NCBI GenBank assembly: GCA_014802335.1
Contig: JAAVCL010000016.1
Span: 1 to 64,000 of the forward strand
From: Bacteroides sp.
GTDB taxonomy: Bacteria; Bacteroidota; Bacteroidia; Bacteroidales; Muribaculaceae
Reading direction: 5' to 3'
Length of the DNA stretch: 64,000 nucleotides
Below the pieces are notes generated by a model. It saw only the letters and a program-made list of their open reading frames with translations. It did no database searches and was not told the origin of the DNA. Below, one piece after another: positions 1 to 64,000 of the stretch (position 1 is its first letter; every line of letters begins with the position of its first letter). Made by a program: the position numbers and the translations under genes.

Positions 1-228
1 CAGGCAGAAATAATAAACAATTCGCCGCAGAATGCCACCTCCATATCAATGTCTATTTTCTCCGGTATATTCAACCTGGGGATAGGATGTGGCACATTGT
101 TAGGCGGCTATGTATGCACCTATATTTCCATAGACAAAATTGGTTATGTAGGAGGAGTAGTAGCGGTAATGGCTTTCGTGTATTGGTATATGAGGGTAAA
201 AAAGCTCCTACGAACCAAAACAGATTAA
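1..228 (+). CDS. MFS transporter, sugar-efflux (SotB/AraJ-like) family, C-terminal fragment
   Basis: Only the last 75 codons lie in the window, open from base 1 to a TAA at 226-228. The translation holds two hydrophobic helices (around SIFSGIFNLGIGCGTLLGG and VGGVVAVMAFVYWYM) followed by a short basic tail. The NATSISMSIFSGIFNLGIGCGTLLGG stretch matches the start of TM11 in DHA1-type drug or sugar exporters of the major facilitator superfamily, where a conserved N and several glycines line the helix. This would be a proton-driven inner-membrane exporter. The substrate cannot be told from this fragment. Confidence 0.7.
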   Translation, partial: QAEIINNSPQNATSISMSIFSGIFNLGIGCGTLLGGYVCTYISIDKIGYVGGVVAVMAFVYWYMRVKKLLRTKTD

Positions 229-452
229 GTGTACCTAAGAATTGAAGTATTGTGCCCAGTCACGAGAAGATGCAACGCCTGTTCAATTGGCTCTGCAATA
301 CCGATTTTAGCTTATTGTACGCTGCTTGGCTTTTTCGCTCTGCGTATTCAATAGTCGTAAAATAACGGTATGTTAACTATTCAATAATTATAATTAACTA
401 ATAAATAACTATAAACCAATCCTGAAATTATATTTTGACAATTATAATGTAA

Positions 453-1268
453 TTAAGCATTTACTAAGGCCAAAAATATTCCAAAAACAGGCAGTACAAG
501 GAGAAGTGAATCAATCCGGTCAAGAATCCCTCCATGTCCGGGAATAAGATTTCCGGAATCCTTCACGTTGGCCGACCGTTTAATCATTGATTCAATTAAA
601 TCTCCCCAGGTGCCGAATATGGAAACAAGAGCTCCAAGAATTAACCAGGTGCACATATTTGCTCCGATTTTGTCTGTCTCAAAGAAATTATTGCAATAAA
701 TATAAAACAGAGCTGAAGCTATGAGACAGAAGATGAAGCCTCCGAAGAAACCTTCCCATGTCTTTTTGGGAGAAATACGTTCAAATAATTTATGCTTCCC
801 GATTAAACTTCCAACCAGAAATGCACCGGTATCATTAATCCATAGCAGGAAAAAAATGGCAAGAAGAATCATTGGACTTAACTCTACAGATATCCATGTC
901 ATAACAGCCATTGGGAAGCCGATATATATCTGGGTTAACATGGAGTGGGAGAGCCCTTTCAGGGGATTGTCGGTCGATATATACAACTCTATTATAAACC
1001 TGAACACCATAATGGCTGCCCAGATATAAAATATATAATCGACATATAAACAACAGAGACTCACACAACCCAACACATCAAGTATGAGTGTCGGAAAAGT
1101 GCGAGAATCCAAATCGTGATTAATCTTTGCAAATTCAATACAGCCAAGAATGGAAAATACAATAGCAAGCAAGGTAACTCCTTGATATCCCCATAATATG
1201 CATCCTATGATTACTGCACAATATACGATGCCGGAAAGCGCGCGGACACCTACTTTTCGTAAATCCAT
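453..1268 (-). CDS. cdsA: Phosphatidate cytidylyltransferase
   Basis: This 271-aa inner-membrane enzyme makes CDP-diacylglycerol from phosphatidic acid and CTP, the branch point for all phospholipids. The C-terminal third carries the CTP_transf_1 signature: S-M-I-K-R, then K-D-S-G, then P-G-H-G-G-I-L-D-R-I-D. About eight hydrophobic helices precede and surround it, as is usual. It starts 22 bp after the GT2 gene on the same strand, so the two are probably cotranscribed. In many Bacteroidales cdsA follows rsfS-ftsH. Here those genes lie some 29 kb away, so the usual cluster appears split (the synteny is from memory). Confidence 0.95.
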   Translation of the reverse strand: MDLRKVGVRALSGIVYCAVIIGCILWGYQGVTLLAIVFSILGCIEFAKINHDLDSRTFPTLILDVLGCVSLCCLYVDYIFYIWAAIMVFRFIIELYISTDNPLKGLSHSMLTQIYIGFPMAVMTWISVELSPMILLAIFFLLWINDTGAFLVGSLIGKHKLFERISPKKTWEGFFGGFIFCLIASALFYIYCNNFFETDKIGANMCTWLILGALVSIFGTWGDLIESMIKRSANVKDSGNLIPGHGGILDRIDSLLLVLPVFGIFLALVNA

Positions 1269-1290
1269 ATAGATTCTGTGGCGTTATTAA

Positions 1291-2025
1291 TTAACAGAAA
1301 TTTTTCTTGCAAAAAATACTTCTCAATTTTAATGAAATAACTCCGAAGATTGCTTCTCCAAAAATACTTGAATTCATTTTTGAGGTGCCAAGTTGTCGAT
1401 TCACAAAGACTATCGGTACTTCAACTATTCTGTATTTCTTGAAATATGCCTTAAATTTCATTTCAATCTGAAAGGCATATCCTTTGAAACGTATTTTATC
1501 AAGATTCAAATCTCGAAGAACGTTCGAACGATAACATACGAATCCGGCTGTGGAATCTCTTAATTTCATTCTTGTTATCATCCTTACATACACTGATGCA
1601 AAATACGACATTAGAACTCGACCCATAGGCCAGTTCACAACGTTTACTCCTGATATATAACGCGAGCCTATGGCAACATCAGCGTTTTTGTCTTTACATT
1701 CATGATAAAGTCTGGGAAGATCTGACGGATTATGCGAGAAATCTGCATCCATCTCAATCACATATTGATACCCGCGTTCCAGTGCCCATTTAAATCCGTG
1801 AATATAGGCAGTGCCGAGTCCGAGTTTTCCGCTTCTTGTTTCAAGAAAAAGCCGACCGGGATACTCATCAATCTTCTGCCGTACTAAATCTTGTGTGCCG
1901 TCAGGTGATGCATCATCGATCACGAGAATATTAAACACGTCTGATAACCCCATTACTGCATCGATAATGTTACCGATGTTTTCAATCTCGTTATATGTCG
2001 GAATTATCACCAACGCGTCACTCAT
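1291..2025 (-). CDS. Polyprenol-monophosphate mannosyl/glycosyltransferase (GT2)
   Basis: This 244-aa glycosyltransferase family 2 protein begins VIIPTYNEIENIGNII, the N-terminal nucleotide-binding motif. It continues with VIDDASPDGT and the metal-binding DxD-type motif in EMDADFSHNPSDL, then SRYISG and the DSTAGFVCYR segment. This pattern is that of dolichol-phosphate mannose synthase and its bacterial homologues, which load a sugar from a nucleotide donor onto a polyprenyl phosphate at the cytoplasmic face. There is no C-terminal transmembrane pair, so it is the short soluble class. It sits upstream of cdsA with a 22-bp gap. The sugar donor cannot be fixed from sequence alone. Confidence 0.88.
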   Translation of the reverse strand: MSDALVIIPTYNEIENIGNIIDAVMGLSDVFNILVIDDASPDGTQDLVRQKIDEYPGRLFLETRSGKLGLGTAYIHGFKWALERGYQYVIEMDADFSHNPSDLPRLYHECKDKNADVAIGSRYISGVNVVNWPMGRVLMSYFASVYVRMITRMKLRDSTAGFVCYRSNVLRDLNLDKIRFKGYAFQIEMKFKAYFKKYRIVEVPIVFVNRQLGTSKMNSSIFGEAIFGVISLKLRSIFCKKNFC

Positions 2026-2051
2026 ATCTCTTTCTCTCTTTTTTATTATTG

Positions 2052-2080
2052 CAAATTTACGAAAATTTTTCTATTTCAAA
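2052..2080 (-). promoter_or_regulatory. Candidate Bacteroidota-type promoter for the GT2-cdsA pair
   Basis: On the minus strand a TTTG (2077-2080) is followed 17 bases later by TAAATTTG (2052-2059), which fits TAnnTTTG. The spacing is two bases shorter than the usual 19. It ends about 27 bases before the GT2 start codon at 2025. Confidence 0.4.
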
Positions 2081-2244
2081 ATGCAGTAGCCACACTTTTT
2101 TGAGTAATTGACCAATTGAAGTTTATAATTTGTTGGTCGAGTGTGGCGCACTGCGATATTTTATTTCGCAAATTTTCGGGTTATTATAGATCAATAGGTT
2201 TATTTGTAGAGCGTTACTTATTTGTTTCTTCCCAATCATATTAT

Positions 2245-3168
2245 TTAGAAAGATATGACTCTTTTTCCTATAAATTTGGAAGGGTGATAGGAAATTTTGC
2301 TCTTCCTAAGATCTTCCGAACCCATATCATCTTCTCTATTCAAATATTGAACTTCGGGATATTTTTCTTTAACCGTCTCGGCGAAAAACGATGAGAGGGC
2401 CTGATAGACGCCTCCATAGTTTATATCACCTTTTTCAACATGAATAATCATAGTATCTCCAATTGCTTCTCCGAAAGTATAACCTGCGATTTTTCCATTG
2501 ACCCTTATAAGAATACCTAAATATGGATAAGAGGAATAGGAGAGTAGCGCTCTTTTTACTTCTTCTGCTTCATAGACTGCTATCTTATCATCACTATGAT
2601 TTATAGAGAAATCATCTGTAAATTTCACAAGTTCATCGGCATTTTCTTCATTGATTTCCTCAATACTAAAATCATAATGATTTTTGAAGAAATTAAGATG
2701 ATTTCTTTTCTTGCTCATTTTTTTACCCGGGAAATTAATGAACTTGTCTATTTCATAGATATATTCCATCCAGTCCGGCATAAGGGTTTGATCTACAGGA
2801 CGGCCATCGCCATCTTCTACCGGAGCATATTCCTCGGGAAGCAAAAGAATTCCTTTTTCCTTATTTATACGGCAATAATTTGCTACCAGATCCTTATATT
2901 CCTCTAAAGACATTTCACCCCTTGGCTCATAGAATATTTTAAGATTAGATTCCGGCCAAGTTCCCATTATAATCAGAGTTTCTCCAATTATGCAATATTG
3001 ATAATTATAAAACTTATTCCATAGAAGCACTCCTCCTACTGAGAAATCACATGATCGGGAGGGATAATGATTAAAGAAATATTGAAGAATTTCAACATCA
3101 TTATCCGTAATATCCTTAAAATCAAGTGTTAAATCTTTTATAACCTTAAGTTCTTTTGTGGTTTCCAT
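2245..3168 (-). CDS. DUF2156 domain protein (GNAT-fold, PG-lysyltransferase-like)
   Basis: This 307-aa protein of the DUF2156 family has no membrane segment and is expected to be cytoplasmic. Its middle part (PDWMEYIYEIDKFINFPGKK, then KKRNHLNFF) is the family's typical first GNAT repeat boundary. The C-terminal half (GKIAGYTFGEAIGDTMIIHVEKGD) resembles the acyl-CoA-binding half of the fold. Related domains form the catalytic part of phosphatidylglycerol lysyltransferases, which use aminoacyl-tRNA, but here the N-terminal membrane domain is missing, so the substrate is unknown. It lies 219 bp upstream of the GT2 gene on the same strand. Confidence 0.8.
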   Translation of the reverse strand: METTKELKVIKDLTLDFKDITDNDVEILQYFFNHYPSRSCDFSVGGVLLWNKFYNYQYCIIGETLIIMGTWPESNLKIFYEPRGEMSLEEYKDLVANYCRINKEKGILLLPEEYAPVEDGDGRPVDQTLMPDWMEYIYEIDKFINFPGKKMSKKRNHLNFFKNHYDFSIEEINEENADELVKFTDDFSINHSDDKIAVYEAEEVKRALLSYSSYPYLGILIRVNGKIAGYTFGEAIGDTMIIHVEKGDINYGGVYQALSSFFAETVKEKYPEVQYLNREDDMGSEDLRKSKISYHPSKFIGKRVISF

Positions 3169-3893
3169 AGTTTATAGTGTGTTTTTCTTTTATTTATCTT
3201 GTGTTTTTCTTTTAATAGTATAGACCTAATATGTTTCAACTATTCAAAGAGAGATCAACCATTTTTGTATATTCTACACAAATAGATTAATCTATTATAA
3301 AAACGTTGAGAAGTAATAATAGTTCTATCATGACTATTCTTAAAGCTTCATCCACTAAGAAATTTTAATGGATTGAGCCTAAGTAGGTGCATATCAGGAG
3401 TTCGGCTTGTCTATCGTTTCATTGTATGAAGCCTTAATTAATTTTTTTCAAATGATTTGTCACTTTTCGCTCTGTATAGCGTTTAATTATTAATGCCATT
3501 GCAACTACTGAATAAGTTGGATGCAATGATCTTCTCACTTTTTATAATTAATTTTATAAGCTTAATTAGTTAATTTTAGATGCTATTTATAAGCTGATTA
3601 TAAAAAAATTATTAAATTTGTAAAATATAAAATTAATGTTCTGCTTGAAAGAAGTTAATTCTGAAATTATTAGTGTATGGAGAATGCGTATAGCTTTTTA
3701 AGTTCCTGAATCAAGACTTCGGGAACATATAAGAATAAATTTTTATTTTCAGAATAATTCATTATTAAAACAGGTATTGAATGATGTTAATAACTTCTTG
3801 AGATAAAATATATTATAAAAAGAAGTATTTTTGATCTTAGACCTGAATTTACCTATTCGTGAATTTCATTATTAACCTATAATATAAACCCGT
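3169..3893. other. 725-bp AT-rich intergenic region
   Basis: No convincing coding frame was found. The region divides the divergent DUF2156 and M16 peptidase genes. It holds a foldable segment ending in a run of seven T (3345-3448), a TAAATTTG -7-like motif at 3613-3620, and a short hairpin at 3702-3726 (GTTCCTGAA paired with TTCGGGAAC). The sequence at 3602-3623 is repeated exactly at 10200-10221. The peptidase promoter must lie here but no full -33/-7 pair was found. Confidence 0.6.
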
Positions 3894-6707
3894 ATGTTTA
3901 AAAAAATTTTAAGCATTACATTGCTCACGTTGTCTACATTTATGGCAAGTGCGCAACAGCCGGCCGGAACGCCACTTCCGCTTAATCCGGCAGTAAAGCA
4001 TGGAACGTTGCCCAATGGGTTGAACTACTACATCATGCACAATGAAGAACCAAAAGAGCGTGTTAACTTTTACATTGCCCAGAAAGTTGGTTCCACTCTA
4101 GAGACTCCCGAACAACTTGGTCTCGCACATTTCCTTGAGCACATGGCCTTCAACGGAACTACTAACTATCCGGGTAAAAATATGCTCAACTATTTGCAAT
4201 CCAAGGGTATCCGTTTCGGTTCTGACATTAATGCATACACCGGATTCGATGAAACCGTCTATCGAATTAACAATGTTCCCTCAACCGACAAGGCTCTTGT
4301 TGATAGCGTTTTGCTTGTTCTTCACGATTGGAGCGGGAGCATTTTGCTCGAAGAGGATGAGATTAATGCCGAGCGCGGTGTGATTGAAGAAGAATGGAGA
4401 AGCCGTAACAATGCATTCCAGCGTATGTATGAGGCTGCGCTTCCCGTTATTTATCAAGAATACCAATACCAGCAGATGCCCATCGGTAAAATGGAAGTGG
4501 TTCGCAACTTCGCCCCGCAGGTTATCCGCGACTATTATCACAAATGGTATCGTCCGGATCAGCAGGGTATTATCATTGTCGGTGATGTTGACGTAAATGA
4601 AATAGAGAAGAAAGTAATCGATCTCTTTTCTACTATTCCGATGCCCGAAAACGCTGCTGAACGTACATACCCTTCAGTTTCAGACAACCAGGAGCCCATT
4701 TTCTTTGCTTATCAAGATAAGGAAATGCAATTCCCTCTCATAATGGTTAGCTTCAAATCTGAAAAGACTCCGGTTGAACTTAGAAACACTGTTGAGAACT
4801 TTGCTCAATCTTCTATTATTGAGATGATCATCTCGCAAATGATTAACAACCGTTTGGAAGAATTCTCAAAAGAGGCTGATTGCAAATATGCTCAGGCATC
4901 TGTTGACTTCGGAAACTTTTTAATTTCTAAAACCAAGGCTGCTTTCAATATTGAGATAGTTGCCAAATCTTCTTCAGATGTTCAGGCGGCTTATGAACAA
5001 GCCATTGGTGTAGTGGCTCGTGCTTGTAAAACAGGTTTCACTCAGTCGGAAGTGACTCGTGCACGCGACATTCTTCTTGCAAACTTCGAAAAGGCTTACA
5101 ACGAGCGTAATAATACAAACAGCAATACTCTTGCTCAGAAAATTATTCGTAATTTCATTGATAACGAGCCTTATGCAGGTGCTGAACAGGATTATCAAAT
5201 TGCCCAGATGCTCCTTCAGGTTCTTCCCCTTGAGGCCTATAATGAAGTGGCAGGCTCAATACTGACAGCCGAAAATCAAGTAATTATTGTTGGTCAACCC
5301 CAGACAGAAGGTATGACTGTTGTTACAAAGGAGGTTATGACCGGTGCGCTCAACAATGCAATCAATGCACAATATGAGGCTTATGTCGATGAAGTCATCA
5401 CAGATCCTTTGATCGCTAATCTACCTGCTCCCGGAAAGGTTGTAAGCGTATCTGACGGTGTGTTCGGCACGAAGGTTCTTACTCTTTCAAATGGTATTAA
5501 GGTTATTCTTAAGACCACTGATTTCAAACAAGATGAAATTTTAATGACAGCATTCAGAAATGGCGGTAAAGTGTCTTATCCCGCTTCTGACGGCGCGTAT
5601 GTGTGTCTTGCTGATAATGTGTTTGAATATAGTAAGCAGGGTACCTTTAACAATATTCAGCTTCAAAAATACTTGTCAGGAAAAAATGTGAATCTCAGTT
5701 TCAATATTGGAACTAAGTCTACATTACTTGATGGTTCTTCTTCTGTCAAAGATATTAATTATTTGATGGAACTCGTTTATTCATCTTTCACTCAGCTGAA
5801 TCCTGACGTAGAAACTTATAATTCAGAAATAGAAAAAATCAAATCTTATCTTGCCAATTTTGATAAAAATCAGCAGATGGTATTCTCAAAGATGATCACT
5901 AATACTGCTTATGGCAAGAATCCTCTCATGCAGCCTCTTTCTCTTCAACTGATTGAAAGTTCAAATTATGAACGTGAATTTGAAATGGTAAAAGAGGCTC
6001 TGGCTAATCCCAAAGAGTTTACTTTTATCTTCACCGGTAACATTGATGTGGAAACACTCACTCCTCTTGTTGAAAAATATATTGCTTCAATGAGTGTGAA
6101 AGACTTGACTCCTTCCGCTGACGCTGTTTCTTCTGTTGATCTCGTTAGTGGTGATGTCAAAGAGTTCGCAACTCTCCCAATGAGTGCTCCTTCAACAATG
6201 GTATATGTAAATGCGCACGACAATAACATTCCTTATAATGTTGAAAATCTTGTAAAGATTGATATGGTCGGTGACATTCTTGAAAACATCTTCACCGATA
6301 CTCTCCGTGAAGAAGAGGGTGGTACATATAGTCCCTCCGCTTATTCAACCCTTAACGGTTGGACCGGTGAATGGCAAATTATTTACGTTTTCCAGACAAA
6401 CGACCAGATGCAGGATAAACTCATTAAGCGCGCTAACGACGAATTAATGAAACTTCTTAATGAAGGTGCTGATCAAGCTAATTTCAACAAGGTTAAAGAG
6501 GCTGCTCTTAAACAATATGAAATTAAGGAAAGATCAAATAATTTCTGGAGCAATAACCTGTTCCGTTACGAAAAAGGTTTAGATGATATCACAAATCATA
6601 AAGCTGCAATCGAGAATCTTACTCTCGAACAGCTCAATGCTTTCATGAAAACTCTTTACAATGGTAAAAACAAAATTGAAGTAATTCTTCAAGGCGTTGC
6701 CGAATAA
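3894..6707 (+). CDS. Secreted M16 family zinc peptidase (insulinase/pitrilysin-like)
   Basis: This 937-aa protein has an N-terminal signal peptide (residues 1-20, basic start, hydrophobic core, ending in ASA). The inverted zinc motif HFLEH is at 79-83, and the downstream ERGVIEEEW segment supplies the third ligand. This is the hallmark of the M16 catalytic domain. The two halves follow the family pattern, an active N-terminal pair of domains and an inactive C-terminal pair starting near VLTLSNGIKVILKTTDFKQDE. It is expected to degrade peptides in the periplasm. The signal peptide ends in AQQP rather than a lipobox. The gene is monocistronic, with its terminator about 190 bp downstream beyond an inserted repeat. 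Confidence 0.93.
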   Translation: MFKKILSITLLTLSTFMASAQQPAGTPLPLNPAVKHGTLPNGLNYYIMHNEEPKERVNFYIAQKVGSTLETPEQLGLAHFLEHMAFNGTTNYPGKNMLNYLQSKGIRFGSDINAYTGFDETVYRINNVPSTDKALVDSVLLVLHDWSGSILLEEDEINAERGVIEEEWRSRNNAFQRMYEAALPVIYQEYQYQQMPIGKMEVVRNFAPQVIRDYYHKWYRPDQQGIIIVGDVDVNEIEKKVIDLFSTIPMPENAAERTYPSVSDNQEPIFFAYQDKEMQFPLIMVSFKSEKTPVELRNTVENFAQSSIIEMIISQMINNRLEEFSKEADCKYAQASVDFGNFLISKTKAAFNIEIVAKSSSDVQAAYEQAIGVVARACKTGFTQSEVTRARDILLANFEKAYNERNNTNSNTLAQKIIRNFIDNEPYAGAEQDYQIAQMLLQVLPLEAYNEVAGSILTAENQVIIVGQPQTEGMTVVTKEVMTGALNNAINAQYEAYVDEVITDPLIANLPAPGKVVSVSDGVFGTKVLTLSNGIKVILKTTDFKQDEILMTAFRNGGKVSYPASDGAYVCLADNVFEYSKQGTFNNIQLQKYLSGKNVNLSFNIGTKSTLLDGSSSVKDINYLMELVYSSFTQLNPDVETYNSEIEKIKSYLANFDKNQQMVFSKMITNTAYGKNPLMQPLSLQLIESSNYEREFEMVKEALANPKEFTFIFTGNIDVETLTPLVEKYIASMSVKDLTPSADAVSSVDLVSGDVKEFATLPMSAPSTMVYVNAHDNNIPYNVENLVKIDMVGDILENIFTDTLREEEGGTYSPSAYSTLNGWTGEWQIIYVFQTNDQMQDKLIKRANDELMKLLNEGADQANFNKVKEAALKQYEIKERSNNFWSNNLFRYEKGLDDITNHKAAIENLTLEQLNAFMKTLYNGKNKIEVILQGVAE

Positions 6708-6729
6708 GGAGAATCTATAGATTATATTA

Positions 6730-6896
6730 TAAGTATGTGTTAGAAATTATTTAACGTATTGAGTTATGAAGAATGTGGATGAAATTTAGGATTTGGCTGA
6801 AGGCGTTATGGGGTTCCATAGCAACGGAAGCCGGATTCTAAAGTTCGCCTCATAATTTATGAGGCAATGCATTTAATAATTTCTAACACATACTTA
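6730..6896. repeat. Palindromic intergenic element, family C (full copy)
   Basis: The element is 167 bp with perfect 22-bp terminal inverted repeats (6730-6751 and 6875-6896) starting TAAGTATGTGTTAG. Inside it has a GGCT...AGCC helix enclosing GAAGGC, a 7-bp hairpin (GTTATGG/CCATAGC), and AACGGA at 6799-6828, then AAAG..CGCC and a 9-bp palindromic stem GCCTCATAA/TTATGAGGC. It is inserted between the M16 peptidase stop codon and that gene's terminator. A truncated left end of the same family occurs at 32560-32607. No coding capacity was seen. Confidence 0.85.
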
Positions 6897-6899
6897 AAG

Positions 6900-6936
6900 T
6901 TACGGCAGTGATAAGGTTGTGCTATCACTGCCGTAA
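6900..6936 (+). terminator. Rho-independent terminator of the M16 peptidase gene
   Basis: A perfect 14-bp stem (TTACGGCAGTGATA at 6900-6913 with its complement at 6923-6936) closes a 9-base loop and is followed by an AT-rich stretch. It lies 192 bp after the stop codon, displaced by the family C element between them. Confidence 0.7.
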
Positions 6937-7129
6937 TATTATTTATTGTTAAGACGTTAATTCTGACAGACATTAAGATTGTAAAAGGCAATGCTTTTCA
7001 ATTCAATTCATGAAACCGTTTAATTTTTACTAACCAATAAGGTGTCTAATTTGTTAATTCATGGTTTACATGTTTGAATCGCAGATGTATAAGCAAGCAT
7101 AAAACTAACCACTTATTGAATATTGTATA

Positions 7130-7603
7130 ATGGAATTCATTCTTATAACTATTGGTAAAACAAAGATAGACTATGTCGCCGCGGGCATAAAGGAGTACCT
7201 GAACCGACTAAAAAGGTATATACCATTTTCATTAGTAGAGTTGGCCGACATAAAGAGTGCCAAGGGTGTATCAGAAAATATACAGAAACAGAAGGAGGGT
7301 GCAATGATTCTTGAAAAAATATCCCCTTCCGATTTCGTTATCCTGCTTGACGAAAAGGGAAGGGAATATACTTCAGTTGAATTTGCTAATTATCTTCAGA
7401 AGCTCATGTCTATTGGAAGAAAGGCAATCGTTTTTGTTGTAGGAGGACCTTATGGTTTTTCGGAAGATGTTTATAATCGTGCTGATGCAAAACTCTCGCT
7501 GTCAAGAATGACCTTTAATCATGAAATGATCAGATTGTTTTTTATTGAACAGGTTTACCGAGGTATGACCATTCTGCGAGGTGAGCCTTATCATCATGAA
7601 TAA
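7130..7603 (+). CDS. rlmH: 23S rRNA (pseudouridine1915-N3)-methyltransferase
   Basis: This 157-aa SPOUT-family methyltransferase modifies pseudouridine 1915 in helix 69 of 23S rRNA on assembled 70S ribosomes. The length is standard. The SAM-binding trefoil-knot residues are clear: LLDEKGREYTSVEFA, then FVVGGPYGFSEDVYNRA, then the C-terminal LSLSRMTFNHEMIRLFFIEQVYRG...EPYHHE, which is diagnostic for RlmH. It is convergent with the DoxX-like gene, with only 14 bp between the stop codons. Confidence 0.97.
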   Translation: MEFILITIGKTKIDYVAAGIKEYLNRLKRYIPFSLVELADIKSAKGVSENIQKQKEGAMILEKISPSDFVILLDEKGREYTSVEFANYLQKLMSIGRKAIVFVVGGPYGFSEDVYNRADAKLSLSRMTFNHEMIRLFFIEQVYRGMTILRGEPYHHE

Positions 7604-7617
7604 TTAAGTGTTATATT

Positions 7618-9033
7618 CTAAGATTCTTCCTTATGCCCATCGACATTTCCAATTCTGAAAATTGATTTTTTAGGAGAATTTTGAAACATTCTTCGCAGTC
7701 GGGGAAGGAATGAAAGGGCAATTAAAAATGCGAGCAAACTTATATAGAGGAACGAGGATGCCTTTAAGATTATCTTATGGTTATTCAATTCTTCCGATAG
7801 CTTTTTCATTCCATCTTCACTCCCGAACTCTTCCGCATCTAATGAGTTAAGAGATGTTTTCCACTTAATGATTCCATTCTCAAGATATACGATAGCCGGA
7901 TTCCCTCGTGCCACCTCCTTAATGGCTGTGTCTTCAGCTATATATATGTCATATTGAGGCATTGATAAATCTGTCCATTCATTGATAAGTTCACTGTTTC
8001 CTGCCACGGCGGCGATCATGTCAATGTCATTTTCCGCTGCCTTGTCATTTAACAGATTTATTTTCCATGTAGTGGCCGGAGAAACAGTTGCAAGATCCGG
8101 AATCAAAAGTATCAATTGCTTGCCTTCTCCCGGTATTGCTGTTTCGGTCATGTCATGATCTCCCGTTTCATCCCAAATACGAAAAGTCTTGTGCGAATTA
8201 GAAGACGAATTTTCTGAGGGATTATTTATCTCTTTCCTTTCAACAAATTCCCATCCATCTTCTTCGGAAGGTAACTCATCTTCTTCGTTGAATTCTTTCA
8301 ATGTTCCATTCCGGGAATAGACAAATACGAATTTGGTATCATCCTCTTCATCTTCAGAAATTAATGTTTCCGACACTTGATAAGGACGAAAATCTATCAA
8401 AGGCTGCCTGAAATATCCATAGAAGAGAATAACAGAAATGAACGCTATTGAAATTACAATAGCAATCCATTGTAATGCCGGGGTGATGAGAGCATAGGCA
8501 TGCTTGTTATGTTTTATTAACCAAATGACTAATGCCGAAAGAAAAATATTTTTCCAAAAGGTTGCCCAATTGGAAATAATCAGCGCATCGCCAAAACAAC
8601 CGCAATCTGCCACCGGATCTTTTATGGCTATCCATAAAGTCAGAGGCAACATTACGGCCATAATTAGTCCACCAGCTATAGGTGCAGACTTTCTATAACA
8701 GCCAATAAGAATGCAAAGACCTATTATGAACTCTATTGCACAAAGTCCGAATACACCCGAAAGTATTATGTTAGGAACAAGATCTATTCCTATTGCGTTT
8801 AAGTATTCAGTAAATTTATAGAAAGTCCCCCAGGGGTCAACGGCTTTTACAAATCCGGAGTATAAAAAGGTGGCTCCAAAAATAATTCTGCAAAGCCAGG
8901 TTATAATCTGTTTAAGATTATAAAACTTTGATCTTTCAAATTGCGGAGCCTTGTTAAGCTCATGTTTTTCCGGGTCGGATGCTGACTTAGATGATTCAGG
9001 AGAATCGTAATTTGATGAGAGCGAAGATTGCAT
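7618..9033 (-). CDS. BT_3928-like DoxX/MauE-type membrane protein
   Basis: This 471-aa protein starts with a hydrophilic 40-residue leader. Four transmembrane helices of the DoxX/MauE type follow, with DPWGTFYKFTEYL between the first two and DPVADCGCFGDAL, a cysteine pair typical of MauE-like proteins, after the third. After a fifth hydrophobic segment there is a periplasmic region of about 220 residues with a thioredoxin-like feel (QLILLIPDLA..) but no CxxC. A C-terminal helix and basic tail end the protein. Similar proteins in Bacteroides lie next to DUF1599 genes. A role in periplasmic redox or quinone metabolism is plausible but unproven. Its start overlaps the upstream gene by 38 bp. Confidence 0.8.
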   Translation of the reverse strand: MQSSLSSNYDSPESSKSASDPEKHELNKAPQFERSKFYNLKQIITWLCRIIFGATFLYSGFVKAVDPWGTFYKFTEYLNAIGIDLVPNIILSGVFGLCAIEFIIGLCILIGCYRKSAPIAGGLIMAVMLPLTLWIAIKDPVADCGCFGDALIISNWATFWKNIFLSALVIWLIKHNKHAYALITPALQWIAIVISIAFISVILFYGYFRQPLIDFRPYQVSETLISEDEEDDTKFVFVYSRNGTLKEFNEEDELPSEEDGWEFVERKEINNPSENSSSNSHKTFRIWDETGDHDMTETAIPGEGKQLILLIPDLATVSPATTWKINLLNDKAAENDIDMIAAVAGNSELINEWTDLSMPQYDIYIAEDTAIKEVARGNPAIVYLENGIIKWKTSLNSLDAEEFGSEDGMKKLSEELNNHKIILKASSFLYISLLAFLIALSFLPRLRRMFQNSPKKSIFRIGNVDGHKEES

Positions 9034-9541
9034 AATTAATCATGTCCATGTAATTGGCATCAACCCCTTCTGACACAAGTGTTTTGCCATGATTGGATTC
9101 TATTTCTTTTGTGCGGAGAAGTTTCTGAAGGATGATATCCGTAAAACTGCTGATTCTCATGTGGCGCCATGCCTCATCGTAATCATGATTTTTATTTTTC
9201 ATAAGCGATGTGGCACTATTGATAGCGCTATCATACTCCTTTAGTGCTTTTTCGGGGGGAAGGGCATCACCCGGACCTAACTTCAGCTGAATCAAAGCCA
9301 TAGCGCAATAATTTACAATTCCTATGAATTCAGGTTCTATTCCTTCATCAACCTCTGCGAAGTCTTCTCCATTTTCTTCAAGAGTTCTTATACGACGTGC
9401 CTTTATGTAGATTTGGTCGGTTAGGCTGGATGGACGCATTATTCTCCATGATGTGCCGTAGTCGATCATTTTCTTTTCAAATACACTCCTGCACAAATCT
9501 GTGATAGCGTCAAATTGCTCCTCTGTTTTATTCTTACACAT
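8996..9541 (-). CDS. DUF1599 protein with two tandem copies of the domain
   Basis: This 181-aa cytoplasmic protein is built from two repeats of about 85 residues. The first reads KKMIDYGTSWRIMRPSSLTDQI and the second KNHDYDEAWRHMRISSFTDII, and both end in a MALIQL/FALIKL helix. DUF1599 belongs to the nucleotide-modification-associated group, thought to bind or modify nucleotides, but no activity is established. It overlaps the DoxX-like gene by 38 bp (8996-9033), which suggests coupled translation. In relatives the pair is found near folP and tpiA, neither of which is in this window. Confidence 0.85.
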   Translation of the reverse strand: MCKNKTEEQFDAITDLCRSVFEKKMIDYGTSWRIMRPSSLTDQIYIKARRIRTLEENGEDFAEVDEGIEPEFIGIVNYCAMALIQLKLGPGDALPPEKALKEYDSAINSATSLMKNKNHDYDEAWRHMRISSFTDIILQKLLRTKEIESNHGKTLVSEGVDANYMDMINYAIFALIKLRFS

Positions 9542-9633
9542 TCTATTGATTATTTTTGAACTCGTTTATATTTTCAACGTTACGTACATTAATTATTTAG
9601 ACTTTATTATTAATGCCGGATACAGTGCGTTTA

Positions 9634-9993
9634 TTAATGCCTGATATAGTGTGGCATATCTTCCGGTATGATCATTGAGAGTTCTACCAAACCTCCGATG
9701 GAACCATCATCTTTATGCCACGTTGTCTGGTAAATCATCTTTCTGACACCCTCTTTTTCGATTGTGTAGGCGTTTGATCCTCCTTCTTTAAGTAGGCGCC
9801 TTATTATCTCAATCGATCGTGGGTTATGATAATCAATAATATTATGGCCAATCAGTTTGGCACCCCCTCGGTTTGCAAAAGTTTGGCGGGAGCGATCATT
9901 CATATAAATTATGCGGCAGTCTTTATCCACCACAGTTATTGCACAATTCATGCTGAATATCCACTCGGGGAGCTTTAGAGAGTCTGTATCCAT
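9634..9993 (-). CDS. Stand-alone PAS domain protein
   Basis: This 119-aa protein is a single PAS fold: MNCAITVVDKDCRIIYMNDRSRQTF (first strands and helix), then LIGHNIIDYHNP and RRLLKEGG, then VRKMIYQTTWHKDDGSIGGLVELSMII for the last strands. No histidine kinase, DNA-binding or GGDEF output domain is attached or encoded next to it. PAS domains bind small ligands or cofactors or mediate protein contacts. It lies 92 bp upstream of the DUF1599 gene on the same strand and may be part of that unit. Confidence 0.75.
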   Translation of the reverse strand: MDTDSLKLPEWIFSMNCAITVVDKDCRIIYMNDRSRQTFANRGGAKLIGHNIIDYHNPRSIEIIRRLLKEGGSNAYTIEKEGVRKMIYQTTWHKDDGSIGGLVELSMIIPEDMPHYIRH

Positions 9994-10084
9994 TTTCTTT
10001 TCTATCTCTGTTTATAGTTTAATCTTTTCATGCAGTTTATTTAGAAGTTGTTTTACCTGTAAGAATATAATTATTGACACTTCC

Positions 10085-10117
10085 GGGTTTTTCGTAAAAG
10101 TTTAAACGGCTTCTTAA
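10085..10117 (+). repeat. Solo right-end unit of family A element
   Basis: About 33 bp reading GGGTTTTTCGTAAAAGTTT then AAACGGCTTCTTAA match the extreme right end of the family A elements (compare 47091-47122) with one base change in the TIR. No element body precedes it. It lies upstream of the PAS gene. Confidence 0.6.
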
Positions 10118-10291
10118 CCTGCATAGAAAACTCATAATGTGAATTTACAAAAAATTTATACAAGCTCAAAATTATTATAAATGTAAATCTCCCAAAAACA
10201 AAAAAATTATTAAATTTGTAACATATTTGAAACTTATTAAAATTTTGATAGAACTCTCTTAAATAAAAGATTCTTTAATTTAGGAGGTAAA

Positions 10292-10372
10292 ATGAATTTG
10301 AATATCGAATACATCAGTGATGTATTCGAGAAAAAGAATCATGAAGATCAAAGTAATAAGCTCAAATATTAA
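10292..10372 (+). CDS. Candidate 26-residue small ORF with strong ribosome binding site
   Basis: ATG at 10292 opens a 26-codon frame (MNLNIEYISDVFEKK...) ending in TAA at 10372. AGGAGG sits six bases upstream of the ATG, which is unusual because genes in this window rarely have a clear Shine-Dalgarno. The frame contains a 10-bp hairpin (CGAATACATC/GATGTATTCG, 10306-10328). A TAAATTTG motif lies at 10211-10218. It is flanked by two solo family A end units. I recognise no homologue. It could be a real micropeptide, a leader, or the relic of a longer gene. Confidence 0.3.
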   Translation: MNLNIEYISDVFEKKNHEDQSNKLKY

Positions 10373-10379
10373 ACTCTGC

Positions 10380-10413
10380 TTAGGTTTTCGTAAAAGTTTA
10401 AACGACTTCTAAA
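10380..10413 (+). repeat. Solo right-end unit of family A element
   Basis: About 34 bp starting CTTAGGTTTTCGTAAAAG and ending AAACGACTTCTAA match the right end of the element at 46881-47122 almost base for base, without an element body. It sits about 40 bp upstream of the DUF4293 start codon. Confidence 0.65.
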
Positions 10414-10453
10414 TTGCAATTAACCCCAGAACTATAAAATAAAGAATAAGACT

Positions 10454-10924
10454 ATGGTTATTCAGCGTTGGCAATCCGTATTTCTTCTCATTGTTGCTGT
10501 GATGATGGGAATTTTTACTTTTATGTCTTTAGGACAAGTCCAACTTCAGGACTACTCTCTTAATTTTACAACCATCGGGTTCAGTATAGAAGGTGAGTCC
10601 ACGAATGGCGCCCCAACCGGGTATTATTGCTATACGTGGCCTTTCTTTATTGTTTCTCTTTTGAGTTGTATTATTCCCTTTATCAATATCTTTTTATTTA
10701 AAAATCTTAGATTGCAAAAAAGACTTTGCATTATAGAAATTCTGTTCCTGCTTTCAGTTTTGGCCGCCGGGTGCGCTTATGGATATTATCAGTTCAGTGA
10801 TGCGTATGTAAGTTGGTCGTCTCTTATAATTGCCCCTCTGATTGCTTTTGTCGCTGACGTGATGGCTTATAATAGAATAAGCCATGATCAACGTTTGTTG
10901 AGAGCATCTGACCGTCTTCGCTAA
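10454..10924 (+). CDS. DUF4293 family small membrane protein
   Basis: This 156-aa protein with four predicted transmembrane helices begins MVIQRWQSVFLLIVAVMMG, the characteristic start of DUF4293 proteins of Bacteroidota. The helices are near 8-28, 53-73, 86-106 and 118-138, and an arginine-rich cytoplasmic tail follows. The function is unknown. It stands alone: upstream is the region of solo family A ends, and downstream at 10934 begins a full family A element. Confidence 0.8.
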   Translation: MVIQRWQSVFLLIVAVMMGIFTFMSLGQVQLQDYSLNFTTIGFSIEGESTNGAPTGYYCYTWPFFIVSLLSCIIPFINIFLFKNLRLQKRLCIIEILFLLSVLAAGCAYGYYQFSDAYVSWSSLIIAPLIAFVADVMAYNRISHDQRLLRASDRLR

Positions 10925-10933
10925 TTTGAATTT

Positions 10934-11130
10934 TAAGAAGTCGTTTAAACTTTTTTCAAGTCTAAGATTTATTAAGATTTTGCGCGAATTTTGATTCTTG
11001 AAGAAGGAGCATAGCGGGCTATGCGACTGATGAAAGAATCGAAAGGCGCCAAAATATTAATAAATATTAGACTTGAAGAAAACAAATTTAAACATTTCTT
11101 GGGTTTTCGAAAAAAGTTTAAACGACTTCA
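10934..11130 (+). repeat. Palindromic intergenic element, family A (copy A1)
   Basis: The element is about 197 bp. Its outer inverted ends contain AAGTCGTTTAAACTTTTT and its complement, and an inner inverted pair lies at 10956-10965/11067-11076 (TCAAGTCTAA/TTAGACTTGA). The core at 10993-11050 has GATTCTT..AAGAATC enclosing GAAGGA, the hairpin GCATAGC/GCTATGC and GACTGA, then GGCGCC. The core reads on the + strand. A 67-codon frame across it is fortuitous. Other copies are at 36539-36737 and 46881-47122. Confidence 0.85.
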
Positions 11131-11154
11131 ATTGCAACCATATAAATCTTCTTT

Positions 11155-11196
11155 GAATGGGAGTGTAATTTATTTTGTTAAATTACACTCCCATTC
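11155..11196 (+). terminator. Strong hairpin terminator upstream of proS
   Basis: A perfect 18-bp stem (11155-11172 and 11179-11196, beginning GAATGGGAGTGTAATTTA) with a 6-base loop is followed by AGTTATTTTTT. It ends any transcript from DUF4293 or the family A element before the proS promoter. Confidence 0.75.
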
Positions 11197-11208
11197 AGTT
11201 ATTTTTTA

Positions 11209-11216
11209 TAACTTTG
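11209..11216 (+). promoter_or_regulatory. Probable -7 element of proS
   Basis: TAACTTTG followed by CACAC matches the Bacteroidota TAnnTTTG -7 motif. No TTTG is seen 19 bases upstream, where the terminator stem lies. The proS ATG is 130 bp downstream. Confidence 0.45.
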
Positions 11217-11346
11217 CACACTAATAGGTAACTGTAATCAATCAGTGTTTTCATTGATAAGGGAAATCAAATATACAGTTTCATAAAATCTTCAAAAAAT
11301 TTTTAAGGGCTATTTGGCTACTTATAATGATAGATAATTCAGCATT

Positions 11347-12828
11347 ATGGCTAAAGAATTAAAAAATTTCACAAAACGCTCTGACAATTATTCTCAGTGG
11401 TATAATGAATTAGTGGTAAAAGCAGACCTTGCAGAGCAATCTGCTGTAAGAGGTTGCATGGTTATAAAACCTTATGGCTATGCAATTTGGGAAAAAATGC
11501 AACGTCAGCTCGATGACATGTTTAAAGCTACTGGTCATCAGAATGCCTATTTCCCACTTCTAATCCCGAAATCTTTCTTAAGCCGTGAGGCCGATCATGT
11601 AGAAGGGTTTGCCAAAGAATGTGCAGTGGTGACTCATTATAGATTAAAAAACGATCCCGATGGAAATGGGGTAGTTGTGGACCCGGCTGCTAAACTTGAA
11701 GAGGAACTGATTATTCGTCCCACATCAGAAACAATTATTTGGAATACATATAAGAACTGGATTCATTCTTACCGCGACCTGCCAATACTCGTAAATCAAT
11801 GGGCCAATGTGTTCAGGTGGGAGATGAGAACAAGAATGTTCCTTCGCACAGCCGAGTTCTTGTGGCAAGAGGGTCACACCGCGCATGCCACCAAAGAAGA
11901 AGCAGAAAAGGAAGCCAGAAAAATGCTGGATGTATATAGTGATTTTGCTCAGGACTACATGGCTGTTCCTGTGGTGCGTGGTGTAAAAACCGCTAATGAA
12001 AGATTTGCCGGTGCGCTTGATACTTTCACCATCGAAGCCATGATGCAGGATGGCAAGGCTCTTCAAAGTGGAACTTCTCACTTCCTGGGTCAAAACTTTG
12101 CAAAGGCATTCGATGTGACTTTCATGAATAAAAATAATCAGCCGGAATATGTTTGGGCAACCTCGTGGGGAGTGTCTACACGACTGATGGGTGCATTAAT
12201 TATGACTCACAGTGATGACAATGGCCTGGTGCTTCCTCCGCGTCTTGCCCCTATTCAAGTTGTGATAGTTCCAATTTATAAAAATGACGAGGGTCTTAAA
12301 GCAATTTCAGAGGCTGTTGAACCTATCGTTAAAGAAATGCGCAAACGAGGCATCAGTGTTAAATATGATGATGCCGATAATAAGCGCCCGGGCTTCAAGT
12401 TTGCTGATTATGAAGTAAAAGGAGTGCCTGTACGTATTGCAATTGGCCAGCGCGATCTCGAGCAAGGAACAGTTGAAATAATGCGTCGGGATACTCTTGA
12501 AAAAGAAATTCGACCCATTGAGGGTATTGTTGATCACGTTGTTGATGAACTTGAGGATATTCAGAAGAGTCTGTTTGAAAGAGCTCTGAAAAACCGTGAG
12601 AACCGGACCATTACCGTAGATTCCTACGATGAGTTTAAGGAAAAAATTGAAGAAGGATACTTTATCCTTGCTCATTGGGACGGAACTCCGGAAACTGAAG
12701 AAAAAATTAAAGAAGAAACAAAGGCAACAATCCGTTGTATTCCTTTCGACGGTGACAATACTCCCGGTGTTTGTATGGTAACCGGAAAGCCTTCGGAAAG
12801 AAGAGTTTTGTTTGCCAGAGCATACTAA
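11347..12828 (+). CDS. proS: Prolyl-tRNA synthetase (short, archaeal/eukaryote-like type)
   Basis: This 493-aa class II aminoacyl-tRNA synthetase charges tRNA-Pro. Motif 2 is in [25 protein letters not shown], the RPTSETIIW stretch precedes it, and motif 3 is in the [14 protein letters not shown] region. There is no bacterial editing (INS) domain between motifs 2 and 3. The C-terminal zinc-binding-like extension ending in ARAY places it with the ProS type found in Bacteroidota, Mycoplasma and archaea. The gene stands between its own terminators and is probably monocistronic. Confidence 0.97.
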
Positions 12829-12837
12829 GTTTATATT

Positions 12838-12872
12838 GATGCAAGCGATGTCAAATTTGACTTGCTTGCATC
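12838..12872 (+). terminator. Putative proS terminator
   Basis: GATGCAAGC (12838-12846) pairs with GCTTGCATC (12864-12872) around an inner palindrome GTCAAATTTGAC. The following sequence is AT-rich without a clean T run. Confidence 0.5.
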
Positions 12873-12915
12873 ATTTATAATTTATAACACCGGTTCAGGT
12901 TACTTCCAAATTGCT

Positions 12916-12973
12916 ATGGCCCGGTGGCGGGGTGAACTGCATATTCATTAGATTCCGAAGGTATACGGAATCT
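12916..12973 (+). promoter_or_regulatory. Candidate leader: mini-ORF followed by hairpin upstream of the S9 peptidase
   Basis: An 11-codon frame (MARWRGELHIH, stop at 12949-12951) is followed directly by an 8-bp perfect hairpin AGATTCCG/CGGAATCT (12950-12973). The segment is markedly richer in G+C than its surroundings. It lies about 70-130 bp ahead of the peptidase start. This could be a leader peptide with an attenuator or simply structured 5' untranslated RNA. Confidence 0.25.
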
Positions 12974-13044
12974 GATCCTCAGCTGTCTCAACTCCGTAAT
13001 TAAAGTTCCATTTATTTTCAAAAGTAACTTAAAAATCTGATTCA

Positions 13045-15231
13045 ATGAAAAATAAAGTGATATTGTTTTCCATGCTTGCCGCTTCTTCTTGCTTTGCAAA
13101 CGCGACAGCTGCTTTATTGACCGCCGCTGATTATTGCAGCCCGGTGATGACAGCTCCCAAAGGAATTAAGGATATGACCCCACTTAATGACGGTGAAACA
13201 TATTCAGCTATTTCCGACGATGGAAAATCAATAGAGATTTTTAGTTATAAGACGGGGGAAAAAGTCTCAACACTTTTCTCACTGGAGGCTGTGAAAGGCA
13301 GCTTGAAAATAGATTCGTTCGATGGCTATGAAATTAGTGCGAATGAAAAGAAAATCCTTCTTTGGAACAATGTAAGTAAAATTTACCGTCATTCTTTTAC
13401 TGCAGATTATTACGTCTACGATATTTTACGTTCAACTCTTGCCAAAGTCAGTGAGGGTGGTGCTCAACGATGTGCCACAATATCTCATGATGGCAGAATG
13501 GTTGCCTATGTGCGAGACAACAATGTGTTTATATCAAACATAGATTACAAATCGGATAAAGCTATAACGACAGACGGACGACTAAACGAAATAATCTATG
13601 GGGCGCCGGATTGGGCCTATGAAGAAGAATTCGGTGTTTTAAACACCTTGAAATGGAGTGCCGATGATAATACTCTGGCTTTTATCAGATTTGATGAATC
13701 AAAAGTCCCTGTCTATAATTTTGATGAATATGGCAGTTATTCTCCGTCTGACCCTCTTGGAAAACTATATCCGGCTGCCTATAAGTACAAATACCCACTT
13801 GCCGGATTCCCAAATTCAACGGTGGAGGTCCTGGCATACAACGTCGATAACGGAACCACTAAGAAAATGGATATAAATATCGGTGATAGTTATGTTCCTT
13901 CTTTAGATTTTGATGGTTCAGGCGTGAATCTGATGGTTATGGTATTAAATCGTGATCAGAATGATTTGCAACTTTATAAAGTTAACCCCGGTTCTACTGT
14001 TGCACATCCCGTACTCTCTGAAAAGTCTGACGCGTGGCTTAATCCTGAAGCTTACCAAATGGTGAAGTATTATGGCGATTCTTTCGTTATTGGAAGTGAG
14101 CGAAGCGGCTACCGTCATATCTACGAATATGATTATTCCGGCAACATGTTGAAACAAGTGACAAAAGGAGAGTGGAATGTCACTGACTATTATGGAAAGA
14201 ATGTAAAAACCGGAACCCATTATATTCAATCAACTCAGAAAGGTGCAATTAACAGAAATGTCGCTTCTGTTGACAGCAAAGGAGTTGTAAGTTTGATTAA
14301 TGATACTGAAGGAACTGAATCTGCATCATTTAGTAAAAATTTTAATTTCTTTGTTAGAAAATACAGTTCTGCGGTCGTTCCTCCTCAATACACTTTATGC
14401 AACAATAAAGGAAAGGTTATCAAAGAGCTTCAGATGAATCGGGAATATGCATCCAAATATGCTGAAGCTCCGAAAATGGAGTTCCTGAAGGTTCCGAACA
14501 ATGAAGGCGAATTAATGGATGCATGCATCATCAAACCCTTGAATTTTGATGCGTCTCAGAGTTATCCTTTGGTAATGTATCAATATAATGGTCCCGGCTC
14601 GCAACTTGTTTTGAACAGCTGGAAATTAGATGGCCTGTATTATCTTGCTTCCCAAGGTTTTGTGGTTTGTTCGGTAGATGGAAGAGGAACCGGAAATAGA
14701 GATCGCAAATGGATGACAAGCGTTTACAAGAAGTTGGGCGTTTTAGAAACTTTGGACCAATTGGCCGGAGCGGCCTATTTTTCCGAATTACCTTATGTTG
14801 ACGCTTCTCGCACTGCATGCTTCGGCTGGAGCTATGGTGGTTACATGACGCTTATGGAGCTCGCTTCAGATAAATGTGCGTTTAAAGCCGGAATCGCTAT
14901 GGCTCCCGTAACCGATTGGCGTTTCTATGACTCTATTTATACAGAAAGGTATATGCTCACTCCTGCCCAAAATGAGGAAGGATACAATAAGGCTTCAGCA
15001 CTCGATAAATCTCAAAATGTTGATGCACGGCTGCTCATCATGTCTGGCACGAGTGATGATAATGTTCATTTCTACAATACTCTTAGATACTCTTCAAAAA
15101 TGAATGACGAAGGTAAAATTTTTGATATGATGGCCTTTTCCGGTTTTGAACACAGTCTGAGAATGGGAAATGCACGCGAGCAACTTTACAAAAAGGTTGC
15201 AGACTTTCTTAAAATTAATTTTTCAAAATAA
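13045..15231 (+). CDS. Secreted prolyl dipeptidyl peptidase, S9B (DPP IV) family
   Basis: This 728-aa protein has a signal peptide (residues 1-23, MKNKVILFSMLAASSCFANA). The N-terminal half is the DPP IV beta-propeller (including YDILRSTLAKVSEGG and GAPDWAYEEEFG, the latter carrying the EE pair that anchors the substrate amino terminus). The C-terminal alpha/beta hydrolase has its nucleophile in GWSYGG (Ser596), Asp in SGTSDDNVHF and His in GFEHSL. It removes Xaa-Pro dipeptides in the periplasm, fitting the proteolytic lifestyle also suggested by the M16 peptidase. No lipobox is seen. Confidence 0.95.
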   Translation: MKNKVILFSMLAASSCFANATAALLTAADYCSPVMTAPKGIKDMTPLNDGETYSAISDDGKSIEIFSYKTGEKVSTLFSLEAVKGSLKIDSFDGYEISANEKKILLWNNVSKIYRHSFTADYYVYDILRSTLAKVSEGGAQRCATISHDGRMVAYVRDNNVFISNIDYKSDKAITTDGRLNEIIYGAPDWAYEEEFGVLNTLKWSADDNTLAFIRFDESKVPVYNFDEYGSYSPSDPLGKLYPAAYKYKYPLAGFPNSTVEVLAYNVDNGTTKKMDINIGDSYVPSLDFDGSGVNLMVMVLNRDQNDLQLYKVNPGSTVAHPVLSEKSDAWLNPEAYQMVKYYGDSFVIGSERSGYRHIYEYDYSGNMLKQVTKGEWNVTDYYGKNVKTGTHYIQSTQKGAINRNVASVDSKGVVSLINDTEGTESASFSKNFNFFVRKYSSAVVPPQYTLCNNKGKVIKELQMNREYASKYAEAPKMEFLKVPNNEGELMDACIIKPLNFDASQSYPLVMYQYNGPGSQLVLNSWKLDGLYYLASQGFVVCSVDGRGTGNRDRKWMTSVYKKLGVLETLDQLAGAAYFSELPYVDASRTACFGWSYGGYMTLMELASDKCAFKAGIAMAPVTDWRFYDSIYTERYMLTPAQNEEGYNKASALDKSQNVDARLLIMSGTSDDNVHFYNTLRYSSKMNDEGKIFDMMAFSGFEHSLRMGNAREQLYKKVADFLKINFSK

Positions 15232-15565
15232 AAACTAGAGTTTTACAGAACTTTAATCGTTTTTATTTGTAATTATATATAGAATGTCGCATCTAACAAT
15301 TCAACGACGAGCCAATTAAAAACTTGATCTGAACAAAAGACACACGGCTTCTAATTTAGAAACATGTAATCCGGCATTTAGATATTTGTTTTTATATAAA
15401 ATGACTCTGTATATTTAGATGTTTTTTTAATTTGAAATGATAAATTTATCAAATTTAAATTTCAAATAAAATTAAAGCTTTTAAATAACTGTTATTGAGT
15501 TTTTAGATATAAAACAACGAAGACATTCCTTTACTAATTACGCGCCTAATCATCATTTAATTGGA
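15232..15565. other. 334-bp AT-rich intergenic region
   Basis: No gene was seen. A nested AT-rich palindrome lies at 15431-15466: TTTGAAAT, the perfect 12-bp palindrome GATAAATTTATC, then ATTTCAAA. No clear promoter or terminator was found. Confidence 0.5.
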
Positions 15566-16948
15566 ATGAAAGATCTTGAGAAAGTAAATGGATCACAACT
15601 ATTATCCTTCTGGAAGAATATTTCAGTGGGTATACTTGTGTTGATATTGACTTTAGTGTTTTCAAGGCTGTTTCCCTTTTATTTTTCTCCGATAATCGGT
15701 CTGCTTGCAGCAGCTTTCCTATACACATTGCTATATAACAATAAAGTGAGAAGATCATCATCTTGTATGGTGGTGCCTTACGCTATGTTCTATTGTATGA
15801 TACTTTATGCTTTTGTAAGTATTATACTTAATGTTCTCGACATCTGGGGATTTATAGCAATGCCTAAGGAGTTATCGTTTTTTAACGATCCTTACATGCC
15901 TGCGTTGCTATTGATGCCTATATGTTTTGTGGTTATTTCAGTAGTGTTTATACGCAGAAAAAATCTTACTATCTGCATTGACTGCAAACTCTCCAGAGGT
16001 TTGACCATAGAAAGAGGGAAACTTGGAGAAATACTCAACATCGAGACCCGGTTACAATTAATAAATTTGATGTGGCTCTTTGGTATCCTCTCGGTTTTCA
16101 TGTGGGGATATTTTGTGTTTTTCTACTATCAGGATGCCAATGTCAACAACCGCGACTGGTACATATTCGTTTGGGTAAATGTGATTGCCTTTGTATTGGA
16201 TGAAATTTACTTTGCTTCAAGGTATTATAATATTTATCTTGACCTTAAGGAGAATGGCGAGATTATCACTGAAGAAGAACTAAGTGATATGACAACTAAA
16301 ACTTATCTCCGTTTCTATCTGATTTGTGGAAACAAGGTCTATTTAAATACTCATATAGCTGATCCCTATATCCAAGGAAAATTTGTTACTGATACTCCGT
16401 TTATCACAAAAAGAAACGTTAACGGTATCACTACAGCCGATGTCAGCAGCATCATCAAAAGAATGACGGATATAAATAATGGAGAACTCCGGTTCTTTTA
16501 TGGTAGAAAATCACTTGATATAGCCAAGCACAGAATATTACGTTATTTTTATTTCCTTGACGGTTCTCCGGAAGATTATAAAGATTTGGAAATCGAAGGT
16601 GAATGGATTGATTTTGATACATTGAAATATGTATATCAGAAGCAACCTAAATCTATGTCTATGACATTGCTTACAGACCTTTCAAGAATGGTAACTATTA
16701 TTCTTACACAAAAGATTTTTAATGAAGATGGTTACAGAAAGGTAAAGGTAAAGTCATACCGTCCCACATTTGACCTGCAGGAGATAAGGGATAAGAACTA
16801 CGATTTTCAAGATAATAAATGGCTGAGAATCGCTATGTACAATTCCGATCTGAAAGGTTTCCATTTGCGTAAATGGATGGAGAAATTTAGATTAGTTAAA
16901 AAAGATTATAACAAAGAGGAGCAAAGTCCATGGCGGCAAAGTCGATAG
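15566..16948 (+). CDS. Membrane protein of unknown function, upstream of miaA
   Basis: I do not recognise this 460-aa protein. Residues 1-225 hold about six transmembrane helices (near 15-55, 64-95, 105-130, 165-195 and 200-225). Residues 230-460 form a soluble, charged domain with GKFVTDTPFITKRNVNGITT, LRFFYGRKSLDIAKHRILRYF and a basic end. A TICIDCKL motif follows the third or fourth helix. The 3' end overlaps the miaA start by 19 bp, so the two are cotranscribed and probably translationally coupled. The membrane half followed by a cytoplasmic domain could be a sensor or processing enzyme, but no catalytic motif is evident. Confidence 0.8.
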   Translation: MKDLEKVNGSQLLSFWKNISVGILVLILTLVFSRLFPFYFSPIIGLLAAAFLYTLLYNNKVRRSSSCMVVPYAMFYCMILYAFVSIILNVLDIWGFIAMPKELSFFNDPYMPALLLMPICFVVISVVFIRRKNLTICIDCKLSRGLTIERGKLGEILNIETRLQLINLMWLFGILSVFMWGYFVFFYYQDANVNNRDWYIFVWVNVIAFVLDEIYFASRYYNIYLDLKENGEIITEEELSDMTTKTYLRFYLICGNKVYLNTHIADPYIQGKFVTDTPFITKRNVNGITTADVSSIIKRMTDINNGELRFFYGRKSLDIAKHRILRYFYFLDGSPEDYKDLEIEGEWIDFDTLKYVYQKQPKSMSMTLLTDLSRMVTIILTQKIFNEDGYRKVKVKSYRPTFDLQEIRDKNYDFQDNKWLRIAMYNSDLKGFHLRKWMEKFRLVKKDYNKEEQSPWRQSR

Positions 16949-17856
16949 CCGTGGTTGGCCCAACGGCTTCAGGAAAGACCCGAAGAGCAGTTGAAATAGC
17001 ACGCGAATTTAAGGGCGAGATTATTTCTGCAGATTCACGGCAGGTTTACAGAAATATGTCAATAGGCACCGGAAAAGATATTGAGGAATATTCCGGAATC
17101 AATTATCATCTAATTGACATAGTCGATGCCGGTGAAAAATATAATTTACATCGGTTTCTTTCAGATTTCAGAACAGCATATTCCGACATTGAGTCGCGAG
17201 GGATTATGCCGGTAATCTGTGGCGGGAGTGGAATGTATGTGGAAAATGCCTTAGCCGGTATCATCTTGCCGGAAGTGCCCGAAAATCCACAATTACGCAC
17301 TCGTCTCGAGAATCATTCTTTAGCTGAACTGTCTGAAATATTGGCAAGCTATAAAATTCTTCATAACACCACAGATATAGACACTCCCAAGCGGGCGATT
17401 CGAGCAATAGAAATTCAGGAATATTATATTAATCATCCCGAAGAATGTAAATGTATTTCCACCCGCACTTCCAATCCGTTGGATTGTCTTGTCATTGGTA
17501 TCGACATCGATCGTGAATCTCGCAGAGAAAGAATAACCGCGCGTCTTCATTCCCGTCTGGAAGAAGGGATGATTGATGAAGTGCGTAAATTACTCGATTC
17601 CGGTATAAAGCCTGAAGACCTTATATACTATGGGTTGGAATATAAATTCGTTACTCTCTATCTTATTGGCGAATTATCCTACGATAAAATGGTGAACGAC
17701 TTGGAAATTGCAATTCATCAATTTGCTAAACGACAGATGACTTGGTTCCGGGGAATGGAAAAAAGAGGAATCAAAATAAATTGGCTCCCTTATAATTTAT
17801 CTGCTGATGAATTTATGAGTTCTGTGAAAGCTCTGATAAAGGCACAGGACCAATAG
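16930..17856 (+). CDS. miaA: tRNA dimethylallyltransferase
   Basis: This 308-aa enzyme transfers the dimethylallyl group to N6 of A37 in tRNAs reading UNN codons. It opens with the P-loop GPTASGKT (residues 10-17), followed by ISADSRQVYRNMSIGTGK (substrate-binding Asp and the DSRQ motif) and later GGSGMYVENAL. The C-terminal part has IDIDRESRRERITARLHSRLEEGMIDEV and QFAKRQMTWFR, both typical of the family. The start lies inside the upstream membrane-protein gene. A family B repeat begins 61 bp after its stop codon. Confidence 0.96.
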   Translation: MAAKSIAVVGPTASGKTRRAVEIAREFKGEIISADSRQVYRNMSIGTGKDIEEYSGINYHLIDIVDAGEKYNLHRFLSDFRTAYSDIESRGIMPVICGGSGMYVENALAGIILPEVPENPQLRTRLENHSLAELSEILASYKILHNTTDIDTPKRAIRAIEIQEYYINHPEECKCISTRTSNPLDCLVIGIDIDRESRRERITARLHSRLEEGMIDEVRKLLDSGIKPEDLIYYGLEYKFVTLYLIGELSYDKMVNDLEIAIHQFAKRQMTWFRGMEKRGIKINWLPYNLSADEFMSSVKALIKAQDQ

Positions 17857-17916
17857 GTAATAGGTGATTGTTTGATTTCTTGGTGATGGAACCTTAGGAT
17901 AGTTATTCAAAATGAT

Positions 17917-18200
17917 TAAGTAGCTACGAATAATTAATCGATATATTAAACAAAGTAGTTAGGAATATCTTGAATGATAAAACTCGTTCTTTTTGGCATC
18001 TTTTGCTTTGTCATTCAGTCGCATACGAATGTATACTCCTTCATTTACTCGTCATTTTTTATCTTAAGGAAAATCGTCGATTTTCAATTCCGCAGCAAAA
18101 TATGCTCAAAATTGAAAATCGACGAGTTTCCTATTAATAGAAACAAGGACGAGTCAAATAACTTCGTTTTATCTGTTCATTAATTATTCGTAGCTACTTA
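17917..18200 (-). repeat. Palindromic intergenic element, family B
   Basis: The element is 284 bp with perfect 21-bp terminal inverted repeats (17917-17937 and 18180-18200) starting TAAGTAGCTACGAATAAT. Inside is a 16-bp perfect stem TCGTCGATTTTCAATT and complement (18075-18090 region with 18109-18124). On the minus strand it carries the same core as family A: GAAGGA, hairpin GTATAC/GTATGC, GACTGA, AAAG..GCC (17995-18052). The block at 18110-18157 is also present in the family A copy at 46937-46982. The right end abuts the dnaG stop codon exactly (18201). Confidence 0.85.
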
Positions 18201-20465
18201 TCAGATTTTCTTGTTGAAGATAATTCTTTCTCCAATAATCTTGGCCATTTCCGAACGAAGATTCATCAGAGCGCTAAGTTCTGTCTGAATTTCTTTTTCT
18301 TCTTGCATATTCCCTTGGCCTGCTATATTTCTCATCCTTTCAAATAGGACGTTTATACGCTGATTAATAAGTTCATTCTTCCAATCATCAATGGCACGTA
18401 CGAGCAGGACAGTTAGTTTTTCTTCCTCAGATTGATTCACACCGGCTTTGGCATAGATATTACTGAGATGGTGCTTGTCGAACGACAATTCCATTGCAAG
18501 TTTACGGATACTGTCATCCTCATGACTGCACAGTTCTTTGATGGCATAGTCTTTTATCAGATTGTGTTCTTCAATCTGACGATTTTTCTTTAATTCTTCT
18601 TCAAATTTTTTTTCTGCTCTTTCGATATCCGACATTGACATTTCAGAATTGGCAATTTGCTCATATTCCGATTGTCTTAATTCATGATATTTTTTGTCAA
18701 GCTCTTTCTTTCTTTCAGTTATCCAATCCTTAAAAGAGTTATTATTGCTCTTGAGAAGGTTGAAAACCTTTTGAAACTCGGGGGTTGTAAAACTCATATC
18801 CGATTGTTGAAGTTCATCCTCAATAAATTCGAGGACATTCATTTGCACAACAATTGGAGTCTCCGGCGATTTTGGATTTTCACATTCGTAGGAACAGAAA
18901 GGAAGATACGAATATCGTATACAATATTTGAGAACTTCTTTCTCTAACGGATAGACTGAGGAATGAAACAGCGCAGTGCCCTTTCTTTCTGCAACATTGT
19001 TTGGTTCATTGGAAGTCCGGGTTGGGAAAGTCTGATTATTATTGAGGGAAGGTTCATTAGATAAAACCTCGTTGCTTGACGGTAAATTAGCAACAGCTTG
19101 CGAATCGGGGTTGGCCTGAACTTGCGCATAACTTTTCAGCGTTCTTTCTTTTTTTATTTTCTCAACAAGTTCCCTTCTGGCAACCGCAACCGACTTTGCA
19201 ATTGTTGCTTCAGGCATATCAAGAATCGTACTACACTCTTGTATATATACATCGCGTGAAACCTGATCCGGAATATGAGCAATTGAATTGACAACACTAT
19301 TAATGGCTAAGATGCGATTTTGTGGGTCATTCTTTACGCTATCAAGCAGAACCTTTGCCTTGAAACGAATAATATCTGTTTCATGACTTTTGACATATTC
19401 TTTGAATTCTTCTGGAGTATGTTTTCTCGCAAAAGAATCAGGGTCATCTCCATCAGGCAAGAGAAGAACTTTGACATTGAGCTTATGGCTCAGGAGCATA
19501 TCAATACCTCGCAACGAGGCTTTTATACCGGCAGAGTCACCGTCGTATATGAGGGTGATATTTTCTGTGAAGCGATGTATTAGTGTTATTTGACCATCAG
19601 TTAAAGCTGTACCCGAAGAAGCAACCACGTTCTTCATCCCGCTTTGCCACATTCCGATCACATCCATGTAGCCCTCCACGAGAAAACACTTATCTTCACT
19701 AACTATCGATGACTTAGCCTGAAAAATACCATAAAGCTCATTGCTCTTTTTATATAACTCTGACTCCGGAGAATTAATATATTTCGCCATTCCTCCTTTT
19801 AGGTCCCGGCCGCCAAATGCAATAACCTTGCCGGCCAAGTTGAGAATGGGAAATATGACTCTACCACGGAACCTGTCGTAATCTCGTCCCGATTGAGATG
19901 TGCCTATTAATCCAAGTTTTTTAAGTATCTCCAAACGGAATCCGGCTTTACGCGCTTTGTCGGTAAGCCACTGCCCATGATCGGGGGCATAGCCGAGATG
20001 AAAAGCTTTTATTGCAGAATCTGTTACACCTCTGCCTGTGAAATACTGCAATCCGATATCCCTGCCGTCTTCCGTTTCGAGCATGGCTTCTGACATCATA
20101 TTCATGGCCCACTCATTAGCCACGAACATTGCTTCTCGCTCCGATTGCCGTTCCCGCTCTTCATCGGTAAGCTCCTTCTCAATAACTTCTATACCATATT
20201 TCTTTGCAAGGTGCAGAAGAGCCTCATGATATGAAAGGCCCTCCTTTTCCATTATAAAATTTACCGGGGAGCCTCCTTTTTTACAAGAAAAACAATAGCA
20301 AAAATTACGTTGCTTATTCACAGAAAACGATGGTGTGCGCTCGTTATGAAACGGACACAAACCCATGTAGTTTGACCCCCTTCTTATCAGATGAACATAA
20401 TCACTGACTACGTCTACTATATCTGCCGTGTCTTTTATTCTTTCAACGGTTGCTCTGTCAATCAT
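18201..20465 (-). CDS. dnaG: DNA primase
   Basis: This 754-aa primase makes RNA primers at the replication fork. The N-terminal zinc-binding domain has CPFH at 37-40 and CFSC at 58-61, in the CHC2 pattern. The catalytic core with YGIFQAK, then KCFLVEGYMDVIGM and ITLIYDGDSAG is the TOPRIM domain. A Ser/Asn/Pro-rich linker (about residues 440-500) leads to a C-terminal helical region rich in Lys and Glu that would bind DnaB. The protein is longer than E. coli DnaG (581 aa) because of this linker and the long C-terminal part. The stop codon touches the end of the family B repeat. Confidence 0.96.
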   Translation of the reverse strand: MIDRATVERIKDTADIVDVVSDYVHLIRRGSNYMGLCPFHNERTPSFSVNKQRNFCYCFSCKKGGSPVNFIMEKEGLSYHEALLHLAKKYGIEVIEKELTDEERERQSEREAMFVANEWAMNMMSEAMLETEDGRDIGLQYFTGRGVTDSAIKAFHLGYAPDHGQWLTDKARKAGFRLEILKKLGLIGTSQSGRDYDRFRGRVIFPILNLAGKVIAFGGRDLKGGMAKYINSPESELYKKSNELYGIFQAKSSIVSEDKCFLVEGYMDVIGMWQSGMKNVVASSGTALTDGQITLIHRFTENITLIYDGDSAGIKASLRGIDMLLSHKLNVKVLLLPDGDDPDSFARKHTPEEFKEYVKSHETDIIRFKAKVLLDSVKNDPQNRILAINSVVNSIAHIPDQVSRDVYIQECSTILDMPEATIAKSVAVARRELVEKIKKERTLKSYAQVQANPDSQAVANLPSSNEVLSNEPSLNNNQTFPTRTSNEPNNVAERKGTALFHSSVYPLEKEVLKYCIRYSYLPFCSYECENPKSPETPIVVQMNVLEFIEDELQQSDMSFTTPEFQKVFNLLKSNNNSFKDWITERKKELDKKYHELRQSEYEQIANSEMSMSDIERAEKKFEEELKKNRQIEEHNLIKDYAIKELCSHEDDSIRKLAMELSFDKHHLSNIYAKAGVNQSEEEKLTVLLVRAIDDWKNELINQRINVLFERMRNIAGQGNMQEEKEIQTELSALMNLRSEMAKIIGERIIFNKKI

Positions 20466-20566
20466 TTAATATCCTTTTTAAAGCTATGGTTTATTTCTTT
20501 CAATATTACAATAGCCTATAAGCTTCTGCCTTCTTTAAAAAATGCTTATAATAAATTGGCTGTTCT

Positions 20567-20641
20567 GTCTCTCAGGGTCGAGTTGTAGTCACATACAGTG
20601 TTAAGCGACCGTGCAAGCGGCCGGCGGAAAATAGGAGAGAC
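20567..20641. other. Structured intergenic segment between dapA and dnaG
   Basis: The 75-bp segment is closed by a 7-bp helix GTCTCTC/GAGAGAC (20567-20573 and 20635-20641). An inner helix GGTCG/CGACC (20576-20580 and 20606-20610) and a GC-rich arm follow. It has higher G+C than its surroundings. It lacks the fixed bases of a tRNA. Strand and function are unknown. It may be a structured RNA in the dapA 3' or dnaG 5' untranslated region. Confidence 0.4.
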
Positions 20642-20688
20642 CTGTATTATTTCGATATTGATTTATTAATAAATGTAAGATTAATAAG

Positions 20689-21585
20689 TTAGTTCCGATA
20701 TGCAGAGAGTTCGTTGAGAATTTTACGTAATTCTTCGCTCGTCTCGAATCTTGTCGGAACAAGGGGTAGCCGCAGTTCATTCTCTATCATTCCCATATCG
20801 TGAAGCAACGATTTTATTCCTGCAGGATTACCGTCAACAAATAATTCGTCGTATAAGCGTGTAAAATTATAATGTATTGGAAGAGCCTCTTTAAAATTAC
20901 CGTTCAGACAAAGTCTAACCATATTGCCGAACTGAACAGGGAAAGCATTTCCTACCACAGAGATCACACCATCCGCTCCAAGTGTCATGAGTGGATACGT
21001 TAAGGAGTCATCTCCCGATATGACATAGAAATTATCCGGACGGTGATTAATGATGGTTTCTATCTGCTTAAAGTTGCCTGACGCTTCTTTTATGCCTATT
21101 AGTTGCGGGAATTCATTTGCAAGGCGTAGGGTTGTCTCTGCAGAAATATTAACTCCGGTGCGCCCCGGTATGTTGTATAAGATTACAGGTAGGGGAGAAG
21201 CTTCAATTATTGCCTTGTAATGCTGATAGATACCTTCCTGCGACGGTTTGTTATAAAACGGAGCAACCGACAGTATGGCTGAAAAGCCGGATAGATCCGC
21301 TTCCTTTAATTCTTCAACCAATTCCTGTGTATTATTTCCACCGAACCCTACAATTAAGGGAACTCGACCGCCAACTTTATCTATTGTAAATCGCCTGACT
21401 AATATGCGTTCTTCTCTCGATAAAGTTACTGTCTCTCCCGTGGTGCCGAGAACTACTAAATAATCAACATTCCCTGCTATTAAATATTCTATCATCCGTT
21501 CAAGTGCACGGAAATCAATTTTTTTATCAGAATCAAATGGCGTAATCAAGGCCACGCCCATTCCCCTTAAGCTTATGGATTCCAT
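20689..21585 (-). CDS. dapA: 4-hydroxy-tetrahydrodipicolinate synthase
   Basis: This enzyme (298 aa from the ATG at 21585) condenses pyruvate with aspartate semialdehyde in the first committed step to diaminopimelate and lysine. It is a TIM barrel with GTTGETVTL (residues 47-55), the catalytic Tyr137 in YNIPGRTG and the Schiff-base Lys166 in GIKEASGN. An in-frame upstream extension to 21651 is possible, but the family starts at MESISLRGMGVALITPF, and the extra 22 residues lie over the predicted promoter. The gene is separate from other lysine genes in this window. Confidence 0.96.
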   Translation of the reverse strand: MESISLRGMGVALITPFDSDKKIDFRALERMIEYLIAGNVDYLVVLGTTGETVTLSREERILVRRFTIDKVGGRVPLIVGFGGNNTQELVEELKEADLSGFSAILSVAPFYNKPSQEGIYQHYKAIIEASPLPVILYNIPGRTGVNISAETTLRLANEFPQLIGIKEASGNFKQIETIINHRPDNFYVISGDDSLTYPLMTLGADGVISVVGNAFPVQFGNMVRLCLNGNFKEALPIHYNFTRLYDELFVDGNPAGIKSLLHDMGMIENELRLPLVPTRFETSEELRKILNELSAYRN

Positions 21586-21613
21586 ACTTGCGTCTTCAGT
21601 GGTTTCTTTAATG

Positions 21614-21621
21614 CAAAGATA
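21614..21621 (-). promoter_or_regulatory. Probable -7 element of dapA
   Basis: On the minus strand this reads TATCTTTG followed by CATT, matching TAnnTTTG, 28 bases ahead of the chosen dapA ATG. No TTTG was found at the -33 distance. It supports the shorter start. Confidence 0.4.
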
Positions 21622-21732
21622 ACAAATTTGTCTGAATATACATAAGAACATGTTTACTTTTTAAGACGAGCTGATGTCACAATTTTTAATATACCGGAAT
21701 CGCCTTGTTTCAACGATTGTCAAACAGTGATT

Positions 21733-21820
21733 AAAAAACAAGGGGAGTCGGCTTTGGGCTTGCTATATCCGGCATGATTACTTTCCGGCTACCGAAAGCA
21801 AGTCTTTTCCGACTCTCCTT
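21733..21820 (-). terminator. Terminator of the efflux-lpxA operon
   Basis: A 12-bp stem with one G:U pair (21740-21751 with 21809-21820, AAGGGGAGTCGG) encloses a long loop that itself contains GGGCTTGC/GCAAGTC pairing. On the minus strand the stem is followed by GTTTTTTAA. It lies 26 bp after the lpxA stop codon. Confidence 0.7.
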
Positions 21821-21846
21821 ATAAAATACGTTATGTTCAGAATTAT

Positions 21847-22641
21847 TTATAGCATGGTTTCATAAGATAAAGATGCAATCTTAAGATTGTGAGTCTCGAT
21901 AAACCTTATTATCTCATTTCGTTCATCTGATTCAGGAACGTCAGCTTTTACTCTTACCATTGCGTTGTAGGCAGAAGTGTTCGACTGGTAGATGTGTCGG
22001 TAGCATTTGGCTATATCATCAATTGTTTCATCCTTGAATTTACCCATTCGAAGCATAAATGCATTTACTCCGAAATATGAGATTGGATTGTGAGCCATTA
22101 TCACGTATGGCGGAACGTTTCCGTTTACGCGACAACCTCCTTTGATAAGAACCCATTTACCGATTTCACATTTTTCATGAACAAGTGCGCAGGAAGAGAG
22201 AATCGAATAATCATCAATTTTACACGAACCGGCAATCTTTACGGAATTGCCGATAACGACAGAGTTCCCTATTGTTGTGTCGTGTGCAATGTGACTCTGG
22301 GCCATGATGAAATTGTCATTACCGATACGTGTCGCACCATCCTTATAAATACTGCGGTTAATTATCACATGTTCGCGAATGGTATTGTTATCTCCAATCA
22401 CAACCATGCTTTCATCTCCTTTCCATCTGAAATCCTGAGGCGTTGCCGAGACGATACAACCATCATAGAAGTGATTGTTTTTACCTATGCGTGCGCCTGA
22501 ACGGATGCTTACATGGGGCCAGATTATACAACCATCACCGATTTCAACATTTCTGTCTATATAGGCAAATGCATGAATGGTAACATTGTTACCGATTTTT
22601 GCTTCCGGATGTACGAAAGCGAGTGGACTGATTTCAGACAT
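21847..22641 (-). CDS. lpxA: UDP-N-acetylglucosamine acyltransferase
   Basis: This 264-aa enzyme transfers a hydroxyacyl chain from acyl-ACP to UDP-GlcNAc, the first step of lipid A synthesis. The N-terminal two thirds are left-handed beta-helix hexapeptide repeats (such as IGNNVTIHAFAYI and IGDGCIIWPHVSI). The catalytic His is in MAQSHIAHDTTIGNS, and GCRVNGNVPPYVIMAHNP is diagnostic of LpxA. The C-terminal helices are normal. It is placed 17 bp after the outer-membrane efflux gene, so it seems to be the last gene of that operon. The usual lpxD or lpxC-fabZ neighbours are absent. Confidence 0.95.
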   Translation of the reverse strand: MSEISPLAFVHPEAKIGNNVTIHAFAYIDRNVEIGDGCIIWPHVSIRSGARIGKNNHFYDGCIVSATPQDFRWKGDESMVVIGDNNTIREHVIINRSIYKDGATRIGNDNFIMAQSHIAHDTTIGNSVVIGNSVKIAGSCKIDDYSILSSCALVHEKCEIGKWVLIKGGCRVNGNVPPYVIMAHNPISYFGVNAFMLRMGKFKDETIDDIAKCYRHIYQSNTSAYNAMVRVKADVPESDERNEIIRFIETHNLKIASLSYETML

Positions 22642-22658
22642 AGTTTTAAAGTATTAGA

Positions 22659-24035
22659 TTATCTTCCACCTCCTACAGCCTGATAAAGTGTAATGAGGGC
22701 GCTTACTTTGCTGTGCCATGCATTTAAGCTTGATAATTGAGCACTCAATAGACTTGAACGAGCTGTCAGAACTTCCAGATAGGTTGTTGATGTATTCAAT
22801 GTTAGCAATTCCTGAGTGTATTCCACTGATTTCTCAAGGTCGTCTATCTGCTTTATAATAAATTCTCTTTTTTCTTTATTATATTTGTAGGCGGCCAATG
22901 CATTGCTTACATCCGCGCTGGCAGACAGAACACTCTTTTCAAATGCATTCATAGCTTGTTTCTGACGTGCTTTGGCAACTTCAAGAGTGGCGATGTTCTG
23001 ACCTCGTGAGAAAATAGGAGCGGCCAATGAGCCTGCGAGCTGAATGAACCATTTGCCCGGATTGGAGACCATCGAACCTAAGAGATTGGTAAAGCCTCCG
23101 TTGCTTGATATAGTCAATCCCGGATAAAATGCAGCCCGTGCACTGTTGGTTGTATAGTACGCCGATGCTAATCCTCTTTCGGCAGCCTTCACATCCGGAC
23201 GCACTGCAAGATAACTAACCGGAACTCCTGATGTCAGTTTCTCCGGAAGATCAAAATTCATGTCTCCTGAAACTTTGAACTCTTGGGGATAGGTATGAAG
23301 AAGAAGAGCCAGAGTATTGTTCATTTGGTTAATGCTGTTCTTGATATCGGGAATTGTTCCCATGATATTCCAATAGTTGGCCTCACTCTGAACAACAGCT
23401 GCCTCATTCACCATGCCGGCAAGTTTCATCAGCTTCATCGATTCTACTTGATCCTTCCAAATTTCAGATGTGCGTTCTGTCAGCGCGAGCTGTTGGTTTA
23501 GAAGAATCAGACCATAATAACAGTTCGCTACTCCACAAATAATTTGTGAGCGGGTTGCCTGATAATAGTCTTCCATTTGATCCACTGCTACCTGCGCTCC
23601 GCGCTTCCTGTTCAAGATCTTTCCAAAAATATCAACTTCCCAGGAGATAGACATTGGTATGGTATAGGTCCATGTATCCATTTTCCCCGAACCATATTTG
23701 GCCGCACCTCCATTTGGATTCAAGGCAACTGCGGGAAGATAACTCAGTTTGGCTCCCTTGAGTTGAGCCCTGGCTATATCAATATTTTTTACTGCATCAT
23801 CTAAATCCTTGTTTTTTTCGAGGGCTGTATTGATGTATTCCTGAAGCAAGGGATCTGTAAAGATTTCATTCCAACTCAGAAAGGGTAGGCTTGTTGAGTC
23901 CTTTTCTGCTTTTGCTGATTCATCATACTTGCTTACAAATGAATTTTCAACAGGCAGCTCGTAGGATTTATATATATGACAGCTTGACACAGACAGGGCG
24001 AAAGCTGCCAATATGAAATATTTTGTTGTCTTCAT
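22659..24035 (-). CDS. Outer-membrane efflux lipoprotein (OprM/TolC family)
   Basis: This 458-aa protein has a lipoprotein signal (FALSVSSC, lipidated Cys at residue 19). Two copies of the outer membrane efflux domain follow, with the typical helices (NKDLDDAVKNIDIARAQLKGA in the first, VKAAERGLASAYYTTNSARAAFYPGLTISSNGG in the second) and the final LNAWHSKVSALITLYQAVGGG. It forms the outer-membrane channel of the tripartite pump encoded immediately upstream: the RND gene ends 57 bp before it. Confidence 0.95.
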   Translation of the reverse strand: MKTTKYFILAAFALSVSSCHIYKSYELPVENSFVSKYDESAKAEKDSTSLPFLSWNEIFTDPLLQEYINTALEKNKDLDDAVKNIDIARAQLKGAKLSYLPAVALNPNGGAAKYGSGKMDTWTYTIPMSISWEVDIFGKILNRKRGAQVAVDQMEDYYQATRSQIICGVANCYYGLILLNQQLALTERTSEIWKDQVESMKLMKLAGMVNEAAVVQSEANYWNIMGTIPDIKNSINQMNNTLALLLHTYPQEFKVSGDMNFDLPEKLTSGVPVSYLAVRPDVKAAERGLASAYYTTNSARAAFYPGLTISSNGGFTNLLGSMVSNPGKWFIQLAGSLAAPIFSRGQNIATLEVAKARQKQAMNAFEKSVLSASADVSNALAAYKYNKEKREFIIKQIDDLEKSVEYTQELLTLNTSTTYLEVLTARSSLLSAQLSSLNAWHSKVSALITLYQAVGGGR

Positions 24036-24092
24036 CTATTAAATGAATTTGTCCCGAGGGTCTCTTGAGTCATTCAACCCTCGGGATTGAAT

Positions 24093-27000
24093 TTAGTCTT
24101 TGTGGCGATTATACTGTTCAAGTTCTGACGATAATTGTGTATTATCTGTGTCGCTCCATTTAACAGGAGTTATCTTTTCCTGAATTATCTGGAATGCGAC
24201 AAACAGAGCGGGAACCACAATTACCTGCAGTATCATACCGATTAACATACCTCCGATTGCACCTGTTCCGAGTGCATTATAACCGTTTGCACCCGCGCCG
24301 GTAGCAAACATAAGCGGCAGAAGACCGATAATCATTGCAAACGAGGTCATGAGGATAGGACGTAAACGTGCCTTGGACCCCAAAATTGCCGAATTGATAA
24401 TACTTACTCCGGTGCGTCGGCGTTCAAGCGCGAACTCAACGATAAGAATTGCATTCTTTGCAAGAAGTCCGATAAGCATAATCAGTGAAATCTGGAGATA
24501 AATGTTATTGTCAATTCTAAGCATCTGGGCAAATATGAATGAACCCATCAGACCGAACGGAACCGAGAGAATAACCGAGAATGGAAGGATATAACTTTCG
24601 TATTGTGCTGAAAGTAGTAAATAGACAAAGAGGAGTACAAGACCAAAAATATAACCTGTAGATCCGCTTGAAGTCGAAGCTTCTTCTCGGGTAATACCTG
24701 AATATTCGTATCCGTAACCAACCGGCAGAGTTTGGGCGGCAACTTCTTCAATGGCAGCAATCGCTTCACCCGAAGACGTTCCGGGTGACGGATTACCGGT
24801 AACCGAGATCGTAGTAAACATATTGAAACGGTTGATTACGTCGGGACCATAAACTCGTTTCAATGAAACGAAGTTGCTGATCGGTGCCATTTCCGCTCCA
24901 TTCCTTACCTTAACTTGCTTTAGAGTTTCAGGTGAAACGCGTGCGTCGGGACTTGCCTGCATCATGACACGGTAGAGTTTACCGAACTTGTTGAAGTTTG
25001 AAATATACATACCGCCATAGTAGGCCTGAAGGGTCTGAAGAATGGTGTTCTGTGTGAGTCCGGCTTTCTTTATTTTGGCCACATCAAGTTCAACCATATA
25101 TTGTGGGAATGAGGGGTTGAAGGTTGAATAAGCCATCGCAATTTCCGGACGTGCATTAAGGGCTGCGATAAATGTCTGGTAGACCTTGAAGAACTGGTTT
25201 ATATCTCCACCCGTTTTATCCTGCAACTTAATTTCAAAACCATTTGATACAGAATATCCCGAAATCATCGGCGGCTGGAAGAACATGATTCGACCATCCT
25301 TTATTTGCGAGCATTTTGCCGACAATTGTCCTAAAATGGCTTGAGAGCTTTCAGTTTTCTCATCGCGCTCATCCCAAGGCTTAAGCTTGATAATGAACGA
25401 GCCATAGGTATTACCCTGACCTGCCACGAAGCTATAACCGGTAATGGCATTACGGATGCTGATGGCAGGTATGGTTGATGCGATACTGTCAACTTCATCC
25501 ATAATGTGCTTGGTGCGTTCCAATGATGTGGCAGGTGGCATGTCGACAACTCCCATTAGCGTTCCGGTATCTTCATTCGGCACAAGAGAAGTGGCTGTTA
25601 TTGACATAAGCCATACAAGGACTCCGATACTTGCAGCAACAAATCCGAAGCCTATCAGCTTGTGTGAGATGAACCAAGATACTATCTTACTGTAGAAGTT
25701 TAGCAAGCGGTTAAATTGCTTGTTGAATGCATCGATAAATTCCTTTTGGAACATTCCGATAACTCCGATCAGCGCAACAACACAAGCTATGATACTTTCT
25801 ACGACATTTTCAAATTCATACCAGCCAAGAACCAGGAACACGATGGCGGCAAGAAGGAACAACGACGTAATCATAGGAGAAAGCTTGAAAGAAAATCTTT
25901 TCTTATAAGCTTTCTTCACTTCTTCACCAGCTGCTCCGTAAGCTTCTTTCATGCGTGTGCCAAGAGGTTTTTCTTCTCCCTCTTTATCGTGGGCTTTAAG
26001 GAAAATAGCACAAAGAGCCGGTGTCAAGGTGAGGGCGTTTACAGCTGAGAGGAAGATGGCCATTGCCATTGTAAGACCAAACTGGCGATAGAAAACACCC
26101 GAGGGACCTCCCATAAATGACACCGGGATAAACACGAGCATCATTACAAGAGTGATAGAGATAAGTGCACTTGCAATGTCGTTCATTGCATCAATTGAAG
26201 CGAGACGCGCCGACTTATATCCCTCGTCAAGTTTGGCATGCACCGCTTCGACCACCACTATCGCATCATCGACCACAATGGCAATTGCAAGCACAAGTGC
26301 TGAAAGTGTCAGAAGGTTTATTGTGAATCCAAATATCTTCATCAGGAAGAATGTACCGATAAGTGCGACCGGAATCGCAATCATAGGTATGATTGTGGAA
26401 CGGAAATCCTGAAGGAAGATAAATACCACGAGGAATACGAGTGCGAAGGCCTCTATAAGTGTTTTAACAACTTCATGTATTGATGCGAAAAGGAATTGAT
26501 TCACATCCATTGTTGTTACAATCTTAATCCCTTCGGGGCAATCTTTTTGGAACTTATCAAGTTCTGCCTGAATTTCGTTTACAACCTGAGTTGCATTCGA
26601 GCCGGCCGACTGCATCACCATTGCTGCAACACCGATATGGCCGTTTGTAGTGGAATGGAATCCATACGAAAGTCGTCCAAGCTCAACATCGGCAACATCT
26701 TTCAGATAAAGCATTTCTCCGGTGGGAAGAGCCTTTATAACGATATTTTCAAAATCGGTTTCTTCTGAAAGACGTCCCTTATATCTCATTACGTATTGGA
26801 ACGATTGGTTTCCGCTTTCACCGAACTGGCCGGGAGCTGCCTCGATATTCTGTTCTGCCAATGCAGCTGAAACATCTGTCGGCATCAGATTGTACTGGGC
26901 CATAATATCAGGCTTGAGCCATATACGCATTGAATAGTCGGCACCCATCACATTGGCATCCCCAACACCCGACACACGCTTGATTACAGGAATAATGTTG

Positions 27001-27482
27001 ATTGCCATATAGTTTTCAACAAATTCCTCTGTATACTTGGAGTCATCGGCATAAACGTTGAATACCATCAGCATTGATGACTGACGTTTCTGGGTTGTCA
27101 CACCCACCTGGTTGACCTCAGACGGAAGAAATGACGCGGCTTTCGCAACACGGTTCTGCACATCAACCGCAGCCATATCCGGGTCTGTTCCCGATTTGAA
27201 ATATACACTGATTTCGGCAGAACCGTTATTGGATGCTGAAGAGTACATGTAGTCCATATTCTCAGCACCGTTGATTTGCTCTTCAAGAGGTGCGATAACG
27301 GAGTTTAGCACTGACTGTGCATTCGCACCTGTATAGGTGGTTCGAACGCTAATTGTCGGGGGCGCAATGTTCGGATATTGCTCAATAGGAAGCGAGAGCA
27401 ATCCCAGGATACCGAATATCACGATAAAGATCGAGATAACGGTTGAGAGCACCGGCCGATTTATAAATGTTGATAATTTCAT
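24093..27482 (-). CDS. RND multidrug efflux pump (AcrB/HAE1 type) with an extra two-helix insertion
   Basis: This 1129-aa inner-membrane proton/drug antiporter starts MKLSTFINRPVLSTVISIFIVIFG. It has the paired aspartates of the proton relay in TM4 (Asp405-Asp406 within AIVVDDAIVVVE) and the usual large periplasmic loops. E. coli AcrB has 1049 residues. The surplus here is mostly at about residues 510-585, between TM6 and TM7: a charged helix, then two hydrophobic segments (around MITSLFLLAAIVFLVLGWY and IIACVVALIGVIGMF), then QKEFIDAFNKQFNRLL, after which the normal sequence resumes. It is the middle gene of the adaptor-pump-channel operon. Confidence 0.95.
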   Translation of the reverse strand: MKLSTFINRPVLSTVISIFIVIFGILGLLSLPIEQYPNIAPPTISVRTTYTGANAQSVLNSVIAPLEEQINGAENMDYMYSSASNNGSAEISVYFKSGTDPDMAAVDVQNRVAKAASFLPSEVNQVGVTTQKRQSSMLMVFNVYADDSKYTEEFVENYMAINIIPVIKRVSGVGDANVMGADYSMRIWLKPDIMAQYNLMPTDVSAALAEQNIEAAPGQFGESGNQSFQYVMRYKGRLSEETDFENIVIKALPTGEMLYLKDVADVELGRLSYGFHSTTNGHIGVAAMVMQSAGSNATQVVNEIQAELDKFQKDCPEGIKIVTTMDVNQFLFASIHEVVKTLIEAFALVFLVVFIFLQDFRSTIIPMIAIPVALIGTFFLMKIFGFTINLLTLSALVLAIAIVVDDAIVVVEAVHAKLDEGYKSARLASIDAMNDIASALISITLVMMLVFIPVSFMGGPSGVFYRQFGLTMAMAIFLSAVNALTLTPALCAIFLKAHDKEGEEKPLGTRMKEAYGAAGEEVKKAYKKRFSFKLSPMITSLFLLAAIVFLVLGWYEFENVVESIIACVVALIGVIGMFQKEFIDAFNKQFNRLLNFYSKIVSWFISHKLIGFGFVAASIGVLVWLMSITATSLVPNEDTGTLMGVVDMPPATSLERTKHIMDEVDSIASTIPAISIRNAITGYSFVAGQGNTYGSFIIKLKPWDERDEKTESSQAILGQLSAKCSQIKDGRIMFFQPPMISGYSVSNGFEIKLQDKTGGDINQFFKVYQTFIAALNARPEIAMAYSTFNPSFPQYMVELDVAKIKKAGLTQNTILQTLQAYYGGMYISNFNKFGKLYRVMMQASPDARVSPETLKQVKVRNGAEMAPISNFVSLKRVYGPDVINRFNMFTTISVTGNPSPGTSSGEAIAAIEEVAAQTLPVGYGYEYSGITREEASTSSGSTGYIFGLVLLFVYLLLSAQYESYILPFSVILSVPFGLMGSFIFAQMLRIDNNIYLQISLIMLIGLLAKNAILIVEFALERRRTGVSIINSAILGSKARLRPILMTSFAMIIGLLPLMFATGAGANGYNALGTGAIGGMLIGMILQVIVVPALFVAFQIIQEKITPVKWSDTDNTQLSSELEQYNRHKD

Positions 27483-27520
27483 ATTTGTTTCTGCTTATAA
27501 TGCGTTGCTGTTTTATGCAG

Positions 27521-28678
27521 TTATTTTTTGGGGGTAATGACCATATCGTCTCTAACGGAAATACCCACACCTTCTGTCACAATGCGTTCTCCGGGTTTCA
27601 GACCTCCAACAACTATATAATTCTGACCGTCGCTCTGATCAGCAACTTGAATTGAACGGGATTTAACCTTATTGCTGTCATTTACAACATATACGAATTT
27701 CATATCTTGCATTTCGTAGGTGGCAGCTTGCGGTATAAGCATCACATTATTCTTCACTTGAGGAATATTCACAGTTCCCGTATTTCCACTGTGTAACATT
27801 CCCTGAGGATTTGGGAAAATAGCCTTTGCAGTTGCACTTCCCGTTGACGGATCAATAACTCCGGAAATTGAAATTATCTTTCCCGGATGATTATATCTTT
27901 CTCCGTTTGCTAGTGTCAGGGTCACTTCAGGCATTTTTGCAATAGCATCCTGTAATGAACGCTTTCCATCGTCGGTCAAAGCAAGAATGTCCTTTTCGTT
28001 GAGTGCAAAGGTTGCTCGCATGTCACTGTTATTTGAAAGTACCGTTAATAATGACTGGGGAGAAACAAGTGAACCCTCACGGTATGGTATTTGTCCTACA
28101 ACTCCCGCTTCAGGTGCAGTAACAACTGAAAATGCCAGATTGCGTTTTGCTGAGGTTAAATTTGCCATGGCCTGGCCAATCTGCGATTTGGTTGCATTCA
28201 ACTGGGCCACCGCTGCATTATATGAATCTACAGAAGTCTGATAGGCCGGTTTTGAAATGATGTTCTTGTCAAGAAGCATCTTGTTGTTATCCATATTTGT
28301 CTTGGCAGTGTTTACATTGGCCTGAGCTACCGCTACCGACGATTTTGCTGCATCAACAGCAGCTTGAGCTGCGTCGACGGCAGCCTGTAACTGTACTTGA
28401 TCAATAACGAATAGCGTCTGTCCTTTAGAAACCTTTTGACCCTCTTCCACACATACTTTGGTTAGGAAACCCTGAACTTGAGGACGAATCTCGATGTCGT
28501 TTTCTCCTTCAAGTGTTGTGGGCATACCTGACTCAAGAGTTGTGTTCTCTTCGCTTACTGTTAGAACTGCAAGCTCCGGAGCTTGCTGCTGTTGTTCTGT
28601 CTTACCCTTGCATGAGGGCAGAATCAATCCAAGTGCCAATGTTGGCAGCAGGAGTGTGCTGACTCTTTTAATTACCAT
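27521..28678 (-). CDS. RND efflux periplasmic adaptor lipoprotein (AcrA/MexA type)
   Basis: This 385-aa membrane fusion protein has a lipobox (LALGLILPSC, Cys at residue 23). Lipoyl half-motifs surround EIRPQVQGFLTKVCVEEGQKVSKGQTLF. A long alanine-rich coiled-coil hairpin (QAAVDAAQAAVDAAKSSVAVAQANVNTAK..) and beta-barrel and membrane-proximal domains follow, ending YIVVGGLKPGERIVTEGV. It bridges the inner-membrane pump and outer-membrane channel. First gene of the operon, 38 bp ahead of the pump. No local regulator gene is seen. Confidence 0.95.
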   Translation of the reverse strand: MVIKRVSTLLLPTLALGLILPSCKGKTEQQQQAPELAVLTVSEENTTLESGMPTTLEGENDIEIRPQVQGFLTKVCVEEGQKVSKGQTLFVIDQVQLQAAVDAAQAAVDAAKSSVAVAQANVNTAKTNMDNNKMLLDKNIISKPAYQTSVDSYNAAVAQLNATKSQIGQAMANLTSAKRNLAFSVVTAPEAGVVGQIPYREGSLVSPQSLLTVLSNNSDMRATFALNEKDILALTDDGKRSLQDAIAKMPEVTLTLANGERYNHPGKIISISGVIDPSTGSATAKAIFPNPQGMLHSGNTGTVNIPQVKNNVMLIPQAATYEMQDMKFVYVVNDSNKVKSRSIQVADQSDGQNYIVVGGLKPGERIVTEGVGISVRDDMVITPKK

Positions 28679-28999
28679 CTTTTTAATTATTATTTCGTTT
28701 AATTTATTTTTTCTGTGGAATCAATGCTGTTCTATCTGTTTTTCAAAATTATGATTTCAGAGAAACCTTTTGATCTGCAGCTTGAGATGTAAACCGATGT
28801 TCCATACGTATTGGTAATTTCACGCAGTTAAAATCAAAGTAGGGATTGTTAATGTTGTCTTTCAAATGTTAATGCGTTCTAAATTACAACAATTCAGAAC
28901 TATAATCGGTTATCTCTTTTTTTGTTTTTTAAGCCGAAATAAAATTATTATATTCCTTAAAATCTCCTGTTTTCTGAAACTATTATCATTTTGAATATG

Positions 29000-29061
29000 C
29001 AAAGTTACTAAAATTTAATTTACGATGTGCCTTTTTGACCTTTAAATGCGCCAATTTGACC
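29000..29061 (-). promoter_or_regulatory. Candidate efflux-operon promoter with two direct repeats
   Basis: On the minus strand TAACTTTG (29000-29007) fits the -7 motif but there is no TTTG at -33. Instead two 15-bp direct repeats, TGTGCCTTTTTGACC (29026-29040) and TGCGCCAATTTGACC (29047-29061), identical at 12 positions, sit exactly 21 bp apart and cover the -33 region. Two helical turns of spacing suits a regulator binding one DNA face, such as an AraC-type activator. Confidence 0.4.
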
Positions 29062-29257
29062 AATAATATTCCAATTAGAAAACTAATTTTATAAAAATAG
29101 TTTTGCAGGATAATCATCCAAAATCAAGTTCTTCATTGTTATGGATATTCGGCTGTTACCCTTACGTACATTGACAGGCAAAAGTCAATAAAAACAGCAA
29201 TCCGCTTCAATGATTATAAATGCATTGATGTTTTTAATGCTTCCATGTTTATAAATA

Positions 29258-29286
29258 AAGAAGCAGCCTGCGGGAGGCTGCTTCTT
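29258..29286 (-). terminator. Terminator of rsfS-ftsH
   Basis: A perfect 12-bp stem (AAGAAGCAGCCT 29258-29269 and its complement 29275-29286) with a 5-base loop lies 16 bp after the ftsH stop codon. The minus-strand continuation is T-rich (TTCTTTATTTAT). Confidence 0.75.
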
Positions 29287-29301
29287 ATATGGGTGCAAAA
29301 A

Positions 29302-31380
29302 TTATTTATTAAAAGGAGGTGGGATCCCAGCATCTTCATCTTGAGGTTGAGGCAGTTTCCCATCGTCTGAAGTGGAATCTTCATGATGATTCTTTTTCTC
29401 AAGATCATCATAGCGATCATTAAAATCCTTATTGCCTCCCTCGGGGGAATCTTGTTTCTTGTTCAGCTCCAATATTTCATCGGTTCTTGATTTCCATTGA
29501 CGCTTTCCAAGAATTTTTTCTACATCGTCGTGGAAAATAACCTCTTTCTCAACAAGCATATCTCTGATTTCGTTATGCTGTTTGGAATATTTTCTCAAAA
29601 TTGATTTGGCGCGCTCGTACTGTTCGTTAACAATACGTTTCACTTCCGAGTCAATAATTTGAGCTGTTTCATCGGAATATGGTTTTGTGAATCCCATTTC
29701 CTGGCCGGTAGAATCATTATAATTCAAGTTTGGCAGTTTGTCGCTCATACCATAGACAAGCACAAGAGAACGAGCTATCTTAGTGCATTTCTCAAGGTCA
29801 TCACTTGCACCGGTGCCAACTTCGCCCAAGAATACTTCTTCGGCAGCCCGACCTCCGAGCAGACCACACATTGTGTCAAGCAAGGCTTGTGTAGGAATGA
29901 TCTGTCGAGCTTCCGGTGCATACCAGGCGGCTCCTAATGCTCGCCCGCGGGGCACGATAGTTACCTTTACAAGCGGATTCCCATATTTGGTCATCCAGGT
30001 AATCGTGGCATGTCCAGCTTCGTGAGTCGCGATGGCCAACTTCTCTTCATCTGTTATTATTCTGGATTTCTTTTCGAGGCCTCCAACTATTCTATCAATT
30101 GCAGCCATGAAATCATCCCAATCAACAGATTCTTTATTATTGCGAGCTGCAATAAGGGCTGCTTCATTACATACATTCGCAATGTCTGCACCCGAGAAAC
30201 CTTGTGTCTGACGTGCGAGTTGTTGAACATCAAGCTTGCTATTGCATTTTATATTGCGCAAATGCACTTGGAAGATTTCTTCTCGGTCGGTAAGTTCAGG
30301 AAGATCAACATATATTTGACGATCAAAACGACCGGGTCGAAGAAGTGCCTTATCAAGCATGTCGGCACGGTTCGTGGCAGCAAGACAGATAACACCATTG
30401 TTCGAAGAAAATCCATCCATGGCCGTCAGCAACTGGTTCAGCGTGTTTTCACGTTCATCATTTGAACCCATATTCGGATTTCTTCCGCGAGCCCGCCCCA
30501 CTGCGTCGATCTCGTCAATAAATACGATACATGGAGCCTTCTCTTTTGCCTGCTTAAACAAGTCGCGTACACGGGCAGCACCGACGCCGACAAACATTTC
30601 CACGAAGTCAGAACCAGACATCGATAGGAAAGGAACATCAGCTTCTCCTGCCACTGCCTTGGCAAGCAAGGTCTTACCTGTTCCCGGAGGGCCAACTAAA
30701 AGGGCTCCCTTCGGAATTTTTGCTCCTAATTCGGTGTAACGTTGCGGGTTTTTAAGAAATTCTACTATTTCTTCAATTTCAACCTTTGCTTCTGAAAGAC
30801 CGGCAACATCCTTAAATGTCACATTTGTGCCATTATTTTTATCAAATACCGTAGCCTTTGATTTTCCGACATTAAAGATACCGCCTCCCGATCCGGGCCC
30901 TCCGCTCATGCGTCGTGACAGCGCCACCATTACTATTATCAGTAGAACAATTGGACCGAAGTTGATTAAAATCTTCATCAAGTCGCTGCCTTTCTCATAA
31001 TTAACCTTTATTTCAGGTTTCCCTTGTGTGGTGAGGGCAGCATTCCATGAATCTAATTTTTCTTGAATTTTATCATTGGAGGGTATGGTTGTTTCTATTT
31101 TTTTCTCACCGGACATTTGGGGAGACATATCGAATTTCAAGTTTTTCGCTCCTTGCTTGGTAAGAAAACCTTCCGCAATCCCGTTTTGGGATTGAACAAC
31201 GATTTTATCTATATCTCCTGCAAGGGCCGCATTCTCAAATTCTGTCCAGTTAACACTTTTTGTTTGAGAACCGTCTTGAAAATAATATAAAGCGATTAAT
31301 GAAAAAGCAAGAAGTCCATACATCCAATACATATTGAATAATGGCTTCCTGTTGTTACGTTTTTTGTTCTGCTGGAACAT
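29302..31380 (-). CDS. ftsH: ATP-dependent zinc metalloprotease FtsH
   Basis: This 692-aa membrane AAA+ protease degrades unassembled membrane proteins and short-lived cytoplasmic proteins. It has an N-terminal helix (about 17-34), a periplasmic domain to 130 and a second helix at 137-154. The AAA module has Walker A GPPGTGKT at 230-237, Walker [10 protein letters not shown] and the second region of homology [20 protein letters not shown]. The zinc site HEAGH is at 453-457. The C-terminal tail is acidic and low-complexity, ending PPPFNK. It lies 48 bp downstream of rsfS and is followed by a terminator. Confidence 0.97.
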
Positions 31381-31428
31381 CTTATATTTATTTTTCTATT
31401 AATTTTCAGTTAACTCTGTCACCAAAAT

Positions 31429-31815
31429 TTAATCAAGGTTCGGCAATTCTATTAAGTCTGCATCGCTCCAAAGGTCTTCAAGATTGTAAAATTCTCTGAA
31501 TTCGGGAACAAATACATGAACAATTAAATCACCATAATCGATTACTATCCATTGGGAGTTCCTGTAGCCATCATAATTATAAGGCTTTGTGCCTGTCTTT
31601 TCACGAACAGATTCTCTTATATTATCTGCTATCGCAGATACCTGAGAGGTTGATTTTCCCTCACATATTATGAAAGAACGGGAGGGAGCGGACTCCAATT
31701 TTGAGAAATCTATTTTTGTTATATTTATGCCCTTGCGATCTTGAATTGCATTTACGACCGCTTCTTCAAGTTTGCTAAAGTTGTGGCTTGCAGTAGGTTG
31801 TGTATTGTCTGTCAT
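31429..31815 (-). CDS. rsfS: Ribosomal silencing factor RsfS
   Basis: This 128-aa protein binds L14 on the 50S subunit and blocks joining of the 30S when nutrients are scarce. It shows the family core FIICEGKSTSQVSAIADNIRESV, then KPYNYDGYRNSQWIVIDYGDLIVHVFVPEFREFYNLEDLW, the latter nearly diagnostic. It is the first gene of an rsfS-ftsH unit, an arrangement I recall as common in Bacteroidales. Confidence 0.95.
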   Translation of the reverse strand: MTDNTQPTASHNFSKLEEAVVNAIQDRKGINITKIDFSKLESAPSRSFIICEGKSTSQVSAIADNIRESVREKTGTKPYNYDGYRNSQWIVIDYGDLIVHVFVPEFREFYNLEDLWSDADLIELPNLD

Positions 31816-32085
31816 TTTTAATTTATATACTTTTCGAGATACACTTAATTTATTGCTTTAAAGTGTGCACAATAATTGGGGAGAAATATATTCCTCTCCT
31901 CATAACATATTAACAAAACTTATGCCAAATCTATCATGTAAAAAAATTTTTTTAAGTATCTTCTTATTTATAACCGAAAGTGTTTTATTTGTGGCATATA
32001 GTGCTCCTGAAAATTATAATATTTTAAATTTCAGATATTTATTTTGTTAAATTGACATTCTTATAATGTTATTATAGATATTTGT

Positions 32086-32538
32086 TTACTCTCGTAACCG
32101 AGAATCAATTATTATCGTAACCGGCCCGTCATTTATCAAACTTACTTTCATATCTGCCCCAAAAATTCCCTTTTTAACTTCTGTTTCAGTAAGTAAGGAT
32201 AACCTTTCGCAAAAATCTAAATACAAAAGGTTGGCCGGTTCAGGATTTTCAGCCCTTATGTAGCTTGGTCGGTTCCCCTTCCGAGTTGACGCTGTCAATG
32301 TAAATTGGCTGATGGCTAATATTTCTCCTCCGATTTCACAAACAGAGAGATTCATTTTGCCTTCATCGTCAGAGAAAATACGCATATTGGCAACTTTATG
32401 AGCCAACCATTCTGAATCTTCCTGAGAATCCCCCTTTTCTACGCCGACAAGTATCATTAATCCCCGGTTTATCTCTCCACATTTAGCGCCATCAACACTT
32501 ACTGACGCTTCCATTACTCTTTGTATAACTAATCTCAT
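32086..32538 (-). CDS. dtd: D-aminoacyl-tRNA deacylase
   Basis: This 150-aa homodimeric hydrolase removes D-amino acids (and glycine from tRNA-Ala) from tRNAs. Both signature motifs that form the chiral-proofreading pocket are present, SQFTL and the cross-subunit NDGPVT near the C terminus, along with MRLVIQRV at the start and GVEKGDS. Length is standard. It is divergent from the TonB receptor gene, with a truncated family C repeat in the gap between them. Confidence 0.97.
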   Translation of the reverse strand: MRLVIQRVMEASVSVDGAKCGEINRGLMILVGVEKGDSQEDSEWLAHKVANMRIFSDDEGKMNLSVCEIGGEILAISQFTLTASTRKGNRPSYIRAENPEPANLLYLDFCERLSLLTETEVKKGIFGADMKVSLINDGPVTIIIDSRLRE

Positions 32539-32559
32539 TTTATGGTAAATTCTGATTTG

Positions 32560-32607
32560 TAAGATGTGTTAGAAATAATTTTTAGAAATAATTTAACGTA
32601 TTGAGTT
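32560..32607 (+). repeat. Truncated family C element (left end only)
   Basis: TAAGATGTGTTAGAAATAAT and, after a short duplication, AAATAATTTAACGTATTGAG match the left arm of the element at 6730-6770. No right arm or core is found before the TonB receptor gene. Confidence 0.6.
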
Positions 32608-32712
32608 CTTATTTAAACGGTGTCATATATGAAATTAATATAGAAATATCGTTTATAAATTTTAGGTCGCTAAACTACAAAATAATAAAGTGTGGGAGTC
32701 GTTCATATAACA

Positions 32713-35121
32713 ATGAGAACTATTAAATTTATAATCATCTTTCTGCTCTCGACCATAGCTATAAATGGTTATGCCGAGAATGTGCGAATATCCGGAAAGG
32801 TTGTTGATAATGAGGATAAACCTGTGGAATTTGCTACTGTCCAGATTGCGCGTACGGCTATAGGTACAAACACTAACTTAAAGGGAGATTACTCACTTAC
32901 TGTGGCTCAAAAAGACACAATTGAGATGGCCTTCAGTTGTATAGGTTTCAAAACTGTGCATCATAAGTTGCTGAATGCCAAGGGAGATTTAACTTTGAAT
33001 GTTCGTCTATATCCCATTGATATTGACCTTCGAGAAATAGAAGTCATAGGTTATCGTCAGAATTCCAACGGCATGCAGACTCTCAACACTGAGAGTTATA
33101 AATTATCTCCTGATGTATCGGGAGGTAGTGTGGAAGCCCTCATAACAACAATGCCCGGTGTAAATTCAAGTAACGAAATGAGTTCTCAATACTCTGTGCG
33201 CGGAGGGTCGTTCGATGAAAATTCTGTGTATATTAATGGATTGGAACTTTATCGTCCTCAACTTGTGCGTAGCGGTCAACAAGAGGGTATGAGTGTTATC
33301 AATCCTAACATGGTGGGTAACATTAAATTTTCATCAGGAGGTTTCCCCGCCAGATACGCAGATAAAATGTCTTCTGCTCTTGACATTCAATACCGAGAAC
33401 CTGAAGCTTTTGAAGGGGCTGTAAACTTAAGTATGATGGGAGCCGAACTTGCCGTCGGTAATAACACAGGCAAATTCTCTCAACTTACCGGTGTCCGGTT
33501 TAAGAAAAACAATTCTTTACTTTCCACCATGGAAACTAAAGGAGAATACGATCCTACTTTCTTTGATTTTCAGACGAATATAAACTATAAACCAAGCGAG
33601 AGAGTAACTATTAATTTACTCGGAAATATCGCTATTAATAATTTCAATTTCAAACCTCAAGACAGAGAAACAACTTTTGGTACTTCCGAAGATGCCAAGA
33701 GTTTCAAAGTATTTTTTGACGGAGAAGAAAAAGATAAATTCGAAACATATTTCGGTTCTCTATCCGCCACATACAGACATAATAAAGCTACAAGTTTTAC
33801 CTTGGCAGCCGGCGGATTTCTTTCTAATGAACTTGTTTCATACGATATTTCAGGAGAATATTGGCTTGATCAGGCCGGAACTGCCGGATCGGAAGGTATT
33901 GGCGGAGAGCTGGGGGTAGGTAAATACATGGAACACTCTCGTAACAGATTAAAGACCTCGGTTCTGCAGATCTCTTTAACCGGACTTACAAGGTTCAGAG
34001 CCAACAATATCGCTTATGGAATAGGCTATCAACAGGAGAAATTCCACGACCGTACGAAAGAATGGGAGTGGCGTGATTCTGCCGGGTATTCTTTACCGAC
34101 ACATCCGGAGGGCGTTCATTTGGTCTATAATCTTAGTTCCCGTCAGAACGTTAATATTAACCGAATGCATGCATACATCGAAGATGCAGTATATTTAAGC
34201 AACAATTTTGCTTATATGACTTTGAACGGAGGCTTGCGTTTTTCCTATAATAGTTTCAACAAGGAATTCTTGATTTCACCTCGTGTTAATTTTTCAGTTA
34301 ATCCGGTGAATGCGCCTAATTGGTATTTCAGATTGGGCGGAGGCCTTTACTACCAATCTCCATTTTATAAAGAATATCGCGAAATCGTTGAGGATGATTA
34401 CGGAAATTGTGTAATAGAGTTGAATGATAAAATAAAATCACCCCGAAGTATCCAGTTTATTTTAGGTGCGGATTATACTTTCCGCGCAATGAACCGCCCA
34501 TTTAAACTTACGGGTGAGGCCTATTATAAGAATTTGAGTAATCTTATTTCGTACGAGTATGATAATTTAAAAATAAATTACTCGGGTCGCAATGATTCAA
34601 AAGGCTATACAATGGGCTTGGATTTTAAATTGTTCGGTCAGTTTGTAGAAGGAAGCGATTCATGGGTAAGTTTTTCTTTAATGAAGACTCAGCAGGATCT
34701 TGACGGGAAAAAGGTGCCTTTACCCAGCGATCAAAGGTATGCAGTCACAGCATACTTTACTGATTATTTTCCCAAATTTCCGAAATTGAAATTTAGTCTG
34801 CGGGGAGTCTTTTCAGATGGTTTGACAATGACCCCGCCGCATACGAGCCGTGCAATTTCTTATTTCCGTGCTCCTGCCTATAAACGTGTTGATATAGGAT
34901 TAAGTTGGCAGTTTGTTGGAGCTCCTACTGATAATGTGCGTAAAACCGGATTTTTCAGTCATTTCAAGAGCATTGTGCTCGGAGTCGATGTGTTCAATCT
35001 TCTTGATATTTCAAACGTGAGCAGTTACTATTGGGTAACAGATGTAAATAACATCCAATATGCCGTGCCCAATTATTTAACCCGTCGCCAATTTAATGTC
35101 CGGCTCTCGTGCGAGTTCTGA
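32713..35121 (+). CDS. TonB-dependent receptor with N-terminal carboxypeptidase-like domain
   Basis: This protein (802 aa from the ATG at 32713) has a signal peptide ending GYA. Next is a CarboxypepD_reg-like domain ([34 protein letters not shown]) at about 22-105. A plug domain follows ([38 protein letters not shown]) and then a 22-strand-type outer-membrane barrel ending in the aromatic-rich [12 protein letters not shown]. An upstream in-frame GTG at 32692 would add seven residues before the signal peptide and is less likely. There is no SusD partner, so this is not a polysaccharide locus. The ligand is unknown. hisS follows after 58 bp. Confidence 0.92.
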
Positions 35122-35179
35122 TAATCACTTGCACATATTGTCGCATTTTACTAATTTAGCTAAAAATATAGATATAAAA

Positions 35180-36541
35180 ATGGCTCAGAAACCAAGTATT
35201 CCAAAGGGAACCCGCGATTTTTCACCGCTCGAAATGGCGCGTCGAAATTATATTTTTGATACCATAAAGCACAATTTTCGTCTTTTCGGATATAAACAGA
35301 TTGAAACTCCCGCAATGGAGAATCTTTCTACTCTAATGGGAAAATATGGAGAGGAAGGAGATAAGCTTTTATTTAAAATTCTCAATTCAGGCGATTTTCT
35401 AAAATCGTGCAGTGACGAGGATCTGCTTTCACGAAATCTTCCCAAATTGACTAATAAAATGTGCGAAAAAGGACTCAGGTATGATTTGACAGTGCCTTTC
35501 GCTCGATTTGTCGTGCAGCATCGTAACGATATTAGTATGCCCTTTAAACGCTACCAGATTCAACCGGTGTGGCGTGCTGACCGCCCTCAGAAAGGCAGAT
35601 ACCGTGAATTTTATCAGTGTGATGCAGATGTGGTCGGTTCTGATTCGCTGCTTAATGAGGTTGAACTCTTGTCTCTTATAGATAATGTCTTTAATCAATT
35701 GGGCATTAAGATTATAATTAAGCTCAACAATAGAAAGATACTTTCCGGTATTGCGGAAGCTATTGGCGAATCAGATAAAATTATCGACATCACAGTTGCT
35801 ATTGACAAGATTGATAAAATCGGAATTGATAATGTCAATAATGAACTTAGGGAAAAGGGATTGGGCGAAAGAGCAATTGAAGCCTTGCAACCTATACTAT
35901 CTCTAAATGGTTCCAATAGTGAAAAATTAGAGGCAATTACCAATATTCTTAAGGATTCAGAAACCGGAGTAAAAGGCATTGAAGAAATCAGAGAGGTGTT
36001 GGAGACTTTCGATGGTTTAGGTCATTTTGCAGAAGTTGAATTAGACCTTTCTCTGGCTCGCGGTCTTAATTATTATACCGGTACTATTGTTGAGGTAAAG
36101 GCTGCGGACGTTCAGATTGGCAGCATCACCGGAGGTGGCAGATACGATAACCTTACAGGAGTTTTTGGAATGTCCGGTTTATCGGGCGTCGGTATTTCTT
36201 TTGGAGCCGACAGAATTTACGATGTAATGACACAACTTGAGCTTTTCCCTGATTCTCTCGATCAAACTGTAAAAGTTATGTTCGTAAATTTTGGTTCAGC
36301 GGAAGCTAAGCAGTCTCTTAAATATATTCATGCTCTAAGAAATGCCGGAATTTCAGCGATGTTGTATCCCGATTCTACAAAATTAAAAAAACAGATGACG
36401 ACAGCATCCTCCGATAATATTCCCTATGTGGCTTTTGTGGGAGAGTCAGAGCTGGGTACTGACAGATTTGTTTTAAAGAATATGGATTCAGGTGAACAAA
36501 AATCTGTTTCAGTTGCCGAAGCCATTGAAACACTTAAGTAA
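35180..36541 (+). CDS. hisS: Histidyl-tRNA synthetase
   Basis: This class II synthetase (453 aa from the ATG at 35180) has [22 protein letters not shown] at the start and motif 2 in [30 protein letters not shown]. The histidine-specific [14 protein letters not shown] and the C-terminal anticodon-binding domain follow. The open frame extends upstream to 35096 inside the TonB receptor's last codons, but that extension has no family support. The TAA stop (36539-36541) is also the first three bases of a family A repeat. Confidence 0.97.
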
Positions 36542-36737
36542 GAAGTCGTTTAAACTTTTTACGAAAACCCAATAAGTGTTTAAAATTGTTTTCTTCAAGG
36601 CTAATATTTATTAATATTTTGGCGCCTTTCGATTCTTTTATCAGTCGCATAGCTCGCTATGCTCCTTCTTCAAGAATCAAAATTCGCTCAAAATCTTAAT
36701 AAATCTTAACCTTGAAAAAAGTTTAAACGACTTCTAA
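36539..36737 (-). repeat. Palindromic intergenic element, family A (copy A2, inverted)
   Basis: The element is about 199 bp in the opposite orientation to A1 and A3: the core (36621-36678) reads GAAGGA, hairpin GCATAGC/GCTATGC, GACTGA on the minus strand. Its inner arms are TCAAGGCTAA (36595-36604) and TTAACCTTGA (36706-36715), with one mismatch on + that becomes a G:U pair on the core-sense strand. Its TAAG end overlaps the hisS stop codon. Confidence 0.85.
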
Positions 36738-36773
36738 TTCATAGGATTGTCTTTGCCATAATTTTTTACCGAT

Positions 36774-37976
36774 ATGGAGAAAATTACTGAAAGGGAATTT
36801 CTCTTGCGACAACCGAATTTCCCTAATCGTTCTGAAACAGACGCATTTTATCTGAATTTGGCTAATACATTGCTCAGCGAAACAACTTCCGACCCGTTTC
36901 TAACGACAATGCCCGAGGGCCTTTCAAAACGTATTGTACTCACGCTTACGGATTATCTTCAGGACATAGTTGCAGATGCCGGACTTTGGCGGAGCTTTGT
37001 TGACACAAACCGATATCTATATGGTTGGTCAATACCTTTTCACACGGTAGGAGAGGACTATATTGATTATGAACTGAATAAGGAGGATGTCCGATTCCTG
37101 GTCTGGTATGTTGTGGCAATGTTGTGGAATGACAAACGTGATATTTATCCTCACAATCCGCAATTAATCGAATTTGCCGACAGGTGTTACTCTATTCTTG
37201 AAAATCATTACGACGAAGCGCCGGTAAATGAATCTTTTAATATTGCGCGCGGCCTTGAATTTAGTGATCCTGAAGATTCGGAGCAAATATATCATCTTGG
37301 AAATTGGCTTTTTCTCCATTCTTATCTTTTGACTCCTGCATTTTCCCTTTCTCTACATGAGTTGATGCAGGATTATGATGAGAAAGATCCTGAAGCCGAC
37401 ACAAAACTCAATAATATTCTTGAAGAGGCAATGCTTCAGAATACTACAGGACCTCTTGCCCTTTTCACTCCGGATTGGGTTTATCTCATGATTAAGGGAA
37501 AACTTCCAAAGGATGAAGAAAAACAAGTTGAGACAATACATCCATATTACGAAAAGTTTGTAAAAGCCACGAATGGCAGTGAGATTAAGTATTTTGAATC
37601 TTATGAGGCCATGAATGAGTTTTTTATAAGTGCTTTGGGGTGGGAAAAGGGTGTTGAACATTTGGCTCAGGCTAAAGGGGCGTCTGATTATATCCTTTTA
37701 GTCAACAAGAGCAAAGGTATGTTAATGGCTCGTGGAATAGCTAAATGTATTGCAGATCCGGCAAATCCGCTTTACGATGAGGAATATGCAAAAGCTCATG
37801 CTTTCGACCTGCTTACAATCAGAGGTTTGTGTCCGGGTGATTTGCTCCGTTATATCTTTGATAACGGCTGGTTGCCTGATGTCAAATTTCCGGAGTCGGA
37901 TGATTATGCGCTTGTCAAAGCCAATAAAGATTTTATTGCCCGCTGCTATTTGCAGATTTATTACAGAGGGGATTAA
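36774..37976 (+). CDS. DUF3843 family protein
   Basis: This 400-aa acidic cytoplasmic protein has no signal peptide or membrane helix. The opening (REFLLRQPNFPNRSETDAFYLNLANTLL) and RIVLTLTDYLQDIVADAGLWRSFVD followed by YDELNKEDVRFLVWYVV-like segments agree with DUF3843, a family I know from Bacteroidales genomes. No catalytic motif can be named. It is separated from hisS by the A2 repeat and runs into a phosphatase gene 31 bp later. Confidence 0.7.
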   Translation: MEKITEREFLLRQPNFPNRSETDAFYLNLANTLLSETTSDPFLTTMPEGLSKRIVLTLTDYLQDIVADAGLWRSFVDTNRYLYGWSIPFHTVGEDYIDYELNKEDVRFLVWYVVAMLWNDKRDIYPHNPQLIEFADRCYSILENHYDEAPVNESFNIARGLEFSDPEDSEQIYHLGNWLFLHSYLLTPAFSLSLHELMQDYDEKDPEADTKLNNILEEAMLQNTTGPLALFTPDWVYLMIKGKLPKDEEKQVETIHPYYEKFVKATNGSEIKYFESYEAMNEFFISALGWEKGVEHLAQAKGASDYILLVNKSKGMLMARGIAKCIADPANPLYDEEYAKAHAFDLLTIRGLCPGDLLRYIFDNGWLPDVKFPESDDYALVKANKDFIARCYLQIYYRGD

Positions 37977-38007
37977 TTACTATAATATTATTCTTAAATT
38001 CTAAATC

Positions 38008-39270
38008 GTGCAAAAATTACTTGTCTCACTGTTGTCGTTTTCATGCGTGGCATTAGGTTTCGCTCAAACCACGTTCGAAGAGATGGCAGCAGATCATAAT
38101 AAAACCGGTGGTGTATATTTTGCATATCCCACTCGGGTGGCAGATAACACTCCTGCGCCAAAAGGATATAAGCCTTTTCATGTGAGTCATTACGGAAGAC
38201 ATGGCTCGCGTTATTTAATCAGTGATAATGACTACAAGTGGGTGGCAGACTTGCTGCATAAGGCAAAAGCCGAGGATGCATTAACTCCACTCGGTCTTGA
38301 TTTAATGAATCGTCTTGACTCTTTAATGATTGAGACTCACGGCAAGGGTGGTGATCTTTCTCCGTTGGGAAGACGCCAGCATCATGGCATTGCCGAAAGA
38401 CTATATAAAAACTATCCGGAAGTCTTTTCAGACAATTCATTTATCACTGCACGTTCCACTCTTGTGCCTCGTTGCATTCTGAGCATGGCTTCTTTCTGTG
38501 AAGGTCTTAAAGAGGCTAATTCGGCTCTCAAAATAGATATGGAATCTTCAAATAGATATATGCCCTATTTATGTTATAGTACTCCGGAATCAGATGAATT
38601 CAACGGGAAGAACGGGTGGTGGAAAGAAGTGTATAGAAAGTTTGAAGAAAAGCATACTAATCCTTCACGTTTGGTCAGCTCTGTTTTCTCGGATAATATT
38701 TTTGTTGACAGGTATGTGAATCCACACGATTTTATGTGGGGTATTTATTGGCTGGCTTCAGATGCACAGAACACAGAGGGTAAAATCAATTTTTATGACT
38801 TTCTTACCGACAAGGAACTTTTTGATTTGTGGCAATGTTTCAATGCCCGCTTCTATGCACAGCATGCAAATTATCCTCAAGCCAAAGGAGTGCATGTGCA
38901 GAACGCAGCAAATCTTCTGACTAATATTATAGAGACTGCAGACGAGGCGATAAGTTCGGATAAACCTTCTGCTGCCTTGCGGTTTGGACACGATGGAAAT
39001 GTCGTTCCTCTCGCTGCTATAATGCAACTTCAGGGTGGAGATGCCATAATTGATAATCCTGAAGATTTCTACAAAGGCTGGTGTGATTGGAAAGTTGCTC
39101 CTATGGCAGCCAATATTCAACTCATTTTCTTCCGTAAGAAGAATTCTGACGATATTCTTGTAAAAATTCTCCATAATGAAAAAGAAACAAGAATACCTGT
39201 CAAAACAGATATGTGGCCATATTACAACTGGAAAGATGTTAAATCATTCTTCAAGTCCCAAATCAAGTAA
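38008..39270 (+). CDS. Secreted histidine acid phosphatase (phytase-like)
   Basis: This 420-aa protein starts at a GTG (38008) and has a signal peptide ending GFA-Q (about residue 19). The phosphohistidine motif YGRHGSR gives His65 as nucleophile with Arg64 and Arg68. The acid/base motif RFGHDGNVVPL is near residue 330. It is an HD-type phosphatase, not the HAE type of Bacteroides MINPP phytase, so inositol-phosphate activity is possible but uncertain. It acts in the periplasm or outside the cell. Confidence 0.88.
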   Translation: MQKLLVSLLSFSCVALGFAQTTFEEMAADHNKTGGVYFAYPTRVADNTPAPKGYKPFHVSHYGRHGSRYLISDNDYKWVADLLHKAKAEDALTPLGLDLMNRLDSLMIETHGKGGDLSPLGRRQHHGIAERLYKNYPEVFSDNSFITARSTLVPRCILSMASFCEGLKEANSALKIDMESSNRYMPYLCYSTPESDEFNGKNGWWKEVYRKFEEKHTNPSRLVSSVFSDNIFVDRYVNPHDFMWGIYWLASDAQNTEGKINFYDFLTDKELFDLWQCFNARFYAQHANYPQAKGVHVQNAANLLTNIIETADEAISSDKPSAALRFGHDGNVVPLAAIMQLQGGDAIIDNPEDFYKGWCDWKVAPMAANIQLIFFRKKNSDDILVKILHNEKETRIPVKTDMWPYYNWKDVKSFFKSQIK

Positions 39271-39312
39271 AAAAGCCGTATATTGTGATGCCTTTTAAAA
39301 AACTCTATAATT

Positions 39313-40047
39313 ATGAATAAGATAATTATAATGGGTGCATCTTCAGGAATTGGACTTAAAGTTGCCGAGGAATTTGCCAGTAGAAATATGAAAGTGGGTG
39401 TTGCAGCACGACACACAGGCACTTTATCGGCATTAAAAGAAAAGTATCCTGATTTTGTAGAATACGAAGAGATAGATATCAACACAAATGAAGCGCCCGG
39501 GAAACTAAAACGCCTCATAGATAAACTTGGGGGGATGGATATATACTTCCATGTATCAGGAATTGGATATGATAATCCTGAACTTGAACCCAACATCGAA
39601 GCTGCATATATAGATACGAATGCCGGTGGATTTGCACGAATGGTAAGTTCTGCGTATGGATATTATCGTGTATCGGGCAAACCCGGAAGAATTGTTGCTG
39701 TTACAAGTGTTGCCGGTACTAAAGGAATTGGTGTTATGGCGGCATATTCTTCTTCAAAAAAATGTGCGCAGACCTATCTTAAGGCACTTCGTCAACTTGC
39801 CAATATAGAAAAAGTCAAGGTGCGTATCACTGACATCCGACCGGGTTGGATTAGAACTCCATTGATAAAAGAGGATGCAAAATACCCGCTTGAAATGAAT
39901 CTTGATGAGGCAGTGCCCCAAATAATCGGAGCGATAGTGAAGGCACCAAAGACTGCGGTAATTGATTGGAAATGGAATGTTGTAAGCTCCGTGTGGAAAC
40001 TTATACCGGATTTTATATGGACTCATATACCTTTTATTACAGAATAG
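39313..40047 (+). CDS. Short-chain dehydrogenase/reductase
   Basis: This 244-aa Rossmann-fold oxidoreductase has the cofactor motif GASSGIG (residues 8-14), the catalytic Ser in VTSVAG and YSSSK for the Tyr-Lys pair. DIRPGWIRTPL follows in the substrate loop. An Arg in the VAARHTG stretch after the second strand suggests NADP preference. It starts 42 bp after the phosphatase gene. The substrate is unknown. Confidence 0.9.
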   Translation: MNKIIIMGASSGIGLKVAEEFASRNMKVGVAARHTGTLSALKEKYPDFVEYEEIDINTNEAPGKLKRLIDKLGGMDIYFHVSGIGYDNPELEPNIEAAYIDTNAGGFARMVSSAYGYYRVSGKPGRIVAVTSVAGTKGIGVMAAYSSSKKCAQTYLKALRQLANIEKVKVRITDIRPGWIRTPLIKEDAKYPLEMNLDEAVPQIIGAIVKAPKTAVIDWKWNVVSSVWKLIPDFIWTHIPFITE

Positions 40048-40220
40048 AAAATACACACGAGGTTTCCTCTTTTCGTATTTTATGCAGGTAGTAAATTTCG
40101 TGATAGGTAACGTAACTTAGTTGCACCGTTGTCCGAAGTTTCAGAATATTAATGCAATTGCTGTTAATGTTCTAAATTTCAGATAGATAAACGTAATTTG
40201 CATAGTTCTTCTATAAAAAA

Positions 40221-40251
40221 TTTGTAGATTCATTTAATTTTAGTAAATTTG
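40221..40251 (+). promoter_or_regulatory. Consensus Bacteroidota promoter of the hut operon
   Basis: TTTG at 40221-40224, exactly 19 bases, then TAAATTTG at 40244-40251. This is the ideal -33/-7 arrangement and the clearest promoter in the window. Transcription should begin at about 40255-40258. Confidence 0.75.
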
Positions 40252-40285
40252 AGTTTCCAAAGCATGACTTTGGAAACTCTTTTTT
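40251..40285 (+). promoter_or_regulatory. Leader hairpin with T-tract at the 5' end of the hut transcript
   Basis: A perfect 12-bp stem GAGTTTCCAAAG/CTTTGGAAACTC (40251-40262 and 40268-40279) with the loop CATGA is followed by TTTTTT (40280-40285). It begins at the last base of the -7 element and ends 20 bases before the hutU ATG. It has the form of an intrinsic terminator, but could also act as an operator or a 5' stabilising stem. Confidence 0.6.
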
Positions 40286-40304
40286 GAATAACACATCTGA
40301 TATC

Positions 40305-42299
40305 ATGAATAAAAAAATTGCACTTGAAGCCGTATGGCCTGAAAATCCGGAATTTGAACAGGGTATTCGTAGGGCACCCGACCGAGGATATACTCTTAAC
40401 GAATCAAAAACTATTACAGCCCTTAAAAATGCACTCAGGTATCTTCCTGAAGAATTGCATGAAAAGGCTGCTCCTGAATTTTTGGAAGAATTGCGTACCA
40501 GAGGTAGAATATATGCTTACCGTTGGCGTCCACAAGGAGATCTTAAGGCTAAGCCAATTGATGAATATAAAGGGAAATGTCTTGCAGGCAAAGCATTTCA
40601 AGTAATGATTGATAATAATCTCTCATTTGATGTTGCTCTTTATCCATACGAACTGGTAACTTATGGAGAGACCGGTCAGGTTTGTCAAAACTGGCTGCAA
40701 TATACTCTTATTAAAAAGTATCTGGAGGAAATGACAGATGAGCAAACGCTTGTGGTTGAATCCGGTCATCCTCTCGGTCTTTTCCCATCGAAACCCGAAG
40801 CTCCAAGAGTTATCATAACAAATGCGATGATGGTCGGCATGTTCGATAACTTGTCGGACTGGCACGAAGCAATGCAGCTGGGAGTTGCAAACTATGGTCA
40901 GATGACAGCCGGTGGTTGGATGTATATCGGACCCCAGGGAATCGTGCATGGAACATTTAATACAATCCTAAACGCCGGACGAATGAAATTAGGTGTTCCT
41001 GACGACGGAGATTTAAGAGGTCATCTATTTGTATCTTCAGGCTTAGGAGGCATGAGCGGGGCTCAGCCTAAAGCTGCTGAAATAGCAGGTGCCGCTGCTA
41101 TAATTGCCGAGGTTGACGATTCGAGAATTAAAACCCGTATGGATCAGGGTTGGGTCGGTGTTAAGACTGATGATATCGAAGAGGCATTCCGTCTTGCCGA
41201 AGAAGCAATGAAAAATAGAGAACCTATTTCCATAGCATACCATGGAAATATTGTGGATCTATTGGAATATGCGGCCGAACATAATAAGAAAATTGAATTG
41301 TTGAGCGACCAGACCTCCTGTCACGCAGTTTATGAAGGCGGTTATTGTCCTGCAGGCTTAACGTTCGAAGAGCGTACAGAACTTCTGCATAAAGATCCGG
41401 AAACCTTCAGAAAGCTTGTTGACGAGTCGCTTAAAAGACATTATAACGCAATTAAGCATCTTGTGAAAAATGGAACATACTTCTTTGATTATGGAAATTC
41501 ATTCATGAAGGCCATTTATGATGCCGGCGTTAAAGATATTTCTAAAAATGGTGTGGACGAGAAAGATGGTTTTATTTGGCCATCTTACGTAGAAGATATT
41601 ATGGGACCTATGCTGTTTGATTATGGTTACGGGCCTTTCCGCTGGGTTTGTCTCAGTGGGAAGCATGAAGACCTGATTAAAACAGATAAGGCTGCCATGG
41701 AATGTATTGACCCAACACGCAGAGGTCAAGATAGGGACAATTATAATTGGATAAGGGATGCGGAAAAGAATGCTCTTGTGGTTGGAACGCAGGCTCGTAT
41801 TCTTTATCAAGATGCTATGGGTCGCCTTAAAATAGCATTAAAATTTAATGAAATGGTTCGCAACGGAGAAGTTGGACCCATAATGCTCGGACGTGATCAT
41901 CATGATGTGAGCGGCACAGATTCTCCATTCAGAGAGACAAGCAACATCAAAGACGGTTCAAATGTTATGGCCGATATGGCCGTGCAGTGTTTTGCCGGTA
42001 ATTGTGCGCGGGGAATGAGTCTGGTTGCTCTCCATAATGGTGGAGGTGTAGGCATAGGTAAAGCCATAAACGGAGGATTTGGCATGGTATGTGACGGTTC
42101 TCAAAGAGTTGACGACATCCTTGTTAAAGCAATGCTCTGGGACGTAATGGGCGGTGTGGCCAGAAGAAGCTGGGCTCGCAATGAAAATGCCATGTCTACT
42201 GTCAAAGAATGGAATGAGACTCAGGGTGAAAACGGATTCTATATAACAGAACCCAACTTGGCTGACGAGTCTTATCTTCAAGAAATTATCAAAAGATAA
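40305..42299 (+). CDS. hutU: Urocanate hydratase (long form)
   Basis: This enzyme (664 aa from the ATG at 40305) converts urocanate to imidazolonepropionate using tightly bound NAD. The NAD-binding GLGGMSGAQPKAAEIAG is clear, as are QTSCHAVYEGGYCPAG and the C-terminal FAGNCARGMSLVALHNGGGVGIGKAINGGFG. It is about 110 residues longer than the Pseudomonas or Bacillus enzyme, as is usual for the Bacteroides type. An upstream TTG at 40284 would put the start inside the leader T-tract, so the ATG is preferred. It is the first gene of the hut operon. Confidence 0.95.
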   Translation: MNKKIALEAVWPENPEFEQGIRRAPDRGYTLNESKTITALKNALRYLPEELHEKAAPEFLEELRTRGRIYAYRWRPQGDLKAKPIDEYKGKCLAGKAFQVMIDNNLSFDVALYPYELVTYGETGQVCQNWLQYTLIKKYLEEMTDEQTLVVESGHPLGLFPSKPEAPRVIITNAMMVGMFDNLSDWHEAMQLGVANYGQMTAGGWMYIGPQGIVHGTFNTILNAGRMKLGVPDDGDLRGHLFVSSGLGGMSGAQPKAAEIAGAAAIIAEVDDSRIKTRMDQGWVGVKTDDIEEAFRLAEEAMKNREPISIAYHGNIVDLLEYAAEHNKKIELLSDQTSCHAVYEGGYCPAGLTFEERTELLHKDPETFRKLVDESLKRHYNAIKHLVKNGTYFFDYGNSFMKAIYDAGVKDISKNGVDEKDGFIWPSYVEDIMGPMLFDYGYGPFRWVCLSGKHEDLIKTDKAAMECIDPTRRGQDRDNYNWIRDAEKNALVVGTQARILYQDAMGRLKIALKFNEMVRNGEVGPIMLGRDHHDVSGTDSPFRETSNIKDGSNVMADMAVQCFAGNCARGMSLVALHNGGGVGIGKAINGGFGMVCDGSQRVDDILVKAMLWDVMGGVARRSWARNENAMSTVKEWNETQGENGFYITEPNLADESYLQEIIKR

Positions 42300-42396
42300 T
42301 TCAATAAGACTTTCTTATAACAAATAATCATATCCGCTCACATAAAAAATCAATGTCATAAATTGAATTTAAAATTCTAAATGACTAAATATCATC

Positions 42397-44100
42397 ATGA
42401 AGAAAATAATTGAATGTGTCCCTAATTTCAGCGAAGGACGCAACATGAATATAATAAATGCCATCACTTCTGAAATCACGAAGGGAGGCGAGGTAAGTTT
42501 GCTGGATGTTGATCCGGGAGAAGCCACAAATAGAACAGTAGTTACTTTTGTAGGCGAACCGGAAGCAGTTATAGAGGCTGCTGTCAGGGGAGTTAAAAAG
42601 GCCGCCGAACTGATTGATATGTCTCAGCATCACGGTGCGCATCCCCGAATGGGTGCAACAGATGTTCTTCCTTTGATTCCCGTAAGTGGCGTTACAATGG
42701 AGGAATGTGTAGAATTGGCTCGCAAGCTTGCCGAACGTATCGCAAGTGAACTCGAGATACCTGTGTATTGCTATGAAGCTGCGGCGTTCTCACCGGAACG
42801 TAAAAATCTTGCTGTTTGCAGAGAAGGAGAGTACGAGGCTTTGGCAGAGAAAATGAATATTAAAGAAAAGGCTCCCGATTTCGGTGCTCGTCCCTTTGAT
42901 GAAAAAATGGCTCGCACAGGTGCCACTGCTGTTGGTGCCCGTGATTTCTTGATTGCCGTTAATTTTAATCTTAACACAACTTCCACTCGCCGTGCAAATG
43001 CAATTGCTTTCGACGTGAGAGAAAAGGGAAGACCTATGCGTGAAGGGGGTAAGGTAAATGGTAAGCCAATGAAAGATGAAGCCGGCAATCCAATAATGAT
43101 TCCCGGAACGCTTAAGGCAACAAAAGCAATAGGTTGGTTTATTGATGAATATGGAATTGCACAGGTATCAATGAATATCACCGATATGGGAATTACTCCG
43201 CTTCATGTTGCTTTTAATGAGGTGAGCAGGGCGGCAGCCGCACGTGGTATTCGTGTCACCGGTACCGAAATTGTGGGTCTTGTTCCCAAAAGAGCAATTA
43301 TCGAAGCCGGCAAACATTATTTAAGACTTCAACAGAGATCTGTGGGTATTCCTGAAAAGGAAATAATAAAGATAGCTGTTAAATCTATGGGGCTTGATGA
43401 ACTTAAAGAGTTTGATCCGGCCGAAAAGATTATAGAATATAAACTTGAGGCAGAAAATAATAAAAAGAAACTTGTTGATCTCACTTGTATAGATTTTGCT
43501 GATAATACAGCTTCCGAGTCTCCCGCTCCAGGTGGCGGTTCTGTTTCGGCATATATGGGTGCGCTCGCTGCTGCATTGGGAACGATGGTTGCAAATCTTT
43601 CTTCTCACAAAGCGGGTTGGGACGACAGGTGGAACGAATTTTCAGAGCAGGCTGAAAGAGGTCGTATCCTGCAAGATAAACTTATCTCACTTGTAGACAA
43701 GGATACTGAAGCATTTAATAAAATCATGGCAGTGTTTGCCATGCCGAAGAAAACAGAGGAGGAAAAGAAATTGCGTGCCCAATGTCTTCAGGATGCGACA
43801 TTATACGCAACTAAGATTCCACTTGAAACAATGAAAACGGCTTATGAAACTTTCGATCTGCTTGAATCTATGGCCAAAACAGGTAATCCTTCATCAGTGA
43901 GCGATTCCGGTGTCGGTGCCTTAGCCGCTCGTGCAGCGGTGCTCGGAGCATTCTTGAACGTTAAGATAAATGCTGCCGGATTAAAAGACAGAGACGTTGC
44001 AGAAAAGATTCTTGCCGAGGCAAGCGAAATTGCCGAAAAAGCCATAAAGCGTGAAATGAACGTTATAGAAATTGTTAACGGCATAATTGACAAGCAGTAG
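42397..44100 (+). CDS. ftcD: Glutamate formimidoyltransferase / formimidoyl-THF cyclodeaminase fusion
   Basis: This 567-aa bifunctional enzyme transfers the formimino group from formiminoglutamate to tetrahydrofolate, releasing glutamate, then deaminates it to methenyl-THF. Residues 1-320 are the transferase (IIECVPNFSEGRN, HHGAHPRMGATDVLP with the catalytic His). Residues 360-567 are the cyclodeaminase (ESPAPGGGSVSAYMGALAAALG). Its presence explains the absence of hutG or hutF: nitrogen and one-carbon units enter folate directly. The hutI start codon is four bases past its stop. Confidence 0.96.
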   Translation: MKKIIECVPNFSEGRNMNIINAITSEITKGGEVSLLDVDPGEATNRTVVTFVGEPEAVIEAAVRGVKKAAELIDMSQHHGAHPRMGATDVLPLIPVSGVTMEECVELARKLAERIASELEIPVYCYEAAAFSPERKNLAVCREGEYEALAEKMNIKEKAPDFGARPFDEKMARTGATAVGARDFLIAVNFNLNTTSTRRANAIAFDVREKGRPMREGGKVNGKPMKDEAGNPIMIPGTLKATKAIGWFIDEYGIAQVSMNITDMGITPLHVAFNEVSRAAAARGIRVTGTEIVGLVPKRAIIEAGKHYLRLQQRSVGIPEKEIIKIAVKSMGLDELKEFDPAEKIIEYKLEAENNKKKLVDLTCIDFADNTASESPAPGGGSVSAYMGALAAALGTMVANLSSHKAGWDDRWNEFSEQAERGRILQDKLISLVDKDTEAFNKIMAVFAMPKKTEEEKKLRAQCLQDATLYATKIPLETMKTAYETFDLLESMAKTGNPSSVSDSGVGALAARAAVLGAFLNVKINAAGLKDRDVAEKILAEASEIAEKAIKREMNVIEIVNGIIDKQ

Positions 44101-44104
44101 GAAG

Positions 44105-45340
44105 ATGAGTAATCTTGTTATTATAAATGCTAACATTTCTACTCCAACAGGCAACTCGGCGGTGACCGGGACAGGAATGTCCGAGCTGCACCACATTGCA
44201 AATGGAGCTATCATCATAGAAAATGGCATTATCACTTATGTTGGTCCGCAAGATGAAATGCCTTCTTATTCCCCGAGTGTAGAAGTTATAGATGCAGGAG
44301 GTAAGGCTGTATTACCCGGATTTGTAGATTCTCATACTCATCTTATTTTCGGAGGCTTTCGTGCCGATGAATTTGAATGGCGCTTAAAGGGTGACTCATA
44401 TATGAGCATCATGGAGCGAGGTGGTGGAATTCAATCAACCGTAAATGAAACTCGGAAAGCCGATGTTAATAGTCTTGCTGATAAAGCCCGTTGGTTCATA
44501 AAAAAAATGAGTCAAATGGGTGTGACAACCGTTGAGGCAAAATCGGGTTATGGCCTTGATTTAGACTCAGAGTTGAAAATGTTGGAGGCTATCAAATTGA
44601 CTTCTGAAGCCGAAGAAGATAGAATAAGAATAGTTTCTACATTCCTCGGGGCTCATGCTGTACCAAAGGAATACAAGGGTAGAACCGAAGAATATGTAAA
44701 TATATTAATTGAGGAAATGATTCCTCAAGTCAAAGATAAAGCACAATTCTTCGATATCTTTACAGAGAAAAATGTTTTCGAAATAGAAGATTCCCGGAAG
44801 TTACTCCTCGCTGCAAAGGCAGCCGGCATGAAATTAAAACTTCATGCCGATGAGATAGTAACTCTTGGAGGAGCGGAGCTCGCTGCCGAGGTGGGTGCAG
44901 TATCTGCCGATCACCTTCTTCATGTGAGTGATGAAGGCATTAAGAGAATGGCTGCAGAAGGAGTTGTAGCCACATTGTTGCCTCTGACAGCTTTTGCTCT
45001 ACGCGAACCGTTTGCGCCGGCCAGGAAATTTATTGAGGCCGGGGCTGCGGTGGCTTTGGCTACGGATTTGAACCCGGGGTCTTGTTTCTCCGGTTCAATC
45101 CCTCTGACAATTGCACTTGCCTGCATCTATATGAACATGAGTATAGAAGAGACCATTACTGCCCTTACTTTGAATGGAGCCGCAGCTTGTGGTGTCGCTG
45201 ACTTGACAGGGTCAATAGAAGTAGGTAAGAGCGGAGACATCGTGATCCTCGAATTCGACACATACAAATCGTTGCCATACTATGTGGGAATGAATTGTGT
45301 CAACACTACTATATTTCAGGGTAAAGTTGTAAATAAATAG
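44105..45340 (+). CDS. hutI: Imidazolonepropionase
   Basis: This amidohydrolase (411 aa from the ATG at 44105) opens the imidazolone ring to give N-formimino-L-glutamate. The metal ligands lie in DSHTHLIFGG, LHADE and the SADHLLHVSD region, with the catalytic Asp in ATDLNPGS. The frame is open back to a TTG at 44087 inside ftcD, but the ATG gives the family start (VIINANISTPTG). It lies in the operon between ftcD and hutH, 28 bp before hutH. Confidence 0.96.
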   Translation: MSNLVIINANISTPTGNSAVTGTGMSELHHIANGAIIIENGIITYVGPQDEMPSYSPSVEVIDAGGKAVLPGFVDSHTHLIFGGFRADEFEWRLKGDSYMSIMERGGGIQSTVNETRKADVNSLADKARWFIKKMSQMGVTTVEAKSGYGLDLDSELKMLEAIKLTSEAEEDRIRIVSTFLGAHAVPKEYKGRTEEYVNILIEEMIPQVKDKAQFFDIFTEKNVFEIEDSRKLLLAAKAAGMKLKLHADEIVTLGGAELAAEVGAVSADHLLHVSDEGIKRMAAEGVVATLLPLTAFALREPFAPARKFIEAGAAVALATDLNPGSCFSGSIPLTIALACIYMNMSIEETITALTLNGAAACGVADLTGSIEVGKSGDIVILEFDTYKSLPYYVGMNCVNTTIFQGKVVNK

Positions 45341-45368
45341 TAAAAAAATCGAACTTTAAATATTAGCC

Positions 45369-46883
45369 ATGAATAATAATATATACGAAGTGGGTTCCGG
45401 TGAACTTACTTATGATGTAATCGAGAAAATTCTTAAAAATAATTATAAACTTGTTCTTTCCGAGGAAGGACGCAAAAGAATCACTTATTGTAGAGATTTT
45501 CTTGATTCGAAGACAGAAAACACTAATGAACAGATTTATGGAGTAACAACCGGGTTCGGTTCGTTATATGACAAACATATATCTCCGGAAGAACTGTCAA
45601 CTCTCCAGGAGAATCTTGTAAAAAGCCATTCGTGCAGTGTTGGTACGCCGGTCGATGATACCATTGTTAAGTTAATGTTGCTTCTAAAGGCACATGCTCT
45701 TTCAATGGGATTCAGTGGAGTGCAAGTCATAACTGTAGAAAGAATCCTTGATTTCTACAATAATAACATTATTCCGGTTGTAAATGACCGGGGTTCGTTG
45801 GGTGCATCGGGTGACCTTGCTCCATTAGCCAATCTTTTTCTTCCGCTCATAGGTGAAGGTGAAGTCTTCTTTAAAGGCAAACGAGTTAAATCTTCAGAAA
45901 TGCTTGAAGCAATGGGGTGGGCCCCCATAAAATTAAAGTCAAAAGAGGGTCTTGCATTGCTGAACGGAACTCAATTTATGAGTGCAAATGGCATCAAAGC
46001 TCTGATAGATGGCTGGCACATGGTTAACTGCTTTGATTTATTCGGAGCAATGTCGCTTGAAGCTTATGATGGACGCATTGAACCATTCCTTGCCTGTATA
46101 CAGCAAGTTCGTCCTCACCCCGGACAGATTGAGACCGGCAAAATTTTCAGAAGTCTGCTTGCCGGGAGTGAAATGATCGTACGTCATAAAACACACGTGC
46201 AGGATCCTTATTCATTCAGATGTATCCCACAGGTTCATGGCGCTGTAAAAGATGCTATGATACATGTAACGGATGTCCTGCATATTGAAATTAACTCAGT
46301 TACAGATAACCCAACAGTTTTCCCTGATGAGGATCTGGTTGTGTCGGGCGGTAATTTCCATGGTGAGCCTTTAGCTCTCGCATTCGATTATATGGGCGTT
46401 GCTCTTCACGAACTTGGAAATATCTCTGAAAGACGTGTTGCCCAGTTGATTCTTGGAAAACGCGGTCTGCCTGAATTCCTTGTTGCGCATCCCGGATTGA
46501 ATTCCGGATTTATGATTCCCCAATATGCTGCGGCATCAATGGTTAGTCAAAACAAAATGTATGCGTGGCCGGCATCTTGCGATTCTATAGTAAGCTCTAA
46601 CGGACAAGAGGATTTAGTATCTATGGGTGCCAATGCAGCTACGAAATTGCACAAAATAATAGATAATCTTAAATATATTGCTGCTATTGAGTTAATGAAT
46701 GCCGCTCAAGGCATTGACTTTAGACGTCCCGCAAAGTCTTCTCCATATATAGAACATGTTATGGAAGAATTCAGAAAACATGTTCCTTTTGTTGAAGAAG
46801 ATGTGGTGATGGCAGATTATATTCAAAAAACCATGGAATTCCTTGATTCTTTCGATATTAACCTCGAAGAAGTGGTTGACTAA
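45369..46883 (+). CDS. hutH: Histidine ammonia-lyase
   Basis: This 504-aa enzyme deaminates histidine to urocanate, the first step of the pathway although it is the last gene here. The self-made MIO cofactor arises from Ala146-Ser147-Gly148 in GSLGASGDLAPLA. YGVTTGFGSL holds the catalytic Tyr, and the conserved NGTQFMSANG and QDPYSFRCIPQVHGA follow. The operon is thus complete from histidine to glutamate. Its TAA stop (46881-46883) forms the first three bases of a family A repeat. Confidence 0.97.
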   Translation: MNNNIYEVGSGELTYDVIEKILKNNYKLVLSEEGRKRITYCRDFLDSKTENTNEQIYGVTTGFGSLYDKHISPEELSTLQENLVKSHSCSVGTPVDDTIVKLMLLLKAHALSMGFSGVQVITVERILDFYNNNIIPVVNDRGSLGASGDLAPLANLFLPLIGEGEVFFKGKRVKSSEMLEAMGWAPIKLKSKEGLALLNGTQFMSANGIKALIDGWHMVNCFDLFGAMSLEAYDGRIEPFLACIQQVRPHPGQIETGKIFRSLLAGSEMIVRHKTHVQDPYSFRCIPQVHGAVKDAMIHVTDVLHIEINSVTDNPTVFPDEDLVVSGGNFHGEPLALAFDYMGVALHELGNISERRVAQLILGKRGLPEFLVAHPGLNSGFMIPQYAAASMVSQNKMYAWPASCDSIVSSNGQEDLVSMGANAATKLHKIIDNLKYIAAIELMNAAQGIDFRRPAKSSPYIEHVMEEFRKHVPFVEEDVVMADYIQKTMEFLDSFDINLEEVVD

Positions 46884-47122
46884 GAAGTCGTTTATACTTT
46901 TTTCAAGGCTAAGATTTATTAAGATTTTGAGCGAAATTGACTCGTCATTTCTATTTAATGGAAACTCGTCTATTTTCAATTTGATTCTTGAAGAAGGAGC
47001 ATAGCGGGCTATGCGACTGATGAAAGAATCGAAAGGCGCCAAAATATTAATTAATATTAGCCTTGAAGAAAATAATTATAAACACTTCTTAGGTTTTCGT
47101 AAAAAGTTTAAACGACTTCTAA
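46881..47122 (+). repeat. Palindromic intergenic element, family A (copy A3, with extra module)
   Basis: The element is about 242 bp. It begins with the TAA stop of hutH and ends in CGACTTCTAA, whose last A is the first base of the next gene's ATG, so it fills the whole intergenic gap. The core is at 46983-47040. The inner arms TCAAGGCTAA/TTAGCCTTGA (46903-46912 and 47057-47066) pair perfectly. Compared with A1 and A2 it carries an additional 46-bp block (46937-46982) that matches part of the family B element. Confidence 0.87.
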
Positions 47123-47874
47123 TGATCGAATTATTAGAAAAAAGACATTCTGTAAGAAGTTATGAAAGTAAACCTCTCTCTAAGGAATTAATTGATAAAA
47201 TTAAGAGTGAGGTTACTTTCATAAATTCTCATGAAGCCGGATTAAATTTCCAGGTCGTATTTTCCGATGGCTCTCCTTTCAGCGGCTTCGGACGTAGTTA
47301 TGGAATGTTTAGAAATGTGACCAATTATATTGCAGCAGTTATAGATCCTACATTTCCTAATACAGAGGAACGAGCCGGCTATTTTGCTCAGCAATGCGTG
47401 ATTGAATTGGTAAAATCCGGGTTAGGTACTTGTTTTGTTGGTGGCACATTCTCACGAGATAATGTGAATGCCCGAGTTGAAGTTTACGAGAAAATTCCAT
47501 TTGTTGTTGCTTTTGGTTACCCTGAAGAGAGTAAAACCACTCTGATGGGAAAACTAACTTCGAAGTTGGCTCACAGAAAAAATTATAAACTGTCAGATTT
47601 CCTAACTGAAAACCAAGTCTCGGAAGAAGAATTACGTAATTGCAATATAGATTTAAATCTTGCCTTACGTGCAGTGGCGTGTGCTCCCTCAGCTCTTAAT
47701 AGCAAGCCGGTAAGGCTGTCAACTCAGATACTGAACGGTAGGCCTGTTATCATTGCAGGTGTAAAAGACTATGCCAAAAATGCGGTTGATCTTGGGATCG
47801 CCAAGTATAATGTGGCCAATGTTTTACCGGGTGTTTGGGAGTGGGGAAATAATGAACCCTTCTTTATCGATTAA
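47122..47874 (+). CDS. Nitroreductase-family protein (TM1586 type)
   Basis: This 250-aa protein starts at the ATG at 47122, giving MIELLEKRHSVRSYESKPL, the usual flavin-contacting start of nitroreductases. YFAQQCVIELVKSGLGTCFVGGTFSRDNV and later CAPSALNSKPVRL are consistent with the TM1586-type family, in which the nitroreductase fold is duplicated in one chain. The frame is open upstream to 47011, but that stretch is repeat sequence (the same peptide is encoded inside A1), so it is not part of the native protein. The promoter must lie within the repeat, or the gene is read from the hut operon. Confidence 0.85.
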   Translation: MIELLEKRHSVRSYESKPLSKELIDKIKSEVTFINSHEAGLNFQVVFSDGSPFSGFGRSYGMFRNVTNYIAAVIDPTFPNTEERAGYFAQQCVIELVKSGLGTCFVGGTFSRDNVNARVEVYEKIPFVVAFGYPEESKTTLMGKLTSKLAHRKNYKLSDFLTENQVSEEELRNCNIDLNLALRAVACAPSALNSKPVRLSTQILNGRPVIIAGVKDYAKNAVDLGIAKYNVANVLPGVWEWGNNEPFFID

Positions 47875-48069
47875 TTAAGAATAATCTTTTTGCATATAGG
47901 AATCGAAAGTTCAATAAATAAAGTGATAATTACGTTATTATATTTGTTTTAGTTATAAATTAAACACTAAACATTTAATTAATTCTTAGATACATTATAA
48001 TAAAAGATCAATAAAGTTGAGTTCGTATTCAATTCTACTGATCTCTTATTTTAATATTTATTTACTAAA

Positions 48070-48360
48070 ATGGTTAAAAATAATAGCGATACATTACAGG
48101 AACTTATGGGAGAAATTCCCTTGGAAGTTCAATTACGTACGAAACTTTCAGTTTCAATTGCAAATAGAATTGAAGCTTTGATGAGGGAGGCAGGATATTC
48201 TAAAAAGCAATTTGCCGAAAAACTTGGACGCAGACCAAGCGAGGTAACCAAATGGCTGAGTGGAGAACATAATTTTACGATTGCAACATTAGCCAGAATT
48301 GGAGCATTTTTCGGAACTCAGATTATCTCTATTGCTCCTGATCCATCGAAAAACAAGTAA
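48070..48360 (+). CDS. XRE-family helix-turn-helix regulator
   Basis: This 96-aa protein has a Cro/C1-type HTH at about residues 30-85 (NRIEALMREAGYSKKQFAEKLGRRPSEVTKWLSGEHNFTIATLARIGAFFG). The size and layout match antitoxins of the HigA/HipB kind, but no toxin-like ORF lies beside it on either strand, so it is an orphan regulator or a surviving half of a lost toxin-antitoxin pair. An AT-rich region of about 195 bp separates it from the nitroreductase. Confidence 0.85.
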   Translation: MVKNNSDTLQELMGEIPLEVQLRTKLSVSIANRIEALMREAGYSKKQFAEKLGRRPSEVTKWLSGEHNFTIATLARIGAFFGTQIISIAPDPSKNK

Positions 48361-48383
48361 TTTAATTTTGAAAGGCTTTGGGC

Positions 48384-48416
48384 TTTAGGTTTTAGGTTTT
48401 AGGTTATAGGTTTTGG
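48384..48416. repeat. Tandem heptamer repeat (TTTAGGT)n
   Basis: Three exact copies of TTTAGGT are followed by one variant copy (TATAGGT) and a partial copy. It lies in the gap between the XRE gene and the acyltransferase, where slippage would change copy number. Confidence 0.7.
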
Positions 48417-48524
48417 CTATGGGATATAAGGGAAAGGTTAGAGTAGAGGAGAATGGTAATAGAGACGTTCGCCGGCTATTCTATTATACCTTAGAGTGAT
48501 ATATTCCTTAAATCATAAACATCA

Positions 48525-49562
48525 ATGAGACTTACGAATCCAGCCAAATCGACATATTATCATAACATGGATATCGTTCGCTATCTCCTTTCCTTGGCAG
48601 TGATAGTGGATCATACAAATATTGTCGCAGGCTACGATATGCCATTCTTCATATCCTCATTTGAAGCTGTAGGTGGTTTCTTCGCACTTAGTGGATTCCT
48701 CATGTATCCCAACTATTTGCGTCATGATAATTGCATGGGTTATTTAGGGCAGAGAGCTCGCAGAATATTACCTCCATATATATTCATCGTGGTGGGAGCA
48801 GCCCTCTTCCTTGTGATTGCCTCTACACTCACCCCAACAGAGTATTTCACATCAAAAGGTTTTTACGCCTATTTAGCAGCTAATCTATCCTTCCTTAACT
48901 GGCTACATCCCGACCTACCGGGTGTGTTTCAGGGCGTGGAGTTTAATATCTCAGCTGTCAACGCCTCTCTTTGGACAATGAAAATTGAATGGTGTCTATA
49001 TTTTTCTGTACCCATATTCATCTTTTTTCTTTCTCGAATTAAGCGCCTATCCACCATTTCGCTTTCTGTAATAATTATAATTATATCAATTCTATATCGG
49101 CTATACTTCTCCAATCTCTACATTCAAACAGAGAAGGAGATTTATCACATCTTAAGCCGTCAGATATTCGGACAGCTCTCATACTTTTATTTCGGGATGC
49201 TAATATACTTTTTAAAAGATATTTTTTCCCGCAATCTGTTGTTGATGGGAATTATCGGTATAGCATTAGTCTATCTCTCGCGCATTTTAGACTACGGCTC
49301 CATTATCCTCAACCCACTCGGTATTTCAATGACTGTAATGGCAATCAGTATGATTCCTTATAGCATTCCACTGCTAAGTTCCAAGAACAATATTTCCTAT
49401 GAAATGTATCTATTCCATTTCCCTATAATTCAATTCGGTATCTTCTTAGGAGTTCACACCTACAATATTTGGATAGAATATTTATACGTCTTATCAGTCA
49501 CCATCGTTCTATCCCTTCTCGCTCATTTCTCCCTTGAAAAGTTGATTAAGCGTCCTCGCTAA
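48525..49562 (+). CDS. Membrane acyltransferase (AT3 / OafA-like family)
   Basis: This 345-aa integral membrane protein has about ten hydrophobic helices. The N-terminal part carries the family's catalytic His in VIVDHTN and FFALSGFLMYPNY, followed by RARRILPPYI with the arginines that bind the acyl donor. Such enzymes O-acetylate surface polysaccharides, lipid A sugars or peptidoglycan. No glycan-synthesis genes lie nearby, so the target is unknown. The isolated setting, with an upstream heptamer repeat and a bidirectional terminator downstream, could reflect insertion into this site. Confidence 0.85.
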   Translation: MRLTNPAKSTYYHNMDIVRYLLSLAVIVDHTNIVAGYDMPFFISSFEAVGGFFALSGFLMYPNYLRHDNCMGYLGQRARRILPPYIFIVVGAALFLVIASTLTPTEYFTSKGFYAYLAANLSFLNWLHPDLPGVFQGVEFNISAVNASLWTMKIEWCLYFSVPIFIFFLSRIKRLSTISLSVIIIIISILYRLYFSNLYIQTEKEIYHILSRQIFGQLSYFYFGMLIYFLKDIFSRNLLLMGIIGIALVYLSRILDYGSIILNPLGISMTVMAISMIPYSIPLLSSKNNISYEMYLFHFPIIQFGIFLGVHTYNIWIEYLYVLSVTIVLSLLAHFSLEKLIKRPR

Positions 49563-49705
49563 CTTCGGGTTTTAACCTTTGAATCTATTTAGACCATAGT
49601 GCAGATTTAACAATATGTAATCAGCAAGTTGAACTTACGGAGATTAAATAAATAATATACAGGAGGATATGCCTTACATACAATGTATATTCGTTCCCTT
49701 TCAAC

Positions 49706-49756
49706 ATAAAGCGACATCGGCAACAACCAATGAAGTTGAAGCCGATGTCGCTTTAT
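49706..49756. terminator. Bidirectional terminator between the acyltransferase and yqgE genes
   Basis: A perfect 16-bp stem (ATAAAGCGACATCGGC at 49706-49721 and its complement at 49741-49756) with A-rich and T-rich flanks on each side serves two convergent genes. Confidence 0.8.
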
Positions 49757-49825
49757 TAATTTAACTCAACTTATCGATTTGTATGGCTGAGTTAATGTTT
49801 ACGCTGAGATAGTATCTCTAATTCT

Positions 49826-50419
49826 TTAATTGAACGAAGGGTGGATAGGAATACTTAACCATGATCTGAAATTTTCTCCTAATCCAATAACTTCTCTTCT
49901 CCAATATTCTTCCCCTTCTCCAATAAGAAGCATGTCGGGGTTAGGGTTGGGATTAATCGCCCAGCTATTTTCCAATAATTCCTTCGTAAGTTGATCTTCT
50001 CCCCATCCACTTATTCCGAAAAAGAATCTGATTTTACCATTCAAATCTTTACCTGATGTAATGTGATTCCAAAGTTGATCACTGTTGCCCCCGGCGAATA
50101 ATCCCGGAAGCACCTCAATACTGTCTTTTACATCAGCAAAATGATGGAGAACAAACATTTTGGTCAAATCAACCGGGCCTCCGTTAAACACCTTTATATC
50201 TTGCTTTATAGGAAAATCTTCTATAAGTTGATCTAAATTTACATCAATTGAATGATTTAATATCAAGCCAAGCGGTTCTCCTTCTTCCTTTGAATTGATA
50301 AGAAGAACCACAGATCGAGTAAAATATTTATCTAACATCATCGGAGCGGAAATTAATAACATTCCTTTTCCGGGGTTAGTCTCATAAGTATGATTACTCA
50401 AAAAATCTTCAACTTCCAT
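49826..50419 (-). CDS. YqgE/AlgH family protein
   Basis: This 197-aa cytoplasmic protein has the family's beginning GKGMLLISAPMMLDKYFTRSVVLLINSKEEGEPLGLILNHSID and the later KVFNGGPVDLTKMFVLHHFA and RFFFGISGWGEDQLTKELLENSWA. The family is widespread in Gram-negatives. AlgH was once linked to alginate control in Pseudomonas, but the molecular role is unknown. It is the last gene of a recR-GNAT-yqgE unit, six bp after the GNAT gene. Confidence 0.93.
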   Translation of the reverse strand: MEVEDFLSNHTYETNPGKGMLLISAPMMLDKYFTRSVVLLINSKEEGEPLGLILNHSIDVNLDQLIEDFPIKQDIKVFNGGPVDLTKMFVLHHFADVKDSIEVLPGLFAGGNSDQLWNHITSGKDLNGKIRFFFGISGWGEDQLTKELLENSWAINPNPNPDMLLIGEGEEYWRREVIGLGENFRSWLSIPIHPSFN

Positions 50420-50425
50420 TTTATA

Positions 50426-50944
50426 TTATATTAATTTCTTTGTGAAAATAAGAAGAGACTTCTTATCCTTCCCTCGTAAGAGCCAATTGTTAAACTCAGC
50501 CTCCTTGATATATCCGGATTTTAAAAATAGTCCTTTACTTGAATTATTATCCTCACTTATTTTTGCAGCAACTATGCGCAAATTTAATAGTTGGCTTGCA
50601 TAATTCTCAATTAAATTCAAGCAGCGTGAACCCAATCCTTGCTTTCGAAAGCTACTTTTTATATAAACTCCTATAAATGCGGTTCTGTTTTGTGGTGATA
50701 TGTCATACAGATCGATAATACCTGCAATTTCATCCTTATAGTCAACTATCATTCTAAGTTGGCCCGCTCTTATTGGATCAGCATCATAGTTTTCAGCATA
50801 ATCCTGAATATTCTTTTTAGAGTATGGAGCCATCATACCATTTGAGTACCAATGAGTGCTGTCTGTTTCAAATTCCCAGACACATTCAGCATCAGTCGGC
50901 TCAACTGCCCGAAGTCTTATTTCTCCGTCTCTTAAATAATTCAT
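50426..50944 (-). CDS. GNAT family N-acetyltransferase (RimJ/RimL-like)
   Basis: This 172-aa protein begins with GEIRLRAVEPTDAECVWEFETDS, the first strand and helix of the RimJ/RimL subgroup. It contains the acetyl-CoA pyrophosphate loop RKQGLGSRCL. It would acetylate an amino group of a protein or small molecule. It sits between recR and yqgE with 5-6 bp spacing, indicating one operon. The substrate cannot be assigned. Confidence 0.88.
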   Translation of the reverse strand: MNYLRDGEIRLRAVEPTDAECVWEFETDSTHWYSNGMMAPYSKKNIQDYAENYDADPIRAGQLRMIVDYKDEIAGIIDLYDISPQNRTAFIGVYIKSSFRKQGLGSRCLNLIENYASQLLNLRIVAAKISEDNNSSKGLFLKSGYIKEAEFNNWLLRGKDKKSLLIFTKKLI

Positions 50945-50949
50945 TATTT

Positions 50950-51561
50950 TTACTTTGCAAATGGGGTTCTGTTAAGTATGGAGCGACCTAAAGTTAATTC
51001 ATCAGTATACTCAAGTTCATTACCAATGCTTATTCCGCGAGCTAAAACTGATACTTTAACCGGAAGATGACTTAATTTTCGGTAAATATAAAAGTTTGTT
51101 GTATCCCCTTCCATTGTCGGGCTCAATGCGAGAATAACCTCAGATATTTTGTCTTGTTCCACTCGTTTCACGAGGCTGTCTATTTCAAGATCTGACGGCG
51201 ATATCCCGTCAAGAGGGGAGATAAGTCCTCCTAATACATGATACACACCGGAATGTTCATGTGTCCGCTCGATAGTTATGACATCCTTTATATTTTCAAC
51301 TACGCAAACCACTTCGTGATCCCGATGATTGTCACTGCAAATAGAGCATACTCCACTTTCACTTATGTTGTGGCACACAGGACAATATGAGATTCCTTTA
51401 CGCATCTCTATTACCGAGTTTCCAAGGGCATACGCAACTTCCGGATCTTTCCTCAACAGATGCAATGCAAGTCTTAAAGCTGTCTTATGGCCAATTCCGG
51501 GCAACTTCGACAATTCAGCAATTGCGTTATCGAGTAAAACTGAATTATATGATTGATTCAT
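50950..51561 (-). CDS. recR: Recombination protein RecR
   Basis: This 203-aa protein helps load RecA at gaps in the RecFOR pathway. The order is as expected: N-terminal helix-hairpin-helix ([20 protein letters not shown]), C4 zinc finger ([16 protein letters not shown]), then a TOPRIM domain ([34 protein letters not shown]) and the C-terminal [23 protein letters not shown]. It is the first gene of the recR-GNAT-yqgE unit. Confidence 0.97.
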
Positions 51562-51908
51562 TACCTGTATAATATTCTATAATTAGGCGTTTTGAGATTA
51601 TTAGATTAACTCCAATTTTTATTACAATTCATTCCTCTAATTTAGACAAATCATCCTTATTATACAACTATCTTTCTTAATTTTTAAATATTTTAAATAA
51701 TTTTTCATTTGAAATTTTTTGATGATAGGATTCGGATTATTCTCGCATTAATTATAATGGTAAAAAAAAGAATATGAATATAAGTTGATCCATAGTCTCC
51801 GGAATTTAGATTTCCAATCTATAATTAAATGACTTATATTTCGTTTATTATACAGAACATGACCGCCATGTATTTTATTAAGGCGGTAGCTAATAATTCC
51901 TGACATCA
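51562..51908. other. 347-bp AT-rich intergenic region upstream of ruvA
   Basis: It is a divergent promoter region between recR and ruvA. No coding frame was found. A GC-rich hairpin ACCGCC/GGCGGT (51862-51867 and 51882-51887) stands 21 bp ahead of the ruvA start and would lie in its leader. No full TTTG/TAnnTTTG pair was identified. Confidence 0.5.
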
Positions 51909-52490
51909 ATGTTTGATTATATTAATGGACTAACTGCCGAACTTACTCCAACCTACGTTGTAATTGATTGTGGGGGAGTGGGTTATGAAGTAAATATTAC
52001 CCTGATTGATTTTTCCAATATAAAGTTATCGGAAAAGACAAAACTTTATATTCATGAGAGCATAAGAGAAGATGCACATGTTCTATTCGGTTTTCTGGAT
52101 AAAAGAAGCAGAGAACTTTTCAGACTTCTGATCAGTGTTAGTGGTGTCGGTGCCAATACTGCCCGTCTCATTCTGTCGGCTTTAACTGTTCCTCAACTTG
52201 AAAGTGCAATTGTGAGTGGTGATGAGAAATTACTTAAAGCCGTAAAGGGCATTGGAGGCAAAACTGCCCAGCGAATCATTGTAGATTTAAAAGATAAAAT
52301 TAATCCCGAAACTGTTGAATCAGGTGGGTTGGTTGCCAATACAAATGAGACGTATGAGGATGCTTGTGCGGCGCTTGTCATGCTTGGTTTTGCGGCTCCA
52401 CAATGTAAAAAAGTTCTCAATCGTATTTTTAATTCTGATCCCAACACCACCACAGAGAATGCGATAAAAATGGCATTAACAATGCTGTGA
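51909..52490 (+). CDS. ruvA: Holliday junction DNA helicase subunit RuvA
   Basis: This 193-aa protein binds four-way junctions and directs RuvB. The N-terminal OB domain (MFDYINGLTAELTPTYVVIDCGGVGYEVNI) is followed by paired helix-hairpin-helix motifs (LLISVSGVGANTARLILSAL and LLKAVKGIGGKTAQRIIVDLKDKI). The C-terminal RuvB-binding domain (EDACAALVMLGFAAPQCKKVLNRI) is complete. sprA begins about 50 bp downstream, a gene order seen repeatedly in Bacteroidota. Confidence 0.97.
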   Translation: MFDYINGLTAELTPTYVVIDCGGVGYEVNITLIDFSNIKLSEKTKLYIHESIREDAHVLFGFLDKRSRELFRLLISVSGVGANTARLILSALTVPQLESAIVSGDEKLLKAVKGIGGKTAQRIIVDLKDKINPETVESGGLVANTNETYEDACAALVMLGFAAPQCKKVLNRIFNSDPNTTTENAIKMALTML

Positions 52491-52543
52491 TTATCTAATA
52501 GTTTCTGTTTTGTCAATTGAACGTATTTTTACGTCCGAGTCTT

Positions 52544-55500
52544 ATGCATTATAAACTGAACTCTATCTTTACAATTGCCGGGATTTCAATTACTATATTA
52601 TTACTAACTATCCTGGCACATCCGCAATATTATAAAAGCGAACTGAAGTCTCCTCCGTCAGTTCCTGTGTCTTCGGCCAATGGTAGCAATCATGATACTA
52701 TTGAGCTGGCCTCTGATGTTGCTCCCACTATTCCTTCTTCGGCAGAAGATTATCTTCAGAAGAAGGAGTATGCTGCCGATTTAAGAGATCCGTCGAATAT
52801 CAAGACTGAAGCTGTGTACGATCCTGCTACCGGGATGTATGTTCTTCACACCACTGTGGGCGATCGGGATATCGTTACGCCCTATATGATGAGTGCTGAT
52901 GAGTATAACAGCATGATGATGCGTCGCGACATGTTCGGATATTTCAATTCTCGCAATAGTGAGACTTTTGAGAAGAAGGATAAAGAGCCTTTTAATATTT
53001 TTGATATGAATTTCTCTCTCGGGCCTCTTGAGAAAATATTTGGTCCCGGGGGAGTGCGCCTCACCACGCAGGGGTCTATTCAATTATCAATGGGAATTAA
53101 AAGTAATAAAACTGAAAATCCTGCTCTTTCTCTCCGCAATCGTCGCAAAACTTATTTTGATTTCGACCAAAAAATTCAGGCTTCTATAAATGCATCGGTG
53201 GGTGATAAGATGAAGTTCAACATGAACTATAACACTGATGCAACCTTTGCTTTTGATTCTCAAAATCTTAAACTTGCTTACGAAGGTAAGGAAGACGAGA
53301 TTATTAAAAATATTGAAGCCGGTAATGTGAGTATGACAACCGGATCAAGTTTGATTAGAGGAGGAACAGCTCTTTTCGGTATCAAGGCAAAACTTCAATT
53401 CGGCAAACTCACATTAACAGGACTTGTTTCTCAACAAAACTCGGAATCTAAGACTGTAAGTACGCAGGGAGGAATACAATCCACAAAATTTAGTGTCAAA
53501 GCCGATAACTATGATGCAAACAGACACTTCTTCCTCTCTCAATACTTTTACGAAAACTATGACAAGTTTGCATCCAAATTGCCATACGTATCTTCAGGTG
53601 TAAAAATTACACGAATAGAAGTTTGGATTACTAATAAAAACGGTAATTATAACGAATCTCGCAACTTTGTGGGATTCATGGATTTGGGTGAGAATACAAA
53701 TCTTGCTTCAGATTTCTGGGTGCCCGATATGTCTTTTGCAAATCCTTCAAATCAATCCAATAACCTTTTGCAAGTTATCAAGAATGATTATCCGGGGGCA
53801 AGAAATATAAACACTGTTACGCAAGCTTTAGAGCCTTTGCGTGCATACGGTATAGAGGGTGGACGCGATTTTGAAAAAGTTGAGTCTGCCCGATTGTTAC
53901 GTGAAAGTGAATATTCGCTTAATTCAGATTTAGGATATATCTCTTTAAAATCGGCGCTTAATACAGACGAAGTGCTTGCTGTGGCCTACGAATATACCTA
54001 TAACGGCAGGGTATATCAGGTAGGCGAATTTTCATCGGACATTTCCAATACATCAGAGTCTATTTTCCTCAAGATGCTTCGTTCCACTACGGTGTCTCCG
54101 AAACTTCCGATGTGGAAACTTATGATGAAAAATGTTTATGCTCTCGGGGCCTATCAGATGCAGAGCAAAAACTTTAAAATGAATATTAAGTTCCTCAGCG
54201 ACACAACGGGAGTTGAAATTAATTATCTCCCGGTTGGCAGCATTTCAAACAAGCCATTGTTGCAAGTGATGAATCTGGACAGAATAGACTCTAACCAAGA
54301 ATCGAACTCGGATGGCTTTTTTGATTATATAGAAGGATATACAGTGCAATCTTCATCCGGAAAAATTATTTTTCCGGTTGCAGAACCTTTTGGTGAACAT
54401 CTCGCCCGGCAGATTGGAGACCCGGCAATTGCCGAACAATATGTATATCGCGAGCTTTATGACTCCACGCTCGTGGTTGCCCGTCAGTTTGCCGACAAAA
54501 ATAAGTTTTCTTTAGTCGGTGAATATCAGGCCTCGGGTGGTGCGACAATCCGTCTGAATGCAATGAATGTGCCACGTGGTTCGGTTGTAGTGATGGCCGG
54601 GGGAGTGGTTCTTACCGAGAATTCAGACTATACGGTCGACTACTCAATGGGTATTGTCACAATCACCAATCAAAGTATAATCGATTCAGGCACGAATGTG
54701 AGTGTCACTCTTGAAAACCAGTCAATGTTCTCAATGCAGAGAAAGACATTGTTAGGTTTGGACGCACAATATGAATTCAACAAAGATTTGAAAGTTGGCG
54801 GTACGCTGATGTATTTCTCGGAAAAAGCATTGACTCAGAAAGTTAATATAGGAGAGGAAATCATCAACAATACAATGTGGGGCCTTAATTTGAGTTATCG
54901 CAAGGATCTCAATTGGTTAACCAATTTGTTAAACCGTGTGCCCACCATTAATGCGACAGCGCCTTCAACATTTAGCTTAAATGCTGAATTTGCTCAACTC
55001 GTGCCTCTTAAACAGCGCAGTGGAACTAATAAAGGTTCAAGTTATATTGACGATTTTGAGGCCACTCAAACCGGTATTGATCTTAGATCTCCATATTCAT
55101 GGTTCCTTTCATCGACCCCTCAAGATAATGGTCCGGATGCGTTGTTCCCTGAGGCTTCTCTTTCCAATGATGTGGCGTATGGTAAAAATCGTGCGTTGCT
55201 TGCCTGGTATTACATTGATAGGGCATGGACGCAACGAAATTCCAATATGCTTCCGGGTTATTTAAAAAATGATCCGCATCAGATGTCTAATCCATATATT
55301 CGTGAGGTCTACGTTAATGAATTGTTCCCTTACAGAGATCTTGCTTATGGAGAAGCAAACTGGATTCAGACCCTCAATCTTTCTTTTTATCCGCGTGAAC
55401 GAGGTCCATACAATCTTGATTCGGATAATATCGATTCCGATGGATCTCTTCTCAATCCGGAAAAAAGGTGGGGTGGAATTATGCGCAAGATGGATAACTC

Positions 55501-58500
55501 TAATTTCGAAAGTTCAAATGTAGAGTATATTCAGTTCTGGTTGCTCGATCCTTTCCTTGATGAGGATAATCCAAATAGAGAAGGAGGAGATTTATATTTC
55601 AATTTTGGTGAAATAAGTGAAGACATTCTCAAAGACGGAATGAAAAGTTATGAGAATGGTCTCCCCGTGGATGGTAATTATGAATTTATTACAGAAACCA
55701 ACTGGGGACGTATCTCACGTCAAAATTCTTTGACCTATGCATTTGATAACACTTCAAATGCACGATTGCTGCAAGATGTGGGCCTTGATGGTCTTCCTAA
55801 TGATGATGAATTTTCTTTCTCATCATATAAGGAATATCTTGATAATTTACGTGCGAAACTTCCGGCATCGACTATTGCTGCTATGCAGGAAAATCCTTTC
55901 TCTCCAATGAATGACCCAGCCGGAGATAATTATCATTTTTATCGTTCCAGCTATTATGATGAGGTTAAGGCTGGAATTCTTGAGAGATATAAGAGATATA
56001 ATGGAGTGGAAGGGAACTCTTTGTCTCCCGACCAATCCACCAATCCGCAGTATCAGTCTGCTCGTGCTGTGCCCGATGTGGAAGATATAAATCAGGATAA
56101 TACCCTGAATGAATATGAACGCTATTTTCAATATCGTATTTCGATTCGTCCCGAAGATCTTGAGGTTGGTAAGAATTACATAACAGATAAACAGGTATCA
56201 GAGGTTTCAACGGCCGAAGGTAAACAGCGTGTCACATGGTATCTTTTTAAAGTTCCCTTGAGTTCGCCCGAAAAAGTTGTTGGAGGAATCAATGATTTCT
56301 CTACAGTGAGATTTGCGCGAATGTTTATGACCGGATTTAAGGAAGTGACACACCTTCGTTTTGCCACTCTTGAATTGGTGAGAGGCGAATGGAGAGACTA
56401 TAAATTTAATCTTAATTCGCGCAACGATGCCCCGGCTGAAGGTGAGCTTGACATGAGTGTTGTAAACATAGAAGAAAACTCGGGAAGAGAACCGGTTAAC
56501 TACGTTCTTCCCCCCGGTGTATCACGCGATCAGGATCCGGGGGCAGCTCAGGCCACACAGTTAAATGAACAATCCCTTGAATTGACACTTAAAGGTATTC
56601 AGCCCGGCGACGCAAGAGGTATATACAAAAATACTCAGCTGGACCTTCGAATTTACAAGCGCCTGCAAATGTGGAATCATGCCGAGGCATTGATAGATAA
56701 TGCTACAAATTTGCGCAATGGTGACTTCGCATTGTTTATCCGTTTGGGTTCTGACGTTAAGAATAACTTCTATGAGTATGAGATACCTCTTGATCTCACC
56801 CCTCCCGGGAGATATAACAATATGAACAGTCAGGACAGAGCTAAAGTATGGCCAATGTCAAACTTCCTTGATGTGCCGCTTGATCTTTTTACAACTGTAA
56901 AGACTGCGCGAAATAGAGAGAAAAGTAATAATACTCAAGGTGTAGGATATTCAATATTATATTCTATGCTTGACCCTGATAATAATCATAACACGGCCAG
57001 TGTGATGGGTAATCCCTCGCTTTCAGATATCCGTGTGATGTTAATTGGTATCCGAAACAAATCAAATTCCGTGAAAGACGGTATTGTTTGGATAAATGAA
57101 ATGAAGGTAACGGAATTTAACGAAGAGGGAGGATGGGCATTAAATGCCAATGCAAGCCTTTCTCTGTCGGATATTGCTATGGTAAACTTCAGCTATCATC
57201 GCGAAACTGACGGATTTGGAGCGGTGGATCAAGGCCTGTCACAAAGACGACTTGATACATACGACCAATATAATCTTGTTGTCCAAGGAGATGTGGGCAA
57301 AGTATTGCCTGAAAAGGCTAAACTTAATGCTCCTGTTTATTATGCACGCTCTCAGGAAACCACAACTCCCAAGTATAATCCGCTTGATCAGGATATTCTG
57401 CTGAAGGATGCTTTGGATGCAGCAGCAACTAAAGCCGAGAAAGATTCAATCAAGTCGTATGCGATTACGCGAAAGACTACGGAAAGTTTCTCTCTTTCGA
57501 ATCTTCGTTTTAATGTGCAAAGTAAGAATCCCATGCCTTGGGATCCTGCAAACTTTACAGTTTCTTTCTCATTCAATAAGCAAAAGAACATGGATCCGGT
57601 TACAGAATATGAGAATACAAATGATTATCGCGGGTCTTTTCAATATTCTTACACGCCTTATTTCAAGCCTTTGAGACCGTTTGGATGGTTAAAAGGTAAA
57701 GGCAAGACTGCAAAATTCTTTAAGGAATGGGAGATTAATTATTTGTTCAGCAATCTCACTTTCTATACATCGATGCACCGTTACTATTACGAACAACAAA
57801 CGAAGTCGGAAGTGGATGTTGATTTTCAAATGCCTGTGCAAGTAAGTAAGAATTTCACATGGGACAGACAGTTGTCTCTGACATGGAATCTTATTAAATC
57901 TCTGTCTTTAACCTTTGCGAGCAACACTACGGCCAGGATTGAGGAGACTATTGGCGCTGTTAATAAAAGACTTTTCCCTGATCAATATCGTGATTGGAAA
58001 GATACTGTAATGTCGTCATTGCGTCACTTGGGAACACCGTGGAATTACAATCAAACTTTTACAGGAACATATCGTGCACCTTTCAATAAAATACCGGCAT
58101 TAGATTATCTTACCGGTTCGGTTTCATATAATTCTGTTTATCATTGGGACAAAGGTGCCACAGTTGATGATCTCTATCTTGGAAATACGATTCAGAATCA
58201 GACCACCTGGAATGCTGATGCACGCATTAATTTCGAGACTTTATATAACAAATCAAAATATCTTCAAAATATAAATCGCCGATTCAGTAAATCCGGATCT
58301 CGCAACGATTCTAAATCCAAAGGGAGAAATGAAAGAAATTCCGGTAAAAATAAAGGAAAGGGTGATAATTCTAAAGATAAAGATTCAAAAACTTCTTCTA
58401 AAAATACACCCAAAAAATTTGAACGTGCTGTTACGCTGTCGCCCGACTCGGCAACAATAGTTAAACACAATCTTAACAATAAAAAGATACGTTTCACTGC

Positions 58501-60076
58501 TCGCTCGGAGGGTAAGATAGTAAAGGTGAACTATAAGGTTGTTGATGCAAACACGATTCAAATTACTGATACGGGTAGCAGGAATCTTGCACTTACAATA
58601 ACAGAAATAAGAAAGGAAGATAAACCCCAGGTTGCCTCAGAAATTGCTCAGTATGCTTTGAGGTTTCTGATGATGCCTCGTTCTGCTTCATTCAAATGGC
58701 GTAGTAGTCATTCTCTGAATGTGCCATTGTATTCACCGACAGTAGGAAATGTATTCGGTCAGTCATTAAGCAATGGGCCAATGGCTCCGGGTCTTGACTT
58801 CGCTTTCGGATTTTATGATAAGGATTACGTGGACCGTGCATTAGCCCGCGATTGGCTTATTACTTCTTCCGAACAAGTTTCACCGGCCCTTTGGAACAAA
58901 AGTCAGGAATTTAATTTTGAATTGACTCTTGAACCTGTAAGAGGTCTTAAGGTTGTTTTGACCTCAAATCTTACAGATGCGAGGACTGAACAAATGCAGT
59001 TTATGTACTCCGGAATGCCAACATCTTATTCCGGGAATTATGTGAGAACTGCCTGGGCTTTCCCGACATCATTAAGAAATTTCAAAGCTTCCAACGGTTA
59101 TCAATCGGATGCATTCGATAATTTCCTGTCGTATATTCCTAAAATTGCTGATAGAGTTCAAAGTGAATACACAAACGTGTTGTATCCTTCCGATGGCTTC
59201 ATGGAAGGAAACGTATTGGCCGGCACTTCATATAATCCGGAGATAAGTAAGGTGTCTTCAACAAGCTCGGATGTTCTTATTCCGGCTTTCCTCGCTGCGT
59301 ATACAGGTCAGAAGCCGGGTAAGGTTTCGCTAAAACATTTCCCGGGGCTGAGTTCAATGAGACCAAACTGGCGAATCACATACGATGGCTTCATCCAACT
59401 TGGCAATATGAAGAAATGGTTTAAGTCTTTCGTTATATCACATGCTTATCAGTGCACATATTCGGTTGGCTCTTATTCAAGTTTTATGAATTGGGTGGCA
59501 AGTCCGGGTTTATCAGGAGATATGGGTTTCATTCTTGACGAGCAAACGCAGATGCCAATTCCTTCAAGCCCATTCAATATTTCTTCTGTTTCACTGACTG
59601 AAAAGTTTGCTCCATTGATTGGAGTGAAGTGTACTTTGTTTAATGATATTACCGTTAATGCTGAATATCGTGATTCACGCACATTGAATCTTAATTCTTC
59701 AGCAGGTCAGATTGTTGAGTCACTTTCAAAACAAATTACTTTTGGAGCAGGATATAAGATTGCTAATTTCAATAAAATTCTTAAGATTGGCGGAGGCAAG
59801 CAGGGTAGTGTATCTAATGATCTTACTCTAAATCTTGATCTTTCATGGGCAAACAATCAGTCTTTAATTCGCAGAATTGAAACGGCATATACCCAGGCAA
59901 CTCAAGGCTCAAGCACATTCTCAGTCAACTTTATGGCTTCTTACATTTTGTCAAAGCGTATAACGTTGTCTGCATTCTTCGATCACCAGACCAATACGCC
60001 GCTCGTATCAAATTCAGCATATCCCACAAGTAATTCAAATTACGGAATAGCTGTTAACGTTTCGCTTGCAAGATAA
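52544..60076 (+). CDS. sprA: Type IX secretion / gliding motility translocon protein SprA
   Basis: This giant outer-membrane protein (2510 aa from the ATG at 52544) is the 36-strand barrel channel of the type IX secretion system, called SprA in Flavobacterium and Sov in Porphyromonas. It starts with a signal-like segment (IFTIAGISITILLLTILAHP), followed by SprA N-terminal features (FNIFDMNFSLGPLEKIFGPGGVRLTTQG). Repeated barrel blocks contain SYIDDFEATQTGIDLRSPYSWFLSSTP and YNPEISK-type segments. At about residues 1923-1958 it has a Lys/Ser/Asn-rich low-complexity insert. An upstream TTG at 52517 is open but unlikely. No other T9SS gene is in the window. Confidence 0.95.
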   Translation: MHYKLNSIFTIAGISITILLLTILAHPQYYKSELKSPPSVPVSSANGSNHDTIELASDVAPTIPSSAEDYLQKKEYAADLRDPSNIKTEAVYDPATGMYVLHTTVGDRDIVTPYMMSADEYNSMMMRRDMFGYFNSRNSETFEKKDKEPFNIFDMNFSLGPLEKIFGPGGVRLTTQGSIQLSMGIKSNKTENPALSLRNRRKTYFDFDQKIQASINASVGDKMKFNMNYNTDATFAFDSQNLKLAYEGKEDEIIKNIEAGNVSMTTGSSLIRGGTALFGIKAKLQFGKLTLTGLVSQQNSESKTVSTQGGIQSTKFSVKADNYDANRHFFLSQYFYENYDKFASKLPYVSSGVKITRIEVWITNKNGNYNESRNFVGFMDLGENTNLASDFWVPDMSFANPSNQSNNLLQVIKNDYPGARNINTVTQALEPLRAYGIEGGRDFEKVESARLLRESEYSLNSDLGYISLKSALNTDEVLAVAYEYTYNGRVYQVGEFSSDISNTSESIFLKMLRSTTVSPKLPMWKLMMKNVYALGAYQMQSKNFKMNIKFLSDTTGVEINYLPVGSISNKPLLQVMNLDRIDSNQESNSDGFFDYIEGYTVQSSSGKIIFPVAEPFGEHLARQIGDPAIAEQYVYRELYDSTLVVARQFADKNKFSLVGEYQASGGATIRLNAMNVPRGSVVVMAGGVVLTENSDYTVDYSMGIVTITNQSIIDSGTNVSVTLENQSMFSMQRKTLLGLDAQYEFNKDLKVGGTLMYFSEKALTQKVNIGEEIINNTMWGLNLSYRKDLNWLTNLLNRVPTINATAPSTFSLNAEFAQLVPLKQRSGTNKGSSYIDDFEATQTGIDLRSPYSWFLSSTPQDNGPDALFPEASLSNDVAYGKNRALLAWYYIDRAWTQRNSNMLPGYLKNDPHQMSNPYIREVYVNELFPYRDLAYGEANWIQTLNLSFYPRERGPYNLDSDNIDSDGSLLNPEKRWGGIMRKMDNSNFESSNVEYIQFWLLDPFLDEDNPNREGGDLYFNFGEISEDILKDGMKSYENGLPVDGNYEFITETNWGRISRQNSLTYAFDNTSNARLLQDVGLDGLPNDDEFSFSSYKEYLDNLRAKLPASTIAAMQENPFSPMNDPAGDNYHFYRSSYYDEVKAGILERYKRYNGVEGNSLSPDQSTNPQYQSARAVPDVEDINQDNTLNEYERYFQYRISIRPEDLEVGKNYITDKQVSEVSTAEGKQRVTWYLFKVPLSSPEKVVGGINDFSTVRFARMFMTGFKEVTHLRFATLELVRGEWRDYKFNLNSRNDAPAEGELDMSVVNIEENSGREPVNYVLPPGVSRDQDPGAAQATQLNEQSLELTLKGIQPGDARGIYKNTQLDLRIYKRLQMWNHAEALIDNATNLRNGDFALFIRLGSDVKNNFYEYEIPLDLTPPGRYNNMNSQDRAKVWPMSNFLDVPLDLFTTVKTARNREKSNNTQGVGYSILYSMLDPDNNHNTASVMGNPSLSDIRVMLIGIRNKSNSVKDGIVWINEMKVTEFNEEGGWALNANASLSLSDIAMVNFSYHRETDGFGAVDQGLSQRRLDTYDQYNLVVQGDVGKVLPEKAKLNAPVYYARSQETTTPKYNPLDQDILLKDALDAAATKAEKDSIKSYAITRKTTESFSLSNLRFNVQSKNPMPWDPANFTVSFSFNKQKNMDPVTEYENTNDYRGSFQYSYTPYFKPLRPFGWLKGKGKTAKFFKEWEINYLFSNLTFYTSMHRYYYEQQTKSEVDVDFQMPVQVSKNFTWDRQLSLTWNLIKSLSLTFASNTTARIEETIGAVNKRLFPDQYRDWKDTVMSSLRHLGTPWNYNQTFTGTYRAPFNKIPALDYLTGSVSYNSVYHWDKGATVDDLYLGNTIQNQTTWNADARINFETLYNKSKYLQNINRRFSKSGSRNDSKSKGRNERNSGKNKGKGDNSKDKDSKTSSKNTPKKFERAVTLSPDSATIVKHNLNNKKIRFTARSEGKIVKVNYKVVDANTIQITDTGSRNLALTITEIRKEDKPQVASEIAQYALRFLMMPRSASFKWRSSHSLNVPLYSPTVGNVFGQSLSNGPMAPGLDFAFGFYDKDYVDRALARDWLITSSEQVSPALWNKSQEFNFELTLEPVRGLKVVLTSNLTDARTEQMQFMYSGMPTSYSGNYVRTAWAFPTSLRNFKASNGYQSDAFDNFLSYIPKIADRVQSEYTNVLYPSDGFMEGNVLAGTSYNPEISKVSSTSSDVLIPAFLAAYTGQKPGKVSLKHFPGLSSMRPNWRITYDGFIQLGNMKKWFKSFVISHAYQCTYSVGSYSSFMNWVASPGLSGDMGFILDEQTQMPIPSSPFNISSVSLTEKFAPLIGVKCTLFNDITVNAEYRDSRTLNLNSSAGQIVESLSKQITFGAGYKIANFNKILKIGGGKQGSVSNDLTLNLDLSWANNQSLIRRIETAYTQATQGSSTFSVNFMASYILSKRITLSAFFDHQTNTPLVSNSAYPTSNSNYGIAVNVSLAR

Positions 60077-60084
60077 ATATGATA

Positions 60085-60138
60085 TTCCTCCGTGTTTTAG
60101 TTATGACAAAATAATTTTATAACTGAAACGCGGAGGAA
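60085..60138 (+). terminator. sprA terminator
   Basis: A 20-bp stem with two imperfect pairs (60085-60104 with 60119-60138, starting TTCCTCCGTGTTTTAG) and a 14-base loop is followed by a T-rich stretch just after the sprA stop. Confidence 0.75.
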
Positions 60139-60172
60139 AATCTTTACTTTTATAGGCAATTTATTTTATCAT

Positions 60173-60180
60173 TAAATTTG
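60173..60180 (+). promoter_or_regulatory. Probable -7 element of the C_GCAxxG_C_C gene
   Basis: TAAATTTG lies 21 bp ahead of the ATG at 60202. No TTTG is present at the -33 distance. Confidence 0.4.
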
Positions 60181-60201
60181 AACATATATCATAATATTAA
60201 A

Positions 60202-60594
60202 ATGGATAATGTAGAAAAATATATTGGTATTCTCAGAGAGGAAAAATGTTCATGCTCGCATGCAACTCTTCTTGGTATTGCGCGTGCGCATCCCGAGAAC
60301 ATGCCCGACACACAAACTCTTAAATATGTATCCGGAGCCTTCAGGGGAGGGATAGGAAAAACATTTGGTGAAGGGACTTGTGGTGCTGTTTCCGGTGCTG
60401 TTGTTGCTCTTGGATTGATATATGCTGAAGATGAGAAGTCAGCTTGCGATGGAGCCAAGTACGTTTACGATGGTTTTAAAAATCATTTCGGAACATTATG
60501 CTGCGGAAAGATTACTGATGAGTTTGGGAAAAAACGTTGCAATGAATGTTGTCAGGTTGCAGGGAAACTTGTTCAGGATTTTGTGAATCGCTAA
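60202..60594 (+). CDS. C_GCAxxG_C_C family probable redox protein
   Basis: This small cysteine-rich protein (130 aa from the ATG at 60202) has the family pattern: CSCSHATLLG near the start, then GAFRGGIGKTFGEGTCGAVSGAVVALGLI, and C-terminal LCCGKI and CNECCQVAGKLV. The conserved cysteines suggest a redox or metal-binding role. The family's function is not established. It lies between sprA and the convergent groL gene. The frame is open to a TTG at 60178 in the promoter, which is not a likely start. Confidence 0.9.
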   Translation: MDNVEKYIGILREEKCSCSHATLLGIARAHPENMPDTQTLKYVSGAFRGGIGKTFGEGTCGAVSGAVVALGLIYAEDEKSACDGAKYVYDGFKNHFGTLCCGKITDEFGKKRCNECCQVAGKLVQDFVNR

Positions 60595-60677
60595 TAATTT
60601 AAACTTGGGCCCTCACCCACAATAAAAGTTAACATCAGGGTGAAGGCTTAAATTGAAAATGTTGATGTAAAGTTATA

Positions 60678-60721
60678 AAAGCAAAAAATCACGTGCTCTG
60701 AAACACGTGATTTTTTGCTTT
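60678..60721. terminator. Bidirectional terminator between the C_GCAxxG_C_C gene and groL
   Basis: A perfect 18-bp stem (AAAGCAAAAAATCACGTG at 60678-60695, complement at 60704-60721) with an 8-base loop has A and T runs in the arms, so it works for both convergent genes. Confidence 0.85.
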
Positions 60722-60740
60722 TACTATCTATAAATATTTT

Positions 60741-62393
<1,653 letters not shown>

Positions 62394-62409
62394 CTATTGA
62401 CCTTTGCGA

Positions 62410-62682
62410 TTATTCTACCACTGCAAGCACATCGCCTTGACGCATAATCAAATATTTTTTCCCTTCATATTCAATTTCAGTACCGGAATACTTACCATAA
62501 AGCACTACATCTCCGGCCTTAAGAACCATTTCTTCATCTTTTGTTCCTTGGCCTACTGCCAGAATTGTGCCTTCCAATGGTTTTTCTTTTGCTGAAGCAG
62601 GAATAATTATGCCTGACATTGTGGTTTCTTCCGCAGCTGTCGGTTCAACAAGCACACGGTCACCTAATGGTTTGATATTCAT
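62410..62682 (-). CDS. groS: 10-kDa co-chaperonin GroES
   Basis: This 90-aa lid subunit for GroEL is full length. It has IKPLGDRVLVEPTAAEETTMSGIIIP, where the mobile loop is TAAEETTMSGIII, and the end KYSGTEIEYEGKKYLIMRQGDVLAVVE. It is the first gene of the groS-groL operon. The 230-bp gap upstream separates it from the same-strand DUF2130 gene, and I found no firm promoter match there. Confidence 0.97.
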   Translation of the reverse strand: MNIKPLGDRVLVEPTAAEETTMSGIIIPASAKEKPLEGTILAVGQGTKDEEMVLKAGDVVLYGKYSGTEIEYEGKKYLIMRQGDVLAVVE

Positions 62683-62915
62683 AATCTATTAATTGATAAT
62701 TGGTTATACTTGCAATTAAAGTAAATATATAGGATTGCTCCAAATATTCGTTGAAATGTATTTGAAGCAATCTCTCTAATGATATTACAAATTTCATGCC
62801 AAAAAGGTTTAAATAAAACCTCTTGTGAAATCATGGTTAATCAGCCGTATTTATGCAGACTGATTAAAAGAAATATATTGCCATAAAGTTTATTGCCGGT
62901 TGTTAATTCTTTAGC

Positions 62916-64000
62916 TTAGTCTTCTTCGTCGGCTTCTTGAATCAGCCTTTTGATTGTTGGATTGCCGTAGGTCAATTTCTTGACGGTCAGGTCCTCTTCA
63001 GCCAGCTCATTGGCTTTTAATAATTTATATTCGGAAGCCTCAAAGTTGGATTTTATTTCACGAAGCGCCTTAATTTGTTTTTCAAGCGCTTCGATGGTTT
63101 TATCAATTCCTGCAGTGGCTGCTTGAAATTTTTTATGCGCGGCCGTGACATTACTACTGAATGCACTTCTGAATTTATTTAATTTGGATTCAAATTTCGC
63201 AAAATCCATTGTCTGACTCCTTGATAATGCTAATTCCTGTTCAAGAGTCTTTTTCTCTAAAAATCCTTTTTTAGCAGCTTCACTAATAATTCTTAATACC
63301 GGAAGAAAGAATTGAGGTCTTATCACTATCATTTTGGGGTATCGATAACTCTTGTCAACTATTCCGGCATCGTAGAGTTCATTTCCGGATTCAAGCATAG
63401 ATACCAGCACAGCATATTCGCAGTTTTTTCTATGACGATCTTTATCAAGTTTGTCAAGAAAATCATCATTCTTATGTTTAATAGACGTTGAGTCTGTTTC
63501 ATTTTTCATCTCAAACATCACTGAAACATACTCTTCACCATTAATAAAATCCCGAAAAATAAAATCACCTTTTGAGTGTTCAACAGCTATATTATCTTTC
63601 TCGAAAATAGCATCCGGATATTGGCCCATACTCTGTGCGGTCGCAAATTGAATCATACAGTGTTGTTCCAGAGACTCTCCGACCATTTTAGTTGATAATC
63701 GTATTTTGAAGTCTTTAAGGCGATCAATCTCATCTTGTTTATCTCGCAGTTGTATCTGATGTTGCTCCTTAAGTTGATTTTCTCTATTGGTTGCTGCAAG
63801 TTTGCTTGATTCGATTTCAGCTTTTAACCTGACTATTTCTTCAGATTTATTTTGGATTTGCTCTTGAATCTTATTCCGTTCTTCAAGTATCAACATTTTG
63901 TGAATGTTTTCTTGACGAGAAATCTCAGACTCTAGCTCTGTTATCATTTTGTCTTTTTCCAATACAGATTCTGCAAGATCCTGTGCATGTTTACTGTTTA
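62916..64000 (-). CDS. DUF2130 family coiled-coil protein, N-terminal part missing
   Basis: The frame stays open to the window edge at 64000, so the 5' part lies outside. About 360 residues are visible. The first 90 or so are a charged coiled coil (KDKMITELESEISRQENIHKMLILEERNKIQEQIQ..). A compact domain follows with STKMVGESLEQHCMIQFATAQSMGQYPDAIFEKDN, SKGDFIFRDF, EMKNETD and DRHRKNCEYAVLVSMLE, typical of DUF2130. The GDFIFRD...FEMKNE pattern recalls the D-ExK nuclease fold, so a DNA-related role is possible. A second coiled coil (KTIEALEKQIKALREIKSNFEA) ends it. Confidence 0.85.
   Translation of the reverse strand, partial: NSKHAQDLAESVLEKDKMITELESEISRQENIHKMLILEERNKIQEQIQNKSEEIVRLKAEIESSKLAATNRENQLKEQHQIQLRDKQDEIDRLKDFKIRLSTKMVGESLEQHCMIQFATAQSMGQYPDAIFEKDNIAVEHSKGDFIFRDFINGEEYVSVMFEMKNETDSTSIKHKNDDFLDKLDKDRHRKNCEYAVLVSMLESGNELYDAGIVDKSYRYPKMIVIRPQFFLPVLRIISEAAKKGFLEKKTLEQELALSRSQTMDFAKFESKLNKFRSAFSSNVTAAHKKFQAATAGIDKTIEALEKQIKALREIKSNFEASEYKLLKANELAEEDLTVKKLTYGNPTIKRLIQEADEED

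Follow-up and report, generated by a model that had tools for sequence, protein, structure and literature searches.

Why should repeat elements with different ends carry the same internal structure? The question is raised by positions 46983-47040 of the window, i.e., the whole 64,000-nucleotide stretch of DNA analysed here, which is part of a 2.09 Mb genome in 30 contigs. An initial annotation, made from the sequence alone, had described at this locus a structured core that recurs at 10993-11050, at 36621-36678 and 17995-18052 (both on the minus strand), and at 6795-6850, in three repeat families (A, B, and C) whose terminal inverted repeats (TIRs) were taken to be unrelated. All five cores are present as described.

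Elements within the window

The cores lie within five elements, whose features are as follows (window positions):

46884..47119, plus strand: family A element, 236 bp, TIR GAAGTC...GACTTC
46881..46883: target-site duplication TAA, left copy of the 46884 element, from comparison with the empty site L009
47120..47122: target-site duplication TAA, right copy of the 46884 element, from the same comparison
46993..47020, plus strand: apical core GAAGGA-GCATAGCGGGCTATGC-GACTGA of the 46884 copy
10937..11129, plus strand: family A element, 193 bp, flanks with only AA in common
11003..11030, plus strand: apical core of the 10937 copy
36542..36734, minus strand: family A element, 193 bp, flanks TTA/TTA (by eye)
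36641..36668, minus strand: apical core of the 36542 copy
17918..18199, minus strand: family B element, 282 bp, TIR AAGTAGCTACGAATAATTAAT
18015..18042, minus strand: apical core GAAGGA-GTATACATTCGTATGC-GACTGA of family B
6731..6895, plus strand: family C element, 165 bp, TIR AAGTATGTGTTAGAAATTATTT
6799..6828, plus strand: apical core GAAGGC-GTTATGGGGTTCCATAGC-AACGGA of family C, with a related apex in L323, L325, and L421

All five elements possess TIRs and have no room for a transposase gene, and each is predicted to form, for the most part, a single long hairpin that carries the core in or close to its tip. The 46884 copy sits between an aromatic amino acid lyase gene and a nitroreductase gene. 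The ten neighbouring proteins that were scanned include these two as well as HisRS, ProRS, DnaG, IPP transferase, an M16 peptidase, and a SPOUT methyltransferase. The family B copy at 17918 holds two mutually complementary inserted segments that are missing, by eye, from the uninserted copy L123. A repeat of ~43 nt, GACTCGTC...GGAAACTCGTC...TTTTCAA, occurs once in the left arm of the 46884 copy (~46936-46979) and in some other A copies; in the B copy of the window it is present as two complementary pieces (~18060-18180), and uninserted copies do not have it. A solitary end with 85% identity to the family C terminal repeat lies upstream of an ORF at 32569-32607.

The core and the relationships among the families

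The pattern GAAGGN{10,24}ACTGA, the retrieval of which set no pairing requirement, has 109 matches in the genome vs 55 for the pattern read backwards. Among the 100 matches listed, 40 have the 28-nt spacing, and 35 of these 40, comprising 12 distinct 28-mers, contain the full 6-bp stem. The remaining 60 have other spacings; 17 of them are too short to judge, and the full stem is found in none of the 43 that are long enough for a stem of at least four pairs. The stems differ in sequence yet are compensated (GCATAG/CTATGC, GTTTAG/CTAAAC, GAATAG/CTATTC, and GCATAC/GTATGC), in agreement with the original observation that stem bases vary while pairing is kept.

A common structured core is thus present in families with different ends, but the TIRs are not all unrelated, contrary to what had been proposed. 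By eye, AAGTA...TACTT tips are common to B, C, and a fourth family, D, and the A-type tips (GAAGTC) are similar to other ends found in the order Bacteroidales, namely GAAACTG, GAGCCTG, and GTAACTG. The family C locus of the window is matched by neither of the two covariance models described below (R1 and R2) up to E=10. Its inclusion is based on the apex ATGGGGTTCCAT, which occurs in two model matches (L323 and L325) and, by eye, in L421, an element that has both G·A tandems and joins GTTATGGGGTTCCATAAC to GAGGGA/GACCGA. Genome searches, in which 40 candidates were scored for each family (for A, 40 of 80), returned 51 matches for A, 33 for B, 54 for C, and 51 for D, counts that include partial and opposite-strand self matches; near-full copies number ~22 for C and ~13 for D. 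Families A-D are lineages of one superfamily resembling miniature inverted-repeat transposable elements (MITEs).

The initial annotation knew of no described family with this combination of features. Rfam likewise gave no match in the window at the gathering score and none at E≤5 in four loci, and no description of the core was found in the open-access literature searched, which leaves out most subscription journals.

Anatomy and covariation of the core

Approximately 110 nt around the apex align almost without gaps. In families A, B, D, E, and F (14 sequences) the alignment is gapless over 110 nt, save for one row with a 5-nt insertion, and the paired structure extends for ~46 nt on either side of the apex, i.e., beyond the limits first given to the core. 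With a 29-pair structure, 91.9% of the cells in these 14 sequences pair, vs 73.1% in shuffled and at most 47.0% in slid controls. Of the 29 pairs, 20 vary on both sides, and covariation is 0.514 vs 0.175 (shuffled) and at most 0.127 (slid). In 33 representatives, 27 of 28 pairs vary on both sides, with a covariation of 0.642 vs 0.178 and at most 0.169, respectively, a figure that leans towards structure since these representatives were selected with a pairing filter.

From the tip outward, the module comprises a 6-bp stem with a 4-nt loop, often CGNG; a second class of apex is ATGG-GGYY-CCAT. Below the apical stem there are tandem G·A/A·G pairs split by standard pairs, followed by a helix of 7-10 bp. 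Beyond this helix are an A·G mismatch and 3-4 bp; a bulged base, in most cases A, then precedes UUUUG/CAAAA. The A·G mismatch occurs in 18 of 37 representatives, a table for which the filter credited G·T and needed three of four G·A positions, and for which seven of 44 clusters were discarded by eye as chance. Among 72 model matches taken without a G·A filter, at least one G·A tandem is present in 59; both tandems are found in 45, only the inner in four, only the outer in ten, and neither in 13. The second tandem is spaced by 2 bp in 41 matches, 1 bp in nine, and 3 bp in five (one element may count twice), and the spacers between the tandems vary in matched pairs (AG/CT, GG/CC, AT/AT; partly by eye). 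Elements of two families, f3 (L327, L282, L283) and f28 (L281, L292, L326), which are among the 13 with neither tandem, keep the apical stem, with a AATAGCGGGCTATT- or ATTTAGCGGGCTAAAT-type apex, and have no adjoining G·A tandem; the internal loop is therefore replaced there.

The core has tandem G·A pairs in common with the kink-turn, of which families A and B had reminded the initial annotation. What defines a kink-turn is a bulge of 3 nt that adjoins tandem G·A/A·G pairs, whereas alignments and folds of A, B, D, and their relatives contain a symmetric 6x6 internal loop (G·A/A·G, two standard pairs, G·A/A·G) that lacks such a bulge. The kink-turn and C/D-box assignments were consequently rejected. 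A hammerhead ribozyme was also considered and rejected; the motif CTGATGA…GAAA is seen in family A and absent from the B and C copies that were read.

Bias towards one strand

If the structure functions as a single strand, which strand is it? A mirror-neutral filter gave symmetric numbers of mismatches, since almost all palindromes are picked up on each of the two strands; the strand of 37 representatives, a set filtered for an apical G·A tandem, was therefore fixed by that tandem alone, with a filter neutral to the type of mismatch. At the other core positions, G·A mismatches outnumber T·C by 120 to 5 and G·T outnumber A·C by 60 to 19, with 10 of the 19 A·C in one loop column. When the bulge column is counted and the loop column omitted, there are 60 G·T and 36 A·C mismatches (p=0.02); the bulge column was left out of the 60 vs 19 count after this result was known. 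In 21 stricter representatives the numbers are 64 vs 3 for G·A and T·C and 35 vs 9 for G·T and A·C; with the bulge column the latter become 35 vs 23 (p=0.15), while the contrast between G·A and T·C holds. A gapped comparison of the arms gave, up to 60 nt from the apex in a set of filtered representatives, 303 G·A, 8 T·C, 74 G·T, and 29 A·C. In the outer arms (more than 60 nt from the apex), G·A vs T·C is 62 vs 44 (p=0.10) and G·T vs A·C 75 vs 44 (p=0.006). As the bias in the core far exceeds that in the outer arms, one single strand appears to be under selection in the core, and the outer arms much less so. The G·A strand is also predicted to fold better in all 37 representatives, by 12.3 kcal/mol with RNA and 5.4 kcal/mol with DNA parameters, in a set that was itself oriented by G·A.

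Distribution

The closest relatives of one gene of this genome carry the labels Muribaculaceae and kin, and its family and order are accordingly taken to be Muribaculaceae and Bacteroidales. A covariance-model search, as suggested by the initial annotation, matched 182 of 297 Muribaculaceae genomes, in 21 of 30 genera, with model R1, and covariation lies above both the shuffled and the slid controls. The outcomes that the initial annotation had named as a refutation, such as chance matches alone, did not occur. The same model matched 15 of 344 genomes of the order, 12 of them outside Muribaculaceae. Model R2, built from a wider set, matched 24 of 393 Bacteroidales genomes, 20 of which are outside Muribaculaceae and belong to 13 other families. 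One of these families, f11, was set aside as chance, since its element (L329) matches in both orientations and seems to be a palindrome of another kind; 12 credible families beyond Muribaculaceae therefore remain. Among 395 genomes sampled from the phylum two match, both again Bacteroidales. The models also yield weaker matches on the opposite strand, because the elements are palindromes.

Carriage as phage cargo was considered and rejected; family A had no match in phage records. A search of viral contigs with three core patterns matched three, zero, and zero contigs; the three (L299-L301) hold the A-type pattern and may be phage or misbinned chromosome. Matches to family A also lie at or near the ends of contigs C1, C9, C12, C19, C21, C27, and C30 of G000, where the repeats may be a cause of assembly breaks.

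Mobility and the probable link to IS5

When the 46884 element and one TAA are removed, the resulting junction aligns with L009 with a 1-nt gap. A nitroreductase gene is near the lyase gene in 13 of 80 lyase relatives, and the gap between the two genes is -2 to 17 nt in five of them and at least 108 nt in the others. In L010 this gap contains a different palindrome, the tip of which resembles, by eye, a decayed core and is not a model match. At the 80 lyase loci R2 gave four matches in three loci, and that in L010 lies elsewhere than the gap.

A duplication of at least 3 bp (TAA, ATT, ACT, TAC, TTA, or TAAT) flanks nine of 15 assessable A copies; the six without a 3-bp duplication are L095, L096, L099, L108, L239, and the 10937 copy. 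For B, C, and D, 17 of 20 rows read T|AAGTA…TACTT|A, which is consistent with a TA duplication. Outside Muribaculaceae, TAA or TTA was seen by eye beside most of the GAGCCTG-, GTAACTG-, and GAAACTG-type ends that were read, with the exception of L331. Duplications of the form TNA are a trait of some IS5 groups.

In the relative G092, one IS5-family transposase was found inside GAGATTGTCTAAA…TTTAGACAATCTC ends with TTA/TTA flanks, broken by IS982 (NF033520). The search for a partner in this genome covered 16 stretches, one of which (L424) was scanned for proteins and yielded this broken element. Its pieces were identified with NF033580, PF13340, and PF01609; the larger passes the NF033580 cut-off and the smaller is below it and matches PF13340. 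The tip of the core MITE L416 of the same genome, flanked by TAA/TAA and itself interrupted by another element, is identical to that of the broken IS5 element for 13-16 nt. By eye, the IS5 element lacks a core, which means that its transposase does not require one. In L424 (~700-3000), the IS982 within the IS5-family element adjoins a coreless palindrome of ~100 bp with GAGGGTGTTTCATAACA ends. No autonomous relative with the same ends was located for the families of the window, and in G601 no gene flanked by both ends was found in ORF lists and end searches of 16 stretches around unpaired ends. The elements are mobile, as evidenced by the one empty site, the 3-bp or TA duplications, and, in one relative, the broken IS5 element with matching ends.

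The islands of conserved sequence in the alignment (GARGGA, GACYGA, TTTTGAG, and GCCAAAA) would be accounted for if the core were a double-stranded DNA binding site, common to the families, for a transposase or a nucleoid protein. We regard this as very improbable: stem and inter-tandem pairs vary in matched pairs, the spacing of the tandems changes, and the IS5 element with matching ends appears to be coreless. The initial annotation had offered either a structured RNA or the recognition site of a transposase acting in trans. Both the covarying fold and ends that fit a trans-acting IS5-type transposase are borne out, whereas a plain double-stranded transposase site is disfavoured, also by the one-strand bias of the core mismatches.

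Elements with two cores

R2 yields 88 matches in G092, many of which are plus/minus pairs ~190 nt apart. These pairs lie in elements of ~350 bp with a different core on each strand; L411-L413, L415, L416, L419, L420, and L422 have TAAGAGCTTGTTTAATAATAAATGTT ends, and L414 has GAGGGTGTTTAATAACA ends. In the double forms that were read, each core runs inward from its own end. Single-core versions of ~160 bp with TAAGAGCTTGTTTAATAATAAATGTT-type ends are present in the same genome, and the core is therefore a module that is carried once or twice. Elements of family D (L221, L222, L224-L227, L232, L239) contain REP-like repeats of the GTAGGGACGTGGCGTGCCACGTC type, inserted, often several times, in mid-element, where they expand or replace the core.

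Decay after insertion and genomic context

Private transitions at paired sites were compared in 84 copies from five families (A, B, C, and D of this genome and one of G601); changes were classed by the base alone, rather than with the partner in each copy, and the contrast disregards transversions. Wobble-keeping and pair-breaking transitions are equally frequent (68 vs 68), and within the core they number 19 vs 31. Contrasted with the 60 G·T vs 19 A·C observed between families, the core counts give p=3e-5 (Fisher), and p=0.005 when the bulge column is included (60 vs 36). Private changes show no preference for keeping the fold, in contrast to changes between families. From these modest counts, inserted copies seem to decay neutrally, while the lineages that founded families kept the fold; selection seems to act before insertion and not after it.

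The covariation could, in principle, have arisen with no selection, by template switching that copies one arm of a hairpin onto the other. All the elements are quasi-palindromes, a known substrate for this process. Template switching should, however, erase G·A mismatches, and at least one tandem persists in most of the unfiltered matches; it predicts no strand preference, in contrast to the 120 vs 5 observed; and private changes are often pair-breaking and left uncorrected. Such an artefact is thus hardly credible as the source of the covariation.

ERIC or Correia RNAs, which affect mRNA stability, provide the model for a structured RNA that serves the host as a regulator, as a terminator, or by stabilising mRNA; transposition would have spread it, and it would be retained at its sites. 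The RNA-like covariation with G·U-type pairs would agree with such a role, as would the downstream genes, slightly more of which are co-directional than not (37 of 59; 37 vs 22, p=0.07). Orientation relative to the upstream gene shows no bias (31 vs 30), and cis-regulation through orientation was rejected, there being no clear bias in 65 contexts. The single copies do not favour changes that keep the fold, which makes a host function where they have inserted unlikely, and we consider this explanation of the core improbable overall.

In G552, 26 of 42 elements are oriented along the direction of replication (26 vs 16, p=0.16), a hand count in which origin and terminus were placed roughly from the GC skew of 20 stretches and a few elements lie near the origin switch. 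This bears on a special case of the role proposed below, in which the hairpin acts as single-stranded DNA. The TIRs would pair on the lagging strand and so offer the transposase a double-stranded end, with the core as a stable nucleus of folding whose mismatches also keep the palindrome from being perfect. The better fold of the G·A strand under DNA parameters in all 37 representatives (a set oriented by G·A), the predicted folding of whole elements largely as one hairpin, and the presence of one core per strand in double-core elements are all in accord with this. The replication-strand bias is not significant, however, and target duplications indicate ordinary insertion of a double strand. 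Action as DNA is accordingly a minority possibility, though a more serious one than a benefit to the host. RNA is slightly favoured over single-stranded DNA because G·T pairs are tolerated and there is no clear replication-strand bias.

Comparison with known repeats

Like ERIC/IRU and Correia (NEMIS) MITEs, the core elements are short, intergenic, bounded by TIRs, hairpin-forming, and devoid of a protein of their own. For ERIC, according to a review, no structural or functional motif is known besides the TIRs (PMC2229807). Unlike ERIC, the core elements contain an internal module that is kept by covariation across an order and is biased towards one strand. Porphyromonas gingivalis, a member of the same order, also has MITEs, known as BrickBuilt. 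In the extracts of their description, ISPg1 and ISPg9 are the insertion sequences whose ends come nearest to their terminal repeats, and 23-nt tandem repeats form their framework (PMC4596501). They differ from the core elements in that those extracts contain no such hairpin core, a distinction drawn from the description and not from sequence.

REP/REPIN sequences are likewise high-copy mismatched palindromes, and the inverted core pairs of G092 recall REPINs. REPINs go with RAYT (Y1) transposases, and REPs are not known to carry TIRs or target duplications, in contrast to the core elements, which possess both. REPs have a length of 20-40 bp (PMC3733652). A REP-looking repeat tagged with GTAG is itself found inserted in family D elements. 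The attC sites of integrons are also hairpins of a single strand, and it is their structure, not their sequence, that is recognised; unlike them, the core elements are dispersed copies with target duplications, and no integron context was noticed in passing.

Proposed role of the core

The elements are MITEs, i.e., inverted-repeat transposons that are non-autonomous, and IS5-family DDE transposases probably move them in trans. What sets them apart from an ordinary MITE is the central module of ~110 nt, an irregular hairpin that appears from covariation to be kept on one strand. Its apical stem has 6 bp and is usually followed by one to three tandem G·A pairs, with one to three standard pairs between them. 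Next come a further helix, with an A·G mismatch in about half of the families, and a UUUUG(A)G/CCAAAA helix that has a bulged A; the terminal repeats form the base. The folded single strand, either RNA or single-stranded DNA exposed in replication, would raise the odds that a copy is mobilised; mainly those source copies that fold would found new families, and a copy, once inserted, would have no role and decay. We infer that the fold acts in mobilisation, and the evidence suggests that the folded strand itself helps the elements to spread. That a single-stranded fold promotes the spread of IS5-mobilised MITEs, the copies of which decay after insertion, is in our judgment the probable explanation.

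A more tentative and rather unlikely extension is a bacterial equivalent of a SINE. The core would be transcribed as a selfish RNA, and this structured RNA, carried by a DNA transposon that has no genes, would capture a transposase produced elsewhere. If so, the preference of the captured transposase for its own element would be overcome, and elements with two cores would give a folded core when transcribed from either side.

Covariance models now exist for these hitherto unannotated repeats, some of which lie at the contig ends of the assembly, and the core provides a structure that is directly testable. The usual view of a MITE is of a pair of transposon ends with hardly anything else. A single-strand fold inside the element, kept by covariation across an order while inserted copies seemingly decay, points to a hidden requirement of MITE spread.
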